From: Taibaiella lutea
GTDB lineage: Bacteria > Bacteroidota > Bacteroidia > Chitinophagales > Chitinophagaceae
NCBI RefSeq assembly: GCF_008629695.1
Contig: NZ_VWSH01000001.1
Coordinates: 1,143,990-1,207,989, forward strand
Direction: 5' to 3'
Length of the DNA stretch: 64,000 nt
The stretch's first letter is position 1. Each line of letters opens with the position of its first letter. Under the pieces are notes generated by a model. It saw only the letters and a list, made by a program, of their open reading frames with translations. It was not told where the DNA came from and ran no database searches. The translations under genes and the position numbers were made by a program. Below are positions 1 through 64,000 of the stretch, piece by piece.

Positions 1-1090
1 AGAGGCTGAAATTAAAGCGATGCCTAAGGAATCCATTATTCTGGAAGAAGTGGGTTATAACGAAACACAGCGCATTGATTCTACCCGTTCTGATGAGAAA
101 GGACATTTTGTGCTTTCCGGAATTTACAAAGAACCTGCACTTTGCCGTGTAAGGATTGGAGATCAGTTTATTCTGGTTGTTATTGACGGCGAGCAAATCG
201 ATATAAAAGGCAACTGGAACGATTTACAAGGCTACACATCCAATAATTCCCCCGGAAGTACCAGCTTAGCCAATTTCTACAAAAATTATATTGTTGCGAT
301 AAAAGACATACTGGCCCTGCAAATGGTAACAGACAGTATGAATAATTCCAATGCAGCTGACAGTGTATTGACGCCCGTTAAAAAAGAACTGGAAGCTAAG
401 ACTGTTGTACTGAATACATTTATAAAAAACTACGCAGATACTACCAAAAGTTTACCCGTTGCCCTTTTCGCAGCAAGCAAATTCTTGTCTGAAGCAGGAG
501 AAATAGACTATCTGCAAAAATTTGCAGCTAATCTGCCGCAGCGGTTTCAAAAGACAAACCTGTCCATAGAATTTCAGGAAAAAGTAAAAAAAGCTGCTGC
601 CAATGAACCTAAACTGATAGCTCCAAGCATTGGTTCCATCGCACCTGATTTTACATTGACATCACTTGATAATAAAAGTATTTCTTTAAAAGATTTCAGA
701 GGCAAGTATGTCCTGGTTGATTTTTGGGCATCATGGTGTGTTCCCTGCAGAGGCGAAAACCCTAATGTAGTAGCAGCCTACAAGGAATTTAAAGATAAAA
801 ACTTCACTGTTCTCGGCATTTCACTGGACAGCGAAAAAGACAAATGGCAACAGGCTGTAATGAAAGATAGTTTGACCTGGCAACATGTCAGCGAATTAAA
901 AGGCTGGGAATCGACAGTAGCAATGGTGTATGGTGTCCGTTCTATTCCATCCAACTTTCTTATAGATCCTGCCGGTAAAATCGTTGCAATGAATCTGCGT
1001 GGCGATGATTTAAAGAGAACGCTATCAGACAAACTCAATCCACCTCTGGCTACCAATAACAAAACGGAGAAACCGGTTACAGCAAAATAG
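1..1090 (+). CDS. TlpA-like thiol-disulfide oxidoreductase with DUF4369-type N-terminus (5' partial)
   Basis: A periplasmic thioredoxin-fold protein. The reading frame is open leftward past the first ATG (position 20) to the window edge (codons EAEIKA precede it), so the signal peptide and true start lie outside the window. The N-terminal part (about residues 1-110) is beta-rich and resembles the DUF4369 domain that precedes TlpA domains in Bacteroidota. The C-terminal part begins near IAPDFTLTSLDNKSISLKDF and carries the redox motif WCVPC, with Cys codons at 737-739 and 746-748. The cis-Pro loop is seen in VRSIPSNFLIDP. Family members reduce or isomerise disulfides in the periplasm; the substrate here is unknown. 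It converges with the lipid kinase gene, 12 bp away. The family call is solid, the precise role is not. Confidence 0.88.
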   Translation, partial: EAEIKAMPKESIILEEVGYNETQRIDSTRSDEKGHFVLSGIYKEPALCRVRIGDQFILVVIDGEQIDIKGNWNDLQGYTSNNSPGSTSLANFYKNYIVAIKDILALQMVTDSMNNSNAADSVLTPVKKELEAKTVVLNTFIKNYADTTKSLPVALFAASKFLSEAGEIDYLQKFAANLPQRFQKTNLSIEFQEKVKKAAANEPKLIAPSIGSIAPDFTLTSLDNKSISLKDFRGKYVLVDFWASWCVPCRGENPNVVAAYKEFKDKNFTVLGISLDSEKDKWQQAVMKDSLTWQHVSELKGWESTVAMVYGVRSIPSNFLIDPAGKIVAMNLRGDDLKRTLSDKLNPPLATNNKTEKPVTAK

Positions 1091-1102
1091 GTCTCAGTCC
1101 TC

Positions 1103-1975
1103 TTAGGGAATTATTACATGAAGGCTTGCGGGCTGCATTTCAATTTTCACCTCAGTACCACATTTATAAACATCGCCATCCATTTGCAAAAGGCTTAGTT
1201 CCGGATGGCGGATGGTAATGCTTCGCCCCTTAAAATGAAGCACATATTTGCTTTTCAGAATAGAACCGTTAAATGCACGTATGGCGATAACAGCGCCTAA
1301 AATTTTCGGATATTTCTTTATAATTACAATATCAAACAACCCATCCTGCAGATCTGCATGTGGCGCAATCTTGAAATTATAGCCGAATTGCGCCGCATTT
1401 GCGACCGTAAGTATAAATGCTTTCTCCTTTATGGGCGTACCGTCCACTTCTATTTGCCAGACCTTCTCTTTGTACATCCATAAATATTTGGTTACAATCC
1501 AGCTATAAATAGCCATGCCGCGCCGGTTGCTTTTGGCAAATTTACGTGCCACCAATGCATCAAAACCAACGCCCGCATTACTTACAAATATTTTCCCGTC
1601 TGCTTTACCTAAATCAATGGTAATTTTCTTCTCTTTATTTATCAACTGGATGGCTTTCGCGCTGTCCAACGGAATCTTCATGCTTCTTGCAAGACCATTT
1701 CCTGAACCCTTGGGAATGATAGCCAATGCAGCATTTGTATTGTGCAAACCCGCAATCACATCGTTAACCGAACCATCGCCACCTACTGCAACGATGATAT
1801 GAAATCCATCGGCAGCACCTTGCCTGGCAATTTCAGTGCCATGCTTTGCATATTCGGTATGCGCTATCTTATATTCAAATATGGAATGGTCCAGATTCTG
1901 GTCTATCAGGCTTTTTAATGCTTTCACCCTATCCATGCCCGACTTGGGATTGATGATAAAAAGTATTTTCTTCAT
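1103..1975 (-). CDS. Diacylglycerol/lipid kinase family protein (DagK/YegS type)
   Basis: A 290-residue protein of the diacylglycerol kinase catalytic-domain family, which uses ATP to phosphorylate lipids such as diacylglycerol or sphingosine-type bases. Visible motifs are the N-terminal FIINPKSG, the nucleotide-binding loop GGDGSVNDV (Ser replaces the more usual Thr) and PKGSGNGLAR, followed by the beta-sandwich half with NAGVGFDALVA. Length is normal for the family. It lies 9 bp downstream of nadC on the same strand, so the two are probably co-transcribed although no functional link is obvious. The actual lipid substrate cannot be read from sequence. Confidence 0.88.
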   Translation of the reverse strand: MKKILFIINPKSGMDRVKALKSLIDQNLDHSIFEYKIAHTEYAKHGTEIARQGAADGFHIIVAVGGDGSVNDVIAGLHNTNAALAIIPKGSGNGLARSMKIPLDSAKAIQLINKEKKITIDLGKADGKIFVSNAGVGFDALVARKFAKSNRRGMAIYSWIVTKYLWMYKEKVWQIEVDGTPIKEKAFILTVANAAQFGYNFKIAPHADLQDGLFDIVIIKKYPKILGAVIAIRAFNGSILKSKYVLHFKGRSITIRHPELSLLQMDGDVYKCGTEVKIEMQPASLHVIIP

Positions 1976-1984
1976 TCAGTAAAA

Positions 1985-2827
1985 TCAGGAATTAAAGGTT
2001 GCTTTCAAGCTCAAATCAAGACTGACAGCATGATGTGTTAATGCACCTACAGAAATAAAATCAACGCCGGTTGCCGCATAAGATTCAATATTCTCCAATT
2101 GTATGCCACCAGATGCTTCCGTTTCATATTGCCCGTCAATCATTTCCAGCGCCTTACTAATCTGTTCGGGCGTATAATTATCCAGCATAATCCGGTGTAC
2201 ATTCCCGACTTCCAAAACACGCGCCACATCTTCAACAGAACGCGTTTCCACTTCTATTTTCAAATCCAGGTTATTTGCTTTCAGATATTCATTTGTCTTT
2301 ATGATAGCAGCCTCAATACCGCCGCAATAATCAATATGGTTATCTTTCAGCATTACCATATCATAAAGCCCCATTCTGTGATTGTAGCCGCCGCCAATAC
2401 GAACCGCCTCTTTTTCAAACCAACGGAACAAGGGCGTTGTTTTACGGGTATCTAAAATTTTCGTGTTATAATTCCTGATTTTATCAACATATACATCTGT
2501 CAGGGTTGCTATGCCGCTCATGCGCTGCATGCAGTTCAGCGCTAACCTTTCTGCTTTTAAAATCGTATGCACCTTTGCTTCGACATCAAAAGCAATTTCA
2601 CCAAAGACAATACGCTCGCCGTCATTTTTATAAGCACGGAAAACAGCATCCGGTTCCAGGTATTGAAATATTCTGGCTGCAACATCCATTCCTGCAAGTA
2701 TGCCTTCTTCTTTTATTTTAAGAACGGCTTTACCTCTTGTATCTGCCGGAATACAGGCAAGTGTGGAATAATCGCCAGAAGCAACGTCTTCTTCCAAAGC
2801 CCTTTCAATGAATGTTGTAATGTCCAT
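1985..2827 (-). CDS. nadC: Nicotinate-nucleotide diphosphorylase (carboxylating)
   Basis: Quinolinate phosphoribosyltransferase, a step of NAD synthesis: quinolinate plus PRPP gives nicotinate mononucleotide, CO2 and PPi. The 280-residue length is normal. Diagnostic motifs are EDVASGDYSTLACIP near the N-terminus, the PRPP/quinolinate-binding segment LDTRKTTP, HRMGLYDMVMLKDNH, and the C-terminal EASGGIQLENI and GVDFISVGALTHH of the type II PRTase alpha/beta barrel. Neighbours do not include nadA or nadB. The lipid kinase gene follows after 9 bp and is probably in the same transcript. Confidence 0.95.
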   Translation of the reverse strand: MDITTFIERALEEDVASGDYSTLACIPADTRGKAVLKIKEEGILAGMDVAARIFQYLEPDAVFRAYKNDGERIVFGEIAFDVEAKVHTILKAERLALNCMQRMSGIATLTDVYVDKIRNYNTKILDTRKTTPLFRWFEKEAVRIGGGYNHRMGLYDMVMLKDNHIDYCGGIEAAIIKTNEYLKANNLDLKIEVETRSVEDVARVLEVGNVHRIMLDNYTPEQISKALEMIDGQYETEASGGIQLENIESYAATGVDFISVGALTHHAVSLDLSLKATFNS

Positions 2828-2971
2828 AGCCTTATTTTAGGACGGCAAAGATAAAGGTTATTCGTTGTTTCGGCTGTATTCAAAAAATCGATGGGCAAAT
2901 GCGTTAATCGTCCAATGCCGGAATTTAAAACATCTTTAGGGCTGAATTACCAAGGATTCCTTAAGATTGTT

Positions 2972-2979
2972 TAATTTTG
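2972..2979 (+). promoter_or_regulatory. Bacteroidota-type -7 box (TAATTTTG)
   Basis: Matches the TANNTTTG -7 consensus of Bacteroidota primary sigma factor promoters, about 60 bp upstream of the TonB-like gene. No clear -33 TTTG at ideal spacing was seen. Confidence 0.45.
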
Positions 2980-3037
2980 AAAATTGCCTTTAATATGGAA
3001 ACAGAATCATAAGTGCATCTTTTTAAAAATTGGTTTC

Positions 3038-3892
3038 ATGAATTTTGAACAAAAGAAGAATACAAAAGCTGCGGCATGGACTATAGGCATCCATACGGTG
3101 CTGTTGTTGATTTTTATATTATGTAAATACACCATGCCTGCCGAAGCAAAAGTGGAAGACATGGGCATGGAAGTAAATCTGGGCACATCAGACAATGGTT
3201 CCGGCACAGATCAGCCCGAAGCAATGGATGACCCTGCTGCTGCCAATGCAGCTACCGCTACCAACGCTGCGGCGGCTTCCGCCAGTAACGACAAAGAAAT
3301 AAATACTACGGAAGATAATGATGCGCCTTCGGTAAACATTACTCATCCAAAGCCGGTAAATAAGCCCAATACACAACCCGTTAATAATACAACTAACAGG
3401 AAACCTTCCGTTTCTAATAACAATTCCAGTGCCGCCACTACCGCACCTGCCCAATCACCGAGATATGTTTATCCGGGAGCTACAGGCAAAGGCGGCAATA
3501 GCGCACAGCAAAATACGCCCGGCACCAGCGAAGGCATCGGGACCGGCAATGGCGATATGGGTGTGCCAGGCGGAACACCCGGCGCATCAAATTATACCGG
3601 CACACCGGGCGCAGGTGGAGGTTCTTCCATGCGTGTTTCCATTGCAGGCAGGAGTTTAGTGAATCGCCCTGATCCAAAAGCAGAATTTAAGGAAGGCGGC
3701 CAGGTGGTGATTCACGTAACGGTAAACAGAGATGGTGTCATAACGGACTCAAGAGTCGTAAGGGCGGCTAACGCAACCATAAGGGCATTGGCTTTAAAGA
3801 AATTATCAGGTGTGAAATTCAATAAATCCGCAAACGCTCCGGCAGAACAATTTGGCGATATTACTTTCGATTTCAGGGCTACAAGGAAATAG
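3038..3892 (+). CDS. TonB-like energy-transducer/periplasmic bridging protein
   Basis: A 284-residue protein. The start is placed at MNFEQKKNTK because the longer frame upstream lacks a plausible N-terminus. It has one N-terminal membrane helix (about residues 12-32, AAAWTIGIHTVLLLIFILCKY). A long low-complexity region rich in Ala, Asn, Pro, Gly, Thr and Ser follows (about 45-205). It ends in a small C-terminal domain with GQVVIHVTVNRDGVITDSRVV, resembling the TonB C-terminal fold. Proteins of this shape couple the inner-membrane proton-driven ExbBD motor to outer-membrane receptors. No exbB/exbD is adjacent, so the partner is presumably elsewhere. The gene is monocistronic and ends at a strong terminator. 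Confidence 0.75.
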   Translation: MNFEQKKNTKAAAWTIGIHTVLLLIFILCKYTMPAEAKVEDMGMEVNLGTSDNGSGTDQPEAMDDPAAANAATATNAAAASASNDKEINTTEDNDAPSVNITHPKPVNKPNTQPVNNTTNRKPSVSNNNSSAATTAPAQSPRYVYPGATGKGGNSAQQNTPGTSEGIGTGNGDMGVPGGTPGASNYTGTPGAGGGSSMRVSIAGRSLVNRPDPKAEFKEGGQVVIHVTVNRDGVITDSRVVRAANATIRALALKKLSGVKFNKSANAPAEQFGDITFDFRATRK

Positions 3893-3916
3893 ACTTCATA
3901 AAAATATCTGCAGGAA

Positions 3917-3950
3917 ACGGATGCTTTTTTAAAAGCATCCGTTTTTTTAC
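3917..3950 (+). terminator. Rho-independent terminator after the TonB-like gene
   Basis: Perfect 12-bp stem ACGGATGCTTTT / AAAAGCATCCGT with a 2-nt apex, followed by a run of seven T. Confidence 0.85.
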
Positions 3951-4072
3951 CGGAAGATTTCAGATATTGACTTTTGTTATCGATAAGCAGTCTGAATATG
4001 CTATAATATCACTTTAAGATTTCTTTTCTAAAACCGGCATTTATCATTCTTCCAAAGATTATTTTTTTAGCG

Positions 4073-4080
4073 TACTTTTG
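4073..4080 (+). promoter_or_regulatory. -7 box (TACTTTTG) of the carB-type gene
   Basis: Matches TANNTTTG, 49 bp upstream of the start. The intervening leader (4086-4099) contains a small GC hairpin, GAACG-GCTC-CGTTC, followed by TTTTT. It is too close to the expected transcript start to be a convincing attenuator. Confidence 0.55.
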
Positions 4081-4129
4081 CGCCCGAACGGCTCCGTTCT
4101 TTTTCTAATAAAATTACATTTTACCAGAA

Positions 4130-5791
4130 ATGCCATTAGATACTTCCATCAAATCAGTACTTATTATCGGTTCAGGACCCATTGTTATCGGTCAGGCTTG
4201 CGAATTTGATTATTCCGGTTCCCAGGCTGCACGCAGCTTGCGCGAAGAAGGCATAAAGGTCATCCTGATCAATTCCAATCCCGCAACTATCATGACTGAC
4301 CCAATTGTTGCAGATAAAGTTTATTTGTGGCCTTTGACACCGGAAAGCATTGATAAAATCCTGGAAGAAAATGATATTGATGCAGTACTTCCCACAATGG
4401 GCGGGCAAACTGCATTGAATCTTGCTAAAGAGTGTGAGGAACTGGCAATATGGGAAAAGCACAACGTACGTTTAATCGGAGTGGATATAAAGGCTATTGA
4501 CAAAGCAGAAGACCGCGACCTTTTCCGTAACTGGATGTTGGAAATGAATATTCCGGTAGCACCTGCAAGGGTTGCAAACTCTATGCTGGAAGGAAAAGAA
4601 TTTGCGCAGGAAGTCGGCATTCCCCTGGTAATCCGCCCTTCATTCACGCTTGGCGGTAGCGGCGGCGGATTCGTGAAACACAAAGACGAACTGGAAGCTG
4701 CATTGGAAGCAGGTTTGAAAGCTTCGCCCATACACGAGGTTTTGGTAGAAAAAGCTGTTTTGGGTTGGAAAGAATTTGAATTGGAGCTATTGCGCGATGC
4801 GAATGATAACGTGGTAATTATCTGTACGGTAGAGAATTTTGACCCTATGGGCATCCATACCGGAGACAGCATTACCGTTGCCCCTGCTATGACGCTGAGC
4901 GATACCGCTTTTCAGTTGATGCGTAATACCGCAATTGACATGATGCGTAATTTAGGCAACTTTGCAGGTGGCTGTAATGTGCAATTTGCATTAAATCCTG
5001 AAACAGAAGAAATCATTGCGATTGAAATCAATCCGCGTGTAAGCCGTTCTTCTGCGCTGGCATCAAAAGCTACGGGTTATCCGATTGCTAAAATTGCGGC
5101 GAAACTGGCTGTAGGATATTTCCTGGATGAATTGAAAAATCAGATTACAGAAACAACTTCCGCATATTTTGAACCGGCACTGGATTATGTAATAGTAAAA
5201 ATGCCACGTTGGAATTTTGATAAATTCAAAGGTGCAGACGATACTTTAGGCTTGCAAATGAAATCTGTGGGCGAAGTAATGGCTATTGGCCGTACATTCC
5301 CCGAAGCATTGCAAAAAGCCTGCCAAAGCCTGGAGAACAATGCAACCGGCCTGAGCTCTATAAGCCGCAGCAAAATGCGTCCGGAAGAACTGATGGAATA
5401 CCTGAAGCGCCCTACATGGGATCGTGTTTTCAGGATCAAAGAAGCGTTGGATGCCGGTATTTCCATCAAGACCATTCGCGAACTTACGCTGATTGATCGT
5501 TGGTTCCTGTATCAGATTCAGGACATTGTTAATCTGGAACGCAAAATTCAATCTTACCAGCATCTGGATAAATTACCTTTGGAATTATTGAGAGAAGCCA
5601 AGCAAATGGGCTTCAGTGATGAACAAATTGCCGATTCGGTAAAAGACTGTACTGCCGAAGAAGTATATGAAAAAAGAAAAGCAGCAGGTATAACCCGCGT
5701 ATTTAAAATGGTGGATACCTGCAGTGCAGAGTTTGAAGCAAAAACACCTTATTTCTATAGCAGCTTTGAAACTTTAGCTACGAACGTTTAA
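4130..5791 (+). CDS. carB: Carbamoyl-phosphate synthase large subunit, N-terminal half only
   Basis: This 553-residue protein matches only the first half of CarB (about 1070 residues when complete). That half holds the carboxyphosphate-forming ATP-grasp domain and the oligomerisation domain. Visible are the N-terminal preATP-grasp motif GSGPIVIGQACEFDYSGSQA, INSNPATIMTDP, the ATP-grasp segment PSFTLGGSGGG and EINPRVSRSSALASKATGYP. The sequence ends just after VDTCSAEFEAKTPYFYSSFE, which is the normal junction before the second half, and a terminator follows at once. The carbamate-phosphorylating half and the allosteric domain are absent from the window. It is therefore either one subunit of a split CarB, as in some archaea and Aquifex, or a truncated gene. 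The clean domain boundary favours a natural split. Confidence 0.9.
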   Translation: MPLDTSIKSVLIIGSGPIVIGQACEFDYSGSQAARSLREEGIKVILINSNPATIMTDPIVADKVYLWPLTPESIDKILEENDIDAVLPTMGGQTALNLAKECEELAIWEKHNVRLIGVDIKAIDKAEDRDLFRNWMLEMNIPVAPARVANSMLEGKEFAQEVGIPLVIRPSFTLGGSGGGFVKHKDELEAALEAGLKASPIHEVLVEKAVLGWKEFELELLRDANDNVVIICTVENFDPMGIHTGDSITVAPAMTLSDTAFQLMRNTAIDMMRNLGNFAGGCNVQFALNPETEEIIAIEINPRVSRSSALASKATGYPIAKIAAKLAVGYFLDELKNQITETTSAYFEPALDYVIVKMPRWNFDKFKGADDTLGLQMKSVGEVMAIGRTFPEALQKACQSLENNATGLSSISRSKMRPEELMEYLKRPTWDRVFRIKEALDAGISIKTIRELTLIDRWFLYQIQDIVNLERKIQSYQHLDKLPLELLREAKQMGFSDEQIADSVKDCTAEEVYEKRKAAGITRVFKMVDTCSAEFEAKTPYFYSSFETLATNV

Positions 5792-5805
5792 ATTTTTAAT
5801 CAATA

Positions 5806-5848
5806 AATCAAAAGGGCGCAAATCATTCGATTTACGCCCTTTTGATTT
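5806..5848 (+). terminator. Terminator after the carB half-gene
   Basis: Long inverted repeat ATCAAAAGGGCG / CGCCCTTTTGAT extended by AAAT/ATTT around a CATTCG loop. It lies 14 bp after the stop codon and is symmetric enough to act in both directions. Confidence 0.8.
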
Positions 5849-5887
5849 ATATCTGAAATCTCAGCTATTAAACAAATGCGTTAATAA

Positions 5888-6329
5888 TAGTTTCAAATTT
5901 GTTACCATAATTAACATAAAAATGAAATAATTTCACTTATTTGGTAATATAATTAACTTTTTAGGCAATATAATTAACTTATCTGTTAATTTAATTAACT
6001 CATTTGTAAATTAATTTAACTTTTATGACACTATAATTATCATTTGAATTAATAAAATTCACTTATTTAAGAATAGATTTAACTCTATTGACAATTAAGT
6101 TTACATTTTAGTGAATTAATTTCATTTATATGATACTAAAATTCACTCTTATGATACTAAAATTAATTTTTATGACACTAAAATTAATTTTATTGATACT
6201 TACACTTACATAGAAGTGAATTAATTTAACTTATGTGATAATTTAATTCACTTATTTGACAATTAATTTAACTTATTTGACAATTAAATTTACATCCAAG
6301 TTAAATTAATTCACTTTTTTGAGAATAAA
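5888..6329. repeat. Degenerate 21-bp tandem array, about 21 units, very AT-rich
   Basis: This intergenic block of about 440 bp resolves into about 21 consecutive units, nearly all exactly 21 bp, one 22 bp (6287-6308). Typical units are AATTCACTTATTTGACAATT(A) at 6245 and ATTTAACTTATTTGACAATT(A) at 6266. The loose core is an (A)ATT(A/C)ACTTAT-like half followed by TTGACAATTA or ATGAYACTAA. Units differ from each other at many positions, yet the phase is kept across the whole block. Every frame on both strands meets stop codons, so it is not coding as it stands. The spacing equals two helical turns, which would put each unit on the same DNA face. Function unknown. Confidence 0.85.
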
Positions 6330-6362
6330 ACTATCAAAATGCGTTCATTGTCTGTTAAGTTA

Positions 6363-9080
6363 TTAATAACTCAGAGGAGAAATACTGGTCTTCCTTGTCA
6401 GTTTTAAATCCTGAAGCATGGCAGATTTTACCTGAAGCAGGAAGGAGAAGCTACGGTAGGTACCAAAAGGAACAAGATTCAGGCTCATTTGCCAGCAATG
6501 CAAATCTCTGGAAATAGCCAGGTTGGCGCCGGGAATAGATACTTTCTTAAATTCCTGAAATTGCAGCGGAAAATCGGCAGTTACTTTCCAGCGTTCTGTA
6601 AGGTTAAAGCCACCGCGAAAAATCAGATTGGGCGTAGGTGTCATTATACTTGAGGTACTTGTCGCGATAGTCGCATCATACCTTCTTACCACAGAAAGAC
6701 CACCGGTTATAGAAAGGTTCCAGGGAATATTAAAATCATAATAGTTGTTATAACCGCCGTTGCTCAACAGCCTGTTGACCTCATCACTGTTTTTCTTTGC
6801 ATCTTCCTGTTCCTGCTCATTCTTTTTATCGCCCTGAAAACTCATGCTGAAGCTAAGGTTGGCACTGTTTATCTGTGCAAGCCCTCTGCCCGCACCCAAT
6901 AAATATTGTTTGGTTTGCCTGCCTCCCACATACACATAAGGCGTAAACAAAGCGCTTGCGCTGATATTTATCGTGTTCAGAATATTGGTACTGAAGCTCA
7001 TGTTAATATTGGACAGATTACAGGAATCGGCAAACATGTTGTAGAATCCGTTAATCGAGAAGTTATCAATCAGGCTGACATTTTTTGTGGAAGCATTGCC
7101 TGCCGTATCCTTATTACGCACTTTTACCTGAAGGTTATTATCGAGTCCGAAGGTTATGGAACCCGCCGGATCGGGTGTGACTGGAGGGCCGCCCAAAGGA
7201 CTGAAAGCATAAGGAGAGCTATAGGTCGTTCTGTCGTAAAAATCCTGCGTCTGGTATAAATAATTGAAAGGTGCATGTTTATAACCCGGAGTGTAGGAAA
7301 GACCTATCCTTGGCGTCATCACGTGGCGTATTCCCGCAATTTTTCCGCTCTTAAACATTTTCATACCATAAATACGTGTGGAAATTCCGGTACTCACACT
7401 TGTGCTTCTGCTCGTAAAGAAACCTGTTTTTAAAACGCTGTCAACGCTCCTGTCGGGCTGTGGGTATAAATAAAGCTGCTTGGTATTCCAGTATTCTGTG
7501 TATGGAATGGAAATATTCCAGTTGAAAAAACGAAACAAATTATAGGTTGCGGAAATGCTTGCCGTATGGTTAATGGCATTATCCATATCCTTAAACTTAA
7601 TATTGTTCAAGCTGAAAAGGGAATCATAAGTATTGTATTCATTGATTCCGGAAACGGCATAGCTAACCGTTATTTTTTCATACCAACGCGGAGTTCCTGT
7701 CATTACTTTTCTCTGGAAAGGAGAAAATTGCCCGAGGTTGAAATTGACAGAAGGCAGGGTGATGGACAATGCACCTGAATTGGTGTTTTGGCTATGCCTT
7801 GCGGCTACCGTTAATGAATATGGTTTGTCCTGCCATGTTTTACCATAAGAGATGGAAGAAGCGTAACTATTTTGCACCTTACTGAGGTAATCTACCTGAT
7901 TGATTCTGTTATAGGAAGAGGTACCAAAATTCACCGACGCACCAAAAGTGGTATTGGGGGTAGCTTTCGGGTCAACTGCATGTGACCAGACAACATTAAA
8001 GTCTCTTGTGCCGCCCGGTTGGCTTTCACCATAACTCGTGCTGCCCGCTGTAGTATAGCTATAATTTATCTGAAAGTTACCGTTGTAATGATAACGATTG
8101 GCATACTGAACATTGTTACGCGAAGCCCAGCTTCCTTTTGAGAAGAAATCGACATACGTTGCCCAGCCAAGATGGTCGCTGATAGCAAAATAGTAGCCCA
8201 GATTCTGCAGGCCGATACCTTTGTAATTATCGAGGTTATAGGTTGGCAAAATAAACCCCGAATGCTGCCCTTGTTTAATCGGGAACATGCCGAAGGGGAA
8301 AAATAAAGGCGTAGGTATATCCATTACCTCCAGATTTGCAGGGCCGGAAGCAATAACCCTGTCAGGAATTACTTTAATCCTCTTTGCCTGGATACCAAAA
8401 TGCGGATGATCCAAATCGCAGGTGGTATAAACACTTTTGTAACCGAAAATAGAACCGTCGGCATTACGTTTTACTTGCTGGCTTATAACATAGCCGTCGC
8501 CGTATTTGGAGTGCGCATTCCTGACTATGGCACGTTTGCTCTGAAAATTATACCGCAAAGTGTCGTAAGTAAAAATCTGATCTCCCTGTTTAAATTCCTG
8601 AACCGATATTTTTTTACCGGCAGTATCTAAAACAGGAATCGCCCAAAGCATATTTTCTTTCTGATAAAAAACCAATACGCCCGATTTTATTTCCAGATCT
8701 TCGTAATTGGCTTTTGCATCGCCATACAGGTAAAAAATTTTATCTTTTACGTTTAAAACAGCCGAGTCTTTGGCGGTTGTATTTACCACAGAAGGCAATG
8801 CATCTTTTGCAATCTTAATGCCTAATTCTTTTTCCTTTGCTTCGACCGAGGCTTCTTTGGGGGTATTGGTACTATCTTTAGGAACGCCATCGAGGTTTCC
8901 GAGGCTAAGGCTGTCTCCGCTCAATGTAATTCCCTTGTCGGGAATGTTTACAGAATCTCTATGCTCCTTTTGCTCCTGCGCATGCAAATTTGTATTCATC
9001 CATAAAGAAAAGATGAATACAAAGAGTACTCGCAGGTTTTTTTTGAAATAGTAAATGGAATATCTAATAGAGCTGCTCAT
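6363..9080 (-). CDS. LptD-like outer-membrane LPS assembly protein
   Basis: A 905-residue outer-membrane protein. A signal peptide precedes a serine/threonine-rich linker. Residues about 110-260 form an OstA-like region (KIFYLYGDAKANYEDLEIKS, GDQIFTYDTLRYN, KSVYTTCDLDHPHFGIQAKR). The rest matches the predicted beta-barrel of LptD-type proteins (PTPLFFPFGMFPIKQGQHSG, then many alternating aromatic strands). LptD inserts lipopolysaccharide or lipooligosaccharide into the outer leaflet. The Bacteroidota homologues are diverged from proteobacterial LptD, so I leave the symbol blank. It is transcribed from a -7 box very near its start, and its 3' end faces the 21-bp array. Confidence 0.82.
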   Translation of the reverse strand: MSSSIRYSIYYFKKNLRVLFVFIFSLWMNTNLHAQEQKEHRDSVNIPDKGITLSGDSLSLGNLDGVPKDSTNTPKEASVEAKEKELGIKIAKDALPSVVNTTAKDSAVLNVKDKIFYLYGDAKANYEDLEIKSGVLVFYQKENMLWAIPVLDTAGKKISVQEFKQGDQIFTYDTLRYNFQSKRAIVRNAHSKYGDGYVISQQVKRNADGSIFGYKSVYTTCDLDHPHFGIQAKRIKVIPDRVIASGPANLEVMDIPTPLFFPFGMFPIKQGQHSGFILPTYNLDNYKGIGLQNLGYYFAISDHLGWATYVDFFSKGSWASRNNVQYANRYHYNGNFQINYSYTTAGSTSYGESQPGGTRDFNVVWSHAVDPKATPNTTFGASVNFGTSSYNRINQVDYLSKVQNSYASSISYGKTWQDKPYSLTVAARHSQNTNSGALSITLPSVNFNLGQFSPFQRKVMTGTPRWYEKITVSYAVSGINEYNTYDSLFSLNNIKFKDMDNAINHTASISATYNLFRFFNWNISIPYTEYWNTKQLYLYPQPDRSVDSVLKTGFFTSRSTSVSTGISTRIYGMKMFKSGKIAGIRHVMTPRIGLSYTPGYKHAPFNYLYQTQDFYDRTTYSSPYAFSPLGGPPVTPDPAGSITFGLDNNLQVKVRNKDTAGNASTKNVSLIDNFSINGFYNMFADSCNLSNINMSFSTNILNTINISASALFTPYVYVGGRQTKQYLLGAGRGLAQINSANLSFSMSFQGDKKNEQEQEDAKKNSDEVNRLLSNGGYNNYYDFNIPWNLSITGGLSVVRRYDATIATSTSSIMTPTPNLIFRGGFNLTERWKVTADFPLQFQEFKKVSIPGANLAISRDLHCWQMSLNLVPFGTYRSFSFLLQVKSAMLQDLKLTRKTSISPLSY

Positions 9081-9089
9081 TTAACGGTG

Positions 9090-9097
9090 CAAAAGTA
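9090..9097 (-). promoter_or_regulatory. -7 box (TACTTTTG, minus strand) of the LptD-like gene
   Basis: TANNTTTG match ending 9 bp before the start codon, which implies a very short or absent leader. Confidence 0.55.
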
Positions 9098-9254
9098 TGT
9101 AGAGTTTTTTTAGCGTAAACAGTATTTTCTGAGGATTTTTTTGATAAAAAAATTAATTTGCAAGTTTTCCAACAATTAAACAGAGAAAAGGGTAAAATAT
9201 TTTACGATTAGCAATAGATTTTAAAAAATCATCCAATAAACAAAAGAAAAGCGA

Positions 9255-10142
9255 ATGATATCATTGAATGCACTGAGAAGAAGCCAGATCACATTAAAGA
9301 TAAGTACAATTGCCCTTTCTTTCCTGATGTTTTCCGGAACTATAAATGCTCAGGCCACCAAGACATTAAAGACAATAGTTCTGGATGCGGGCCACGGCGG
9401 CAAAGACCCGGGCGCAAGGGGAAAATATTCGAACGAGAAGGATATTACGCTGGCGGTTGTATTAAGGCTTGGCAAGATATTGAAAGACAGCATGCCGCAG
9501 TTGAATGTGATTTATACCAGGAGGACAGATGATTTTATTGATCTGAAAGAGCGCGGGCCTATTGGTAACAGGGCAAATGGCGATTTTTTCCTGGCTATTC
9601 ACGTAAATTCTACTGCAGGCAGAAGAGAGCAGATACAAGTAGGCACTAAAAAGGTAGGCAAGGGTAAAAAGAAAAGAACCGTACCGGTTTATAAAACAAT
9701 CATTCATCGTGAAACTTCTACAAGCGGAACCGAAACGTATGTATTGGGTTTGAAACGTGCGAAGGATGAAAAAGAAAAAGCTATAGGCGAATATGCTGAA
9801 ACCGTTACGGACGAACCCGGCTTGCTGGATAAAGATGATCCGATGACCTCTATTCTGATAGCACAGTATTCGCAGGCATTTTTAGGAAAAAGCGTAACAT
9901 TTGGCGGGAAGCTACAGGCACAATACGCCGGAATAGGCCGTAATGATTTGGGTGTAAAACAAATGAGCCTTCAGGTTTTGGCAAATAGTACCATGCCGGG
10001 CGTTCTTACCGAAATCGGCTTCATTAATAATCCGGATGAGGAAGATTACCTGAATTCACAAGAAGGGCAGAATGAAATTGCAATGTGCTTATACAGGGCT
10101 ATCAAATCTTATAAAGAATCGCTTGAGGGAAGAGGTAGATAA
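9255..10142 (+). CDS. N-acetylmuramoyl-L-alanine amidase (Amidase_3, AmiC type)
   Basis: A secreted zinc amidase of 295 residues that cleaves the lactyl-amide bond between muramic acid and the stem peptide. The signal peptide ends near FSGTINAQ. Zinc ligands and catalytic residues of the Amidase_3 family are visible: His in VLDAGHGGKDPG, Glu in YSNEKDITL, His in FFLAIHVNS, and the C-terminal Glu in LTEIGFINNPDEE. A lysine-rich insertion (VGTKKVGKGKKKRTVPVYK) and an acidic helix (about 155-190) sit where AmiC-like enzymes carry their autoinhibitory segment. It is divergent to the LptD-like gene, so both envelope genes may share the control region 9081-9254. Confidence 0.92.
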   Translation: MISLNALRRSQITLKISTIALSFLMFSGTINAQATKTLKTIVLDAGHGGKDPGARGKYSNEKDITLAVVLRLGKILKDSMPQLNVIYTRRTDDFIDLKERGPIGNRANGDFFLAIHVNSTAGRREQIQVGTKKVGKGKKKRTVPVYKTIIHRETSTSGTETYVLGLKRAKDEKEKAIGEYAETVTDEPGLLDKDDPMTSILIAQYSQAFLGKSVTFGGKLQAQYAGIGRNDLGVKQMSLQVLANSTMPGVLTEIGFINNPDEEDYLNSQEGQNEIAMCLYRAIKSYKESLEGRGR

Positions 10143-10160
10143 GATTCCCGTTTCTGATAA

Positions 10161-10198
10161 TAAACCCCGTCAGCATTGAAGCTGACGGGGTTTATTTT
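10161..10198. terminator. Bidirectional terminator between the amidase and AsmA-like genes
   Basis: Perfect 14-bp stem TAAACCCCGTCAGC / GCTGACGGGGTTTA with loop ATTGAA and T-rich flank. It serves both converging genes. Confidence 0.88.
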
Positions 10199-10213
10199 AT
10201 CCGGAAGGAAACA

Positions 10214-12748
10214 TTATTCCTGATGTACATCGTCATCAGAAGCATTTTCATCTTTTGTCTGATCTTTTGAAAGGCCTTTCTTTAAAGGATCCCAGGAAAT
10301 TTTCACATTACCTGCATCATCGTCTCTTGCACGCAGATAAAGTACAATACCTTTATTGAGTTTAGGGACTTTGCCTTGCGCAATCAGTTCTTTATCTTTT
10401 TCAGGATTACGTAATGGAAGCACAATGCTTATATCAGTGCCACGCTGGAAAGCATATACGCCTTCGGTGTGGATAATAGCAGCACTGGAAAGAATGGTCA
10501 TCGGATTTATTTTGATTTTACCATCGTAAATCTCTAAATCGTTTTTCAGTTCGTCGAAAGTTACATGCGACAGGTTTCGTTTCTTAAAAATGAACTTTTG
10601 TATTGTTTCCAAAGGTTTGAAATTGTTAAGTTCGCCGTTCTTTAATTTAAAAGAAACCTTACCTGCCATCGACCTTTGACGTAAAGAGCCGTCTGCATTC
10701 AGCAGGCCTTTTACATTAATATCAGCAGATAAAGACCCTGCCAGGTTTTGCGGACTTAAAGTGGTTTGTCCGAAGTTATCAAAGGCATAAAACAATTTAT
10801 CAATCTTCACATTGGTAATTGTTCCCTGTAATTGAAAGGGCGTCAGATTACCGGAAGTATTTGTAGTAACATTAGCCGAAAGGCTGCCACCTGCATGATT
10901 CAGGCTTACATTCTTAAAGCTCATTTCATTGTCGGTCAAAGTCACGTCTCCCAAAATATTTCCTGCAGAGAAATGATTATACTGCAGTTGCTTTACGTTG
11001 ACATGCAATTGCATATTACTTTGTTGCAGCATAGTTGAAAATCCCTGCGAAATCCTGGCAGTCTTGTTATTATCCTGTTTCTGATTACTTTTTGGCGATT
11101 TCGCCTTCGGTGCAAGGAAAGATTTAAAATCATTGAGGTCTATATGGCTGCTGTTAACATTCCAGATAAAAGCAACTTTACCCGGATCAAGCAAATAAAT
11201 ATTCAGGAAATTACGAGCTATGCCCTGAATATTGAATGCGCTGTTTTTAGTGTACAAAGAAGTGTTGCTTAGCACTAAGTCCTGTCCCAGAAAATCAATA
11301 TTGATATTGCATTTCTTAAAACTCAGGTTGCGGGGCCCATAGGTAAATGCAGCATCTTTCACTATGACATGTCCAAAAAGCGAATGCTGAAAATTATCAG
11401 TGCTTACAACGGGGCCATCGTATTTTATATTCAAATCGGCTGTACCCGATTCAAAACTGAATGTATTGCCTATTATGGAATTGAGATTTGTTACATCGAA
11501 TTTAGATTTCATCCTTACTGTTATAAAAGGATTAATTAAACCGTACAAAGCAAATGAGTCTACCACAACCGGAATCTTCATGATTTCACCTTTAAATCCG
11601 GTAATGGTAACGGCAGAATTGTCATCCGTTTTACCTCTGTCCTTATAAACTAAATTGGTAAAATTACCTTTCAGTTTTGTGTCCAGAAATTTACCATAGC
11701 TTGTGCGCAACGCGTTATCTTCGGTTTGAAAATAAGCACGTACCAATGGCGTATCCGGATATTGAAAAGAACCGTTTATCATGACTTTGACGGCAATGTT
11801 TTTATCAAAATCAAAGCTGTCAAGTTTTGAAGCAATGCTGTCAGACAAATAAGAAACGCCTTCTTTAAAGCCGATGGAAGGTGCATCAATATCAAAAGAA
11901 TAATCGATGGGTTTTGCGCCGAAATTGAACACAACACCGGCTTTTATTTTTGTGCCGTTTACTTTAATATATTGCTTAGGCAGCTGAAGGCTTTTCGTTT
12001 TGGTATTAAATTTAATATCCAAATCACCCTCCAAATCTTTTGATTTAAGAAAGCCGCCTTTCTCGAGATTGAAAGCCATCTGGTAAAAATGCACTCTTGT
12101 ATCAGCTTTGATATTCCATATATCGCCATCGCGATGAATAACACCCTGAATGTCGCTTACACCAATCTTGAACTGTTTGTTCCTGTCATAAAAATCGTAA
12201 ACAAACAATACGTTCTCTATGCCGAATTTATTTATGTCCGGCTGCTTGCCGCCTTTTTTATTGCTTTGCTTTTTCTTGGCATTAAAAAGATAGGCATTGC
12301 CGTAATTATAATCATGAAATAAATAAACGGTGCCGTCTTCGATTGTAACCTTATTTATTTCAGGATGCCTGGTAATAAGCGAAAATAAATTGAGGGAGAT
12401 ATAAACAGAACCAAGCTCCAGGGTGTTCTTCTTATGTTTGTAATATAAACTATCGCTTAATGTAACACCTTTTAAACGGACTGAAATACTCGGAAAATTT
12501 TGCAGCAGTGCGGGTTCTATATCATTAATATGAAAATTACCTTCCATGCTTTCGCTGACAGAAGTGGTAATTTTGGCTAAAATTTCTTTCTTGTGGTTAT
12601 TGATATACCAGGATAAAACAAACCATGCAATTACAAGCAATATCAAAAACGACATCAATGTAATTATGATAACTTTTGCCCAGCGAGGCAAGCCTTTATA
12701 TTTTTCTTTGCCTCTTATAAGCAGTTGCCTTTTATTGGCTGATGGCAT
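10214..12748 (-). CDS. AsmA-family membrane-anchored envelope protein
   Basis: An 844-residue protein with one N-terminal transmembrane helix (about residues 28-50, VIIITLMSFLILLVIAWFVLSWY). A long periplasmic region follows, opening with the AsmA-like pattern of repeated beta-strands (NFPSISVRLKGVTLSD, HPEINKVTIEDGTVYLFHDY). The C-terminal third has the AsmA_2-like LAGSLSADINVKGLLNADGS and a closing FQRGTDISIVLPLRN. AsmA/TamB-like proteins are bridge-like proteins thought to move phospholipids between membranes. The C-terminus is charged (KDQTKDENASDDDVHQE). The family is clear; the cargo is not known. Confidence 0.82.
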   Translation of the reverse strand: MPSANKRQLLIRGKEKYKGLPRWAKVIIITLMSFLILLVIAWFVLSWYINNHKKEILAKITTSVSESMEGNFHINDIEPALLQNFPSISVRLKGVTLSDSLYYKHKKNTLELGSVYISLNLFSLITRHPEINKVTIEDGTVYLFHDYNYGNAYLFNAKKKQSNKKGGKQPDINKFGIENVLFVYDFYDRNKQFKIGVSDIQGVIHRDGDIWNIKADTRVHFYQMAFNLEKGGFLKSKDLEGDLDIKFNTKTKSLQLPKQYIKVNGTKIKAGVVFNFGAKPIDYSFDIDAPSIGFKEGVSYLSDSIASKLDSFDFDKNIAVKVMINGSFQYPDTPLVRAYFQTEDNALRTSYGKFLDTKLKGNFTNLVYKDRGKTDDNSAVTITGFKGEIMKIPVVVDSFALYGLINPFITVRMKSKFDVTNLNSIIGNTFSFESGTADLNIKYDGPVVSTDNFQHSLFGHVIVKDAAFTYGPRNLSFKKCNINIDFLGQDLVLSNTSLYTKNSAFNIQGIARNFLNIYLLDPGKVAFIWNVNSSHIDLNDFKSFLAPKAKSPKSNQKQDNNKTARISQGFSTMLQQSNMQLHVNVKQLQYNHFSAGNILGDVTLTDNEMSFKNVSLNHAGGSLSANVTTNTSGNLTPFQLQGTITNVKIDKLFYAFDNFGQTTLSPQNLAGSLSADINVKGLLNADGSLRQRSMAGKVSFKLKNGELNNFKPLETIQKFIFKKRNLSHVTFDELKNDLEIYDGKIKINPMTILSSAAIIHTEGVYAFQRGTDISIVLPLRNPEKDKELIAQGKVPKLNKGIVLYLRARDDDAGNVKISWDPLKKGLSKDQTKDENASDDDVHQE

Positions 12749-12859
12749 AAAGTTTGGGGTTAATTACAAAGTAATTTAAGTAATATTCAGCATATAACGT
12801 CCGAAAAGCGCTTTTAGTTTGATAATAAATTTATTAGCTTAATCAAAACCACCTGTTTG

Positions 12860-12867
12860 TATATTTG
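12860..12867 (+). promoter_or_regulatory. -7 box (TATATTTG) directly before the GNAT gene
   Basis: TANNTTTG match only 4 bp before the ATG at 12872. Transcription would begin at or within the start codon, suggesting a leaderless mRNA. This also supports choosing 12872 over the in-frame ATG at 12857, which precedes the box. Confidence 0.5.
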
Positions 12868-12871
12868 CCTT

Positions 12872-13369
12872 ATGCAAATTTCTATCACAAGAGCAACGAC
12901 GGAAGATATTGTAATTATACAATCGCTGATACAGCAAATATGGAAACCTACATACCGGCATATCCTTTCTGAAGCACAAATGGATTATATGCTTGATATG
13001 ATGTATTCTACCGAAGTATTGGAAGAGCAATTTAAAGAAGGCCATATTTTTCTATTGATTCTTCTTGAAGGAAAACCGGTTGGCTTCGCAGGTTATCAAA
13101 ACAATTACAAACCTGACGGCGTTTGCAAACTGCACAAAATATATGTCCTGCCTGATATGCAGGGCATGCAACTGGGCAAAAAATTGTTTGAAACAGTGAA
13201 GGAGGAAACAACTAAAGCAGGCCAGCAAAAGCTGATACTAAATGTGAACAGGTATAATAAAGCTGCAGACTTTTACAAAAAACTGGGAATGCAAATAGCA
13301 GAGGAAGTAGATGTGGAAATAGGTAACGGTTACTTTATGAATGATTACGTAATGAGCATTGATTTGTAA
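12872..13369 (+). CDS. GNAT-family N-acetyltransferase
   Basis: A 165-residue acetyl-CoA-dependent N-acetyltransferase. The start at MQISITRATTEDI is the usual GNAT beta1 opening, and it lies just past a -7 box. Motif A is visible as CKLHKIYVLPDMQGMQLGKKLF (the Q/R-x-x-G-x-G/A acetyl-CoA loop is QGMQLGK). Motif B follows as LILNVNRYNKAADFYKKLGM. The substrate cannot be predicted. Confidence 0.88.
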   Translation: MQISITRATTEDIVIIQSLIQQIWKPTYRHILSEAQMDYMLDMMYSTEVLEEQFKEGHIFLLILLEGKPVGFAGYQNNYKPDGVCKLHKIYVLPDMQGMQLGKKLFETVKEETTKAGQQKLILNVNRYNKAADFYKKLGMQIAEEVDVEIGNGYFMNDYVMSIDL

Positions 13370-13437
13370 AATAAAAGTATATTTATATTGCCGAGTGCAT
13401 ATTTGATATTATGTGTAAAAGCACTCAATAAATTATA

Positions 13438-13941
13438 ATGACAGTAAGCGCATATCAGGCAAAATCTACAAATTCTTTATCTTTTGATTTAACAAAGGAT
13501 GGCAAATTAATTGGTAAACTTTCTTACAAAAGTTGGTTTAAGTTTAATGCCGTAATAGAAATTACAAATAACCCAAACTACAAATTTGAACCGAAAGGCT
13601 TTTGGGGGACAACGATTGAACTTAAGGAGGGAGAGAAGGTGTTACTAAAATTCAAAATGAATTGGAATGGGGAAATTATAATACAAACTTATTTTAACAA
13701 CCTTGAGAAGGATTACATTTTTAAACATAGAGGTATTTTTAAAGAATCATTCATACTTATAGATCAGGAAGGAAATGAACTTTTAGTTATGAAACCGAAT
13801 CTGAAATGGAATAATATGAATTATGAATATCAGCTAACGTCATCTGACATCTTCGAGAATTTTTCTAATAAAGAAATATTATTGATGAGTTCATTACACT
13901 GCGCAAATTATTATATTTCATTAATGATGTCTTATCAATAA
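13438..13941 (+). CDS. Hypothetical beta-rich protein
   Basis: A 167-residue protein I do not recognise. It has no signal peptide or membrane helix. Alternating hydrophobic and charged segments with many aromatic residues (GKLIGKLSYKSWFKFNAVIEI, KVLLKFKMNWNGEIII, FKESFILIDQEGNELLVMKP) suggest an all-beta fold, perhaps tubby/LURP-one-like, but this is only a shape argument. It is more AT-rich than its neighbours and sits alone between the GNAT gene and plsX. Confidence 0.6.
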   Translation: MTVSAYQAKSTNSLSFDLTKDGKLIGKLSYKSWFKFNAVIEITNNPNYKFEPKGFWGTTIELKEGEKVLLKFKMNWNGEIIIQTYFNNLEKDYIFKHRGIFKESFILIDQEGNELLVMKPNLKWNNMNYEYQLTSSDIFENFSNKEILLMSSLHCANYYISLMMSYQ

Positions 13942-13982
13942 TGACGCTGTAATGCTTTTCAGTTAAAACTATTATAGTTAAA

Positions 13983-14954
13983 TTAAGCTGCGCCGGAAGA
14001 ATTCTCGGCAAAAGATTCTTTAAGAATATTGGTGAAGTTGGATTCTACAAGATTAATAGCGCTTTCAATACTTGATTTAAAGGCTCTTGCGTTGGAAATC
14101 CCATGACCGATCAATACCGGGGCGTTAACGCCAAGAATCGGTGTTCCGCCGTAAATTTCGTAGTTAAACTGATCCAGGAATTCATCCTGAATCTTACGGC
14201 TGTCGGTGAAGATATTATAAATAGATTCGGCTACTTTCAAGGCAATATTTCCTGTAAATCCTTCGCAAACAATTACATCGCAATTGTCCAGAAAAAGATC
14301 ACGACCTTCCACATTTCCTTTAAAATTAATACCGGAATGCTGCTTCAATAATGGATAAGTAGTTTGTGCAAGGATATTGCCTTTGCCCTCTTCTTCTCCC
14401 AAATTCAATAATCCTACTCTTGGATTTTCCAGTTTCAGAACATGCTTTGCATAAAGCGAGCCCATTACCGCAAATTGAACCAGATGTTCCGGCTTACAAT
14501 CTGCATTGGCGCCTACGTCCAGCAAAAAGTTGAATTTACCGTCAAGTTTTGGGATAGGAGAAGCAATTGTCGGGCGAAGTACGCCGGGAATAGCTTTAAC
14601 AGTGTACATGGCGCCTACTAACATGGCACCGGTGTTACCTGCGCTGAAGAAAGCATCAATTTTGCCCATTTGAAGTAACCCGAAACCAATAGCAATACTG
14701 GAATCTTGTTTCTCCTTTAAAGCTTTGGTAGGATGTTCGTGCATGTCGATAACCGTGGCAGCAGGAACTAATGTGAAATGGCTTTGATAGCCATCCAGTA
14801 ATGAAAGATAAGGTGCTGCAATATCCGGACTGCCTATCAATACAAAATGCACACCGATTCCTGAATCGGAATGAGATGCCAAGTATGCCAGTACGCCTTT
14901 GATTGCTTCTTCGGGGGCGAAGTCACCACCCATAATATCAATCCCTATTTTCAT
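13983..14954 (-). CDS. plsX: Phosphate acyltransferase
   Basis: PlsX converts acyl-ACP to acyl-phosphate, the first step of the PlsX/PlsY route to phosphatidic acid. The 323-residue length is typical. The N-terminal MKIGIDIMGGDFAPEEAIKG and central segments FFSAGNTGAMLVGAMYTV, LLDVGANADCKPEHLVQFA and CEGFTGNIALKVAES are family hallmarks. It is third in the classic DUF177-rpmF-plsX order, separated from rpmF by a 117-nt spacer that contains a long stem-loop. Confidence 0.95.
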   Translation of the reverse strand: MKIGIDIMGGDFAPEEAIKGVLAYLASHSDSGIGVHFVLIGSPDIAAPYLSLLDGYQSHFTLVPAATVIDMHEHPTKALKEKQDSSIAIGFGLLQMGKIDAFFSAGNTGAMLVGAMYTVKAIPGVLRPTIASPIPKLDGKFNFLLDVGANADCKPEHLVQFAVMGSLYAKHVLKLENPRVGLLNLGEEEGKGNILAQTTYPLLKQHSGINFKGNVEGRDLFLDNCDVIVCEGFTGNIALKVAESIYNIFTDSRKIQDEFLDQFNYEIYGGTPILGVNAPVLIGHGISNARAFKSSIESAINLVESNFTNILKESFAENSSGAA

Positions 14955-14995
14955 TTAGTTACGCTAATGCCAGTTAAGGACAGAGAGGAAATTGC

Positions 14996-15056
14996 CGGCA
15001 AGTTATACAATATATATGGTTCCTGCGAACAAGACCATGCTTTTTATAACTTGCCG
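14996..15056 (-). promoter_or_regulatory. Long stem-loop in the rpmF-plsX spacer
   Basis: Perfect 12-bp arms CGGCAAGTTATA / TATAACTTGCCG enclose a second bulged hairpin (ATG / CAT plus GTTC-GCAG-GAAC). It occupies most of the rpmF-plsX spacer and has no T-run, so it looks like an RNA processing or control element rather than a terminator. Confidence 0.6.
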
Positions 15057-15071
15057 ACTATTAAGTTTACG

Positions 15072-15284
15072 TTATTCTGCTGTTGATCCTGTTTCTTCTG
15101 CAGGAGTGTTGTCGATAACGACTTTACCTTTGTACACTAATTTTCCTTCGCTCCAATGCGCACGGTGACGTAAGTGAGCTTCTCCTGTTACTGCGTCTGT
15201 GCTGATAGTTGCAGCTACAGCTTTGTAATGCGTACGACGTTTAGCGCCTCTTTGCGCCGAATGGCGACGTTTAGGATTAGGCAT
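15072..15284 (-). CDS. rpmF: 50S ribosomal protein L32
   Basis: A 70-residue large-subunit ribosomal protein starting [21 protein letters not shown], the standard bL32 opening. The region [21 protein letters not shown] matches the family. No cysteines are present, so this is a zinc-free L32. It lies between DUF177 and plsX as in many bacteria. Confidence 0.95.
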
Positions 15285-15376
15285 AAAATATAATTAAAAA
15301 TTAAAAAATAAAAATTCAGGTAATATTCAAATTCCAATAACCGGCTTTTCAATTTCCGGAAAAAGGAACGGATAAT

Positions 15377-15943
15377 CTAATTCTTGTTCTCAGGTGTGTC
15401 TAAATCCTTGAATTTGTCCAGACCTGACCACAAAGTTTTTCTTACTTCTTCTCCACCACTCATTTTACTCAGCAATTTCAATGCTTCCGGATTACAACCT
15501 GACGTCCCGTCTGCCTTATCCGGATGAATATGCTGCAATGGCATACTCAACATGATAAATTCGTACACATAAGTTGAAACATCCAGAATGGTTTCGCTTC
15601 TTGGCACAAATACAATGTCAGCTTCGTCTTCATCTTCTCCGTTTTCTTCCTCGTGCTCTCCGGTAAATTTCACAATAAGGTCAAATTCATCCCAAAGGCG
15701 CATGGAAAAAGGATCTCCGCAACGGTCACAAGCCACATCCATCGAACCATCAATATCAAAGTGCAATTGCAAAAAGCCTGAATGTTTATCCAGTTTCAAT
15801 ACCACCGTTGCATCCAGGTTTTCAAAATCAGGATGTTCATGGCCCAATTCTTCGATTACTTTATCTGTAACCTCGAAACGGTATTCATGCAGCCCGTCTT
15901 TTAAACCTAACCAGGGAATCTCAAATTCACGATGAAACTTCAT
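15377..15943 (-). CDS. DUF177 (YceD) family protein
   Basis: A 188-residue DUF177 protein. The family is tied to 23S rRNA accumulation and ribosome assembly and is usually encoded just before rpmF, as here. A CxxC zinc-ligand-like pair is visible in VACDRCGDPFSMRLWDEF, followed by the acidic stretch EHEEENGEDEDEADIVFVP and a second Cys near GTSGCNPEALKLL. It opens the DUF177-rpmF-plsX cluster; a -7 box lies 86 bp upstream. Confidence 0.88.
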   Translation of the reverse strand: MKFHREFEIPWLGLKDGLHEYRFEVTDKVIEELGHEHPDFENLDATVVLKLDKHSGFLQLHFDIDGSMDVACDRCGDPFSMRLWDEFDLIVKFTGEHEEENGEDEDEADIVFVPRSETILDVSTYVYEFIMLSMPLQHIHPDKADGTSGCNPEALKLLSKMSGGEEVRKTLWSGLDKFKDLDTPENKN

Positions 15944-16029
15944 TAATAAAGCTTTTAGCGTTTCCGATTCAAAATATTATAACATCCTGCAAACCATTGC
16001 AGTCTATCCGTAAACTTAAATTCGGGCTG

Positions 16030-16037
16030 CAAAGGTA
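16030..16037 (-). promoter_or_regulatory. -7 box (TACCTTTG, minus strand) of the DUF177-rpmF-plsX cluster
   Basis: TANNTTTG match upstream of the first gene of the cluster, leaving a leader of roughly 80 nt. Confidence 0.5.
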
Positions 16038-16104
16038 AGCGTTTTTATTGTTCTATCACATTTTAATTAGAAAATATTTTTCTTGATATCGTTAGAGAAT
16101 TGAA

Positions 16105-16637
16105 TTAAACACATAGAAACATAGGATTATAAATCAAGTAATTGATTATAATATTGATTTACAAACGTTTTTTGTCCATCTTTAAAAATATTAGCACAAT
16201 TAAAATTTATTAAAATACCTTTTGGAGATTGCAGTAGTTTCATATAGGAGAGCAATTGCGCTTCAAATATATTCGACATCTCACCAACAGATTTTAATTC
16301 CACAACCAAACACTTTTCAATAAATAAGTCACATCTAAGATTCAGATTAATTGGTGTTTCTTTATATTTAAAAGGTATAAGTAATTCTGTTTGAAAATTT
16401 ATATTTCTTTGTCTTAGTTCTACTATTAAGCATTGATGATAAATGCTTTCCAACAATCCTCTACCCATGGTTTTATGTACTTCAATGGCTGCACCAATTA
16501 CAGAATACGTAAGTTCATCCAAATACTTTTTAGTAACCATTATACCAAGTTTTATATAAGACAGAGCGAAAGCTCTTACTACTGCGCCCCTACTCCTACC
16601 TAATCAAACTCATAAAAATCTATGTATCTATGTGTTC
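16105..16637. mobile_element. Putative small cassette: GxxExxY gene between terminal inverted repeats
   Basis: The left boundary (16105-16128) and the inverted right boundary (16614-16637) match at about 20 of 24 positions, with common core ACACATAGANACATAG. They enclose one gene only. The left repeat runs into the gene's stop codon. The leader on the gene's strand has a small AGAGC / GCTCT hairpin (16564-16577). No transposase is present, so if mobile it would depend on a helper or on the encoded nuclease-like protein. Target duplications could not be confirmed. Confidence 0.5.
16127..16540 (-). CDS. GxxExxY protein (PD-(D/E)XK nuclease-like, PDDEXK_3)
   Basis: A 137-residue protein with the naming motif in GRGLLESIYHQCL. 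A nuclease-like core follows, LRCDLFIEKCLVVELKSV, in which the Asp of RCD and the E-x-K of VELKS fit a PD-(D/E)XK active site. Members of this family occur as scattered copies in Bacteroidota genomes and have no established function. Here the gene is bounded by inverted repeats, which suggests that it moves or has moved as a unit. Confidence 0.88.
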   Translation of the reverse strand: MVTKKYLDELTYSVIGAAIEVHKTMGRGLLESIYHQCLIVELRQRNINFQTELLIPFKYKETPINLNLRCDLFIEKCLVVELKSVGEMSNIFEAQLLSYMKLLQSPKGILINFNCANIFKDGQKTFVNQYYNQLLDL

Positions 16638-16683
16638 AATTAATACATGTTTTTATTTCTCCATAAATTGCAATGAACAAAAA

Positions 16684-17586
16684 TTACATCATTTTATTTC
16701 GCTTTAATAAATAGCGATTCAAAACTTGCTCAACGGGTTCGCCCATATCGCAGGTTATCAGATCGATCCTGTTTTGCTGGCAGTGATTTTCAAGCCGTTT
16801 TCTGTAAGCTGTCATTTTTGAAATATAAGCTTCTTTAATATCAGTTGGATTGATTTTCAATACTTCATTGGTTTCCATATCCACAAATTCATAAGGACGG
16901 TTTTCAAAATCAAATTCCAGTTCCTTCTTGCCATCAACCACATGAAACAGAATAACTTCATGCTTATTGTAACGTAAATGTTGCAAAGCCGACAACAATG
17001 CCTCTCCATTTTCTGATGCATCGGGCATATCGCTGAATATAATTACCAGAGAACGCTGATGAATTCTGTCAGCCAACTGATGTAAAGCCGCAGCCGTATC
17101 CGTTTTCTTTCCCTGATTTTTTTGGTGCAATACTTTTTCGAGTTCCGTCATTAAGGTTCTGAAATGTCTTGAACTTGATTTTGCATTAGTCAGTTCATTT
17201 AGCCCTTCATCAAAAAAAGCCAAAGCCCCTGCATCCAGTTGTTTTTTAAAAAGATGAAGCAAACAAGCCGCCGCAACACAGGAATATTGAAGTTTTGTTG
17301 TTCCTGTTTCAGGAAAAAACATAGAAGCCGAAGTATCTAATGCTATATAACAACGTAGATTGGTTTCTTCTTCAAACTTCTTTACAAACATTTTATCATT
17401 CCGCCCATAAACTTTCCAATCCACATATTTCAGGTTATCGCCCTGATTGTACAACCTATGCTCTGCAAATTCTACTGAAAACCCATGAAAAGGGCTTTTA
17501 TGAAGACCTATAATAAAACCTTCCACCACCTGACGGGCAATAAGCTCCAGATTCTCGATGGTGGATTGCTGAGGAATAATAGTCAT
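16684..17586 (-). CDS. DUF58 domain-containing protein (vWA-like)
   Basis: A 300-residue cytosolic protein. The start is placed at MTIIPQQSTIENLELIARQ, which is the conserved DUF58 opening; the extra upstream codons look non-native. The DUF58 signature GDNLKYVDWKVYGRNDKMFVKKFEEET is clear, followed by the vWA/MIDAS-like segment YIALDTSASM. The family usually works beside MoxR-type AAA ATPases; none is seen here. It marks the left edge of the accessory island. Confidence 0.88.
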   Translation of the reverse strand: MTIIPQQSTIENLELIARQVVEGFIIGLHKSPFHGFSVEFAEHRLYNQGDNLKYVDWKVYGRNDKMFVKKFEEETNLRCYIALDTSASMFFPETGTTKLQYSCVAAACLLHLFKKQLDAGALAFFDEGLNELTNAKSSSRHFRTLMTELEKVLHQKNQGKKTDTAAALHQLADRIHQRSLVIIFSDMPDASENGEALLSALQHLRYNKHEVILFHVVDGKKELEFDFENRPYEFVDMETNEVLKINPTDIKEAYISKMTAYRKRLENHCQQNRIDLITCDMGEPVEQVLNRYLLKRNKMM

Positions 17587-17758
17587 GAAATAAAGGTAAG
17601 GAATTTTGGGCTTAGGGAACAAAAAGCATCCAACTTATAAAGTGAGCTTCTATTTAAAAGTGTTTTTAGAAGTTCATATATGGGTGTCAAGGGTTACTTG
17701 GTAAATGCCAACCGTTACAATCTACTGCCAACGGTTAACTCTACATTCTACAGAATCG

Positions 17759-17962
17759 TTACATACACCTGACCTTGACATCCATTTTAGTGAACTCGCT
17801 ATCAAAGCCGAGGCCATATTTTTTGTTTAGTTCTTCGAGTCCATCCATTTGCTCATCGGTCAATTCATGCTTCTTCTTGTACTCTTCAAATTCTTCGCGT
17901 GACATTTTATGGAAGGTTTTCCTATGGTCTTCAAATTCCTCGAATAGAATTAAATACTTCAT
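17759..17962 (-). CDS. Small MKYLxLFEEF protein, copy 1
   Basis: A 67-residue charged protein, MKYLILFEEFEDHRKTFHKM at the N-terminus, otherwise helical and rich in Glu/Lys. I know no function. It shares its first ten residues with the 73-aa product of the gene at 18813-19034 and, more loosely, with the 66-aa product of 31667-31867. All three also share an upstream element. The downstream side (17700-17740) contains two copies of TGCCAACSGTTA 21 bp apart. Confidence 0.6.
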   Translation of the reverse strand: MKYLILFEEFEDHRKTFHKMSREEFEEYKKKHELTDEQMDGLEELNKKYGLGFDSEFTKMDVKVRCM

Positions 17963-17990
17963 GAGTTATATATTAAAGTTGATAGGCTCT
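17963..17990 (-). promoter_or_regulatory. Conserved element upstream of MKYLxLFEEF copy 1
   Basis: On the gene strand: AAGAGCCTATCAACTTTAAT then ATATAACTC and the ATG. It is nearly identical to the region before copy 2 (19035-19062), and its TTAATATATA core recurs before copy 3. Confidence 0.55.
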
Positions 17991-18022
17991 TTTCAGTAGC
18001 TGTAAAAAGTGACAGGAAACAT

Positions 18023-18030
18023 TATATTTG
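18023..18030 (+). promoter_or_regulatory. -7 box (TATATTTG)
   Basis: TANNTTTG match 16 bp before the start of the small membrane protein gene at 18047. Confidence 0.5.
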
Positions 18031-18046
18031 TATAACAGGAATTATT

Positions 18047-18307
18047 ATGAATTACGAAGAAAAGTTTTCAAAAGCTAAAGTAAAGGAATTGAAAAAATAC
18101 CGCAGTAGAGGTATCAAGCTTTCAATCATTTATAGCATATTGGCTCTTTTAAGCATTATTGTTTTGTTCTTATTCTGTCACAATGAGGACCGTAATTGGT
18201 ATATTATGTTAGTTATAATGCTGTATTTAGCTATGCTTGTTTTTGAATTTATAAGATACAAAATGGATTGTAAAAACGTGGAGATTAATCTTTGGGGAAG
18301 AATATAA
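18047..18307 (+). CDS. Small two-helix membrane protein
   Basis: An 86-residue protein with a basic N-terminus (KAKVKELKKYRSRGIKLS), two hydrophobic helices (about residues 29-46 and 54-70) separated by CHNEDRNW, and a short polar tail. I do not recognise the family. It has a -7 box at a good distance and diverges from the MKYLxLFEEF copy 1 gene. Confidence 0.6.
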   Translation: MNYEEKFSKAKVKELKKYRSRGIKLSIIYSILALLSIIVLFLFCHNEDRNWYIMLVIMLYLAMLVFEFIRYKMDCKNVEINLWGRI

Positions 18308-18316
18308 AATATTGAC

Positions 18317-18553
18317 TTACTCTTTTTCGAATTTTCTCAACCTCTCCTGTAAAAGCTTTATCTTATTTTCAAAATAACTCTTTTTGTTTGGGCACTTACA
18401 GTCTGCGGCTAATTCCTGTAGGGTAAAAAGTACTTTATATGGGTCAATAAATTCAATATCTGAAACTGCTACCTTCACACCTTTAAACACCCTTAAAAAT
18501 TCTTCGGACGAATAAATGTGATGATTGTACTTAATCCAGCAACAAGGTTTCAT
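18317..18553 (-). CDS. Hypothetical 78-aa protein with a small Cys cluster
   Basis: Unrecognised. The N-terminus MKPCCWIKYNHHIYSSEEF and the segment AADCKCPNKKSYF contain four cysteines that could bind metal. The C-terminus is a predicted coiled helix (FENKIKLLQERLRKFEKE). It converges with the small membrane protein gene (9 bp apart). Confidence 0.5.
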   Translation of the reverse strand: MKPCCWIKYNHHIYSSEEFLRVFKGVKVAVSDIEFIDPYKVLFTLQELAADCKCPNKKSYFENKIKLLQERLRKFEKE

Positions 18554-18712
18554 TAGAAATAGTTAATCTACAAAGACATTTAGCAAATTTGAAAGTTCAA
18601 AAAAAACAATATTATGTGCATGACTGACCTAACTGTGTAATTTTCATATACCAATCTGCACGAAAATTACTATATTCGGATGTTGTTTATTAGTTTGATG
18701 CAAAAGTTAAGA

Positions 18713-18750
18713 ATAACAAAAGGGCTCATAATGATAAGCCCTTTTGTTAT
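18713..18750 (-). terminator. Terminator after MKYLxLFEEF copy 2
   Basis: Perfect 14-bp stem ATAACAAAAGGGCT / AGCCCTTTTGTTAT. On the minus strand it lies about 60 nt past the stop at 18813. The surrounding interval 18554-18812 holds nothing else I could support. Confidence 0.75.
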
Positions 18751-18812
18751 ATATAGCTGCGCCATGAGTAAAATATCTTAATTAACTTTCTTTCTTTTTT
18801 CTACTGCTGCAC

Positions 18813-19034
18813 TTACAAGGCTCTATATTTAGCATTCTTCGTACTCTTCCTTATTGCCCAGTCTTCGTGCCCGATATTGTGTTGCCTGAAAAATCTATCA
18901 TTGGCTGCTTCCTCTTCTTCCTCAGTAAGCTCATCATCTTTAGTGTCTTTACTTGTTGTTTTAAGTAAGATTGGGTCTTCGATAGGCTTGCAGAGCGGAT
19001 TATCAAACTCTTCGAATAGGACTAAATATTTCAT
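18813..19034 (-). CDS. Small MKYLxLFEEF protein, copy 2
   Basis: A 73-residue acidic protein starting MKYLVLFEEFDNPLCKPI, then a helical Glu/Asp-rich middle (KDDELTEEEEEAANDRFF) and a basic tail. Outside the first ten residues it does not resemble copy 1, so the shared part is a leader-like N-terminus on different bodies. Similar short starts are known as capsid-targeting peptides of T4-like phages (MKTYQEF-type); the likeness is suggestive only. It has its own terminator. Confidence 0.6.
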   Translation of the reverse strand: MKYLVLFEEFDNPLCKPIEDPILLKTTSKDTKDDELTEEEEEAANDRFFRQHNIGHEDWAIRKSTKNAKYRAL

Positions 19035-19062
19035 GGGTTATATATTAAGTTGTCAAGCTCTT
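19035..19062 (-). promoter_or_regulatory. Conserved element upstream of MKYLxLFEEF copy 2
   Basis: On the gene strand: AAAGAGCTTGACAACTTAAT then ATATAACCC and the ATG. With one gap, it differs from the copy 1 element at only a few positions over about 30 nt. Confidence 0.55.
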
Positions 19063-19181
19063 TCTTATGGTGAGAATAAGAAGCAATGCATTAAGGGTTG
19101 CAGTAAAGCAATAATTTACTATTTTGCTGATTGAAAGACAATTACAATGTTCCCTACAAAAAAACGCATCTTATTTATTTG

Positions 19182-19436
19182 ATGAAACTGTTACTTGTTA
19201 AGTCAAACCCCATTGAAGGTGTGACATTACTGGAGATTTTTGAGGCACAATATTCCGAAGATAGGAAAGTGTATCCAGTGAGTGTGGATGGTTATTATAT
19301 GATGCTGGAGAAGTCCGAGGTAGGTTGGACAAAGAAGGGAATGGCTTTCTTGTTTCCTCCGGAGGTGATAGAATATATTATCGGGTTGCTTGAGAATTAC
19401 GAGTTGAAAGGCAGCATTGATGAATCGGTTATTTGA
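19182..19436 (+). CDS. Hypothetical 84-aa protein
   Basis: Unrecognised. The first in-frame ATG gives MKLLLVKSNPIEGVTLLEI; the frame stays open to a TTG at 19131, so a start there (101 aa) is possible. The body contains VDGYYMMLEKSEVGWTKKG and a hydrophobic helix PPEVIEYIIGLLENYE. No membrane segment. A stem-loop terminator lies about 105 bp downstream. Confidence 0.5.
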   Translation: MKLLLVKSNPIEGVTLLEIFEAQYSEDRKVYPVSVDGYYMMLEKSEVGWTKKGMAFLFPPEVIEYIIGLLENYELKGSIDESVI

Positions 19437-19540
19437 AAGCACAAACCTTTCACAATAGATGCAATACGCAGGAACTTAATTGAAGCTGTCATGTTGTATT
19501 ATGAACAGTTTCTTTTTCATAGAATGTTGACGTTTCGATT

Positions 19541-19568
19541 CAAAGGGTGCTTATTAGGCACCCTTTTG
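19541..19568 (+). terminator. Rho-independent terminator
   Basis: Stem CAAAGGGTGC / GCACCCTTTTG with loop TTATTAG and a T-containing tail, downstream of the 84-aa gene. Confidence 0.7.
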
Positions 19569-19609
19569 AATTTTCTATTGGAAAAATAAAATTGAATTAT
19601 TAAGTTATT

Positions 19610-19617
19610 TATATTTG
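19610..19617 (+). promoter_or_regulatory. -7 box (TATATTTG) of small paralogue A
   Basis: TANNTTTG match 50 bp before the 65-aa gene; a TTG lies 15 bp further upstream, slightly close for a -33 element. Confidence 0.5.
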
Positions 19618-19667
19618 TAACACAAGTAGGGTCGGATTAGTGAGGAATCTACAATACATCAAGGGTT

Positions 19668-19865
19668 ATGTCAGAAGAAAAAAATGTCCAATTAGAGTTA
19701 TTGTATAATCAGTATCAGGATGTTCTCAGGAATGGAATGGTAGATGATGCGATTAAACATGGTCAGACATATTTTACGTTTCTTCATGGTGAAATGACCC
19801 AAGCAGATAAAGAACAACTACAGAACGATATATTGCTTTGCGCTGCCAAGAACAAAGGTGAATGA
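19668..19865 (+). CDS. Small tandem paralogue A (65 aa)
   Basis: A helical, acidic protein of unknown function, MSEEKNVQLELLYNQYQDVL at the start. It is homologous to the next gene: both have a LYN-x-Y segment, a GELYF/GQTYF-like core, FLHGEMTQADKEQLQNDILL (here) matched by SLHDGEMTHEERDQIQMDVL, and a C-terminal CA-x-K. They arose by tandem duplication and have since diverged. Each copy has its own -7 box, so they are separate transcription units. Confidence 0.6.
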   Translation: MSEEKNVQLELLYNQYQDVLRNGMVDDAIKHGQTYFTFLHGEMTQADKEQLQNDILLCAAKNKGE

Positions 19866-19908
19866 TTTTATTTGTGATTTGTTTCACTTTAGCAATAGTT
19901 AATTTTAA

Positions 19909-19916
19909 TACTTTTG
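19909..19916 (+). promoter_or_regulatory. -7 box (TACTTTTG) of small paralogue B
   Basis: TANNTTTG match 64 bp before the 66-aa gene, giving a leader similar in length to that of paralogue A. Confidence 0.5.
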
Positions 19917-19980
19917 TACTGCTTTAGCGGTCTTAGCGGTTAATTCTACTCCAGCGTTTTTCTAATCAAAGAGAAAGCCA

Positions 19981-20181
19981 ATGTCTGGAGGGGTTGAAAT
20001 AGACGTAGAGTCATTATATAATCGGTACCGTACTGCGATTAGAAATAATGATATAGAGGAAATCCTTAGAGTTGGTGAATTATATTTCAGTTCCCTGCAC
20101 GATGGAGAAATGACTCATGAAGAGCGGGACCAGATACAAATGGATGTCTTAATGTGTGCTGTAAATAAAACTTCTCAATAA
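19981..20181 (+). CDS. Small tandem paralogue B (66 aa)
   Basis: The second copy of the small helical family: MSGGVEIDVESLYNRYRTAI, then GELYFSSLHDGEMTHEERDQ and the end CAVNKTSQ. The pattern of conserved Tyr, Glu-Met-Thr and the Cys-Ala pair shows purifying selection on both copies, supporting them as real genes despite their size. Function unknown. Confidence 0.6.
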   Translation: MSGGVEIDVESLYNRYRTAIRNNDIEEILRVGELYFSSLHDGEMTHEERDQIQMDVLMCAVNKTSQ

Positions 20182-20190
20182 TAGTCTTAC

Positions 20191-20403
20191 TCACTTTTTA
20201 AGTAATTTTTTGGTTTCACTTATTGAATCCCGCATCCTTTGTTGAAGCTCGTCATTTTTCTTAGCTAAAGCTTTTCTTTTCTCAATCATATCCTTCAATG
20301 AAAGCTCTATACTGGGCTTCTTAATCTTTAGGTTCTTCTTATCATTCAAAGTCTTTGCTACAATGGACTGATAGACCTTAAAGCTACCGAGTGTGTTAAT
20401 CAT
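20191..20403 (-). CDS. Hypothetical 70-aa coiled-coil protein
   Basis: A basic, helical protein (SLKDMIEKRKALAKKNDELQ, then QRMRDSISETKKLLKK) with a likely C-terminal coiled coil. No family recognised. It converges with paralogue B, 9 bp apart. Reality as a gene is moderately likely. Confidence 0.45.
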   Translation of the reverse strand: MINTLGSFKVYQSIVAKTLNDKKNLKIKKPSIELSLKDMIEKRKALAKKNDELQQRMRDSISETKKLLKK

Positions 20404-20471
20404 AACGCAAAGGTACTCCTAAATATACAATGAAGCAGCCCGAATTAATCAAATAATATCGGGCTGCTTGC

Positions 20472-20717
20472 TTACCTATTGTTAGTTGAATTATTCTTTT
20501 TGAACTTGTATGAATCCTCAATTCCTTTCCCTGTAAGCTTTAAGATATAATAGTCATTCTTAAAGCTGCTGAAATCCATCAACATGCCGTTGCCACCTTT
20601 TGAGGCTTTAAATGTTTCGTTGTGGACCATTCTTCCTGCAATATCGTAAACTTGACAAGTAACATCCGCTTCTGCCACTAAACTATAGTATCGGAACATT
20701 TCGGTGTTGGGCGGCAT
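20472..20717 (-). pseudogene. Relic of a T9SS type A C-terminal sorting domain
   Basis: The 81-residue reading frame (open upstream without an ATG to about 20762, reading IFKQFQFGIYLMPPN) is the tail of a T9SS-secreted protein. YSLVAEADVTCQVYDIAGRM, then VHNETFKASKGGNGMLMDFS and NDYYILKLTGKGIEDSYKFK, follows the por-secretion C-terminal domain pattern. The normal entry motif (IYPNP) is degraded to IYLMPPN, and there is no signal peptide or passenger domain. It is a stranded fragment of a formerly larger secreted protein. Confidence 0.65.
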
Positions 20718-20903
20718 TAGGTAAATGCCAAATTGAAATTGTTTAAAGATTGAAATTAATTTTCAACTACGTAGATATTAATGAATGGATTTTTAATTAG
20801 TGAGAATACTGTGTCATCTTGGCCAAAAACAAAACTATATACTAATATGATTACAGTGAACAAGTCGAACATAATTATTTAAGTTAGACTTTTCCTGTAA
20901 GGA

Positions 20904-22496
20904 TTAATATAGTTTGATTTCAAATTCCAAAGTTGTAATTTGATTATCCTTAATCGTTAAGAATATCAAGTTCTCTTTTTCGTTTTCGTATCCATACACA
21001 TCAATGTTCACATAATTGTATTTTGTTGACTCTGAATATGGGTATAGGTTTTTTTCAGGTTTGGAGTAATTTGCTATAATTGCGCTGTTATGAAATTTTC
21101 CTTCAACTTTGTGCTTTTCATCGCCATTTTCCCAAGAAAGAACGATTGAGTCGCCATTAATATCCACCTTAACAGGTGACTGACCATAAGTGAATTCACT
21201 TCTATTATCAAATCTTGCTTTCGTTGAAAACAAACAATTACCAAGCTCACTAAAAAATTTATATTTCTGCTTTGCTGTTTTATTATATACCTCTTCAAGT
21301 TTTTCTTCAACCTCCAGTTGGTCTTTTAAATAGGATGATACTCTTGCTACATTAGTATCAACTATTTCATACGTTTCACATTGTTTTAAATAATCTTGTG
21401 CTTCTTCCATAAAGCCGCATTCAATTAACTTATATGCTATATTTGATGCAGCTAATGTACTCTCCGCTTTAAAGGCATTTTTGTAATTTTTAATTGCCTT
21501 CCCTTTCATGTTTAATTTTTCATAAGCTACGCCAGCATTATTTGAAGCACTTGAATTGTTATTATTAACCATTAATAATTTTTGGTATAAGAACAACGAC
21601 AAATCAACAAAATTCTTGTCTATCTGTAAATATCTAAATGCTGAGTCAAACATTAATGATGTACTATTAGGTACCATTTCTAAAGCCTTCTGATATGCAA
21701 ATGTCTCCAGTAAATCATTTCCTTCTTTTTTATAAAATAAAGCAATGCTTTTATATAACTCTGATTTAGAAGACTTGCTATTTATCGAATCTATATTTTC
21801 TAATAATATGGTTATAGATTTGTTTTTTTCGCCTTGCTCGAAGTAAATTGTTGACATTTCAGAAACAATTATTTGTTTAGCATTATCTTCTTTTGTCAGT
21901 TGTAATGAATGTGTAAGTAAAGATATCGCTTTAGTAAAGTCATTCGAATCTTTATAAAATCCACTCAAATAATACATTGCATAACTTTTTTGTTCATCAT
22001 TATTTAAACCTGAAATATATTTTTCCAATTCTTCAAACGCAGTTGTATCTCCATGATGATATCTCCAATAATAACCCCACACCCTTGACTTATTGATTTT
22101 CTCTGGGTCACTTTCATCCAATGTTTGTTTTTCAACCAACTCATTAAAACGCTTAAAATCCCTCACTGACAAAAGGCCAAAGTATGAATTGCTACGGTCA
22201 TCATCTGATTCGTCGACTATTGGAATCTTGTCTTCATTTAGTATCGCATTATCAATTTCAGTCATTTTCATTCTTGGTTGAACAGATACAGAAGATTCAA
22301 CTGTTTCTACTGTTTTTTTACTTGCATGAACCTCTACTTCATGATTACCTGTTTTAACTCTTATTTGAGTAACTCTTGAAAGAGATTTCCATATTGTTTT
22401 CCATTTAATTATAAAAACAACGATGATGAAAGAAACAAGTAAAAATGGCCACTGTGCTCCTATTGTCTTGATAATTTCTATAGTATTTGTATTCAT
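20904..22496 (-). CDS. Membrane-anchored TPR-repeat protein
   Basis: A 530-residue protein with one N-terminal membrane helix (about residues 15-31, PFLLVSFIIVVFIIKWK). A tetratricopeptide-like helical region follows (about 140-400; for example AISLLTHSLQLTKEDNAKQI, then ASNNAGVAYEKLNMKGKAIK). The C-terminal domain (about 400-530) is beta-rich (VDINGDSIVLSWENGDEKHK). The arrangement suggests an inner-membrane scaffold or sensor facing the cytosol. It lies downstream of the DUF3800 gene on the same strand. AT content and codon use fit the island rather than the core. Confidence 0.7.
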   Translation of the reverse strand: MNTNTIEIIKTIGAQWPFLLVSFIIVVFIIKWKTIWKSLSRVTQIRVKTGNHEVEVHASKKTVETVESSVSVQPRMKMTEIDNAILNEDKIPIVDESDDDRSNSYFGLLSVRDFKRFNELVEKQTLDESDPEKINKSRVWGYYWRYHHGDTTAFEELEKYISGLNNDEQKSYAMYYLSGFYKDSNDFTKAISLLTHSLQLTKEDNAKQIIVSEMSTIYFEQGEKNKSITILLENIDSINSKSSKSELYKSIALFYKKEGNDLLETFAYQKALEMVPNSTSLMFDSAFRYLQIDKNFVDLSLFLYQKLLMVNNNNSSASNNAGVAYEKLNMKGKAIKNYKNAFKAESTLAASNIAYKLIECGFMEEAQDYLKQCETYEIVDTNVARVSSYLKDQLEVEEKLEEVYNKTAKQKYKFFSELGNCLFSTKARFDNRSEFTYGQSPVKVDINGDSIVLSWENGDEKHKVEGKFHNSAIIANYSKPEKNLYPYSESTKYNYVNIDVYGYENEKENLIFLTIKDNQITTLEFEIKLY

Positions 22497-22530
22497 TCAT
22501 CTTAAATTTTGAGGAGAAAATTATTTATTG

Positions 22531-22717
22531 TTATTTATTCGGATTATCTATTAGCTCTTGTATTTTATTCAATAAATTCTTTGCTTCTGTAGCGAAAAGT
22601 TCTTCATCTAAAAATTCTTGAAATAACCCAGTTTTTGAGTAATCCAATTGAGATTTAATAACATCATGATGGCCTTGCCATTTCAGCCATATGTATTGAT
22701 TATTTAAATTTCGAAAT
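22531..22717 (-). pseudogene. Start-less coding fragment overlapping the end of the DUF3800 gene
   Basis: An open frame of about 60 codons reads YIWLKWQGHHDVIKSQLDYS then KTGLFQEFLDEELFATEAKN and LLNKIQELIDNPNK before a stop. Its composition is typical of real protein, but it has no ATG, GTG or TTG start and overlaps the 3' end of the DUF3800 gene in another frame. It is best read as a 5'-truncated remnant, or less likely as a frameshift extension. Confidence 0.45.
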
Positions 22718-23851
22718 TAGCTTTTCAATTGCTTTGAATTCCTGTGGTTGTAAAACATCTATATCATTTGAACTCGCAAGCATTACAGTATCTCTTAATT
22801 TTTCAATTCTTTTAAGCATAGGGATTATTACTTGTTTACCATGATTTACAAATTTGTGTAAATCTTCTTTACTTGATGGTAGCTTATATCCCATTTCCCC
22901 ACTGCTGCTACTTGAAATTATTACTCCTTTATCTCTCAATTTTGCAATGACTTTTGTTCTAAAAGCATGCACGGTGAGTTGTGGTACTCTTCCAGCATTT
23001 AAGTGGCGCAACAGCTCATTAGTCGAAATGTACTTTTGCTTGCTGTAATTATTGAAGTAAAGAAGGAGCAATTTAGCACAGTTAACTTGGTCGATATCAT
23101 CCTGCTTTTTAATCTCTTTGGATGCGATAAAATGATTAGCAGAATTGACAGCCATACTTGCTATTCTTTCATCAAAGGCAATATCCAAAGGAGTACTTGA
23201 TAATTGATAGCTTGTAACTTCTTGAGGAAAGTGATTTATACTGGAAAGCCTTGGCCTAAGAATCTGTAAGAATTCTGTTCTATTATTACTCATATTATTT
23301 TCATCAAAACAATGGCCTAAAGTGCCTGCTATAATATCAGCTAATTGAATGAAATTACTGTTCTTACTACTTATGAATTCAAATTGGGACTTTGAAAATA
23401 AATCTCCTGTATGATTTGTTTGAACGTATTTCTTGAACTGCCTCATAAAGTCATTGGCTCCATGTTCATCCACTGCAAGTTTCAAATCTGGAAAATTCTT
23501 GAACAATTCACTGTAGACAAGACCATTCAGGAACTTGTAAAATGAAGCTTTATACTTAAACCCTTCCGAGTAAAGCTTTCTCTTATCAGCTACTACTGCA
23601 TAAATACTGAAATCGAGAGCGACCAATTCTCTAAGAATTAATTTTCTTCTTTTATCGTTCTTACTTATTCCAGAGGACTTCATTTCTCCTGTTTGAAAAT
23701 ATTTCTTTCGAATTTCCTCCAGCTTGAGTTCTGTTTCTGATATATTTTCTTCGTTGAATATAACGCTTGCAACAATGAAGTGTGTCGTCTGACTTTCAAA
23801 ATCAAAGGAATTATTCCCATACTCGTCCGCGAAAGCAACTTTATTATACAT
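22700..23851 (-). CDS. DUF3800 family protein with C-terminal extension
   Basis: A 383-residue protein. Start MYNKVAFADEYGNNSFDF is chosen because it follows a -7 box by 15 bp. The DUF3800 core has the acidic residues of an RNase H-like fold: FADEYG at the N-terminus, LKLAVDEHGAN in the middle, and NFIQLADIIAGTLGH. DUF3800 proteins are common in mobile and defence-rich regions and are suspected nucleases; no activity is proven. The last 150 residues (from about 235) are an extra helical domain with a winged-helix look (YISTNELLRHLNAGRVPQLT). A second, shorter DUF3800 gene lies at 27029-27721. Confidence 0.78.
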   Translation of the reverse strand: MYNKVAFADEYGNNSFDFESQTTHFIVASVIFNEENISETELKLEEIRKKYFQTGEMKSSGISKNDKRRKLILRELVALDFSIYAVVADKRKLYSEGFKYKASFYKFLNGLVYSELFKNFPDLKLAVDEHGANDFMRQFKKYVQTNHTGDLFSKSQFEFISSKNSNFIQLADIIAGTLGHCFDENNMSNNRTEFLQILRPRLSSINHFPQEVTSYQLSSTPLDIAFDERIASMAVNSANHFIASKEIKKQDDIDQVNCAKLLLLYFNNYSKQKYISTNELLRHLNAGRVPQLTVHAFRTKVIAKLRDKGVIISSSSSGEMGYKLPSSKEDLHKFVNHGKQVIIPMLKRIEKLRDTVMLASSNDIDVLQPQEFKAIEKLISKFK

Positions 23852-23866
23852 AGTAATGGATTTAAG

Positions 23867-23874
23867 CAAATATA
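23867..23874 (-). promoter_or_regulatory. -7 box (TATATTTG, minus strand) of the DUF3800 gene
   Basis: TANNTTTG match 15 bp before the chosen start; a TTG lies 22 bp upstream, within the accepted -33 spacing. Confidence 0.55.
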
Positions 23875-24018
23875 CATTTGATTTATTTCACTATCACAAT
23901 ATAGATTTCAACTTAATGTTCATAATTAAGTATGGATAAAGCATTAGCATAGTTGCTTTATTATTTTGATATATGTTTATGTTTTGTATTTTCACTTCAA
24001 TAAAACCAAACATCACTT

Positions 24019-25005
24019 ATGGACTCACTTCAAGATTTTTTTAAAGAATTTAAAAATCGGATAGCTAATCCTATTTTCTTCTCTTTCATTATTGCTTGGC
24101 TACTATGGAACTGGAAGGTCACTGTAGGCTTCCTGATGTATAATCAGGATACATTGAAGAATTACGGTTATTTCAATTACAGCTATTTGATTACTGAAAA
24201 CGCATCATGGGAAAATTATTTCTATCATCCGTTATGTAGTGCATTATTTTATACAATTTTATTCCCCCCTATAAGAGTGGGTATAATAGCTTTTTTAAGT
24301 TGGATGGATAGAATCAATACGTGGTCAAAAAAGAAAATCATGAAGAACGCAACTGTACCAATGAGACGTTTTATGAAAGAAACGGAAAGAACAGATGGGC
24401 TTTCAAAAAAGCTTGAGGACTTATATACAAAGGATTCTGCTATTAAAGACGAAAATGATGATTTAAAAAGTAAACTTAATGATGAAATGAATATAAGTGC
24501 ACAGCAAAGTACTCAATTAAGAAATTTTACTGAGGAAGTTCTTTCTCTGAATAACAATATTGGTGATTTGAAAAATAAACTCTTATTAAGTGAAGAGCGT
24601 ATTCAGCTTTATTCAAAGCAATTTGACCAAACGTTAATTAATGGGGTATGGGAGATTGTTTACAAATGTAAAGAAGAGCCATCATTAAGAAACTTTTCAG
24701 GTGAAACTATTTCTGAACGAATTGTTGTAAGTATTAAGGATGGAAAATTTTATAATAAAATTCCATCTGGTTCAGAATTTATTTGGGCTTATATATTAGC
24801 CTTCAATTATAGTTATTTTGAAAAAACGGTCAACCTGACTCTGCGAATCAGTGAAGATAAATATATTCAGTATGATGAAGGTAAGTCAAGAATTTATTTT
24901 CAAACATTAACTATTCTCCACCATTTAGAGGATGGGCATATAGGAAAGATGACTGGAATTGATAGTGATTTATGTGATGTCAGTTATACGATGTTGGTGA
25001 ATTAA
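24019..25005 (+). CDS. Two-helix membrane protein with cytosolic coiled coil
   Basis: A 328-residue protein of unknown family. The amphipathic start DSLQDFFKEFKNRIANPIFF leads into a membrane helix (about 19-38). A second helix lies near 70-92 (LCSALFYTILFPPIRVGIIAF). Residues about 125-205 form a long coiled coil (KKLEDLYTKDSAIKDENDDL). A beta-rich C-terminal domain (about 210-328, GVWEIVYKCKEEPS) could be the sensing part. It is first in a three-gene operon with a predicted nuclease and a helical protein (gaps 30 and 23 bp). Confidence 0.7.
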   Translation: MDSLQDFFKEFKNRIANPIFFSFIIAWLLWNWKVTVGFLMYNQDTLKNYGYFNYSYLITENASWENYFYHPLCSALFYTILFPPIRVGIIAFLSWMDRINTWSKKKIMKNATVPMRRFMKETERTDGLSKKLEDLYTKDSAIKDENDDLKSKLNDEMNISAQQSTQLRNFTEEVLSLNNNIGDLKNKLLLSEERIQLYSKQFDQTLINGVWEIVYKCKEEPSLRNFSGETISERIVVSIKDGKFYNKIPSGSEFIWAYILAFNYSYFEKTVNLTLRISEDKYIQYDEGKSRIYFQTLTILHHLEDGHIGKMTGIDSDLCDVSYTMLVN

Positions 25006-25035
25006 ACTATAAAATAACTTAAAGACAAACCACCT

Positions 25036-25626
25036 ATGAATGCCGCAGAACGCCTTGTTGAAATCTATTATCGGCAAAAAAGATGCTTTACTATATCGGA
25101 TGTAAAAGTATTATCTGGTAATAATCGCCAAATTGATTTGCTTGTCTATGACGGGAAAGAAAAATTACACTACCATGTTGAAGTAAGTGTTTCTCATGAT
25201 ATGAAGTGGGCACCTACACTTGACGATATTTATCATCGGATGCACTACAAGTTTTTTGGTGCAGTTAAGTTTGGTAAGGAAGATAATAAGAATAGTGATT
25301 CTGGGAGGGGTAAAACTTATTTGGAATCAATAAAAGCGACCTACAAAGATTACAATATCGATTATAAAGAAGTGGTAAGAGTTTATTGTGCGTGGTGTTT
25401 AAAAACAGAAAATGATTATGCTAACTTACCTAAATGGAAAGAAGAAATGGGTAAGTTGTTTGACTTGAAAGCTGATAAGTTCGAGATATTGTCATTAAAG
25501 AATGATGTTATTCCAAGCTTGTTCGAAAAGCCTGGGAAATCGAATTATGAGGATGAGCTACTTAGGTGTATAAGTCTCTTCGATGCATCAGGAGTATATC
25601 ATCGACAGAATAATTTGCAATTATAG
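25036..25626 (+). CDS. Predicted PD-(D/E)XK-like nuclease
   Basis: A 196-residue protein. NRQIDLLVYDGKEKLHYHVE then VSVSH fits a restriction-endonuclease-like core: an Asp on the second strand (QIDLLVYD) and an Asp/Glu-containing third strand (YHVEVSVS), with Ser where Lys is usual, so activity is uncertain. The rest is mixed alpha/beta with YCAWCLKTEND. It is the middle gene of the operon 24019-26309 and may be the effector of a membrane-linked module. Confidence 0.55.
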   Translation: MNAAERLVEIYYRQKRCFTISDVKVLSGNNRQIDLLVYDGKEKLHYHVEVSVSHDMKWAPTLDDIYHRMHYKFFGAVKFGKEDNKNSDSGRGKTYLESIKATYKDYNIDYKEVVRVYCAWCLKTENDYANLPKWKEEMGKLFDLKADKFEILSLKNDVIPSLFEKPGKSNYEDELLRCISLFDASGVYHRQNNLQL

Positions 25627-25649
25627 ATTCAATCAGTAAAAATCAAGAC

Positions 25650-26309
25650 ATGAAAAAAATACAGACTTTATTGCAAATTCTAAAAGAAAAAAAATTGCAA
25701 GAACTATATACCGAAGCCACAGAAATAGGTGTTGAAGTTTTGAAGATAGTTGAGGATGTTGACATAGGTTATTTAAACACAGGTATAAAGACTCTGCTGT
25801 TACCAAACAAAATCAAAGAGTATTTTTTTATAAAGAAAATAACTCGCTTTATCAAGGAACTTGGCTCAATCCCAGATGATAAGAGAATAGAATTCATTAT
25901 AAAGATGGAGGATGAAGAACTGGATTCCAAAGTGGGCGAAACAACCTTAATAATACTGGATAAGTTAGAGAGAGAAGAGAAGGCAACTTTATTGGGTAGA
26001 TTGTTTAAAGCATACCTTGAGCAAAAAATTGATAAGGAAGACTTCTTGCGTATGAGCATTATGATAGAACGAGCTTTCTTAGAAGATTTAATTGAATTCG
26101 GGAAAAATCAACCAAGTATTTTTGGTCTAAAATCACAAACACGAATTAACCTATATGTTGTGGGATTGCTCAATCAAGTAATAGATGACCGTAAGGATTT
26201 TAATAACTATATTGAACGTAAAGCTAATGTCACATCTAACCATCCTCCTGTCTTTAAGTACAAAGTCAATGAATACGGAGAAATGATAAAGAAATATTGC
26301 TTTGAATAA
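25650..26309 (+). CDS. Hypothetical helical protein, operon partner
   Basis: A 219-residue, almost wholly helical protein (KEKKLQELYTEATEIGVEVL, then MIERAFLEDLIEFGKNQPSI). A hydrophobic central stretch, GYLNTGIKTLLLPNKIKEYF, recalls toxin-like or membrane-associating helices but is not a clear transmembrane segment. I do not recognise it. It is last in the operon and is followed by the small RNA locus. Confidence 0.6.
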   Translation: MKKIQTLLQILKEKKLQELYTEATEIGVEVLKIVEDVDIGYLNTGIKTLLLPNKIKEYFFIKKITRFIKELGSIPDDKRIEFIIKMEDEELDSKVGETTLIILDKLEREEKATLLGRLFKAYLEQKIDKEDFLRMSIMIERAFLEDLIEFGKNQPSIFGLKSQTRINLYVVGLLNQVIDDRKDFNNYIERKANVTSNHPPVFKYKVNEYGEMIKKYCFE

Positions 26310-26431
26310 TTTTCAAATGATTTCATTATTGAAAAATGCAATATAAGGCTGTACTAATCAGAATTGAAATCTCGATTTATTGTTTTTTAAAAATAATATA
26401 TAAATAGGTACATTTTTTTCCAAAAAAATTG

Positions 26432-26439
26432 TATCTTTG
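26432..26439 (+). promoter_or_regulatory. -7 box (TATCTTTG) of the small RNA
   Basis: Strong TANNTTTG match; transcription would begin about 5-8 bp downstream, at the first hairpin of the RNA. The DNA upstream is T- and A-rich with no clear -33. Confidence 0.6.
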
Positions 26440-26444
26440 TGCTG

Positions 26445-26518
26445 TCACTGCCCAAAGGGTGATTGACTTGTCCACGCAAAGACTTGTTTGCGCTACGCAC
26501 TTACGGAGTGCGTTTTTT
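26445..26518 (+). ncRNA. Candidate small RNA, about 75 nt, three hairpins
   Basis: No plus-strand gene follows the promoter at 26432. Instead the DNA encodes three consecutive hairpins. The first is TCA-CTG-CCC / GGG-TGA with an AAA loop (26445-26462). The second is a perfect CGCAAA / TTTGCG stem with loop GACTTG (26475-26492). The third is a terminator stem CGCACT / AGTGCG followed by T6. The hexamer GACTTG occurs once in the single-stranded linker (26465-26470) and again in the second loop, which would make it an accessible pairing site. It matches no RNA family known to me. Confidence 0.65.
26496..26518 (+). terminator. Terminator of the small RNA
   Basis: Perfect 6-bp stem CGCACT / AGTGCG, 5-nt loop TACGG, six T. 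The T-run is on the plus strand only, so it serves the RNA rather than the converging gene at 26523. Confidence 0.8.
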
Positions 26519-26522
26519 ATTT

Positions 26523-27023
26523 TTAACATGTGCTTGTGCCCGCTTTATAGGCTTTGAATCTATCATAGTAAGTTACTGCGCTGTCATCTTCAACACAGAA
26601 TGCTGTAACAATTCGGGAATCTTCATCAATATCTCTCAAAACCACCATGAACTTTTTCGAAATGTGCCAAAAATGTTCTTTGCAAATACCATTATTATCC
26701 TGCCATTTATAATATAATATATCACTGCAAGGGTGTGCTTCAATAATAGGTTTAATCCAATGAATTTTCTCAGCTCTTTCACAGGTATAGAGCCTAAATT
26801 GACCTTCTCTTTTGGTAATAAGATGGGTGAAAGTTTCGCAATAGCAACTATACTGTGCTATTTTTGAATTTTTCATTATAACCTTTACTTTTTTTCCATT
26901 TAAAATGATTGGATTATCGATAAAATCTTCTCTAAAAATTTGATAAAGTTCATCTACTTGGTCTTTAGCAAATTGAGCATTTATTCCATCTATAAAATAA
27001 GGGGTCAAGTTAGATAGAGACAT
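26523..27023 (-). CDS. Hypothetical 166-aa protein, last gene of the XRE-DUF3800 operon
   Basis: Unrecognised; soluble, mixed alpha/beta, with five Cys and several His. The central TCERAEKIHWIKPIIEAHPC and C-terminal KKFMVVLRDIDEDSRIVTAF, then CVEDDSAVTYYDRF, resemble the layout of small RelE/EndoU-type nuclease domains found in phages, but no catalytic set is certain. It starts 5 bp after the DUF3800 gene ends, so it is almost surely co-expressed with it. Confidence 0.6.
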   Translation of the reverse strand: MSLSNLTPYFIDGINAQFAKDQVDELYQIFREDFIDNPIILNGKKVKVIMKNSKIAQYSCYCETFTHLITKREGQFRLYTCERAEKIHWIKPIIEAHPCSDILYYKWQDNNGICKEHFWHISKKFMVVLRDIDEDSRIVTAFCVEDDSAVTYYDRFKAYKAGTSTC

Positions 27024-27028
27024 TAGAA

Positions 27029-27721
27029 TTATTGCGGAATATGATTGAAAATATTAAATTTGTTTTCATAAGGGAAAGTTTGTAGAGTTAAATCTCTACC
27101 TAATTTTGATTCAAAATATTTAATAAATTCGATTTTTGCAGGATTTGCATTATCCTTCAAGTGTTCCTTTCTCAATTTATATGTGATTGCACCAACAAAA
27201 ATATCAGAAAGTTGAATGCCGATACTATCAGATGATTGAATATGCTGAAACATGTCAAAAGGTGATGAGTGATTAAATTTCTCCGCAAGTACACTCTTAA
27301 TGCCTTTAATTCTCATGCGTCCCTGAGTATCTTTAACGTCAATATATACATTGTAATTTTGATATATATCGTTTGTAGGTGTGACGATTAGCAAATAAAT
27401 TAATTTAAAGTAGTATAATCCTTCATCACCATTATTAAATTTTTCATGATTAAGCACTTTTTTATCATTAATATAAATACATCTGAAGCTAATATTATTT
27501 TCAAAAAATAAATCAATTATTGATTTATAAAATTCTAATTTAGATATGGAAATAGATGTCCATTTAGGTTCAACAAAAAAATGATATTTTTTTTGGTTTT
27601 CTTTAAAAAGTGTTTTTATTTCCCCTAAATCTTGCTGGTCGATTTTGATGTATGCAATTGCCATGCAAGGGTGATTATCGTTTGCTAAATGGCAACTTTC
27701 ATCTATATATAAATTTTTCAA
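27029..27721 (-). CDS. DUF3800 family protein
   Basis: A 230-residue DUF3800 protein with the family acidic residues: NLYIDESCHLANDNHPCMAI at the N-terminus, YNVYIDVKDTQGRMRIKG in the middle, and SIGIQLSDIFVGAITYKLR. An RNase H-like nuclease fold is predicted for the family. It is the middle gene of a three-gene operon whose first gene is an XRE regulator (gap 4 bp). A regulator controlling a putative nuclease is an arrangement typical of toxin or defence loci. Confidence 0.78.
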   Translation of the reverse strand: MKNLYIDESCHLANDNHPCMAIAYIKIDQQDLGEIKTLFKENQKKYHFFVEPKWTSISISKLEFYKSIIDLFFENNISFRCIYINDKKVLNHEKFNNGDEGLYYFKLIYLLIVTPTNDIYQNYNVYIDVKDTQGRMRIKGIKSVLAEKFNHSSPFDMFQHIQSSDSIGIQLSDIFVGAITYKLRKEHLKDNANPAKIEFIKYFESKLGRDLTLQTFPYENKFNIFNHIPQ

Positions 27722-27725
27722 AATT

Positions 27726-28103
27726 TTATTTTATTTTATTTGACAAGCAATCGATAAGATTCATTAACTTGTTGTTCTGTTCTTCAAGCCTTGCAATTGT
27801 TTCTTTATATATTTTTCTTTCCTCTTCTGCAATTCCATTATTTATTGTAATAGCATCGGAAACATTATGTACTGCGCTATTAGTAACCGTTCCAAAAAAA
27901 TGATGGTCAGATAGGCTAATCAAATCCACTAAACTCAGTTTATATAAATCGGCTAATCGTCTTAGCCTGTCAATTTTTATCCCTTCACTGTTACGTTCCA
28001 TTAATGAATACGTATTAGGGCTGATTTCAAGTACATCTGCAACATATTGTTGAGTGTAATTATGAGCCTCCCTTAAAATTTTTAATTTTTCTGATATATC
28101 CAT
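27726..28103 (-). CDS. XRE-family helix-turn-helix regulator
   Basis: A 125-residue DNA-binding protein. The HTH lies at about residues 5-60: EKLKILREAHNYTQQYVADV, then LEISPNTYSLMERNSEGIKI. The C-terminal half ends in a coiled coil (ERKIYKETIARLEEQNNKLM) that should dimerise it. Two palindromes 22 bp apart upstream of its start are likely its operators, so it probably represses its own operon. Confidence 0.85.
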   Translation of the reverse strand: MDISEKLKILREAHNYTQQYVADVLEISPNTYSLMERNSEGIKIDRLRRLADLYKLSLVDLISLSDHHFFGTVTNSAVHNVSDAITINNGIAEEERKIYKETIARLEEQNNKLMNLIDCLSNKIK

Positions 28104-28135
28104 GTACGCAAGATAATTAAAATTGCAATTTTATA

Positions 28136-28168
28136 GGAATATTCCGCAGGTTTTTGAGGAATGTTCCT
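28136..28168. promoter_or_regulatory. Two operator-like palindromes, 22 bp apart
   Basis: GGAATATTCC (28136-28145) and AGGAATGTTCCT (28157-28168) share the half-site GGAAT/TTCC. Their centres are 22 bp apart, about two helical turns, so two dimers could bind the same face. They lie between the divergent XRE operon and the gene at 28240, where the first overlaps the expected -33 area of the XRE operon. Confidence 0.65.
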
Positions 28169-28200
28169 ATTTATTGATGAAGCTAAATAAAAGCTCAGAT

Positions 28201-28233
28201 ATAGTTTTGTGAAGTAAAATTCACCAAAACTAT
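28201..28233. promoter_or_regulatory. Inverted repeat over the -7 box and leader of the gene at 28240
   Basis: ATAGTTTTG-TGAA / TTCACCAAAACTAT with loop GTAAAA and one bulged base. It contains a TAGTTTTG -7 match (28202-28209) and ends 6 bp before the ATG. It may be an operator or an RNA hairpin that limits translation. Confidence 0.5.
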
Positions 28234-28239
28234 AAGTAC

Positions 28240-28764
28240 ATGAAAACATTCGTTGCAAGCCGAATCTCCGCAGGTAACAGGCTATTCCCAGATAAAGTTA
28301 CTGTCGAAGACAATGGTATAACACTTAGAACACCAAACCTATTTGGTGGCAAAGAGAAAATGCTATTATACCGTCAAATCAATTCGGTTGAAACAAGCAA
28401 CCCATTGGTAGGATTCTCCAGTATCAAATTTAAGACCAACAACTTTGATACAATCGAATGTAAGGGTTTCACAAAGGATGAAACAGATGAAATCAAGCGT
28501 CTGGTAAACATAGGTATCAATAATGCTTTTGGCTCAGGAAATGGGTCAATTTCAAGAGATAATGAAGTAAGTGATAATAGGGTCAGTCTTGAACGAGAAC
28601 GGCTTGAAATCGACAAGAAAAGGCTTCGTGAAGAACGGGCTGATAAACTCAGGCAAGAAGGAAGACCTATACATGCTTTGATGGTTGAATATTCCGAAAC
28701 ACTATCAATAGTTGGTGGCGTATTACTTATTTTATTTTTCATTTCTCTTTCTCGTTGCAAATAA
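28240..28764 (+). CDS. PH-like domain protein with C-terminal membrane helix
   Basis: A 174-residue protein. The first 95 residues look like a bacterial PH-type beta-barrel (DKVTVEDNGITLRTPNLFGG, then KEKMLLYRQINSVETSNPLV). A charged helix follows (about 112-140, SLERERLEIDKKRLREERAD), then a C-terminal membrane helix (TLSIVGGVLLILFFISLSRC). A tail-anchored cytosolic domain is inferred. It is divergent from the XRE operon and shares the control region with it. Function unknown. Confidence 0.65.
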   Translation: MKTFVASRISAGNRLFPDKVTVEDNGITLRTPNLFGGKEKMLLYRQINSVETSNPLVGFSSIKFKTNNFDTIECKGFTKDETDEIKRLVNIGINNAFGSGNGSISRDNEVSDNRVSLERERLEIDKKRLREERADKLRQEGRPIHALMVEYSETLSIVGGVLLILFFISLSRCK

Positions 28765-28775
28765 AACTACTTCCC

Positions 28776-30317
28776 ATGAAAATCCTATTTACAATAATAA
28801 TCTCTTTCTTGTTTGCATTTGCAGGCAACGCTCAATGTAACTATTATCAATTTCCACAAGATACATCTGTATGTGGAAATACTGCTACGTTTACATATCC
28901 AAATTTGATTCCGTTTAGGAGATTTCCATTCGTGGGTAACTTTGGCTCTAATAACGCTAATTTATCAGTTTATTTTGGTGTTGGAACCACAGGTAATACG
29001 TTTACTATAACGAATACTACTGGTGGTAACTTTGATACGACTATTGTTTATCGTATTGATGCAGTTGACTGTTCCCCGTGGGTAGGTTTCATGAACATAC
29101 ACTTTCAGTCAAACACAACTCCATTAAATATCGTTAATCAGGTTGGGCCATGTAATGAAGTGGCAATGTTGATGGTTTCGAATTCGGGAGGAGCAACACC
29201 ATCGTGGTCTAAACTGGTAGGTTCAACCTATGTTCCAGTTGGTACTATTACAAGTTATACCGCAACCACAACAGGTTCTTATAAAGCAACTATTAATACA
29301 GAAAATGGTTGTCCTGCTTCTGGTATTATTAATATTACTTCTCTTGGAAGCCCAAAGAAATATCTTCATGATACAGCATATTGTCAAACAGTAGGCCAGC
29401 CAAACTTCTCCATTGTAGATGGCCAAAACACGTTCTGTAGCTATCTATGGAACAATACCAATACAGGTGATGAATGGGTCATTAATCCAAACACATATAT
29501 GACTGGAGTAGGAACTGCGTGGGTAACTATTACGAACACTGCTGGTTGCGTCACCAAAGACACTATTAATTGGCAAGCATGGAACCTACCAAATCCTTTA
29601 TTGAACAGCGGAGTTTATATGTGTAATGGTAGTGCGGTTACATTATATGATAGCAGTACCAATAACTATAACCATACATGGAGTTATGGTGGAACATATA
29701 TTGGTGGTAGCAATTCAGTAGATGTGCATCAAACAGGAACCTATCATGTCTTTACAACAACAGAACATGGCTGTTCAGCAGATAATGATGTTTACGTGTT
29801 GGAATCAGACGCAGTTGATGTTGCAGGATTCAGTTTTGTACCACAACAACCATATTCAGCCCGTCAGATATATTTCCATGCATTAGATGTTGAAAATGTA
29901 ATGGACTATCTATGGGATTTTGGTGATGGTACGACATCGAATCAGGTTACACCAAAACACACATTTACTGGTGCTGATAGTTCTCTTATTACATTGACCG
30001 TAAGCAATCCGAATCTAAATGGAGACTGCAAGACGAAGACCATATCACAGATGATATCAACTATTAAAAATTCAACACCACCAACTGGTATTAATGAATT
30101 GGGAAATCCTGCTTACCTAACTATTTATCCTAATCCGACAACTGGTATGATTCACATCAGTGGTGATTTTATTGAAGCATCGATAATGAGCATTAACGGA
30201 ACTGTCATCAAGAGTTCAAAAGGAGATATTGATGTATCAATGCTTAATGGTGGTCTGTATATTCTAAAAATAGAAACAACAGAAGGATATGTTTATCATA
30301 AAATAATTAAAGATTAA
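28776..30317 (+). CDS. Secreted PKD-domain protein with T9SS sorting domain
   Basis: A 513-residue extracellular protein. The start MKILFTIIISFLFAFAGNAQ is a clear signal peptide, whereas the upstream in-frame ATG is not. Ig-like beta segments follow, then a PKD domain near residues 365-420 (YLWDFGDGTTSNQVTPKHTF). A type A T9SS C-terminal domain ends it (YLTIYPNPTTGMIHISGDFI, ending YHKIIKD). It should be exported by the Sec system, then moved across the outer membrane by T9SS and either released or attached. The ligand is unknown. Its A+T-rich codon use fits the island. Confidence 0.85.
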   Translation: MKILFTIIISFLFAFAGNAQCNYYQFPQDTSVCGNTATFTYPNLIPFRRFPFVGNFGSNNANLSVYFGVGTTGNTFTITNTTGGNFDTTIVYRIDAVDCSPWVGFMNIHFQSNTTPLNIVNQVGPCNEVAMLMVSNSGGATPSWSKLVGSTYVPVGTITSYTATTTGSYKATINTENGCPASGIINITSLGSPKKYLHDTAYCQTVGQPNFSIVDGQNTFCSYLWNNTNTGDEWVINPNTYMTGVGTAWVTITNTAGCVTKDTINWQAWNLPNPLLNSGVYMCNGSAVTLYDSSTNNYNHTWSYGGTYIGGSNSVDVHQTGTYHVFTTTEHGCSADNDVYVLESDAVDVAGFSFVPQQPYSARQIYFHALDVENVMDYLWDFGDGTTSNQVTPKHTFTGADSSLITLTVSNPNLNGDCKTKTISQMISTIKNSTPPTGINELGNPAYLTIYPNPTTGMIHISGDFIEASIMSINGTVIKSSKGDIDVSMLNGGLYILKIETTEGYVYHKIIKD

Positions 30318-30365
30318 TTGCTGTGAAATAATAAAGTTGAAGTTATTTGCCTACTCAAATTATTT

Positions 30366-30373
30366 TATCTTTG
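30366..30373 (+). promoter_or_regulatory. -7 box (TATCTTTG) of the membrane/partner gene pair
   Basis: TANNTTTG match 18 bp before the ATG at 30392; a TTTG (30346-30349) lies 16 bp upstream, slightly close for a -33. Confidence 0.5.
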
Positions 30374-30391
30374 ATAATAAAAATAGAAACT

Positions 30392-30610
30392 ATGAAAATA
30401 GCAATTTGTGTAGCATTCGGCTTAATTACAATTGTTCTCCTTTATATGTGTTATACGAGCCCTGATTTTTTTAAATCAATAGGTGCTGTAGTAGCAGGTA
30501 TAATTTCTGCTTTTTCTGGTGGGATGTCCTATGAACATACGGTCATGAAACAAAAAAGTGGAAGCAACTCCACTTTATATCAGTCAAAAGGTAACATAAC
30601 AATAAACTAA
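30392..30610 (+). CDS. Small membrane protein with C-terminal shared motif
   Basis: A 72-residue protein. Start MKIAICVAFGLITIVLLYMC is chosen for its fit to the promoter and signal. Two hydrophobic segments (about residues 2-20 and 28-45) are followed by a polar tail, KQKSGSNSTLYQSKGNITIN, which is the last 20 residues. The same pattern opens the next gene product as KQNSGDYSNPVQAGRDVIFN (identical at K, Q, S, G, S, Q and final N, no gaps). The start codon of the next gene is 8 bp away. Adjacent proteins with a matching short motif at facing ends usually interact through it. Partner function inferred only. Confidence 0.65.
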   Translation: MKIAICVAFGLITIVLLYMCYTSPDFFKSIGAVVAGIISAFSGGMSYEHTVMKQKSGSNSTLYQSKGNITIN

Positions 30611-30618
30611 ATCACATT

Positions 30619-31563
30619 ATGAAGCAGAATTCGGGGGATTATTCAAATCCCGTTCAAGCTGGAAGAGACGTGATTTTCAATGGCCTATCTTACACTGACC
30701 AGCGTGACATGATGAAAGATATTTCGTTAGCTGTATTTAAAGATAATTATCTTGTTTTGCGTGATGAACTTCTATTATTAGTTAATAATAGAGTTGAAGA
30801 ATTCCTTGAGAGTTTCTTTAATAAAATGATTGAAAACAAAATAGATATAGCGCAGTTGAATACTGTAGAAATGCAAAACGATTTGTATCAAGCACAGAAA
30901 TTATATGCTACGAAAGGTGATAACTATCTAAAAGAAGAGCTCAACAGTGCATTAATTGAAAAAATGAAGAGTAATAATAGGCTTATTGATATGGTTATCT
31001 CCGAGTCCATAAAAACTCTTGAGAAACTGACATTACAACAACTCGATGTGCTTACTATTGTTTTCTTGATGAAATATTATGTTTTTGGAGAAACTACAAC
31101 AATCGAAGATTTGTGCTTGGATATTGGATTTGCGTTTAACCCTTTTTTGGAAGGTCAAATAAAGAACATAGGAGATTATCAACATTTGGAATTTACTGGT
31201 TGTGTCAAATATGTTGATGGTTATAAACCTATATGGTATACATTTTTAGAGAATAGTCCTAAAATAGTTAAGCAATATAGCTTAGGCCAAACAATGAATA
31301 TGACCATGATGGGTGGAGCAAGACCAGATATATTTCTTACATCTAAAGAAGGACCCTTTATTGAAGACATTAACAACCTGATTCCTTGGTTTGCAGAATT
31401 GGTTAAGTTTTGGTATGAATCTCCAATGAAAAATATACAACTTACTTCGGTCGGAATTTGCATTGCTGTTAATCATTTAAACATAAAAACCTCCAATAGA
31501 CTTAATATTGATTTAGAAGGCTTATTGACAAAAACAACTTCAAGTTGGATGTATAATTATTGA
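30619..31563 (+). CDS. LPO_1073/Vpar_1526-like family protein
   Basis: A 314-residue, mainly helical soluble protein. It opens with the motif MKQNSGDYSNPVQAGRDVIF shared with its neighbour, then helices (FLESFFNKMIENKIDIAQLN, TLEKLTLQQLDVLTIVFLMK) and a C-terminal domain with SPMKNIQLTSVGICIAVNHL. From memory it resembles the family named LPO_1073/Vpar_1526, which has no known function. It is translationally close (8 bp) to the 72-aa membrane protein. Confidence 0.6.
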   Translation: MKQNSGDYSNPVQAGRDVIFNGLSYTDQRDMMKDISLAVFKDNYLVLRDELLLLVNNRVEEFLESFFNKMIENKIDIAQLNTVEMQNDLYQAQKLYATKGDNYLKEELNSALIEKMKSNNRLIDMVISESIKTLEKLTLQQLDVLTIVFLMKYYVFGETTTIEDLCLDIGFAFNPFLEGQIKNIGDYQHLEFTGCVKYVDGYKPIWYTFLENSPKIVKQYSLGQTMNMTMMGGARPDIFLTSKEGPFIEDINNLIPWFAELVKFWYESPMKNIQLTSVGICIAVNHLNIKTSNRLNIDLEGLLTKTTSSWMYNY

Positions 31564-31639
31564 TAGTTTCCCAAATAAGCTAATAACTATATTGTCCTAT
31601 GTATATATCATTATGTTGTCATTTTTGAAGAATCATTTT

Positions 31640-31666
31640 TGGAGTTCTATTCTTAATATATAGGTT
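31640..31666 (+). promoter_or_regulatory. Conserved element upstream of MKxxxxFEEF copy 3
   Basis: GAGTTCTATTCTTAATATAT then AGGTT and the ATG. The TTAATATATA core is at the same place as in copies 1 and 2. Confidence 0.45.
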
Positions 31667-31867
31667 ATGAAAATCATAAAAACATTTGAGGAATTCACCG
31701 AAAGCTTAAAATATAAAGAGAGTTATAATCCAGCAACAGCAATGGATTCGGAAGAATTCAGTGAAGACAATAATAACGAAGACAGTGAACCAGAAATAGC
31801 TGAATCAAAAAAAAACGATTCAGAAGACCAGCCAATAGACAACTCTTCGAACAAGGACAACATTTAA
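31667..31867 (+). CDS. Small acidic MKxxxxFEEF protein, copy 3
   Basis: A 66-residue protein, MKIIKTFEEFTESLKYKESY at the start, then a disordered acidic tail (DSEEFSEDNNNEDSEPEIAE). It shares the opening and upstream element with copies 1 and 2 but is otherwise unrelated. The IIKTFEEF opening is the closest of the three to phage MKTYQEF-type targeting peptides. Function unknown. Confidence 0.55.
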   Translation: MKIIKTFEEFTESLKYKESYNPATAMDSEEFSEDNNNEDSEPEIAESKKNDSEDQPIDNSSNKDNI

Positions 31868-31917
31868 CAGTTTCAAAGGAGTTTAGCGACCACAGCTATT
31901 ATATCGCTCGCGTGGAG

Positions 31918-32265
31918 ATGAAAAATCTGGAGGACAATAATAAGCTGGAATACAGATACCTTTATAGAGAAATGGTAAAGAAAGGATTCATTGAATCCTT
32001 CCCAATTAGTGATGAACACAGACTTAAATTACCAAACGGCATTTATGCCATGGATGGCTCCAGTAAAGACTTAGAGAGTGTTGTTAGCTCAGCTAAAGAA
32101 GCAATTGAAAGAGCATTATACCCATTCTATGATAATGGATGGCACAGTAAATACACGCTTATCGTTACTGGACCATCTCCAATTATAAGCGAAAATTTAG
32201 AACAAAAAAATCATGACGATTCACTGTATGGTGAAACAGAAGATGACGATGGAGAAGAAGAATAA
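31918..32265 (+). CDS. Hypothetical 115-aa protein with acidic tail
   Basis: Unrecognised. The ATG at 31918 is preferred over an in-frame GTG two codons upstream. The body is alpha/beta (YRYLYREMVKKGFIESFPIS, then GWHSKYTLIVTGPSPIISEN) with a very acidic end (GETEDDDGEEE). It follows copy 3 by about 50 bp on the same strand, perhaps in one transcript. The transposase gene faces it from the right. Confidence 0.55.
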   Translation: MKNLEDNNKLEYRYLYREMVKKGFIESFPISDEHRLKLPNGIYAMDGSSKDLESVVSSAKEAIERALYPFYDNGWHSKYTLIVTGPSPIISENLEQKNHDDSLYGETEDDDGEEE

Positions 32266-32317
32266 AACTTCAAATAAATTCCAGTTCAAACTCCAAAATC
32301 CTATGTTCGAAATTTGA

Positions 32318-33271
32318 TTATGGTGACAGTATAGGATGAACCATCTTGACAAACAAATCTGAGAACATCTTTTCCAAGGTGTTTTTCCTGTTATTGAAAA
32401 TATAAGTGCATTGTTTGATATATAGCGGAAAATATTTCTTGGATACCGAAACATGAGCTCTGAAAATGCGTTTGTATAGTGACCACAACGATTCCACAGC
32501 ATTCGTTGTTCCACCATTTTCAGACTGGTAAACTTTCTTTTGATGATTACAGGTTTTATGGATATAATGCTTGCTGAAAAATCGGTAGACAGGTAGCTCG
32601 TCGGTTAACAAATCAGAACCTCTTTCGACAAATTGATAAATTAATGGCCGTAGGGTTTCCAGCTCTGCATTAGGTATTATCTCAGTAATAGCTCTTCCAT
32701 CTTTTTCAACTAAACCAAGCACAAGACTTTTGTTCAATAATGCACGACCACGTGGTTGCTTCTTTTTGTCAATATTAAATTCCTTGTATACTTTTTCACG
32801 CCTCTTCTTATTCATCAGAGGTATAGAACCATAGAAGAAACTTTCATCTGTTTGAACAGAGCCCTTCAAAGGTGACCTATCATTTTCTATTAAAAACTCT
32901 CTGGCTATTTTGAGCATACGTAACGCTGTCTTCGGGGATACAGTCAAGACTTTAGAGAGAAATCTTGCGGTCAAGCCTGTCTTGTTACAGGCAAACATAT
33001 GAATACAGTACACCCATTTAGAAATAGGAAGTTTACTACACTTTAAAGGACTATCAGCCAAAGGATACAACTGATATCCACAAGCCTTCCTGTTTCGGCA
33101 TTGAAACGCCCGTCTACCTTTTATACGGGTGAATGGTTTACGATGTCCGCAACGAGGGCATTCTTTCATCCCTCCATAACGCATTTTAAAAATCTTATCA
33201 AGACATGCATCCTCATTAGGATACTGCTTACAGAATTCTTGGTAACTCATGTCGAATTCGACCATAGGCAA
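32318..33271 (-). CDS. IS1595-family (ISXO2-like) transposase
   Basis: A 317-residue transposase that appears intact. An N-terminal zinc ribbon (CPRCGHRKPFTRIKGRRAFQ, then CRNRKACGYQLYPLADSP) precedes an ISXO2-like DDE domain. Acidic residues are seen in SVQTDESFFYGS, SDLLTDELPVYRFF and the late Glu in TTNAVESLWSLYKRIFR. Length is normal for the family. It probably marks a complete insertion sequence of about 1 kb, but I could not define convincing terminal inverted repeats or target duplications in 32266-32317 or 33272-33358. Confidence 0.9.
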   Translation of the reverse strand: MPMVEFDMSYQEFCKQYPNEDACLDKIFKMRYGGMKECPRCGHRKPFTRIKGRRAFQCRNRKACGYQLYPLADSPLKCSKLPISKWVYCIHMFACNKTGLTARFLSKVLTVSPKTALRMLKIAREFLIENDRSPLKGSVQTDESFFYGSIPLMNKKRREKVYKEFNIDKKKQPRGRALLNKSLVLGLVEKDGRAITEIIPNAELETLRPLIYQFVERGSDLLTDELPVYRFFSKHYIHKTCNHQKKVYQSENGGTTNAVESLWSLYKRIFRAHVSVSKKYFPLYIKQCTYIFNNRKNTLEKMFSDLFVKMVHPILSP

Positions 33272-33358
33272 ATTGGATTAGTTAAAAATAGCAAGCTCAT
33301 GCAGGACGATGCTTACCCTGTGATTACAGTGCAATATGAAAACAAGAAAAAATGGAAA

Positions 33359-33784
33359 TTATGAAGTAAGAGAGTATTTATATGGACGATTATCTCGGTC
33401 GCAATTAATGCGTTTCTCTTTATCAAGAAAGGATAAGTATTGAGCTGTAGTACTATCTATATACTTCATATCATCTGACTTCTCTGCGTGAAGTATATAA
33501 TTACTCAGCTCTTTGGCAGTAACTGGCCCTCCAAAACTTTTCAAGCCGAAAACGATTTTATCCCGCCATGTTCCCTTTGCAGGATAAGCAGGTTCAGTAG
33601 ACTGACCTTGATTATTGTAAGTTGTATTTGGAGCTGGGGTATTTACTGGAAAAGAAGAATATCCACCAACTGCTGTAGTGCTTTCGGTTGGAAGGATTCC
33701 ACCATACGCTTTAATTAATTCACATAACTTTTGTAGCTTAAAATTCAAATCGCAGTATTCAAAGTAGAGTGAATTTAGAATCAA
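33359..33784 (-). CDS. Hypothetical protein with C-terminal winged-helix-like domain
   Basis: A 141-residue protein. A short N-terminal helix, a flexible Pro/Thr/Asn-rich linker (VNTPAPNTTYNNQGQSTEPA), then a C-terminal domain (about 80-141: VFGLKSFGGPVTAKELSNYI, then STTAQYLSFLDKEKRINCDR) with the helix-helix-wing pattern of a winged helix. DNA binding is a guess from shape. It has a textbook Bacteroidota promoter. Confidence 0.6.
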   Translation of the reverse strand: MILNSLYFEYCDLNFKLQKLCELIKAYGGILPTESTTAVGGYSSFPVNTPAPNTTYNNQGQSTEPAYPAKGTWRDKIVFGLKSFGGPVTAKELSNYILHAEKSDDMKYIDSTTAQYLSFLDKEKRINCDRDNRPYKYSLTS

Positions 33785-33809
33785 AGTGAATTAGTTTTTT
33801 GGTGGATTG

Positions 33810-33840
33810 CAAAGATAAGAATTTTCGCATTTACGACAAA
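33810..33840 (-). promoter_or_regulatory. Complete Bacteroidota promoter (TTTG-N19-TATCTTTG)
   Basis: On the minus strand, TTTG at 33837-33840, a 19-bp spacer, and TATCTTTG at 33810-33817, 25 bp before the start of the winged-helix-like gene. The rest of 33785-34011 shows no gene. Confidence 0.75.
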
Positions 33841-34011
33841 ATTTTTAAACAAAAGAATTTTTTTTATTTAGCTAAGTAACGTTTTCTTATACACTTTGAA
33901 AAAGAATACTACTTTGAAAATGTCTTTGAAAGTTTTATAAAATTATAAAGGATTTTTCTACCATGTTCAAAGTTCTACAAGCCCGGAATTTTTATTGTCA
34001 GGATTATAACA

Positions 34012-34521
34012 TTATTCCTGTTTCTGAGTCAGAAAAATAGATTTAAAATCCTTCCTTTTCAAAATACAGATTATAAGTACTGTCACAACTACAATCGAAT
34101 GATTAATATTCGAAATATTGCAATCGCCATTATAAATAGAGCCTGAATATTCAGGCCAATGCCATGGAAATATTTTTGGCAGGACAGGAATATTCAGATT
34201 CAGGTATTTGTTTAATATACCGAAAGAAAGGTCAATTAAGTCAGGGAAAATGTTGCCGGCAAAGGACGCTGCTACTATCAGTTTGTATTTTCCCTTTGCT
34301 GACAAAATTGCGACTACCATCAATAATAAACTAACAATTGCATCTGTTTGTGAAGGAATGGGATAACAGTGTGGGAAATAATCAAGTATTCCGTGAAAAA
34401 TAATTCCAGTCAGAAATACGAAGCAACTATTTTTAAAAACAATGTTTTTTATTGGCTTTGAAGTATCTGTAAATGCAACAGTAAGACCTATTGCCGTTAT
34501 GGAATGAAAAAGGACGTTCAT
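34012..34521 (-). CDS. Membrane-bound metal-dependent hydrolase-like protein (DUF457/YdjM type)
   Basis: A 169-residue integral membrane protein with four or so hydrophobic helices. Conserved-looking polar residues within them fit the DUF457/YdjM pattern: MNVLFHSITAIG, FHGILDYFPHCYP, NIFPDLIDLSFG and NHSIVVVTVL. The family is annotated as membrane-bound metal hydrolases by motif; substrates are unknown. It lies between the island and murA. Confidence 0.6.
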   Translation of the reverse strand: MNVLFHSITAIGLTVAFTDTSKPIKNIVFKNSCFVFLTGIIFHGILDYFPHCYPIPSQTDAIVSLLLMVVAILSAKGKYKLIVAASFAGNIFPDLIDLSFGILNKYLNLNIPVLPKIFPWHWPEYSGSIYNGDCNISNINHSIVVVTVLIICILKRKDFKSIFLTQKQE

Positions 34522-34536
34522 ATTTCCAATTTGAAA

Positions 34537-34567
34537 GCTTTGTCAACTTTTTAAAAGTTGACAAAGC
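34537..34567. terminator. Palindromic terminator downstream of murA
   Basis: Perfect 15-bp arms GCTTTGTCAACTTTT / AAAAGTTGACAAAGC with one base between. It lies between murA and the DUF457-like gene; the flanking T-run is weak. Confidence 0.6.
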
Positions 34568-34592
34568 AAATATTCCAAGAATTCAAAATTGA

Positions 34593-35900
34593 TTATGCCA
34601 TTCTGCGAATATCGGCGCCTAATGCATTCAGGCGTGTATCAATATTCTGATAACCTCTGTCAATCTGGTCAATGTTTTCGATGATACTTTTGCCTTCGGC
34701 AGATAATGCTGCAATCAATAATGCTACGCCCGCCCTGATATCAGGAGAAGACATTCTGATACCTCTTAAATTTGACTGGCGATTCAAGCCCATAACTACA
34801 GCGCGATGCGGATCGCAAAGCACAATCTGAGCGCCCATTTCAATCAATTTATCAACGAAGAACAAACGGCTTTCAAACATTTTCTGATGAATAAGCACAT
34901 TGCCTTTTGCCTGTGTCGCCATCACCAGCATTACACTCAACAAATCCGGTGAAACGCCTGGCCAGGGATGATCATAAACCGTAAGTATAGAACCATCTAT
35001 AAAATTCTGAATCCTGTAATGGTCCTGCTGCGGAATAAAAATATCATTGCCTTGTACTTCCAGTTGAATTCCGAAACGCATGAAAGTATCTAGCATCAAA
35101 CCCAAATCATTTACATCCGCATCTGTAATGGTAATCTCACTTTGAGTCATAGCTGCCAATGCAATGAAAGAACCTGTTTCAATCATATCGGCCAGTAACC
35201 TGTGCTCACAGCCATGCAAAGATTCAACACCTTCAATCTCCAATAAATTGGAACCAATGCCTTTAATTTTAGCGCCCATGTTATTCAACATCTTACAAAG
35301 CTGCTGAACATATGGTTCGCATGCTGCATTGTAAATTGTCGTATTGCCATCAGCCAGAACGGCTGCCATTACCATATTTGCAGTACCTGTTACCGAAGGT
35401 TCTTCCAATAATAAATAAGTTCCCTTCAATTTATCGGCAGTAAGTATAAATTCTTTGCCTTCATGATCATAATCAAATTTTACACCCATTTTTTCGAAGC
35501 CACGAATATGTGTATCCAGCCTTCTCCTGCCAATTTTATCGCCGCCGGGCTGCGGTAAATAAGTTTTGCCATAACGCGCAATTAATGGTCCTGCAAGCAT
35601 TACAGCGCCTCTTAGTTTGCCCGATTTCGCTTTATATTCTTTCGATTGTAAAAAATCTACATTCACATATTTTGCTTGAAAAACACAGGTATCTCTTTGC
35701 GGACGCTCTACTTCAACACCTAAATCTCCAATCAGCTCGATAAGCATATTGACATCCAGAATATCGGGAATATTTGTAATCGTAACTTTTTCCTTGGTAA
35801 GCAAAACAGCGCACAGTATCTGCAAGGCTTCATTCTTGGCGCCCTGTGGCTGAATAGAGCCATGTAATTGTTTACCTCCGCGTATTTCAAAAGTGCTCAT
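34593..35900 (-). CDS. murA: UDP-N-acetylglucosamine 1-carboxyvinyltransferase, fosfomycin-insensitive type
   Basis: MurA, the first committed step of peptidoglycan synthesis: PEP plus UDP-GlcNAc gives enolpyruvyl-UDP-GlcNAc. At 435 residues it is full length (RGGKQLHGSIQPQGAKNEAL; LRGAVMLAGPLIARYG; DIRAGVALLIAALSAEGKS). In the catalytic loop, most bacteria have PGGC, the Cys (115 in E. coli numbering) that fosfomycin alkylates. Here it reads PQPGGDKIGRRRLDTH, with a GAT codon at 35538-35540 (minus strand). The Cys-to-Asp form is active but not modified by fosfomycin in other bacteria, so intrinsic resistance is expected. It lies downstream of map with a terminator between. Confidence 0.95.
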   Translation of the reverse strand: MSTFEIRGGKQLHGSIQPQGAKNEALQILCAVLLTKEKVTITNIPDILDVNMLIELIGDLGVEVERPQRDTCVFQAKYVNVDFLQSKEYKAKSGKLRGAVMLAGPLIARYGKTYLPQPGGDKIGRRRLDTHIRGFEKMGVKFDYDHEGKEFILTADKLKGTYLLLEEPSVTGTANMVMAAVLADGNTTIYNAACEPYVQQLCKMLNNMGAKIKGIGSNLLEIEGVESLHGCEHRLLADMIETGSFIALAAMTQSEITITDADVNDLGLMLDTFMRFGIQLEVQGNDIFIPQQDHYRIQNFIDGSILTVYDHPWPGVSPDLLSVMLVMATQAKGNVLIHQKMFESRLFFVDKLIEMGAQIVLCDPHRAVVMGLNRQSNLRGIRMSSPDIRAGVALLIAALSAEGKSIIENIDQIDRGYQNIDTRLNALGADIRRMA

Positions 35901-35959
35901 CGTATGTTATGATTGTTTTGTTCCTGAAAAGATTCTAAAATTAATGGTTTAAAAAAACA

Positions 35960-35992
35960 AAAAGTTGTCAAATTTTAAATCTGACAACTTTT
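35960..35992 (-). terminator. Terminator between map and murA
   Basis: Stem AAAAGTTGTCA / TGACAACTTTT with an 11-nt loop and a T-rich tail on the minus strand. Confidence 0.8.
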
Positions 35993-36012
35993 GCTCTGAA
36001 AATCTCAATGAT

Positions 36013-36831
36013 CTATAAAGTATAATAACTCGAATTCAAATTCGTATTTGCTTTCTCTGCTTTCTCAATTGGTGTATAATCAGACAAAATATCGGCTTTG
36101 CCCTTTCTTACACAAACATCATGCTCAAAATGAACAGATGGCAAGCCGTCTTCCGTAACGATTGTCCATCCGTCGTCGGCAGTATAAATATGACGGGTTC
36201 CTAAGTTAATCATAGGTTCTACAGCCAATACCTGATTTTCCTGCAAACGTTTGCCTGAACCTCGTTTGCCATAATTAGGTACTTGCGGGTCCTCATGCAT
36301 TTCACGGCCAACGCCATGACCTACTAATTCGCGCACCACGCCATAACCATGTTTTTTATTCGTATGATTTTCAATGGCAAAAGCAATATCGCCCGTTCTG
36401 TTGCCTGTAATGGCTTGTTGACAACCTAAATAAACAGACTCTTTGGTTACACGAATCAAGTCCAGCACTTTCTGGTCCACATCGCCAATTGCAAAAGTAT
36501 AAGCGTGGTCTCCATGAAAACCATTTTTATAAAATCCACAATCCACAGAAACAATATCGCCGTCTTTCAATTCATATTCACTTGGAAAACCGTGTACCAC
36601 CACTTCATTTACAGAAATGCAAAGTGAGTATGGAAAAGGGTTGGAAGGATGTCCGTAATTCTTAAAAGAAGGCACGCCACCATTATCGCGGATAAATGTC
36701 TCTGCTAATTTATCCAGTTCAATTGTTTTAATCCCCGGCCTGATAATCTTGGCAACTTCGGTTAATGTTGCGCCCACCATCAGGCAACTGTGTCTTTGGA
36801 TTTCTACTTCCTCGTTTGTTTTGTAATTCAA
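36013..36831 (-). CDS. map: Type I methionine aminopeptidase
   Basis: Removes the initiator Met from new proteins. The 272-residue length is normal. The five metal ligands are visible in order: Asp in GDIVSVDCGFY, Asp in KNGFHGDHAYTF, His in LVGHGVGREMHEDP, Glu in AVEPMINLG and Glu in TVHFEHDV-like VHFEHDVCV. NEVVVHGFPS supplies the substrate-pocket His. It begins 15 bp after the CNNM/CorC-type gene, so they are probably co-transcribed. Confidence 0.95.
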   Translation of the reverse strand: MNYKTNEEVEIQRHSCLMVGATLTEVAKIIRPGIKTIELDKLAETFIRDNGGVPSFKNYGHPSNPFPYSLCISVNEVVVHGFPSEYELKDGDIVSVDCGFYKNGFHGDHAYTFAIGDVDQKVLDLIRVTKESVYLGCQQAITGNRTGDIAFAIENHTNKKHGYGVVRELVGHGVGREMHEDPQVPNYGKRGSGKRLQENQVLAVEPMINLGTRHIYTADDGWTIVTEDGLPSVHFEHDVCVRKGKADILSDYTPIEKAEKANTNLNSSYYTL

Positions 36832-36846
36832 TTTAATACTCTGATT

Positions 36847-38187
36847 TTAGTTTTCAATAAACGCATCTTTCACTTTCAGTTGAACCGTTTCTACTGAATT
36901 ACGGTACATCTTGACGATTACAGCATCATACTTATCAATGTCAATCAAACCGCCTTCTGTCAATTCTTTATCCTGATTCAGTTCGGTTATCAATCCCGCC
37001 AGTGTTTCATAATGTTCGCCTTCAGCCAGTCGGAACGGAATATATTTATTAATATCGGAAAGCGTATAATGCGCATTTACCAGATAAGTATGCTCGCTTG
37101 TTTTTTCCACGATAGGCTTTTCGTTATCGTATTCATCCTGAATCTCACCCACCAGTTCTTCGAGAATATCTTCCATGGTTACAATTCCCGTCAGCTCACC
37201 AATCTCATTAGTAACCACCGCCATCTGAATATGTTTCTGTTGAAATTCCTTCAGTACATTTTTAATTTTTGAGCCTTCCGAAATGAAAGTTGCTTTACGA
37301 AGCAAAGGCTCGATACTTTTATCTTCCGGACGGCTGAACAGATGGCGTATCATATCTTTCGTGTACAAAACACCCTTGATATTATCCATCGTTTCCTCGT
37401 AAACCGGATAACGGCTGTAACCTTCCTGAATTGCATAATCAATAGCTTCTTTCATGTTCATCGTTATTTCGATGGCTGAAATATTTTTACGCAAGGTCTG
37501 AATATTGCTTACTCTGCGATCGTCAAATTCAAAAACATTCTGAATAAGAGCACGTTCTGTTTCTTCAATTGCGCCACCTTCATGACTTTCAGTAATAATA
37601 ACTTTTAATTCTTCTTCCGAATGGATTTCGCTGCCGTGAATAGGCTTGATACCGAAAATGCGTAAAATGAAATTTGCTAAACCATTCAATATCCAGATTG
37701 CAGGACGACCTACAAAGTAAAACACTTTAAGAGGCAAGGAAACAAAAAAAGTAGTTTTGGTTGGATAGCGTATAGCCAGTGATTTAGGCGCCAGCTCACC
37801 AAAAACAATATGCAAAATAGTAATAACACAGAAAGCAATAGGCATGGACCAACTATGCGCAGTAGCTTCTGAAATCGGAAGATTCAAAGCGCTGAATGTT
37901 CTGAGAATCAAATGTGTCATAACTTCCTCGCCTACCCAACCTAAACCAAGACTGGCAAGGGTTATACCTAACTGGGTGGCAGCAAGATATGCATCCAGAT
38001 TGCTAAGAATAGACTTCGCAGCTGCGGATATACTTTTATTAAGGCCGGTTTTTACTTCAATTTGAGAGGATCGTACTTTGACGATAGCGAATTCTGCTGC
38101 AACAAAAAATCCGTTCAACAGAACTAAGAAAAAGGTAAAGAAGAGTTTAATTATCGAGACAGGGTCTCCTCCGGGGTCTGTAGGCAT
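36847..38187 (-). CDS. CNNM/CorC-type membrane protein (DUF21-CBS-CorC_HlyC)
   Basis: A 446-residue hemolysin-C-like protein. The DUF21 membrane domain (about residues 8-200) begins IIKLFFTFFLVLLNGFFVAA and has the family LDAYLAATQLGITLASLGLG segment. A CBS pair lies at about 210-345 (MDNIKGVLYTKDMIRHLFSR, then AVVTNEIGELTGIVTMEDIL). A CorC_HlyC domain closes it (about 360-440). Family members are linked to Mg2+ efflux or homeostasis. The direction of transport here is unproven. Confidence 0.88.
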   Translation of the reverse strand: MPTDPGGDPVSIIKLFFTFFLVLLNGFFVAAEFAIVKVRSSQIEVKTGLNKSISAAAKSILSNLDAYLAATQLGITLASLGLGWVGEEVMTHLILRTFSALNLPISEATAHSWSMPIAFCVITILHIVFGELAPKSLAIRYPTKTTFFVSLPLKVFYFVGRPAIWILNGLANFILRIFGIKPIHGSEIHSEEELKVIITESHEGGAIEETERALIQNVFEFDDRRVSNIQTLRKNISAIEITMNMKEAIDYAIQEGYSRYPVYEETMDNIKGVLYTKDMIRHLFSRPEDKSIEPLLRKATFISEGSKIKNVLKEFQQKHIQMAVVTNEIGELTGIVTMEDILEELVGEIQDEYDNEKPIVEKTSEHTYLVNAHYTLSDINKYIPFRLAEGEHYETLAGLITELNQDKELTEGGLIDIDKYDAVIVKMYRNSVETVQLKVKDAFIEN

Positions 38188-38354
38188 TGTTGTTTAAAAT
38201 TAGTAAAAAAATAGCCTCAAGTATTTGTTTTTGAGAGGCTTATTTGAAACAATTGATGGACACAAAATCCAAAAATTGTTTTTACATTTTGTACAAAAAT
38301 AAGAATATTTGCGAAAGTATATAAAGTATCTGTCTTTTAAATCCTAAAAATAAC

Positions 38355-38384
38355 AAAAGCCATCCCCTGATAAGGATGGCTTTT
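38355..38384 (-). terminator. Terminator of the DUF2723 gene
   Basis: Stem AAAAGCCATCC / GGATGGCTTTT with an 8-nt loop and a T-run on the minus strand, 21 bp past the stop at 38406. Confidence 0.82.
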
Positions 38385-38405
38385 GCTTATGATTCAGCAT
38401 GAAAT

Positions 38406-41400
38406 TTATTGTCCCTGATTTGAAGGAATGCCTGCAGAAAGAGCTATCATTTGCTGTTTCCAAGCATCACTCGATTGCTTGTCTCCAAACTCGGCTGCAC
38501 TATTGACAAGGTAGTTCAATACACCCAGATTCTGCTGTACAATATATAAATCGCCGTTGCCGGTTCTATCGCCTAAAGAACGGTAGAACTTCACTTCATC
38601 ATTTATATTCTTAACCATTTTCTCTGCAATCTTATGACCCTTGTCTACTGCTCCCGCACGATAATAAGCATCTACTATCATCATAATACTTCTGTCATAA
38701 AGCAATACATCCCACGGCATGGAAGTTTCTGAAACCATACTCATATAACGATCCAATACTTTAACGGCATCTTCTTTCCTGTTGGAACCGATAAGGTTCA
38801 ATGCCAGCTCAGCTGCATTCTGACGATACACAAGGAACAACAATCTGTTCTTCTCATCATAATAAACATCCTTACCGCTTGCTTTACCCATAGTAAAGGT
38901 TTTGGTAAACAGATTGATGTTTTTATCAAGATTGGTGTATGGAGACAGACCTGGAATAACCTGCTGTTTAATCATCGGAACTAATTTACGCAATGGTCCT
39001 TCTGATTGGAAATAAGCATCCAGACCAAGGTTCGGCGCTCCGTCCGTCATATAAATAGGACGTGTCCAACCTGTTTTTGCCTGGCCTGCAATGATATTCA
39101 TCAAAGCCATGTCGCCTCTTGTAGCATTGCCGCCTTTGAACTGCCAGGACATTTCGCCCGGGATATTAGCAGTGTCGGCAATATCCACCAAACCGCTTTT
39201 TACTAAAGCTGACTTATCCAGTTTTACATAGAAATTTTTAGTAGGCAAATAATTGGTTTTGTCGCCGCTTTGCGTTGACAACTGATTTGCATCCGAAGTA
39301 AAGAAGGCAATTACCTCTTCCAGGCTGAAATATTTGTTCTTCGGAATACGCGGATCTTCATAATAAGGAATGTAATTCAGCTTATCACCACGATAATCTT
39401 CCGGTTTCCAGATAGTAGGCAATGCATCTGCATCATTAATTTTAAAAGTCAATTGCTCATTCTGCCAGTCGGTGCCTAACAAATTATAGTTTATAATACG
39501 TATATCGGTACGTATGCCTTCAATTTCCTGCAGGTACCACAGCGGATAAGTGTCATTATCACCGTAAGTAATCAAAATGGCATTTTTGTCACAACTCATC
39601 AACATGTTATAGGCATGATCATGGGCAATGGTTTTTTGAGAACGGTCGTGATCATCCCATTCTTTGGCAGCCATCAATACCGGTACTGCAAGAATACAAA
39701 TCAAAGAAGCAGCGATTGCGGGCATATTGCCTTTCAGCACTTTCTGGAACCAATCGGCAACCATTAATACACCTAAACCAATCCATACCGCAAACGCATA
39801 AGTAGAACCTGCATAAGCATAATCACGTTCACGAGGCTGTAACGGTGTATTATTCAGATACAAAACAATAGCTGTTCCTGTAAAGAAGAATAATAAACCC
39901 ACAATAATACCATCATTCCTGTCTCTGTTGAATTGGAAAACCAATCCGAGGAAACCCAGAATTAACGGCAGGAAATACAATTCATTTCTTGCTTTGTTAT
40001 GCTTGTAAGAGTCCGGCATCAGGTTTACATCTCCCTTGCCAAAGAACTTATCTATCGGTCCGACACCCGAAAGCCAGTTACCATTGTGCGATTCACCCTG
40101 ACCTTCCATATCATTCTGACGACCCACATAATTCCACATTACATAGCGCCAGTACATCCAGTTCATCTGATAGCCGCAAAAGAAAGAAAAGTTATCCGAA
40201 GAACTTGGTCTTTCGCCTTCTTCCAGACCTAAATAACTACGATAAAATTGTTTATGTCCGGGGTCATTAAAATCCCAGACACGAGGAAATATCCTTGTTT
40301 CATCATAGGAATACTCGGGTTTATGATCTACTAACTGGTAAGATTTATTACCATCCTTATCCGTTACTGCGGCATAAATAGCACGTCCTTCATCTACCTT
40401 ATTTACCTGCGAAGTAAAATCAGGGCCGGAAACAAGGGGTTGTTGTCCATACTGATCACGTTGCAAATAAGGAATCAAAGTCATTACATTATCCGGATTA
40501 CCCATATCAATAGCTACATCCGCTTTCGAGCGGATAATGATGGCGATATAACTTGAATAACCGATAATGATGAATACAACGCATAAGGAACATAGATGCA
40601 GTAAATATCTGTTTGATTTCTTTGCCCACCTGATAAGCAATGCCAATCCCACACAAGCCAGGATAAGAAAGAAAACAGCACCGGAGTTGAATGGCATGTG
40701 GAATGAATTGACGAAAAGCAATTCAAACCAGGAAGCAAAAATGGGCAGATACTGGATTACGCCAAATTGTACAAAACCCAATACTACACATCCGGCCAGA
40801 AACGCAATAATGCCGCCTTGTAAGGTAACATTGTAGCGTTTGAAATAATAAACCATTACAATAGCCGGAATGGTCAATAAGTTCAACAAATGGACGCCGA
40901 TAGAAAGCCCCATCAGATAAAAAATCAATATAAGCCAACGATCGGCATGCGGTTCATCGGCAACATGTTCCCATTTAAGGATAGCCCAGAATACGATGGC
41001 CGTAAAGAAAGAAGATGTTGCATAAACCTCGCCTTCTACCGCCGAGAACCAGAAAGTATCGGAGAAAGTATAAGCTAAAGCGCCTACAATCCCGGCACTC
41101 ATTATAGCTATAAGGTTGCTCTGTGTAACTTCTTCACCTGCTTTTACCAGTAGCTTTTTGGCAAAGTGCGTAATGGTCCAGAACAGGAACAAAATGGTAA
41201 AACCACTCATTAAGGCACTCATGGAGTTGATAAAAATGGCAACTTTATCAGGGCTCGGTGCAACTACGCCAAAAAGGCGACCCAACATCATAAATAAAGG
41301 CGCACCCGGAGAGTGTCCTACTTCTAATTTGAAGGCAGTTGATAAAAATTCACCGCAATCCCAAAGACTGGCTGTAGCCTCCATGGTAAGCAGATAGGTT

Positions 41401-41459
41401 GCATAGGCAATGGCAAATACTATCCAGCCCGTAATGTTGTTGACTTTCCTGAAATTCAT
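38406..41459 (-). CDS. DUF2723 family membrane protein (GT-C-like)
   Basis: A 1017-residue integral membrane protein. The start MNFRKVNNITGWIVFAIAYA is taken because an excellent promoter lies just upstream and the longer frame starts inside it. The DUF2723 motif is clear: SLWDCGEFLSTAFKLEVGHS, then PGAPLFMMLGRLF. About a dozen membrane helices are followed by a soluble C-terminal half (from about residue 640: CDKNAILITYGDNDTYPLWY). The fold resembles GT-C glycosyltransferases, and in T9SS-bearing species such proteins are suspected in surface glycosylation, but the role is not established. Confidence 0.85.
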   Translation of the reverse strand: MNFRKVNNITGWIVFAIAYATYLLTMEATASLWDCGEFLSTAFKLEVGHSPGAPLFMMLGRLFGVVAPSPDKVAIFINSMSALMSGFTILFLFWTITHFAKKLLVKAGEEVTQSNLIAIMSAGIVGALAYTFSDTFWFSAVEGEVYATSSFFTAIVFWAILKWEHVADEPHADRWLILIFYLMGLSIGVHLLNLLTIPAIVMVYYFKRYNVTLQGGIIAFLAGCVVLGFVQFGVIQYLPIFASWFELLFVNSFHMPFNSGAVFFLILACVGLALLIRWAKKSNRYLLHLCSLCVVFIIIGYSSYIAIIIRSKADVAIDMGNPDNVMTLIPYLQRDQYGQQPLVSGPDFTSQVNKVDEGRAIYAAVTDKDGNKSYQLVDHKPEYSYDETRIFPRVWDFNDPGHKQFYRSYLGLEEGERPSSSDNFSFFCGYQMNWMYWRYVMWNYVGRQNDMEGQGESHNGNWLSGVGPIDKFFGKGDVNLMPDSYKHNKARNELYFLPLILGFLGLVFQFNRDRNDGIIVGLLFFFTGTAIVLYLNNTPLQPRERDYAYAGSTYAFAVWIGLGVLMVADWFQKVLKGNMPAIAASLICILAVPVLMAAKEWDDHDRSQKTIAHDHAYNMLMSCDKNAILITYGDNDTYPLWYLQEIEGIRTDIRIINYNLLGTDWQNEQLTFKINDADALPTIWKPEDYRGDKLNYIPYYEDPRIPKNKYFSLEEVIAFFTSDANQLSTQSGDKTNYLPTKNFYVKLDKSALVKSGLVDIADTANIPGEMSWQFKGGNATRGDMALMNIIAGQAKTGWTRPIYMTDGAPNLGLDAYFQSEGPLRKLVPMIKQQVIPGLSPYTNLDKNINLFTKTFTMGKASGKDVYYDEKNRLLFLVYRQNAAELALNLIGSNRKEDAVKVLDRYMSMVSETSMPWDVLLYDRSIMMIVDAYYRAGAVDKGHKIAEKMVKNINDEVKFYRSLGDRTGNGDLYIVQQNLGVLNYLVNSAAEFGDKQSSDAWKQQMIALSAGIPSNQGQ

Positions 41460-41489
41460 GAGCAAGGAAAAAAATTTATTTAAGCGGGA

Positions 41490-41519
41490 CAAAAATAACA
41501 AATTAGATGAAAGCGCAAA
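41490..41519 (-). promoter_or_regulatory. Complete promoter (TTTG-N18-TATTTTTG) of the DUF2723 gene
   Basis: On the minus strand, TTTG at 41516-41519, an 18-bp spacer and TATTTTTG at 41490-41497, 30 bp before the start codon. Confidence 0.75.
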
Positions 41520-41549
41520 GGGTAATAACAAAGGGTTTTCGAAAGTTTA

Positions 41550-41557
41550 TACCTTTG
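41550..41557 (+). promoter_or_regulatory. -7 box (TACCTTTG) of the DinB-like gene
   Basis: TANNTTTG match 22 bp before the start at 41580, divergent to the DUF2723 promoter. Confidence 0.6.
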
Positions 41558-41579
41558 AAAAAATAAAATCACCTCGTTT

Positions 41580-42083
41580 ATGCATATTTCGGAAGAAGAA
41601 TACGCACCTTTTTATAATGGCTATGTTAAAAATGTAAATGACAATGTGCTGGAAACATTAAGGCAACAATCAGATAATTTTCCTGATTTCATCAGAAGCA
41701 TAAATGAAAATCTGGCAACCCATGCTTATGGGGAAGGCAAATGGACTGTAGCCGAAGTAATAGGTCATATATTGGATACAGAAAGGGTTATGGCATACCG
41801 CGCTTTATGTTTTGCAAGAGACAGGCATATTGCGCAGCCCGGCTTTGATGAAAACTTATTTGCAGATGCCGCCAATTACAAAGAAAGGACACTTGCTTCT
41901 CTGGCAGAGGAATTTCAATTATTAAGAAAGAGCAATATGATACTGTTTGAGTCTTTTACGGAAGATGCATTACTAAACAGAGGTATTGCAAACGGAAAAG
42001 CAATCAGCGTCAGGGCTTTGCTTTATGTTATTGCCGGCCACCTGATACACCATTGCAATATGCTGAAAGAAAGATATTTGTAA
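41580..42083 (+). CDS. DinB-family protein
   Basis: A 167-residue four-helix-bundle protein of the DinB/YfiT group. The metal-ligand His pattern is visible: EGKWTVAEVIGHILDTERVM (first His), and VIAGHLIHHCNMLKERY (the pair near the C-terminus). Members include thiol transferases; the substrate is not known. It diverges from the DUF2723 gene, and both have clear promoters in the 41460-41579 interval. Confidence 0.85.
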   Translation: MHISEEEYAPFYNGYVKNVNDNVLETLRQQSDNFPDFIRSINENLATHAYGEGKWTVAEVIGHILDTERVMAYRALCFARDRHIAQPGFDENLFADAANYKERTLASLAEEFQLLRKSNMILFESFTEDALLNRGIANGKAISVRALLYVIAGHLIHHCNMLKERYL

Positions 42084-42169
42084 ATAGCAACAACAACGGG
42101 AAGCCGACAAGTATAATTCCAATAAATATTTGTTTCACCATTTAAAGGTGGAACAATATTTCCGGTAAA

Positions 42170-42194
42170 AATTGTCATTTATAACATGACAATT
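42170..42194. promoter_or_regulatory. Palindrome upstream of the feoB promoter
   Basis: Perfect AATTGTCAT / ATGACAATT with a 7-bp spacer, ending about 22 bp before the -7 box. Candidate operator for an iron-responsive regulator; it does not match a Fur or DtxR consensus that I can name with confidence. Confidence 0.5.
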
Positions 42195-42215
42195 CCATCA
42201 GCTATTCAAATTTAT

Positions 42216-42223
42216 TAACTTTG
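42216..42223 (+). promoter_or_regulatory. -7 box (TAACTTTG) of feoB
   Basis: TANNTTTG match 11 bp before the start codon, implying a very short leader. Confidence 0.6.
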
Positions 42224-42234
42224 CCGGCCAATTC

Positions 42235-44355
42235 ATGTCAGAAATCTATAAGATAGCGTTAGCCGGTAATCCAAATAGTGGAAAAAGTTCGCTATTCAAT
42301 GCATTGACAGGGCTAAACCAGAAGGTCGGCAATTTCCCAGGGGTTACGGTCGATAAGAAAACGGGTCGCTCAGCTATCAGTCAAAGCCTTGATGCCAGAA
42401 TTATTGATTTACCAGGTACTTATAGTTTATATCCGAAAAGTGCGGATGAATATGTGGCTTACGAAGTTTTGCTGAATCCCAAAAGCAAAGAACGCCCTGA
42501 CCTGACATTGGTTGTAGCAGATGCTTCCAATCTTAAAAGAAACCTCCTTTTTTGTTCTCAGATAATTGACCTTAAACTGCCGGTTATTATCGTGCTGTCC
42601 ATGATGGACATTGCGCGTACCAAAGGCATTACAGTCGATGTAAAAGGCCTGGAACGCGAAATGGGCGTTCCGGTGGTGGTGGTCAACCCCCGCAAGAACA
42701 AAGGCTTGAACCAATTGAAGAAGACGATTTTGCAGATGCATGCATCGACCTTTCAGCCATTGGTAGATTTTGTTCCCTTGCAGGAGTCTGCAAACAATCT
42801 GATTCAGAAAGTAAAACGCGTAACGAATATAGAAAGTAATTACGGCGCGTTGCACGTTGCCTCCGGTATAGATAATATCGAATTCATTACAAAAGAGCAG
42901 CACAGGCAGATAAAAGAAGCGATTACAAGCTGCGATTTCCATAAAGGCAAGATACAGGCGGAAGAAGTAATGCAGCGGTATGAACGCATCGGAAGAATTA
43001 TGCAGGCTACTGTTGCAGAAGAAAGCCCTTTGAAAAAACAGCTGTTTACAGAAGCGGTTGATAAGGTGCTGTTGCATCGCGTATGGGGAAATGTCATTTT
43101 GCTCGTAGTGCTTTTTATCATGTTCCAATGCGTTTTCTGGCTGGCCGAATATCCGATGAACTGGATTGAAGGGAGCTTTGCATGGCTGCAGGGACAGGTT
43201 TCACATATTTTGCCGCAGGCTTGGTGGAGCGATTTATTGGTAAACGGATTATTGGCGGGTATTGGCGGCATTTTAGTTTTTGTACCGCAAATCGCTTTAC
43301 TATTCGGTATCATTACTTTATTGGAAGATAGCGGCTATATGGCCCGCATCAGTTTCCTGACCGACAGGCTGATGCGTTCTGCGGGGCTCAACGGACGTTC
43401 CGTAATGCCGCTGATTAGCGGTATGGCATGTGCTATACCCGCTGTGATGGCTGCCCGTACCATTGAAAACAAGAAAGAAAGGCTTATTACTATTCTCATT
43501 ACCCCGTTAATGAGCTGCTCCGCACGATTGCCTATTTATGTAATATTAATAGCGCTTGTCATTCCTTCGCATACCTATTTAGGTTTTATCAAATTGCAGG
43601 CATTGGTAATGATGGGACTTTATTTATTAGGTTTCTTCACGGCGCTTATTGTGGCAAAGGTGATGAGTATCCTGATGAAAAATAAAGAGAACAGTATTTT
43701 CCTGATGGAGCTGCCTGTTTACAGGGCGCCAAGATGGAAAAATGCGCTGATGGTGATGTATGAAAAGGCAAAAATTTTCATCTTCGATGCGGGAAAGGTC
43801 ATCCTTATCATTGCATTGATATTATGGGCATTGGCATCTTACGGGCCTCCGGGAAAAATGGATGCGGTGGAAAAACACTATACCACTATTGCCGCTGCAC
43901 AAAACGATGCCTTGACAATTATTCAGTCCGAACAAAAAGCTACCGATAAATTAGAGCAATCTTATGCCGGTTTATTGGGTAAGACTATTGAGCCTGTTAT
44001 AAGGCCTTTGGGTTATGACTGGAAAATGGGTATTGCACTAATTTCTTCTTTTGCTGCGCGCGAAGTATTTGTGGGAACGATGGCTACACTTTACAGTGTA
44101 GGCGACGCGGACGAAACAAGCGTACCGTTAAGGCAAAAAATGGCTAACGAAAAAAGGTCGGACGGCAGCAAGGTTTATACTTTGGCCACGGGTGTTTCCC
44201 TAATGATTTTTTATGCCTTTGCCATGCAATGCATGAGTACTATTGCTATTGTAAAAAGAGAAACCAAAACCTGGAAATGGCCTTTAATCCAGATGGCTTA
44301 TATGACGGCTTTGGCTTACCTGGCAGCTTTTATAACTTATCAGCTTTTAAAGTAA
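42235..44355 (+). CDS. feoB: Ferrous iron transport protein B
   Basis: FeoB, the inner-membrane Fe2+ uptake protein, 706 residues. The N-terminal G domain has G1 GNPNSGKSSLFN, G2 NFPGVTVDKKTG and G3 DLPGTYSLYP. At G4 the expected NxxD reads SMMD (VIIVLSMMD), an Asn-to-Ser change at the residue that reads guanine. The membrane part has the two gate motifs SGMACAIPAVMAARTI and SSFAAREVFVGTM, with Cys in the first. No feoA is adjacent and no FeoA domain is fused. A palindrome lies over the promoter area. Confidence 0.95.
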   Translation: MSEIYKIALAGNPNSGKSSLFNALTGLNQKVGNFPGVTVDKKTGRSAISQSLDARIIDLPGTYSLYPKSADEYVAYEVLLNPKSKERPDLTLVVADASNLKRNLLFCSQIIDLKLPVIIVLSMMDIARTKGITVDVKGLEREMGVPVVVVNPRKNKGLNQLKKTILQMHASTFQPLVDFVPLQESANNLIQKVKRVTNIESNYGALHVASGIDNIEFITKEQHRQIKEAITSCDFHKGKIQAEEVMQRYERIGRIMQATVAEESPLKKQLFTEAVDKVLLHRVWGNVILLVVLFIMFQCVFWLAEYPMNWIEGSFAWLQGQVSHILPQAWWSDLLVNGLLAGIGGILVFVPQIALLFGIITLLEDSGYMARISFLTDRLMRSAGLNGRSVMPLISGMACAIPAVMAARTIENKKERLITILITPLMSCSARLPIYVILIALVIPSHTYLGFIKLQALVMMGLYLLGFFTALIVAKVMSILMKNKENSIFLMELPVYRAPRWKNALMVMYEKAKIFIFDAGKVILIIALILWALASYGPPGKMDAVEKHYTTIAAAQNDALTIIQSEQKATDKLEQSYAGLLGKTIEPVIRPLGYDWKMGIALISSFAAREVFVGTMATLYSVGDADETSVPLRQKMANEKRSDGSKVYTLATGVSLMIFYAFAMQCMSTIAIVKRETKTWKWPLIQMAYMTALAYLAAFITYQLLK

Positions 44356-44367
44356 CAAACAGTGACC

Positions 44368-44549
44368 CTCACCCTGAGGGACAGTATCGGGAAAGACCGA
44401 CAGCATCGCTCAACCTGAGAAACAGTATCGGGAATACCCGACAGCGCCGCACAATTTGAGGGATATTATCGGGAAGACCCGATAGCACCGCTCACCCTGA
44501 GGGAAGGCATCGGGAAGACCCGGCAACGCCCCTCACCCTGAGGGATATT
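44368..44549. repeat. 41-bp tandem repeats with two hairpins per unit (4.4 copies)
   Basis: Units begin at 44368, 44409, 44450, 44491 and a partial at 44532, all 41 bp. Each contains a small hairpin CTCA-CCC-TGAG and a second, best formed in the third unit, TATCGGG-AAGA-CCCGATA. Base changes tend to occur in one arm at a time. The layout is like clustered REP/BIME elements of other bacteria. Confidence 0.85.
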
Positions 44550-44661
44550 GATAATCAATTATTTAGATATTTTTTCAATTATTTTTCATTCAGTTTTATA
44601 TCGGGAATTATGTACCATTGGTACAAATCGTTTTAGAGAGCTGAAAAGGGTGAAACATAAC

Positions 44662-44685
44662 AGCGATGGATATAAATCCATCGCT
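44662..44685. repeat. Perfect 10-bp hairpin
   Basis: AGCGATGGAT / ATCCATCGCT with loop ATAA and no T-run. It is one of several different hairpins in the feoB to 44849 interval. Confidence 0.7.
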
Positions 44686-44747
44686 AACTGCGCCTGTAAT
44701 CTATTGGTTATCTCCAAAAGAAAGGATAGTAAGAAAACAGGCAGAAA

Positions 44748-44778
44748 GTTATCGGACATCTCAAAGGTGTCCGATAAC
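44748..44778. repeat. Perfect 11-bp hairpin
   Basis: GTTATCGGACA / TGTCCGATAAC with a 9-nt loop. Lacks a terminator T-run on either strand. Confidence 0.7.
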
Positions 44779-44803
44779 TAAAAAAATGCAAAATCATAAA
44801 AAA

Positions 44804-44829
44804 ACGCGCCCGTTATTATACGGGCGCGT
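44804..44829 (-). terminator. Terminator of the 1860-aa surface protein gene
   Basis: Perfect 10-bp GC-rich stem ACGCGCCCGT / ACGGGCGCGT, loop TATTAT, followed by a T-run on the minus strand, 20 bp past the stop. Confidence 0.88.
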
Positions 44830-44848
44830 TTGCATTCATTACTATATT

Positions 44849-47800
44849 TTATTTCAGAATCTCAAATTTGCGGACTACTATTCCAGCCGAAGTTTCTATT
44901 CTTACGGTGTACATACCGGGAACAAATCCTGAAACATCAATTTTATGTTTCATTTTATTCTCTGCATTTGCATTATACACTGTCTGGCCAACTATATTGT
45001 AAACGGTTATATGCTCCAGATTCAGATTTCCAAGATTTTCTATTATTACCAAATCTTTTGCCGGATTAGGATACAATGTAAGGTCTTTGGTTTTTCCTAT
45101 CTGTTGTATGCCTGTTGAACCACCCGGCGCATCATATACTTCCACAGTTCTGGAAGATAGCGTACTGTCTTCACATTCACCCATGAGCTTTACTGAAACG
45201 ACATATTGGCCATTCTGTGCATATCTGTGTTGTACCATGTTTCCGGAAACTAAAGCAGAACCATCTCCGAAATTCCATATATAGCTGATAATATACTGCG
45301 GATTCAATACATTGAAAGTATAGGTAGCCGTATCACCGTGAACTGCATTGATAAGACCGCTTGGCAAAGGCCTCACAAAAACGTTAATAGCATCTGTACC
45401 TACGCAATTATTATTATCAGTAACATGCACATTATAATCGCCGCTTGTATTCACAACAAGTGTCTGTAATGTGGAGTTATCGTTCCATAAATAACTGCTT
45501 CCCGGATTACCCGCATTCAAAACCAGTTCCTTACCATGACATATTACCGTATCGTTTCCGAGATTAACAAAAGGAAGCGCATGTACTATTACAGAGATAG
45601 TGTCATAACCATGACAGTTGGCTGCGTTGGTAACCTGTACATTATAGGTTCCTGAAACAAGTACGTTTCTTGTCTGTTGTGTTGAACCATTGTCCCACAG
45701 GAAGGTATTACCCGGATTGCCTGCATTCAATGTTACGGCATCGCCCGCACATCCTTCTTTATCAGGTCCGAGGTTCACAACCGGAGAAGCCAGATAGGTA
45801 ATAACGGCCGTATCACTTTTAGAGCAATTAAAGGAGTTGGTAACTTTTACAAAATAAGTACCACTTGTATTTACAGTTCTTGTCTGTGCAATGCTGTTAT
45901 CATCCCAATGATAAGTTGCACCGGCATTCCCTGCATTCATAGTATAACTTACTCCTGTACAAACAAAAGCATCGTTACCAATATTTACAACAGGCGTAGG
46001 ATTGACTGTTACCGCAATAGTATCACGTTTGATGCAATTGAAGCTATTGGTAACTCTTACATAATAATTGCCTGATGTATTTACAACTCTGGTTTGGGTT
46101 GTAGTGGCATTATCCCACAAATACGCGTTGCCTGATGTGCCTGCATTCAGTATTAAAGAATTGCCTGAGCAGAAAGTGGTATCGTTTCCAAGGTTAACAA
46201 CAGGTAGAGGATTTACCACTACACTGACAGTTGCGGATGTATCTGTACAACCAGCGGGGGTAGTAACATATACTCTGTAGTTACCACTGACACCGGTTGT
46301 ATAAGTGTTTGTATTTGCACCGGATAAGTTACCGGCAGCATTACGCCATTGATAAGTTCCACCGCCGGTACCGGTTAAGGTGGTTGTATTTCCGGCACAA
46401 AGCTGAACCGTACCCGTGGGAGATATGCCTGCCGTAGGAGCAGCATTGACTGTAGCAGTAATCTGCACTCTCGGAGAAGTACACTTACTTCCAAAAGTCC
46501 AGTTATACATTCCCATGAAATAGGTCTGATCATATCCGTTACCGGTAATATTTGCTACCGGAGAAGTGTACGGGTAAACAGCACCGGATGTATTTCTTTT
46601 AAGACCGGATGAGGGTAATGTTGATGTATATAATGAATAGGTTCCCGGAGCAAGTGCCGTATTTATCTGAATAGTCTGTGGTGTTGTTCCGCCACCCACA
46701 TTGGTAGTGTAATTTATGGTATTTATGACTGTACCGCCCGTACCGGTTCCGTTCACAACTTTGATAACACCCGTTTCACCAGATGTAACAGGGTAGATAT
46801 CTACACTTGTAAGCGTAGTACTTTGCAATACTGTAAAATTAACATCCCAGGCAACAGTTTGAGTTCCAATGGTACCTCCCTGAGCTGCAGGAGATACCGG
46901 ACCAACTACTGCAGTGCCTCCGATACTGGCTTCAGCCCAGTAAGAAGTAGTTGCACTCAGACTTGGCGTAGTGAAGTTAGTACCTGTGCTTACTACGTTT
47001 CCTCCTGTTGCTGCATCATACCATGTAGTGATGCTTCCGTCTCCATTATTTGCTGCGACTAAATTTACAGTTCCCGGACCGCAACGTTCACCGGATACAG
47101 GGCCTGTAATTAATGGGTTATTTATTTTAACAGTATCGGAAATTGAATTGAAACATGTTACATTATTACTGTCTTTTACCGCAACTCGGTAATAAGTTGT
47201 GTTAGTAATTGCAGGTGTTGTATAAGTAGCGCCAGCAGCACCAATAATATCATTAAAGTTATTGCTTACATTATCTGATGAACTTTGCCATTGATATTTC
47301 ACACCGGTCTGAGTTATCGACGGAGTAATATTTAAAACCGAGGAACCGGTTTGGCACGATGTTCCTGTTGCTGCCAATACCGATGCAGTAGCAGGAAGTG
47401 TTTGTACCGTTACTGTATCAATATTTCCGCAAAGCGAGGTTGTGTTTAATGCATTTGCAAAATAAACAGCAGTACCGCTTGTACCCGATTTAAAATAAAC
47501 CGTATTGGCATTCGCTCCTGTATAAGGCACCGTACCTGCCGCATTTGCATATAAATTCGTTGAAGGCGTCCATGTTACATTATTAAAATCAGCTGTATTG
47601 GATGTTACTGTAAGGGCAGTAACACCATTATTACAAACTGTAGTGCTTGGCGATATAACAAAAGCCGGTGCAGGCGTTACGGTAGCTGCTACTGCAACTC
47701 TTGCACTGTTACAAACATTTATATAGAATTGAGGTCTGTTAGAGGTCGTACCGGTTCCGGTAGCTGCGCCGCAAATAGTGGCCGGTGTCTGGCTGTCTTG

Positions 47801-50431
47801 TCTGAAATAAGCGCAAGCCACAAAACCTACGTTATCCAATCTGGCATAACTGCTGTTACCTCCACCGTTGTTATTACTCCAGCAGAACTTAACAATAAGA
47901 TTTGAAGTGCCGTCCCAAACAAATGCTGATGAGAACGGGAATGTATTAATACCTGTGGAAGGAATATAGTTTGCAGCACTATAAACAGGATTTAAAGTTC
48001 CTGTAAATAAACCTGCACTCATATCTGTATTGGTAGTAGTACCGATGCTGACCTGAAAACCGGCATAGCTACCTGTTGCAGCATTGATATTAATTCCAAG
48101 ACTATTAATGTTGCCGGCGGCAATACCCATAGCTTGCAACTCTGATGCCTTAATTAAGAATTGGCTCTGACAGCCTCCGTACAGATGATAAAAAATCGCA
48201 TCATAATTTGAACCGACCGTTGCTCCAGCGCCCAGAATACCGCTGTTAGGAGATTCTGCCGCCACATAAAAATTGGTGCTATTACTTATTACCGGAGTTG
48301 TAAAGTTGGTTCCAGTACCTAATGGTGTAGTATTATTTGCTGAAGCGTACCATTTTAAAGTAGTCCCCGCATTACCTGTAGCTGAGAGACTTAAGGTTCC
48401 CGCACCACATCTGGTTGCAGGTGTAACAGATAAAACGTTATTGGTAAAAGTTACCTGAACGGGTGTTGATATCGCCGAAGCAGGCCCGTTTGCACAAGTA
48501 ACTTTACATCTGTAGTACGCAGACTGACCGGGTGTAATGGTATAGGTAGCGCCAGTTGCACCTACGCTGTCTACATAAGTTCCGCCCAATGTGGAGGAAG
48601 CTTGCCATTGATAAGTTACGCCAGTACCTGCGGTTGCATTGGAAAGAGAAAGCGTTGTATTGTAACCCGAACATAACGGAATATTGGAAGCCAAAGTAGC
48701 TCCGGGATTTGGAGTAGTACAAGTATAAGCAACATTTCCGTCAAATTCATCTGCGCCTATATCTGGTGCAGTACCAAAACCAAATGTTGATGGCCCGGGC
48801 CTTGTCTGGTTGTCGTAGTCAACCGATACTCCTGTGACAGCAACAGGCGCGCCTCCTGATTCAAGGAAAGATACCGTACCATTGGGTATGTGGAGATCAG
48901 TAGCAGAAGTAAAAAGCGGATTTTCACTTTGTGCCAAACCGTCTTTACCTGTAGCCTGCTGCCAGTCTGAAACAGTAGCTCTTGCAGCACCATAGTATCC
49001 TACTTTTGAAAGCGAAGCATTCGGGTAATTATTATTGTTAACAGCAGCAGCAGAAATATTGCCGCTTGCACTTGTAATAACGCCATACGCTGCAGTACTT
49101 GCAGCGCCCTGATTGTTTATTAAAACATTGTTCAATAACTGACTCAGTACAGCAGAGGAAGAAGTTAAATTAATACATGCTGAAACCGGATTACTGGTAC
49201 CGTAGGTAGTTTTGTTTGCTTTGTTTAAAACAATCGTATTGTTTACAATTTTTGTTCCTGTCGAACCTGTGGAGATGTAAATCCCGTAGTTCTGATACGA
49301 TGTAGTTAATGAAGTTGAATAATTCTGAGCCGTAATGTCTCTGATGAAATTATTGTAGATAAATACGCCGGTAACGCTTGCGACAATTCCTATGCCATAT
49401 GCTCCGTAACCACTGGTAGAAGAGTTGGCAATATCATGAATATTGTTATTGCGGATAATTACTGCATTTGCAGAAGTGTTTAAATATATTCCCGAAGGAT
49501 TAGCGCTAAATCCTGTACCATAATCTCCACCCTGTATATCGTTGCCATCTACTACAGCTGCCCCCGTACTGGCTGCAGATGTATAGGAAAGGTTAATACC
49601 GTATAGTCCTACGTTATTGGCGGCAGTACTGCTACCGATAATGTTATTCAATATCTGTATACCGGTATTATAATAAGAAGTCGAATTACCGATAGCATGA
49701 ATTCCATAATAACATCTTGTAATAAGGTTATTCTGAATTATCGTGTTAATGCTCGAATACGCTCCGGTAGAAGAGCTGGAGGTACTCACACCATTCGAAA
49801 ATTGAATGCCATAATTTGTGGTAGTACTTGTAGCTGAACTTCTGGAACCTGTGATAATACAATTCTTTATGGTATTATTATCTGCTCCATCCGTTCCTGA
49901 TGAGGAATTTGAGGAAAGACGGATACAAGCAACGCCGGATGTAGTAACAGAAGCAGCTACGATACTAAGGTTTTGAGTACCTGCCGTCAAAGGGTCATCC
50001 CCGTCAATGGTAACGTTATCTGCACCGGCTAATTCTATAATACCTCTGCTTGCTGCCGGAGCAGCATCGGAATTTATAGTCACATTGCCTGAAGGCTTAA
50101 TAGTTACAGCAGAAAAACTTGAACCAGCAGTTCCTGATGCCAACAACGGTACAGGTGTAGCCGGCTCTGTGGTATTTGCCGTAACAGTTATTGCAATAAC
50201 GCCCGTATGTGTTCCTGCATTGATAGCTGCGAAGGCACCGTTAAGGGTTGTGTAAGTACCGGAAACAGTACCGCCGCTTGCTGTTAAAGATACTTGAGCC
50301 AAAGCTTTATCGGTTGTAGTAATTAACAATCCGACACACAAAGCTAATCCCGACACTATTGACTTCCTGACAGATCCGGACTTCTTTAAATGATGAAATA
50401 GCACACTAATAGTTGAATACAAAACTTTCAT
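44849..50431 (-). CDS. Giant T9SS-secreted surface protein (beta-helix, Ig-like repeats, PKD)
   Basis: A 1860-residue protein. The signal peptide ends near TTTDKALAQ. Residues about 50-560 are a right-handed beta-helix (repeated IxNNxI pattern such as GIQILNNIIG, IIRNNNIHDIANS). Ig-like and GEVED-type domains follow (about 570-1430). Then come four tandem repeats of about 70 residues with the pattern VVNLGNDTTFCSGNSLILNA, YLWDN and VVNTSGNYYVRVTNS. A PKD-like segment (YIWNFGDGSALVSGNMVQHR) and a T9SS type A domain (DLTLYPNPAKDLVIIENLGN) end it. Surface adhesion or polysaccharide binding is likely but unproven. The 989-aa protein at 54821 carries related repeats. Confidence 0.85.
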   Translation of the reverse strand: MKVLYSTISVLFHHLKKSGSVRKSIVSGLALCVGLLITTTDKALAQVSLTASGGTVSGTYTTLNGAFAAINAGTHTGVIAITVTANTTEPATPVPLLASGTAGSSFSAVTIKPSGNVTINSDAAPAASRGIIELAGADNVTIDGDDPLTAGTQNLSIVAASVTTSGVACIRLSSNSSSGTDGADNNTIKNCIITGSRSSATSTTTNYGIQFSNGVSTSSSSTGAYSSINTIIQNNLITRCYYGIHAIGNSTSYYNTGIQILNNIIGSSTAANNVGLYGINLSYTSAASTGAAVVDGNDIQGGDYGTGFSANPSGIYLNTSANAVIIRNNNIHDIANSSTSGYGAYGIGIVASVTGVFIYNNFIRDITAQNYSTSLTTSYQNYGIYISTGSTGTKIVNNTIVLNKANKTTYGTSNPVSACINLTSSSAVLSQLLNNVLINNQGAASTAAYGVITSASGNISAAAVNNNNYPNASLSKVGYYGAARATVSDWQQATGKDGLAQSENPLFTSATDLHIPNGTVSFLESGGAPVAVTGVSVDYDNQTRPGPSTFGFGTAPDIGADEFDGNVAYTCTTPNPGATLASNIPLCSGYNTTLSLSNATAGTGVTYQWQASSTLGGTYVDSVGATGATYTITPGQSAYYRCKVTCANGPASAISTPVQVTFTNNVLSVTPATRCGAGTLSLSATGNAGTTLKWYASANNTTPLGTGTNFTTPVISNSTNFYVAAESPNSGILGAGATVGSNYDAIFYHLYGGCQSQFLIKASELQAMGIAAGNINSLGININAATGSYAGFQVSIGTTTNTDMSAGLFTGTLNPVYSAANYIPSTGINTFPFSSAFVWDGTSNLIVKFCWSNNNGGGNSSYARLDNVGFVACAYFRQDSQTPATICGAATGTGTTSNRPQFYINVCNSARVAVAATVTPAPAFVISPSTTVCNNGVTALTVTSNTADFNNVTWTPSTNLYANAAGTVPYTGANANTVYFKSGTSGTAVYFANALNTTSLCGNIDTVTVQTLPATASVLAATGTSCQTGSSVLNITPSITQTGVKYQWQSSSDNVSNNFNDIIGAAGATYTTPAITNTTYYRVAVKDSNNVTCFNSISDTVKINNPLITGPVSGERCGPGTVNLVAANNGDGSITTWYDAATGGNVVSTGTNFTTPSLSATTSYWAEASIGGTAVVGPVSPAAQGGTIGTQTVAWDVNFTVLQSTTLTSVDIYPVTSGETGVIKVVNGTGTGGTVINTINYTTNVGGGTTPQTIQINTALAPGTYSLYTSTLPSSGLKRNTSGAVYPYTSPVANITGNGYDQTYFMGMYNWTFGSKCTSPRVQITATVNAAPTAGISPTGTVQLCAGNTTTLTGTGGGTYQWRNAAGNLSGANTNTYTTGVSGNYRVYVTTPAGCTDTSATVSVVVNPLPVVNLGNDTTFCSGNSLILNAGTSGNAYLWDNATTTQTRVVNTSGNYYVRVTNSFNCIKRDTIAVTVNPTPVVNIGNDAFVCTGVSYTMNAGNAGATYHWDDNSIAQTRTVNTSGTYFVKVTNSFNCSKSDTAVITYLASPVVNLGPDKEGCAGDAVTLNAGNPGNTFLWDNGSTQQTRNVLVSGTYNVQVTNAANCHGYDTISVIVHALPFVNLGNDTVICHGKELVLNAGNPGSSYLWNDNSTLQTLVVNTSGDYNVHVTDNNNCVGTDAINVFVRPLPSGLINAVHGDTATYTFNVLNPQYIISYIWNFGDGSALVSGNMVQHRYAQNGQYVVSVKLMGECEDSTLSSRTVEVYDAPGGSTGIQQIGKTKDLTLYPNPAKDLVIIENLGNLNLEHITVYNIVGQTVYNANAENKMKHKIDVSGFVPGMYTVRIETSAGIVVRKFEILK

Positions 50432-50733
50432 ACAAGCTTAAAATAATTATTAAAATGAAACTTAAAAAAAATTGAGTGATTGATGATGTGGATGCACAAT
50501 TATGAGTGATTGTTTATTCCTCCGTGCCCGATAATTCTTAGTAAATAGGTTTGTTGCCGAAATCTTTTCTTAAAACATAACCCTTAAAGGATTGCCGAAC
50601 AAAATCATTCTGATCTATTGAATATTAATTTATTTCTTAAAAAAAAGCCAAAATAATAAAATTAAGTCATTCAGGGAACCTGCAATCGCAAAAACAACAT
50701 TTAGATGTAGGACGAGCAAATATAACAAAAAAA

Positions 50734-50762
50734 TGACCGATCCTGTACGAATCGGTCATTAC
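50734..50762 (-). terminator. Terminator of mtaB
   Basis: Stem AATGACCGAT / ATCGGTCATT with an 8- to 9-nt loop and seven T on the minus strand. The rest of the interval 50432-50821 is AT-rich leader of the surface protein gene with no gene seen. Confidence 0.82.
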
Positions 50763-50821
50763 AACAGTTATGCCACAAAACACTTATTATTTTTTAAAGA
50801 CAAGTGTACTATATATTTTTA

Positions 50822-52090
50822 TCATTGCATTTGCCAGTCAACGATTGCATTCACCCATTCTTTACGGTAAGGCGTTTTTATCTTGATATAATTGTCTGTA
50901 AATCCTTCCATCATGCCGTTCTTATCAGCGCTTTCAAACAAAACTTTACGGTTTGCACCCATTTGTTGCTGCGTAAAATATTGCATTTTCTGATAAGATA
51001 AATTTCTCAGAATTTTATTACGTTCATGACGAATATGCATTGGTACGGCATTTTCCATTTCCATGGCCAGAGTGTTTGCTCTCTCGGAATAGGTAAATAC
51101 ATGGAAGTAACTCACATCCAGCGCATGCAGAAATTCAAAAGTTTCCTGAAACAACACCTCTGTTTCGCCCGGAAAACCAACTATTACATCCACACCAATG
51201 CAACAATGCGGCATTAATTCTTTGATGCGCGTAATCCTGTCGGCATATAATTCCCTGCGGTAACGGCGGCGCATTTCTCCCAAAATCTCGTTGCTGCCAC
51301 TTTGCAACGGAATATGGAAATGAGGCATAAAACGTTTGCTTGCTGCGACAAAATCGATGATTTCATTACTCAATAAATTCGGTTCGATAGATGAAATCCT
51401 ATAACGGTCTACGCCTTCGGTCTCATCCAATACCTGCACCAACTCAAAGAAAGATTCTTCTCTTTTCTTTCCGCCATTCGTACCTTTTCCAAAATCCCCC
51501 AGATTGATCCCCGTAAGTACAATTTCTTTTGTGCCGGTTTGCGCAAGCTCTTTTACATTTGCGATAACACCTTCAATACTGTCGCTACGGCTATGTCCAC
51601 GAGCCAACGGAATGGTACAGAAACTGCAATTATAATCGCAACCATCCTGCACTTTCAAAAAAGTACGTGTACGGTCGTTAAGAGAATAAGAAGCATGAAA
51701 TCCTTCTACATCTTCAATTTCGCAACTGCAGATTTTAGCACTGTCTCCTTTTGATAATTCACGAAGATGTTCGGCAATGTTAAATTTTTCTGCAGCACCT
51801 AAAACCAAGTCAACACCTTCAATTTCCGCAATTTCCTTTGGCTTCAACTGAGCATAGCACCCGGTAATCACCACCAGAGATTCCGGTGAGCGGCGCTGAA
51901 TGCGGCGCACCAGCTGCCGGCATTCTTTGTCTGCGTTTTCAGTTACAGAGCAAGTATTGATGACATACACATCGGCCTCTTCCTCAAAATCTTTCTTCAA
52001 AAAACCTTCAGCCTCCAGAGTTCTGCTAAGTGTAGATGTCTCGGAGAAGTTAAGCTTACAGCCTAAGGTATGGAATGCTACTGATTTCAA
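50822..52090 (-). CDS. mtaB: tRNA t6A37 methylthiotransferase MtaB
   Basis: A radical SAM enzyme that adds a methylthio group to t6A at tRNA position 37. The 422-residue length and domain order fit: UPF0004 domain (HTLGCKLNFSETSTLSRTLE; INTCSVTENADKECRQLVRR; ITGCYAQLKP) with the three Cys that bind the first cluster, then the radical SAM motif CDYNCSFCTIPLARGHSRSD (CxxxCxxC), and a C-terminal TRAM-like end. The GCKLN opening is typical of MtaB rather than MiaB (GCQMN) or RimO. Confidence 0.92.
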   Translation of the reverse strand: MKSVAFHTLGCKLNFSETSTLSRTLEAEGFLKKDFEEEADVYVINTCSVTENADKECRQLVRRIQRRSPESLVVITGCYAQLKPKEIAEIEGVDLVLGAAEKFNIAEHLRELSKGDSAKICSCEIEDVEGFHASYSLNDRTRTFLKVQDGCDYNCSFCTIPLARGHSRSDSIEGVIANVKELAQTGTKEIVLTGINLGDFGKGTNGGKKREESFFELVQVLDETEGVDRYRISSIEPNLLSNEIIDFVAASKRFMPHFHIPLQSGSNEILGEMRRRYRRELYADRITRIKELMPHCCIGVDVIVGFPGETEVLFQETFEFLHALDVSYFHVFTYSERANTLAMEMENAVPMHIRHERNKILRNLSYQKMQYFTQQQMGANRKVLFESADKNGMMEGFTDNYIKIKTPYRKEWVNAIVDWQMQ

Positions 52091-52116
52091 TTTCTATAAA
52101 TAATTAAAAAGGAAAA

Positions 52117-52160
52117 AGTCAAAATTAAAAACAAGGCAAGCCTGATTTTTAATTTTGACT
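52117..52160 (-). terminator. Terminator of the DUF6580-like gene
   Basis: Perfect 15-bp arms AGTCAAAATTAAAAA / TTTTTAATTTTGACT around a 14-nt loop. Confidence 0.75.
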
Positions 52161-52176
52161 CTTGAAACTATATTGA

Positions 52177-52758
52177 TTAAGCAACTGCTTTAGTTGCCAT
52201 TACTTTGTTTTTAATTAACGCATAAGCACCAAAAAGGATACCGCTAAAAAGCACATCGCCAATAATTCCGTTTAAAAACAATTCTGTTGCAAACTCGTTC
52301 CTGTAAAATGGTATAGCAGCAATATATGTAGCTGTCAGACCTTGTAATCCGCCACCATAATATCCGCTAAGAAAAACACCAAAATTGGAAACTAACCAGA
52401 ATAATAAGGAACCGCCGATTGTAAATCCTAAAACATTTGCGGCATTTACTTTCTTCATAAAAATACCCAATAATACAACCAATGCCATTCCTCCGTAAAC
52501 AAAGAATTGACTAATACCATAGAAGCCGTTTTGATGCACTAACTGCAGGTATATATCTGAAATTAAATAAGCAGTCAAAGGCAAAATGAAGGCGTAAGAC
52601 TTACGTTTCAATACTGCGCCGCTAAATAAGCTCATGGCTACCATTGGCCCGAAATGATACCAATGCATTTCTGCGTTCAGAATTCTGGATGCTACGGCAA
52701 CAAGTATCAACGCGATACACAATAGAAGGCTACGGCTATTATTTTCTTTCATATTCAT
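52177..52758 (-). CDS. Integral membrane protein (DUF6580-like)
   Basis: A 193-residue protein with five to six membrane helices. The motif MHWYHFGPMVAMSLFSGAVL and NFGVFLSGYYGGGLQGLTAT, then AAIPFYRNEFATELFLNGII, fit a family annotated as putative transport proteins resembling ECF-type S components. The substrate is not known. It is monocistronic, with its own terminator. Confidence 0.65.
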   Translation of the reverse strand: MNMKENNSRSLLLCIALILVAVASRILNAEMHWYHFGPMVAMSLFSGAVLKRKSYAFILPLTAYLISDIYLQLVHQNGFYGISQFFVYGGMALVVLLGIFMKKVNAANVLGFTIGGSLLFWLVSNFGVFLSGYYGGGLQGLTATYIAAIPFYRNEFATELFLNGIIGDVLFSGILFGAYALIKNKVMATKAVA

Positions 52759-52833
52759 TCATTTGAATTTGTGTGGCAAAATTAGGACATTTTTCGGGCA
52801 ATTAAAAGCCATCCTGAGATTAATAGAATAAAG

Positions 52834-53085
52834 CTATTTGCTCCTGAAGCCCTGATAAATAAATAATAAAATCAGCGCGCCGCCAATGGCAAGGCCAAAA
52901 CTGCGTAAATCAAACCCGTTAACCGTTCCCCAGCCGATTTTCACACCAATAAAACCGCCTACCATTGCGCCTACAATACCCAATGCAATGGTTATCAGAC
53001 AACCTTGAGGATTTTTGCCGGGCATGATAGCCTTAGCGAGTAAACCTGCAATTAACCCAAATATTAGCCAGGATAATATTCCCAT
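52834..53085 (-). CDS. GlsB/YeaQ/YmgE family small membrane protein
   Basis: An 83-residue protein with three short membrane helices and the family GILSWLIFGLIAGLLAKAIM, GCLITIALGIVGAMVGGFIG pattern. The start MGILSW is used; two codons upstream also encode Met. Often called transglycosylase-associated or stress-response protein; true role unknown. Confidence 0.85.
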   Translation of the reverse strand: MGILSWLIFGLIAGLLAKAIMPGKNPQGCLITIALGIVGAMVGGFIGVKIGWGTVNGFDLRSFGLAIGGALILLFIYQGFRSK

Positions 53086-53184
53086 ATACACTTAATTTTT
53101 TTATTTATGAGCCTTAATAATTCAAAATCATACCGGAATAGATTTAAAATGAAAATTACATCGTTTTGCGCTACGAAAAAAACT

Positions 53185-53192
53185 TAATTTTG
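53185..53192 (+). promoter_or_regulatory. -7 box (TAATTTTG) of paaD
   Basis: TANNTTTG match 5 bp before the ATG; TTTG lies 16 bp upstream. A nearly leaderless transcript is implied. Confidence 0.6.
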
Positions 53193-53197
53193 CAGAG

Positions 53198-53698
53198 ATG
53201 AGTGAAGAGAATATTGCTATGTCGCAAGTATATCAATGGCTTTCCGAAATTTCGGACCCGGAGATCCCTGCTGTTTCCATTCTGGATTTGGGAATTGTAC
53301 GCGATGTTATATTGATTGATGACGGAGCCGAAATTTCTGTAACTATTACACCAACATATAGCGGTTGCCCTGCCATGGATTTGATTAGTATGCAAATCAG
53401 GATGGCATTGATGAGCCGTGGTTTTAAGAAAGTTCATATTGAAATGCAACTGGCCCCTGCGTGGACAACCGATTGGATTACCGAAAAAGGTAAAGCTAAA
53501 ATGAAAGCGTATGGTATTGCACCGCCCATCCGTAAGGCAAAAGATGCTTTAGGTCTTTTTGAGGAAGATGAAGTGGAATGTCCGCATTGTCATAGTTTCC
53601 ATACAGAAATGGTAAGCCAATTTGGTGCCACAAGCTGCAAGTCTATGTATCGATGTCTTGACTGTAAAGAGCCTTTTGAGCATTTTAAATGTCATTAA
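53198..53698 (+). CDS. paaD: Phenylacetyl-CoA epoxidase-associated protein PaaD
   Basis: A 166-residue protein matching PaaD (also called PaaJ): a DUF59/MIP18-like domain (SEISDPEIPAVSILDLGIVR, TPTYSGCPAMDLI) followed by a C-terminal Cys-rich zinc or Fe-S site (ECPHCHSFHTEMVSQFGATS, then CKSMYRCLDCKEPF). PaaD is needed for maturation of the phenylacetyl-CoA epoxygenase of aerobic phenylacetate breakdown. None of paaA, B, C, E is in the window, so it stands apart from the usual operon. Confidence 0.88.
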   Translation: MSEENIAMSQVYQWLSEISDPEIPAVSILDLGIVRDVILIDDGAEISVTITPTYSGCPAMDLISMQIRMALMSRGFKKVHIEMQLAPAWTTDWITEKGKAKMKAYGIAPPIRKAKDALGLFEEDEVECPHCHSFHTEMVSQFGATSCKSMYRCLDCKEPFEHFKCH

Positions 53699-53836
53699 TC
53701 TTACCGGTATTAAAATAAATTTCAGCATACTCAATTGATTCAATCATATTTTTACTATGTTTGATTATAATGGTAATAAAACAATAACATTGCCATAAAG
53801 ATTACACAATAATTTTTAAGTAAAACGTTAGCATAC

Positions 53837-54730
53837 ATGGTTCCTGCAGGCAAATTAATCATAATCGGGGGGGCAGTTGACAAAGGCAGTTTCAGTGAAT
53901 CCAATTTTGAAAAAGAAGTGGAAAAAAATCTGAACTTTTTTGAAACGGGAATATTGAAAAAATTAATAAAGGAATCAAGGCTCAAAGAAGATTCCAGAAT
54001 TGAGGTTATAACTACAGCTTCAAAAATTCCGAGGATAGTGGGACCTGAATATTTAAAAGCATTTGAGTATTTAGGCGCAACCAATGTAGATGTACTTCAC
54101 ATCGAGACCCGTGAGCAAGCTATGCATGTAAGCGTTACAGAGCGCATCAAAAAGGCAGATGTTGTACTATTTACCGGCGGAGACCAGCTAAGGCTCACTT
54201 CTATTTTAGGTGGCACGGAAATGCATGACATGATGCTTGCCAAATATCAGAACGAAGATTTTATTTATGCAGGAACGTCTGCGGGCGCTGCTGCTGCTTC
54301 CAGTAGCATGATTTATCAGGGCTCCAGCTCCGAAGCGCTGCTGAAAGGTGAAATAAAAATCACCAGTGGCTTAGGGTTTATTGATGATGTAGTTATTGAT
54401 ACCCACTTTGTACACAGAGGCCGTATTGGCCGCTTGTTTCAGGCTGTAGTAAGCAATCCCCGCACATTAGGAATTGGTTTGGGAGAAGATACAGGCCTCC
54501 TTATTACCAATGGAAATATGATGGAAGCTATTGGCTCCGGATTGGTAATATTGGTAGATGGCCGCCAGATAAAAGATACCAATATCACGCAGGTTCCGAT
54601 GGGCGCCCCCATTTCTATTAAGAACCTTATTGCGCATGTAATGAGTCATAATGATGTTTATGATTTGGCACAAAGAGAATTAACGATTATGGACGATATT
54701 ATAGCTTTTAATGAAGCAGAGGATGAGTAG
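53837..54730 (+). CDS. Cyanophycinase
   Basis: A 297-residue serine peptidase (S51-like) that breaks cyanophycin into beta-Asp-Arg dipeptides. The GKLIIIGGAVDKGSFSESNF opening, FTGGDQLRLTSILGGT, the nucleophile loop YAGTSAGAAAASSSMI and DTHFVHRGRIGRL are diagnostic. No cyanophycin synthetase is in the window, so it may serve scavenging, or synthesis may be encoded elsewhere. It ends at a strong shared terminator. Confidence 0.9.
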   Translation: MVPAGKLIIIGGAVDKGSFSESNFEKEVEKNLNFFETGILKKLIKESRLKEDSRIEVITTASKIPRIVGPEYLKAFEYLGATNVDVLHIETREQAMHVSVTERIKKADVVLFTGGDQLRLTSILGGTEMHDMMLAKYQNEDFIYAGTSAGAAAASSSMIYQGSSSEALLKGEIKITSGLGFIDDVVIDTHFVHRGRIGRLFQAVVSNPRTLGIGLGEDTGLLITNGNMMEAIGSGLVILVDGRQIKDTNITQVPMGAPISIKNLIAHVMSHNDVYDLAQRELTIMDDIIAFNEAEDE

Positions 54731-54755
54731 GGTTAACGAAAAGCAAATGGCGTAT

Positions 54756-54810
54756 TCAGTTAAAAAGAAGGTCCCACATTTTGAAAATGCGGGACCCTCT
54801 TTTTAACTGA
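54756..54810. terminator. Long bidirectional terminator
   Basis: Outer arms TCAGTTAAAAAGA / TCTTTTTAACTGA and inner arms GGTCCC-A-CATTTT / AAAATG-C-GGGACC form one long hairpin between the cyanophycinase gene and the convergent beta-helix gene. Confidence 0.88.
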
Positions 54811-54820
54811 ATATAATATC

Positions 54821-57790
54821 TTATTCCTTAACTATTTTCGCAGCCTGGCCGTTTTGCATTTTCAGGATGTAAATACCATTTACAAGTCCTGTTAATGGAA
54901 GTTCCTGAGACTTACGGTCCATCATAATTTCTTTGACCATTCTTCCATAAGCATCTGTAAGAATAGCTTTGGTACGCAGTAGTTTCATGTCACTGATATT
55001 GATATGAACCATTTCTTTTGCAGGATTCGGCGCAATTGTAAATGTGTTAGCTATTTTATTTACGTCATTTATACCATCCGGGCCAGGAGTCAGAGTAATG
55101 GCATCTGTCGCACTACATCCATTGCTATTGGTAACAGCTACAGAATAGGCACCTGGCGTATTTACGGTTATTGTCTGCGTTGTGGCACCTGTACTCCAAA
55201 GATAAGCAGACCCTGAATTTCCTGCGTCAAGAGTTATGGATGCACCCGCCGCAATAACAGCATCGTTTCCAAGATTGACGATTGGCAATGGATTTACCGT
55301 CACCTCAATAGTATCTGTTGCTGTACCTGCCGTATTGGTCAATGTCACAAAATAAATACCACTTGCATTGACTGTGATAGATTGCGAACTTGCACCGGTG
55401 CTCCATGTATAGGTTGTACCGGAATAGTAATCTGCCTGAAGTGTGATGCTGCCACCCACACAAAAAGAGGTATCGTTTCCTAAATTCACAACGGGTTGAA
55501 GAATAGTATATTCAAGTGCACCCATGTCTACAATATTGGCATATATGCGGCCATTGCCGGCAAGATCGGTTGTAATGTAAGATGGTATAGAATCATTATT
55601 CCCTGTATTTATACAAGGGCTGGCGCTTTGCAACTGATAATTACCTGCACCGGATGTATCAACAAATAAAGGGTTTGCCGTGCCATCCAGGTTATGAGCA
55701 ACAGCATCTGCCGGAAGCCCCTGAACCAAACTGTAAGCTACATTGGCAGATGAAGTACCATCATTATAAATTCCTGAAAAATTACCCCACAATATAGTAT
55801 TGCTTATTTGAGGAGTTGAACCGGAAGCATTATACATGCCACTACCGTTCAAGTTAGCTTTGTTACGCAACATGCTGCAATTAACGATACGCGGCCGGGA
55901 GTTCCAGTTGAAAATAGCCGCCCCTACACTGTCTGCTTTGTTTTGTGCAAAAATACAGTTGCTGATATCGATGTAAGAGGAAGAATAATTATAAATAACG
56001 CCGCCGGTTTTAGCTGTATTTGTTTTAAAATTACAATTCTCTATAGAGGAATTTTGTGAAGTTGAATACAGATTGAAATTATACATTACGCCACCTGAAG
56101 CACCGGCTGCAGTATTACCCGAAAAACTACAACTATCAAAATCAAAGTAATTCTGGAAGTCGGTATAGATAGCGCCGCCATTGCCGGTATTGCCTGCAAT
56201 GTTATTATTGAAATCACATTCAGAAAGTATCAGACCTCCGTTATAACTGTAAATAGCTCCACCGCCGCCTTTTTTATTGTTACCATAACCTGTATTGTTT
56301 GAAAAAGTGCATTGTGTAAAATGGGCGAAACCATTAGCGTTATAAACCGCGCCACCGCCTCCTCTGTCGCTACCGCCGGTAACCTCATTCCCTTTATTAC
56401 CTGTAAAAATGCATTGGCTTACATTGGGCGAAGAAGAGTAATTATACATACCGCCGCCGCCCACAAAGCCTGCACCGCCATTGAACAGATAACTACCGCT
56501 GCCGGTATTATTTGTAAAAGTGCAACCTGTAACCGTAGCATTGGCCTGGCTGTTATACATACCGCCACCACCGCCATAATCAGCGCTGCTTTTGAAAGAT
56601 GTATTTGCTGTAAATACGCAATTACTGATGGTGGGCGTGCAGCCATAATTCATCATGCCGCCACCGCCTATTTTCTGGTCAGAATTTCCGAAAGAGTTGG
56701 TTGTGCTGCTGTTTCCTGTAAAGCTACAATTAGTAACAGTAGCATCTGAACCCCAGTTGGACATGCCACCACCACCGGCATTTTTACTCAGGTTATTGGT
56801 GAAGGTACAATCGCTTATAGCAGGTTCGCCTTGTTCGTTCATCATACCACCACCCCCGCCGTAGCCAGTATTGCTGGTGAACGTACAATTACTCATTACC
56901 ATAGAAAGGGTGCCATAGGAATAAGTATATATGCCTCCTCCGAAATATGCTTTATTATTGGAAAAACTGCAATCAGTGATAACCGGCGCTGATGGATGAC
57001 TGATAGTAAAAGATATATTGCAGATGCCCCCACCCGAGCCTCCGCTACCACTATTGGTACCGGTGCCGCTTACCACAGTATTGTTATTACTGAAAGTACA
57101 ATTGCTTATAGTGGGTGACGATTCATCATTGCAGATGCCCCCGCCGCCGCTTACCTGATCAATTGTATATCCCAGATAGCCTTCCACACTGTTATTTGAG
57201 AATGTGCAATGGTTTATTACAGGATTTGAACGATAATTATACATACCACCACCTTTTAAAATGGCCTGAGTCACAAAAGGAGCGAGTGTTAATGAATTGT
57301 CGGAAAATATACAATTGCTTATGGTAGGTGATACCCCGGCATTATACATGGCAGCGCCGCTATAGGCATAGCTGCGTACTATGTGGGCGCCTGTAATGGT
57401 AAAGCCGTCTATCATGGCGGCGTTGGTTAATCCGTTCTGGTCGTTGCGGATGATGCTGCCATAGTTTGCTTTCAGCCTGGTGATGTTGCTTTGGAAATTA
57501 CGCTGTGTAAAAGCAGTGTTTGTATTTAAAAATCCGCCAAAAATTTTCACCCCTTCTTTCATGACAAAATAAGAAGCGCTGTCGGGCAAATAAGTGCCTT
57601 TAGCTACCCAAACACTATCTCCTGCATTGGCGGCATTAATGCCTGATTGAAAATTTGAAAAGGCAGTAGCCCATGAATTACCGTTTTGATTACCGCCTGC
57701 CTGGGAACTATCTACAAATACAACGGTTGCAAATGCCGGTAACGAAAACAGGCTTATAGTCAATGCAAATAAAAGATTTCTGAGCGACAT
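54821..57790 (-). CDS. T9SS-secreted parallel beta-helix protein with Pmp-like repeats
   Basis: A 989-residue extracellular protein. The signal peptide ends near SLPAFA. Residues about 60-720 are repeats with FxxN and GGGMYN/GGAI elements (CIFSDNSLTLAP, GGGGMMNEQGEPAISDCTFT), the pattern of polymorphic outer-membrane proteins. Two Ig-like repeats (PVVNLGNDTSFCVGGSITLQ and PIVNLGNDAVIAAGASITLD) match those of the 1860-aa protein, and a T9SS type A domain closes it (TFTIAPNPAKEMVHINISDM). It is a surface or secreted protein, perhaps adhesive. Confidence 0.85.
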   Translation of the reverse strand: MSLRNLLFALTISLFSLPAFATVVFVDSSQAGGNQNGNSWATAFSNFQSGINAANAGDSVWVAKGTYLPDSASYFVMKEGVKIFGGFLNTNTAFTQRNFQSNITRLKANYGSIIRNDQNGLTNAAMIDGFTITGAHIVRSYAYSGAAMYNAGVSPTISNCIFSDNSLTLAPFVTQAILKGGGMYNYRSNPVINHCTFSNNSVEGYLGYTIDQVSGGGGICNDESSPTISNCTFSNNNTVVSGTGTNSGSGGSGGGICNISFTISHPSAPVITDCSFSNNKAYFGGGIYTYSYGTLSMVMSNCTFTSNTGYGGGGGMMNEQGEPAISDCTFTNNLSKNAGGGGMSNWGSDATVTNCSFTGNSSTTNSFGNSDQKIGGGGMMNYGCTPTISNCVFTANTSFKSSADYGGGGGMYNSQANATVTGCTFTNNTGSGSYLFNGGAGFVGGGGMYNYSSSPNVSQCIFTGNKGNEVTGGSDRGGGGAVYNANGFAHFTQCTFSNNTGYGNNKKGGGGAIYSYNGGLILSECDFNNNIAGNTGNGGAIYTDFQNYFDFDSCSFSGNTAAGASGGVMYNFNLYSTSQNSSIENCNFKTNTAKTGGVIYNYSSSYIDISNCIFAQNKADSVGAAIFNWNSRPRIVNCSMLRNKANLNGSGMYNASGSTPQISNTILWGNFSGIYNDGTSSANVAYSLVQGLPADAVAHNLDGTANPLFVDTSGAGNYQLQSASPCINTGNNDSIPSYITTDLAGNGRIYANIVDMGALEYTILQPVVNLGNDTSFCVGGSITLQADYYSGTTYTWSTGASSQSITVNASGIYFVTLTNTAGTATDTIEVTVNPLPIVNLGNDAVIAAGASITLDAGNSGSAYLWSTGATTQTITVNTPGAYSVAVTNSNGCSATDAITLTPGPDGINDVNKIANTFTIAPNPAKEMVHINISDMKLLRTKAILTDAYGRMVKEIMMDRKSQELPLTGLVNGIYILKMQNGQAAKIVKE

Positions 57791-58016
57791 GGATCTGGTG
57801 GTATTTAGAATTAGTTTATAAAGGTGGTCGTAGTTCTTAAAAAAGAATGCAATTTACTAATACTCAAAAATAAAAATGCCCGAATTATCAGAAATATCAG
57901 GTATTTTTTGTTAATGTCCTTTTTGTCGTTGCTCTTTATTGATACTTCGACATAACGAATTGTAATTTGTCAGTAATCTTGACGAGTAATAATCATACAC
58001 CGGATTTATCTAAAAA

Positions 58017-58048
58017 AATTGGCAATGAAATGAATTTCATTGCCAATT
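58017..58048 (-). terminator. Terminator of the aldehyde dehydrogenase gene
   Basis: Perfect 14-bp arms AATTGGCAATGAAA / TTTCATTGCCAATT, loop TGAA, with a T-run on the minus strand. The remaining part of 57791-58064 shows no gene. Confidence 0.85.
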
Positions 58049-58064
58049 CAGATTATAGTGATCC

Positions 58065-59522
58065 TTATAATTCTATACAAACATTTTTTGGCTCGGTAAA
58101 GAAGCGCATCGCCTCCCAGCCGCCTTCGCGGCCAACTCCGGAGTTTTTGAAGCCACCAAACGGAGTACGTAAATCACGCAGCAACCAACAGTTCACCCAA
58201 ATGATGCCACTATGAACTTTATTGGCAAGGCGATTGGCGCGGGTTACATTCTCTGTCCAGATAGTTGCAGCTAAACCATAATCACTTGTATTGGCCAACA
58301 CCAACGCTTCTTCTTCTGTTTTAAAAGATTGTAAAGTCACAACCGGTCCAAAGATCTCTTCCATATTGGTACGGCAATCAGGGCCGAGGCCTTCTATGAT
58401 AGTAGGCTCTATGAAATAACCATTGGCACAACGGCCTTCCGGTTTCACAGCTTTGCCACCTGACAGAATTATGCCACCTTCTTCTTTTGCGAGTTCAATA
58501 CAGCTCAATACTTTTTCATAATGCAACTTGCTCACAATAGCACCCTGTTTAGATGTATCCAATAACGGATCTCCAGGTTGCAACGCTTTTACGCGTTCTA
58601 TAAATTCTGTTTTGAATTTTTCATAAATACTTTCTTCTACTAATATACGGCTGCCGCAAAGGCAAATCTGGCCTTGGTTTGCGAAAGAAGATTGTATTGT
58701 AGTGCGCATCATTTTATCCCAATCACAATCGGCAAATATGATATTAGGGTTCTTACCTCCTAATTCCAGGGAAAGTTTTTTGAACATAGGTGCCGCTGTA
58801 GCTGCAATATCTTTACCCGCACGGGTACTGCCTGTGAATGAAATGGCTTTTATTTCCGGATGGCTCACAATAACAGAACCACAATTGGGACCATTGCCAT
58901 GAACAATATTTAATACACCAGCCGGTAAGCCTGCCTGCTGGCAAATCTCGCTTAATAAATAACCTGTCATAGGCGTTACTTCCGATGGCTTTGCAATCAC
59001 ACAATTACCCATAGCCAATGCGGGCGCTATTTTCCAGGTAAAAAGATACAAAGGAAGGTTCCAGGGAGATATGCAACCAACTACGCCAATCGGATTACGC
59101 AAAGTATAATTGATAGCCTTACCCTGCATGCCATGACTTTCAGAAGCGAAATGCATAAGGCCGGTGGCAAAAAACCTGAAATTATCAGATGCGCGTGGAA
59201 TATCTACTTTCTTACTGAGCCAGAGCGGCTTGCCATTATCGTTGGATTCGGCTAATGCAAAAGCTTCCAGATTTTCATCTATTAATTCAGCTATTTTATT
59301 CAATATTTTAAAACGGAACTCAGGCGAGCTGGTGCTCCATGCGGAGAAGGCCTGCTTCGCTGCATCTACCGCCAATTGCACGTCATCGGCATCACTATCT
59401 GGCGTCTGGCTATAAACCTCTCCTGTGGCGGGGTTTACATTATCCATAAACTTTCCGCTTTCAGGGTCGGAAAACTCACCATTTATATAATTCAGAATTT
59501 GTTTCGGAGCTTCTAATTTCAT
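58065..59522 (-). CDS. Aldehyde dehydrogenase, hydroxy/amino-muconate semialdehyde type
   Basis: A 485-residue NAD(P)-dependent aldehyde dehydrogenase. Catalytic parts are SLELGGKNPNIIFADCDWDK (Glu) and NQGQICLCGSRI (nucleophile Cys). The combination QGQICLCGSRILVEESIY and NCWLLRDLRTPFGGFKNSGV is typical of the 2-hydroxymuconate/2-aminomuconate semialdehyde dehydrogenase group (ALDH8-like). Thus a role in aromatic ring-cleavage or kynurenine breakdown is likely, but no other enzyme of such a pathway is adjacent. Confidence 0.85.
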   Translation of the reverse strand: MKLEAPKQILNYINGEFSDPESGKFMDNVNPATGEVYSQTPDSDADDVQLAVDAAKQAFSAWSTSSPEFRFKILNKIAELIDENLEAFALAESNDNGKPLWLSKKVDIPRASDNFRFFATGLMHFASESHGMQGKAINYTLRNPIGVVGCISPWNLPLYLFTWKIAPALAMGNCVIAKPSEVTPMTGYLLSEICQQAGLPAGVLNIVHGNGPNCGSVIVSHPEIKAISFTGSTRAGKDIAATAAPMFKKLSLELGGKNPNIIFADCDWDKMMRTTIQSSFANQGQICLCGSRILVEESIYEKFKTEFIERVKALQPGDPLLDTSKQGAIVSKLHYEKVLSCIELAKEEGGIILSGGKAVKPEGRCANGYFIEPTIIEGLGPDCRTNMEEIFGPVVTLQSFKTEEEALVLANTSDYGLAATIWTENVTRANRLANKVHSGIIWVNCWLLRDLRTPFGGFKNSGVGREGGWEAMRFFTEPKNVCIEL

Positions 59523-59579
59523 GAGGGCAAAGGTAAACCCAATTGGGAATATTTGAAACAGTAATATTCAGCAACCATT

Positions 59580-59786
59580 TTAATCCCCTTTCTGTTCTTC
59601 GGCAATTTGCTTCAGTTCCTTCAAACAATGAATACAAAGGCAATCATGGTAATTCTGTTTTGCAATAAACTTCTTTTCTGCTTCGGTAAATGAAATGCCA
59701 CTACATTGACAAGCCGCAATGTTTGACGGATTACAGATGAAACCTTTGTGGCAGCGGGGACATTGTTTAGTGAAAGAAGATTGCAT
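59580..59786 (-). CDS. Small cysteine-rich (CWC-type) protein
   Basis: A 68-residue protein; the start MQSSFTKQCPRCHKGFICNP is used because the upstream codons are an unrelated hydrophobic run. CPRCHKGFICNPSNIAACQC and CLCIHCLKELKQI supply nine cysteines, probably binding zinc. Similar small proteins are widespread in bacteria and have no known role. Confidence 0.75.
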   Translation of the reverse strand: MQSSFTKQCPRCHKGFICNPSNIAACQCSGISFTEAEKKFIAKQNYHDCLCIHCLKELKQIAEEQKGD

Positions 59787-59870
59787 TGGTGTCTGTTCTG
59801 ATGGCAAATATAAAAGAAGGATATTTACCGGCAACATTAACAGCAAGAAGTTCGTCTTGGAAAACTTTTG

Positions 59871-59878
59871 TATTTTTG
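59871..59878 (+). promoter_or_regulatory. -7 box (TATTTTTG)
   Basis: TANNTTTG match 7 bp before the ATG at 59886, supporting that start over the upstream in-frame ATG at 59868. Confidence 0.55.
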
Positions 59879-59885
59879 TAACTCA

Positions 59886-60089
59886 ATGGGTAAAGTAAAA
59901 ATATACGACACTTCTGTACCTCGTTCTCAAATTGTGGCCGAGCGTGAAGCCGAATATTTATCCCAATCTCCCCAAGAAAAACTGAGCCGTTTGTTTGCAC
60001 TCATCCGCTTGTCAGTAAAAATGAACGGAGGTAATCCTTTGAAACAACCTCAGGGCAAAGGCCTCGTAATTTCCCGCAAAAATAAATAA
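59886..60089 (+). CDS. Hypothetical 67-aa protein paired with a nucleotidyltransferase
   Basis: A basic protein, MGKVKIYDTSVPRSQIVAER, with a helical middle (EYLSQSPQEKLSRLFALIRL) and a lysine-rich end (GKGLVISRKNK). Unrecognised. It is 11 bp upstream of the nucleotidyltransferase gene on the same strand. The small-basic-protein plus transferase arrangement resembles toxin-antitoxin operons, but this is inferred. Confidence 0.6.
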   Translation: MGKVKIYDTSVPRSQIVAEREAEYLSQSPQEKLSRLFALIRLSVKMNGGNPLKQPQGKGLVISRKNK

Positions 60090-60100
60090 TCATATCTTGT

Positions 60101-60571
60101 ATGGATACAGGTAGCGAAGAAATGCTTTTGCTGATTAAGACCTTTGAAGCATTCCAGGTGAAATATCTCATTGTCGGCGGCTTTGCTGTAAACAGATATG
60201 GGTTTAACCGCACAACCGGTGATTTTGATATTTATTTAAAAGATTCTGACATTAACAGACGTCAACTTATCAAAGCCCTTGATGCAATGGGTTATGGCCA
60301 GTTCGAAATGCTTATGGATGTTCCCATAATTGCCGGTTATTGTGAAATAATGATGGATGACGGTATGTATGCCGATTTAATGACCGACATTCCGGGACTT
60401 GAGCAACCGGAATTCGATAAGTATTTCGATATGGCAACTGTTGACAATATGGACGGATATGTTGTGCGATATTTACATTACAATCATTTAATCCGAAACA
60501 AAGAGGCAACAGGAAGAACAAAGGATTTATTGGATTTGGAAGAGCTAAAACGTATTAATAAAGACAAATAA
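60101..60571 (+). CDS. Nucleotidyltransferase-fold protein (MNT-like)
   Basis: A 156-residue protein with the nucleotidyltransferase signature YLIVGGFAVNRYGFNRTTGD, then FDIYL: GG-x followed by the D-x-D metal pair (GDFDIYL), and a third possible Asp in YADLMTDIP. Such domains move nucleotides to proteins or RNAs and occur in antitoxins (MNT, AbiEii-like). Which it is here is unclear. Confidence 0.75.
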   Translation: MDTGSEEMLLLIKTFEAFQVKYLIVGGFAVNRYGFNRTTGDFDIYLKDSDINRRQLIKALDAMGYGQFEMLMDVPIIAGYCEIMMDDGMYADLMTDIPGLEQPEFDKYFDMATVDNMDGYVVRYLHYNHLIRNKEATGRTKDLLDLEELKRINKDK

Positions 60572-60573
60572 AA

Positions 60574-60599
60574 AACGTCCCGATTCACATCAGGACGTT
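60574..60599. terminator. Bidirectional terminator between the nucleotidyltransferase gene and nrdA
   Basis: Stem AACGTCC / GGACGTT with the arms extended by GAT/ATC-like pairs, T-run on the minus strand (GTTTTTTAT). Confidence 0.75.
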
Positions 60600-60632
60600 A
60601 TCAATTTATATAACCGATTCAAAAAACTCGGA

Positions 60633-63002
60633 TTAACTACCGCACGCAAGACACTCATCACGATTATCCAAAGAACATGCAATTTCACTTGCTTGTGTTT
60701 CTTTGCTTTCCATCTGAGGACGATTCAGCGCAGCTACATCCACATCTACAGTGAATTTGATAGCATCTGCCGCTGCTTTCGTACGCAGGTAATACATACC
60801 TGTTTTCAAGCCTTTGCGCCATGCGTGAAAATGCATAGATGTTAATTTTGCAAAGTTCGGCTGATCCACAAACAGATTCAATGATTGTGATTGACAGATA
60901 TAAGCGCCACGGTCCGCAGCCATGTCAATGATAGAACGTTGCTTGATTTCCCAAACGGTTTTGTAGATTTCTTTCAGATCAGCAGGTACTTCTGCAATGT
61001 TCTGAACAGAACCATTTTCAGCAATCAATCTGTTCTTCATTTTATTATCCCAAAGACCCAAAGCAATCAAATCTTTCAATAAATGTTTGTTTACTACAGC
61101 AAACTCACCTGACAATACACGACGGTTGTAAACATTGCTTGTATAAGGTTCAAAACACTCATTGTTACCAAGAATCTGAGAGGTAGAAGCTGTAGGCATT
61201 GGAGCCAATAATAGAGAATTACGAACACCATATTTCACCACATCGGCACGTAAGGTATCCCAATCCCAACGGTCAGTTGGTGTTACATTCCAAAGATCAA
61301 ACTGGAATTTACCTTCGCTTAAAGGAGAGCCTTTGAATGTTTCGTAAGCACCATGCTCTTTAGCCAATTCCATAGATGCTTCCATCGCACCGAAGTAAAT
61401 TGTTTCGAAAATATCGCGGTTCAGGATAGCAGCTTCTTCGCTTTCAAATGGCAAACGTAATAACATAAACGCATCTGCCAAGCCTTGAACACCAATACCC
61501 ACAGGGCGGTGACGTTTGTTGGAATTTTCTGCTTCAGGTAATGGATAGTAGTTACCATCGATTACTTTGTTAAGATTACGTGTAACAATTTTAGAGATTT
61601 CATACAATTTTTTGAAATCAAAATTAGTGCCGTCAGAAACGAAACGAGGCAATGAAATAGAAGCCAGGTTACATACAGCTACTTCGTCAGGGGCAGTATA
61701 TTCAATAATTTCCGTACAAAGGTTAGAGCATTTTATCGTGCCAAGATTCTTTTGATTTGATTTTTCATTGGCTGCATCTTTATAAAGAATGTAAGGTGTT
61801 CCTGTTTCAATTTGTGCTTCCAGAATAGAATTCCACAATTCACGCGCAGGAATGGTTTTTCTTTGTTTGCCTTCCTGCTCCAACTGAATAAATCTTTCTT
61901 CAAATGCAGCACCATAAAGCTCTTCAAGACCTTTGGCTTCATTAGGACAGAATAATGACCAGTCAGCATTTGCCTCCACGCGTTTCATGAATAAATCGGA
62001 AACCCATAATGCAGGAAATAAATCTCTCGCACGCATTTCTTCTTTACCATGATTTTTACGAAGATCAAGAAACTCCATAATATCTGCGTGCCATGTTTCC
62101 AGATAAATAGCAAACGCACCTTTACGTTTACCGCCACCTTGATCTACATAACGGGCAGTGTCATTGAATACACGCAACATCGGAATGATACCATTGCTTA
62201 CGCCGTTTGTTCCTTTGATATAGCTTCCTGTAGCACGGATGTTGTGGATGTTTAGACCAATACCGCCTGCACTTTGAGAAATCACAGCACAACGTTTCAA
62301 TGTTTCAAAAATGCCGTCGATGCTATCTTCTTTCATGCTCAATAAGAAACAAGAAGACATTTGTGCTTTCGGTGTACCGGCATTAAATAAAGTTGGTGTT
62401 GCATGTACGAACCATTTTTCACTCATCAGATTATAAGTCTCAATGGCTGCATCAATATCATGTTTGTGGATACCGATCGCAACGCGCATAAACATGTGTT
62501 GCGGACGTTCTGTAATCTTACCATTGGTTCGCAACAAGTAAGAGCGCTCTAATGTCTTGAATCCAAAATAATCAAAATGATAGTCGCGTTCGTAAATGAT
62601 AGCGGAATCAATCTTATCTGCATTTTCTTTTACTACCGCATATACTTCATCAGAATACAAAGGCGCTTTTTCCTGTGTTTTCGAATCAATATAATTATAT
62701 AAAATCTCTGCAACTTCAGAGAAAGATTTTTGAGTATTCTTGTGCAGGTTACTTACAGCAATACGGGCAGCTAACACAGCAAAATCAGGATGTTGTGTAG
62801 TGAACGATGCAGAAGTTTCAGCAGCAAGGTTATCCAGTTCGGTAGTGGTTACATTGTTATAAATGCCCTGAATTACCTTTTTAGATATTTCAATAATGTC
62901 ATCAGAATTCACCTTAAGCCCGTAGCTGAGCTTCATAATTCTCGATGTGATTTTGTCGAAGTGTACGGCTTCCGGTTTGCCGCTGCGTTTAATTACGTAC
63001 AT
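60633..63002 (-). CDS. nrdA: Class Ia ribonucleotide reductase, alpha subunit
   Basis: Catalytic large subunit, 789 residues, reducing NDPs to dNDPs. An ATP-cone lies at residues 1-95 ([20 protein letters not shown]). Active-site parts are [18 protein letters not shown] (first active-site Cys), [20 protein letters not shown] (radical Cys and the catalytic N-x-C-x-E), and the mobile C-terminal redox pair DECLACGS. It is 44 bp after nrdB, in one operon. Confidence 0.96.
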
Positions 63003-63046
63003 ATATAGAGGGGTTAATTTTTTATTTTTAATAATAGTTTATTGCA

Positions 63047-64000
63047 CTAAAAATCTTCATCCATTGTGAACTCGCTACTTCCTTTATCCTTGTTCGCCAC
63101 ACCGCTTTTTGCATATTCACCTACACGTCTTTCGAAGAAGTTGGTCTTGCCTTGTAAAGAAATCATTTCCATAAAATCGAATGGATTGACTGCGTTCCAT
63201 ACTTTGCTGCATCCTAATGCCAATAACAATCTGTCAGCTACAAATTCAATATATTGGCACATTAAATCGGCATTCATTCCAATCAATCGTACAGGCAATG
63301 CATCACTCACAAATTCTTTCTCGATTTCAACAGCATGACGGATAATATCTTTCACTGTTTCTTCCGGCAAACGATTTACAATATGTGTGTTGTATAATAA
63401 ACAAGCAAAATCGCAATGCAAACCTTCATCACGGCTAATCAACTCATTCGAGAAGGTTAAACCCGGCATCAGGCCACGTTTTTTCAACCAGAAAATAGAG
63501 CAGAAACTACCTGAAAAGAAAATACCCTCAACTGCCGCAAATGCTATCAATCTTTCAGCAAAAGAACCTTGCCCAATCCAACGCAACGCCCATTCTGCCT
63601 TCTTCTGAACACAAGGAATAGTATCTACAGCACGTAATAAATGGTCTTTTTGAGTATTGTCTTTAATGTAAGTATCAATCAATAAAGAGTACATTTCAGA
63701 ATGGATATTCTCAATCATAATCTGAAATCCATAGAAACAACGTGCTTCGGGATATTGTACTTCCTGCAGAAAGTTAATGGCAAGGTTTTCATTTACAATA
63801 CCATCGCTTGCTGCGAAAAAAGCCAGGATATGTGAAATGAAAAAGCGTTCATCTTCATTTAGTTTATTATTCCAGTCCACCATGTCAGGCGACAAATCTA
63901 CTTCTTCAGCAGTCCAGAAACTGGCTTCTGCTTTTTTGTAAAATTGCCAGATATCGTCATGTTTAATGGGGAAAATGACGAAGCGGTCTTTATTGTCTGC
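63047..64000 (-). CDS. nrdB: Class Ia ribonucleotide reductase, beta subunit (5' partial)
   Basis: The diiron-tyrosyl radical small subunit. The frame is open past the internal Met at 63895 to the window edge ([20 protein letters not shown]), so only the first residues are missing. Iron ligands and radical Tyr are seen: [40 protein letters not shown] then [20 protein letters not shown] (Tyr of CFYGF is the radical site by alignment with eukaryotic R2), and the later E and H ligands in [11 protein letters not shown]. The C-terminal FTMDEDF binds NrdA. Confidence 0.95.

Follow-up and report, generated by a model that had tools for sequence, protein, structure and literature searches.

A small membrane protein and an LPO_1073 family protein with matching terminal motifs: a candidate two-gene anti-phage module

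The gene pair and its surroundings

The two genes described here lie in a 64,000-nt stretch of DNA, the whole of which is referred to as the window and within which all positions are counted (Table 1). The first encodes a 72-aa membrane protein made up of two hydrophobic segments and a tail that consists of a 20-residue motif. The second encodes a 314-aa protein that carries another copy of this motif directly after the ATG, immediately N-terminal to its LPO_1073 domain. A preliminary description of this DNA had placed KQKSGSNSTLYQSKGNITIN at the end of the 72-aa ORF and KQNSGDYSNPVQAGRDVIFN at the start of the 314-aa ORF, 8 bp downstream, with seven gapless identities and a Q-x4-(I/V)-x-x-N pattern common to both copies. 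All of these points were borne out: the ungapped alignment has identities at 7 of 20 positions, both copies contain the pattern, and 8 bp separate the two ORFs. A promoter and terminator scan gave no usable result.

Table 1. Positions of the paired genes, their parts and a related ABC-3C locus
Feature	Position	Strand	Basis
72-aa small membrane protein gene, proposed effector	30392..30610	+	ORF from ATG 30392, stop ends 30610
Predicted transmembrane segment 1, residues 3-19	30398..30448	+	mean hydropathy 2.72
Predicted transmembrane segment 2, residues 26-42	30467..30517	+	mean hydropathy 1.68
Motif copy 1, KQKSGSNSTLYQSKGNITIN, C-terminal tail of 72-aa protein	30548..30607	+	best window 20-mer, 29.9 bits
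314-aa LPO_1073/Vpar_1526 protein gene, proposed sensor/transducer	30619..31563	+	ORF from ATG 30619, stop ends 31563; NCBIfam NF045477 match
Motif copy 2, KQNSGDYSNPVQAGRDVIFN, N-terminal tail of 314-aa protein	30622..30681	+	second-best window 20-mer, 27.2 bits
LPO_1073 domain, residues 32-298, predicted mostly helical	30712..31512	+	NF045477 match range, AlphaFold2 models
ABC-3C CTD9 locus of genome G535	L359:4566-7788		motif matched by upstream transmembrane (TM) protein

A transposase-like ORF with an N-terminal zinc-ribbon pattern, which we take to be IS1595-like, lies downstream of the pair (32318-33271, -), and the ORFs at 22700-23869 (-) and 27029-27721 (-) are presumably DUF3800-like. 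DUF3800 proteins are often found near defence genes. At 24019-25005 (+), a 328-aa protein with N-terminal hydrophobic segments matches phrog_4780 and phrog_13369 (E 1.4e-13). A scan of the pair and eight neighbours detected no ABC-3C family at E 0.1. The HTH_3 regulator at 27726-28103 (-) has a tail, NSAVHNVSDAITIN, with an NS-x8-ITIN pattern that gives it a superficial likeness to the motif; it was rejected as a third member of the system, as the tail falls outside the best 15 profile matches.

Protein families and predicted structure

The 314-aa protein scores 171.5 bits against NF045477, for which the cut-off is 45 (E 2.6e-50, residues 32-298), and also matches phrog_19542 (E 2.4e-13). The 72-aa protein is weakly similar to phrog_27656 (E 0.025), a family matched at 1e-3 by 14 of 15 aligned small proteins. 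As displayed by the tools, the entries for NF045477, phrog_19542 and phrog_27656 record neither a function nor the shared motif. No NB-ARC or NACHT domain was detected in the 314-aa partner (Pfam at E 0.1, NCBIfam at E 1), and the 72-aa protein has no match above cut-off in the Pfam set scanned, to which a Bell model possibly does not belong. PADLOC models match neither window protein at E 0.1; the small protein of the E. coli homologue pair shows a weak match to the PADLOC 2TM effector model (E 0.017).

The AlphaFold2 model of the 314-aa protein is mostly helical (mean pLDDT 78.4) with a low-confidence N-terminal tail, and that of its E. coli relative has a mean pLDDT of 84.7, with residues 1-24 below 50. 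We were unable to identify a fold match pointing to what LPO_1073 proteins sense using Foldseek or VIA: Foldseek gave no match at E 0.001 for either model, and the best VIA matches among those listed (Z 8.0 and 7.0, in the range that the tool terms uninformative) involve short helical stretches of designed proteins. A PDB sequence search with the partner profile gave a best E of 0.065.

Net positive charge is found after the last TM segment in 30 of the 31 small-protein rows scored; in the window 72-aa protein, the charge after the second segment is only +1. According to the positive-inside rule, positive charges flank membrane segments on the cytoplasmic side, so the tails of the small proteins are predicted to be cytoplasmic. 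Relatives L032, L035, L037, L038, L055 and L082 have a single TM segment.

Conservation of the pair

The window 314-aa protein, used alone as a query, has no match in phages or viral contigs, and a search of 196 related genomes recovered it from its own genome only (1/196). As the other 195 genomes gave no match, the pair is considered accessory. The family was opened instead through PHROGs and NCBIfam profiles and an E. coli homologue. A search with an alignment of three partners yielded 10 loci from genome contigs and 17 from viral ones. Two of these 27 loci (L031 and L039) begin at a contig edge, leaving 25 with upstream DNA, a number that includes near-identical copies (L013-L017; L020/L029; L022/L030; L032-L034/L036).

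In all 25, a small protein with one or two TM segments is encoded directly upstream and ends in the motif; the distance from the end of its ORF to the start of the partner is about 20 bp or less, or the two overlap. The preliminary description had made its reading depend on retention of the motif beside the 314-aa family, and the motif is kept in every neighbour that could be tested (25/25). The partner motif was one of two search patterns, so its presence in the partners is partly selected; the motif of the small protein was no search condition in the 27-locus collection. The Q of the partner motif is invariant in 25 of 25 aligned partners. Throughout the pairs, the small membrane proteins are 55-92 aa in length with 1-2 TM segments. 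A motif-profile search of 148 Bacteroidota genomes returned only the two window copies, themselves part of the profile, below E 0.005; the next match (E 0.0055) is partial and lies in a 31-aa frame.

Strength and specificity of the motif match

Taken alone, the match within the window is only modestly beyond chance. The best ungapped score of the pair is 34, which was reached by 8 of 5000 shuffles and by 7 of 2550 end-to-end pairs of the 51 window ORFs. The same score was reached by 34 of 770 adjacent candidates (a TM ORF and the next ORF) in the examined DNA, the window pair included, and 5 of these 34 are outside the two families. At scores of at least 40, 3 of 29 null candidate pairs are unrelated pairs, some of skewed composition. 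It is the evidence from the family, namely the relatives and a profile ranking, that makes the window motif pair certain: when a position profile was built without the window, from 44 motif copies present in 22 other systems, the top two of 35,160 20-mers were the window copies (29.9 and 27.2 bits). The third-ranked 20-mer scores 3.0 bits, 24 bits below the second copy.

Motifs of the same system match each other more closely, on average, than motifs swapped between systems. This comparison used 23 non-redundant systems, comprising 22 LPO_1073 systems and CTD9 locus L009 (near-identical L014 and L070 were dropped). The mean score was 43.4 for cognate motifs versus 29.3 for non-cognate motifs, a result equalled in 0 of 20,000 permutations; within two broad groups, the permutation p was 4e-4 by score and 3.5e-3 by identity. 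Among the 22 LPO_1073 systems, the cognate score exceeded the swapped score in 188 of 231 comparisons, with 4 ties and 39 reversed (112/153 with 37 reversed when four NIQG-type systems are left out; 20/21 for the window). The cognate excess could partly reflect shared ancestry or base composition; composition shuffles give little of it (1.2, sd 2.0, maximum 7.2, versus 14.1 observed). In only 3 of 23 systems does the tail score highest with its own partner, and the window partner comes 8th of 23 for its tail, indicating that specificity within the window motif type is weak.

Codon agreement at identical residues is what codon usage predicts (83 of 205 shared in the 23 systems versus 82.7 expected), suggesting conservation of the protein sequence rather than recent DNA duplication. 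In the window pair, none of the 7 identical residues share a codon.

Motif-like peptides in other proteins

Matches of the IQAGxDVN type were found at 31 loci in viral contigs. Six are motif pairs (L055, L060, L070, L075, L077 and L082, with L075 on the same contig as L029), three are solo phage proteins (L069, L073 and L079), 16 are long proteins of 321-893 aa that by eye are partly baseplate- or spike-like, and six are short or doubtful frames. Because similar peptides occur in long and solo phage proteins, the peptide alone is not diagnostic of the system.

The solo protein at L069:368-1285, from a viral contig, is 305 aa in length; its single chain runs from one TM segment through the motif to a domain that has no confident NCBIfam match. 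The other two are a 161-aa frame at L073:4260-4745 (reverse complement) and a 214-aa frame at L079:5016-5660, each with an internal IQAGxDVNI motif and no matched neighbour. Stretches resembling NIQAGxDxNI are found in long baseplate/spike-like phage proteins such as those at L058, L061, L062 and L064, suggesting that the motif may resemble a beta-helix repeat.

A two-motif DNA pattern gave at least 245 matches in at least 239 loci of viral contigs, with no real pair among the matches listed. QAG-like DNA matches elsewhere in the window's own genome (L001 and L003) were set aside as chance: no motif protein is present among the ORFs listed and no profile match exceeds 12 bits. Ten weak small-protein alignment matches from other Bacteroidota (L042-L051, E 0.003-0.01) were likewise rejected, having no profile match above 12 bits.

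ABC-3C CTD9 loci

Genome G535 encodes a small protein that matches phrog_27656 (E 8.2e-7). Its gene is followed by one for a 195-aa protein, which likewise carries a motif copy, and then by two more. The 195-aa protein is an ABC-3C CTD9 protein (PF20285, E 2e-30, residues 80-194), in the N-terminal part of which the 20-residue motif is present and no enzyme domain was recognised; the other two genes encode a Middle Component 5 protein (PF20291) and an SMC-like ATPase (PF13476). Each of these three families scores above its cut-off, making up the ABC-3C/Lamassu set. ABC-3C is placed in the Lamassu superfamily in passages of PMC10586767, where the N-terminus of LmuA is usually an effector enzyme and its C-terminus may dock.

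When 149 genomes of the G535 family were searched with the 195-aa protein, six CTD9 loci were found, the query included. In all six, a TM protein of 55-81 aa is encoded immediately upstream and its tail matches the N-terminus of the CTD9 protein, with 0 of 2000 shuffles as good in each case. Three motif types are present: the window type (one locus), QKxIDxxGGDVVGRDK (one) and NKxIGGDDNS-like (four). Motif scores are 59-89 within types and 13-36 between types.

Six CTD9 records were also found on plasmids, and all were examined. L369 has a matched pair, VNQSGSKAGGDIVGGNKS / VTQSNASAGGDIVAGNKT. In the CTD9 locus of an Agrobacterium sp. plasmid (L360:4477-4780), the small TM ORF is frame-broken just before the motif tail. 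The other four carry a DUF676 serine-esterase domain (PF05057, above cut-off), which is fused to CTD9 in L367, L368 and L370 and is a separate overlapping ORF in L358. No hydrophobic ORF lies within 700 bases upstream in L358, L367 and L368; L370 has a few hydrophobic frames upstream, none of them motif-tailed. In total, 7 of the 12 loci have matched motifs, one is frame-broken and four have the esterase: among the loci compared, the TM protein and motif are found only where the esterase is missing.

In six CTD9 pairs (L362-L366 and L369), codon identity exceeds expectation (54/81 versus 40.7, sd 4.2); L009 has 4 identical codons of 10 (4.8 expected). Part of the CTD9 match may therefore be recent local DNA copying, and the excess suggests that motif replacement at these loci may involve the same process.

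Genomic context in E. coli prophages

Of 5426 complete E. coli genomes, six contain the pair region with coverage of 80% or more of the query, and each copy adjoins a phage portal gene. In the two regions that were opened, the pair is located between the replication gene (gpA) and the portal gene (gpQ) of a P2-like prophage, and three adjoining genes match PADLOC Hp1, Hp2 and Hp3 (E 2e-157 or better). By name, we take these to be the validated three-gene system (3HP) of PMC9122126. The P2 gpA-gpQ interval is an anti-phage hotspot according to passages of the same paper. Three further prophages were opened, of 933 records with a portal gene: the first carries an AIPR-family gene, the second an ATP-dependent endonuclease gene, and the third the Hp1-Hp3 genes, where a different small gene occupies the site of the pair. 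Several copies of the pair are found in prophages or on plasmids.

Interpretation

We consider the pair to be a two-gene module, probably one that is located on mobile DNA and acts in anti-phage abortive infection, in which a membrane effector is coupled to a sensor by the motif (rough probability 0.6). The motif pairing is well supported, and the comparison of the 12 CTD9 loci supports an effector role for the small protein. Together, the data suggest that a membrane effector is activated by an immune sensor through a tag common to both. The best reading of the coupling, by analogy, is a homotypic beta-type motif similar to those of amyloid signalling, although no NLR and no recognised Bell domain is involved. 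We infer that the motifs bind each other in a beta or amyloid structure, that a phage trigger leads to membrane damage and thereby to defence, and that the LPO_1073 protein is the sensing partner.

In the proposed mechanism, the 72-aa protein would act as a small effector in the membrane, its C-terminal tail facing the cytoplasm, and the LPO_1073 protein would be a sensor/transducer with a disordered N-terminal tail. Infection, sensed via this partner, would trigger the LPO_1073 protein to oligomerise; once clustered, the sensor motifs would act as a template on which the membrane-protein tails join them in an ordered beta assembly. This assembly would gather the transmembrane helices and so damage the membrane.

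The main rival to this model is a constitutive membrane tether, in which the motifs form a small permanent beta complex that holds the LPO_1073 protein at the inner membrane. The LPO_1073 protein would itself act (for example, in superinfection exclusion); assembly would not be nucleated, and the small protein would not be an effector. An anchor could well look like the small protein, which has little beyond one or two TM helices and the motif (only one helix in some relatives); the L069 protein, in which the motif links a TM segment to another domain, and the motif-like peptides of long baseplate/spike-like phage proteins are also compatible with such a role. However, the small TM protein and motif occur in the examined CTD9 loci only where the esterase domain is missing. 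As this esterase occupies the position of the LmuA effector described in passages of PMC10586767, the small protein is better explained as an effector than as a mere anchor, and we regard the tether as unlikely. A toxin-antitoxin system, in which the partner would hold a small membrane toxin inactive through the shared motif, is improbable. The two adjacent genes, with short or overlapping junctions and the small TM protein encoded first, and the several copies in prophages or on plasmids speak in favour of such a system; however, in the ABC-3C loci a middle component and an SMC-like ATPase accompany the motif partner, an arrangement more in keeping with activation than with neutralisation. 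To our knowledge, a matching homotypic motif is not usual in toxin-antitoxin pairs.

The motif match could also have arisen without function, from duplication of local DNA or from sequence of low complexity. The motif has many polar residues, three of the 29 high-scoring null candidates are unrelated pairs, some of them composition-skewed, and the six CTD9 pairs show the codon excess noted above (54/81 versus 40.7). However, the 23 window-type systems have no such excess (83/205 versus 82.7) and the window pair shares 0/7 codons, composition shuffles yield an excess of 1.2 versus the 14.1 observed, and the motif persists in distant bacteria and in prophages, its Q being invariant in the partner. 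This explanation is already largely refuted and we consider it highly improbable.

Beyond the membrane effector and motif-coupled sensor proposed for the window pair, short homotypic beta tails of amyloid type may form a portable adaptor code in ordinary unicellular bacteria and in prophages, in which detachable effectors with 1-2 TM segments are joined to unrelated sensors by several system-specific motif types. We advance this generalisation tentatively, at somewhat less than even odds. If it is true, the sensors would include at least LPO_1073 proteins and Lamassu-type ABC-3C complexes, and amyloid-style immune signalling would not be tied to NLRs or to multicellular bacteria: the logic of effector motif and receptor motif, so far that of NLR systems in fungi and multicellular bacteria, would reach NLR-free defence on prophages and plasmids. 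A separate membrane protein could be the means of killing in Lamassu-type systems that have no enzymatic effector domain, a first testable function would be available for the LPO_1073/Vpar_1526 and phrog_27656 families, and natural motif pairs would be available for testing the orthogonality of beta-assembly signalling in E. coli.

Comparison with known systems

Dyrka et al. are said to have described the BASS motifs of bacterial Bell-NLR pairs in 2020. The N-S-x-x-(I/V)-Q-x-G core of the present motif presumably resembles the RHIM-type core (RHIM / fungal PP / BASS3). No known amyloid-motif family was matched in Pfam or in PDB sequences, in two tests of low power: ten tail peptides (30-36 aa) matched 0 Pfam families, RHIM included, at E 10, a setting in which HMMER filters drop weak matches, and no RHIM was found among PDB sequences with the motif profile, the power of which is low at 20 residues. 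No papers on such motif pairs or on LPO_1073 were found in the open-licence PMC literature, represented mostly by titles and passages.

In the passages available from PMC7889193, PMC9815663, PMC8086366 and PMC12261475, repetition of a motif in adjacent genes is the discovery criterion for BASS/Bell-NLR systems, which carry the BASS at the C-terminus of the Bell protein and at the N-terminus of the NLR and occur in multicellular bacteria and archaea. The systems described here resemble these in that a membrane-targeting protein has a short C-terminal motif that recurs at the N-terminus of the protein encoded by the following gene, the motifs match within a pair, and several motif families exist. 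In contrast to BASS systems, the partner is an LPO_1073 or ABC-3C CTD9 protein rather than an NLR, the membrane protein (55-92 aa, 1-2 TM segments) has little room for a Bell domain, and the pairs are found in E. coli prophages and other bacteria. The preliminary description had seen in the matching motifs the signature of amyloid-like or beta-strand signalling pairs; the C-terminus/N-terminus architecture of such pairs is indeed present. As no NLR signature was found in the partner, we regard the pair as a variant of BASS-like systems and not as a member.

A further likeness is to the EADs, which passages of PMC8195603 present as small non-catalytic adaptors common to the components of conflict systems. 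EADs are small domains, whereas the motif described here is a 20-residue tail modelled with low confidence. The link to Lamassu/ABC-3C systems is one of gene neighbourhood, as CTD9, Middle Component 5 and SMC-like ATPase genes adjoin a small protein of the same family as that of the window, and the motif-bearing CTD9 loci have a motif and a separate TM protein where others have an esterase domain.
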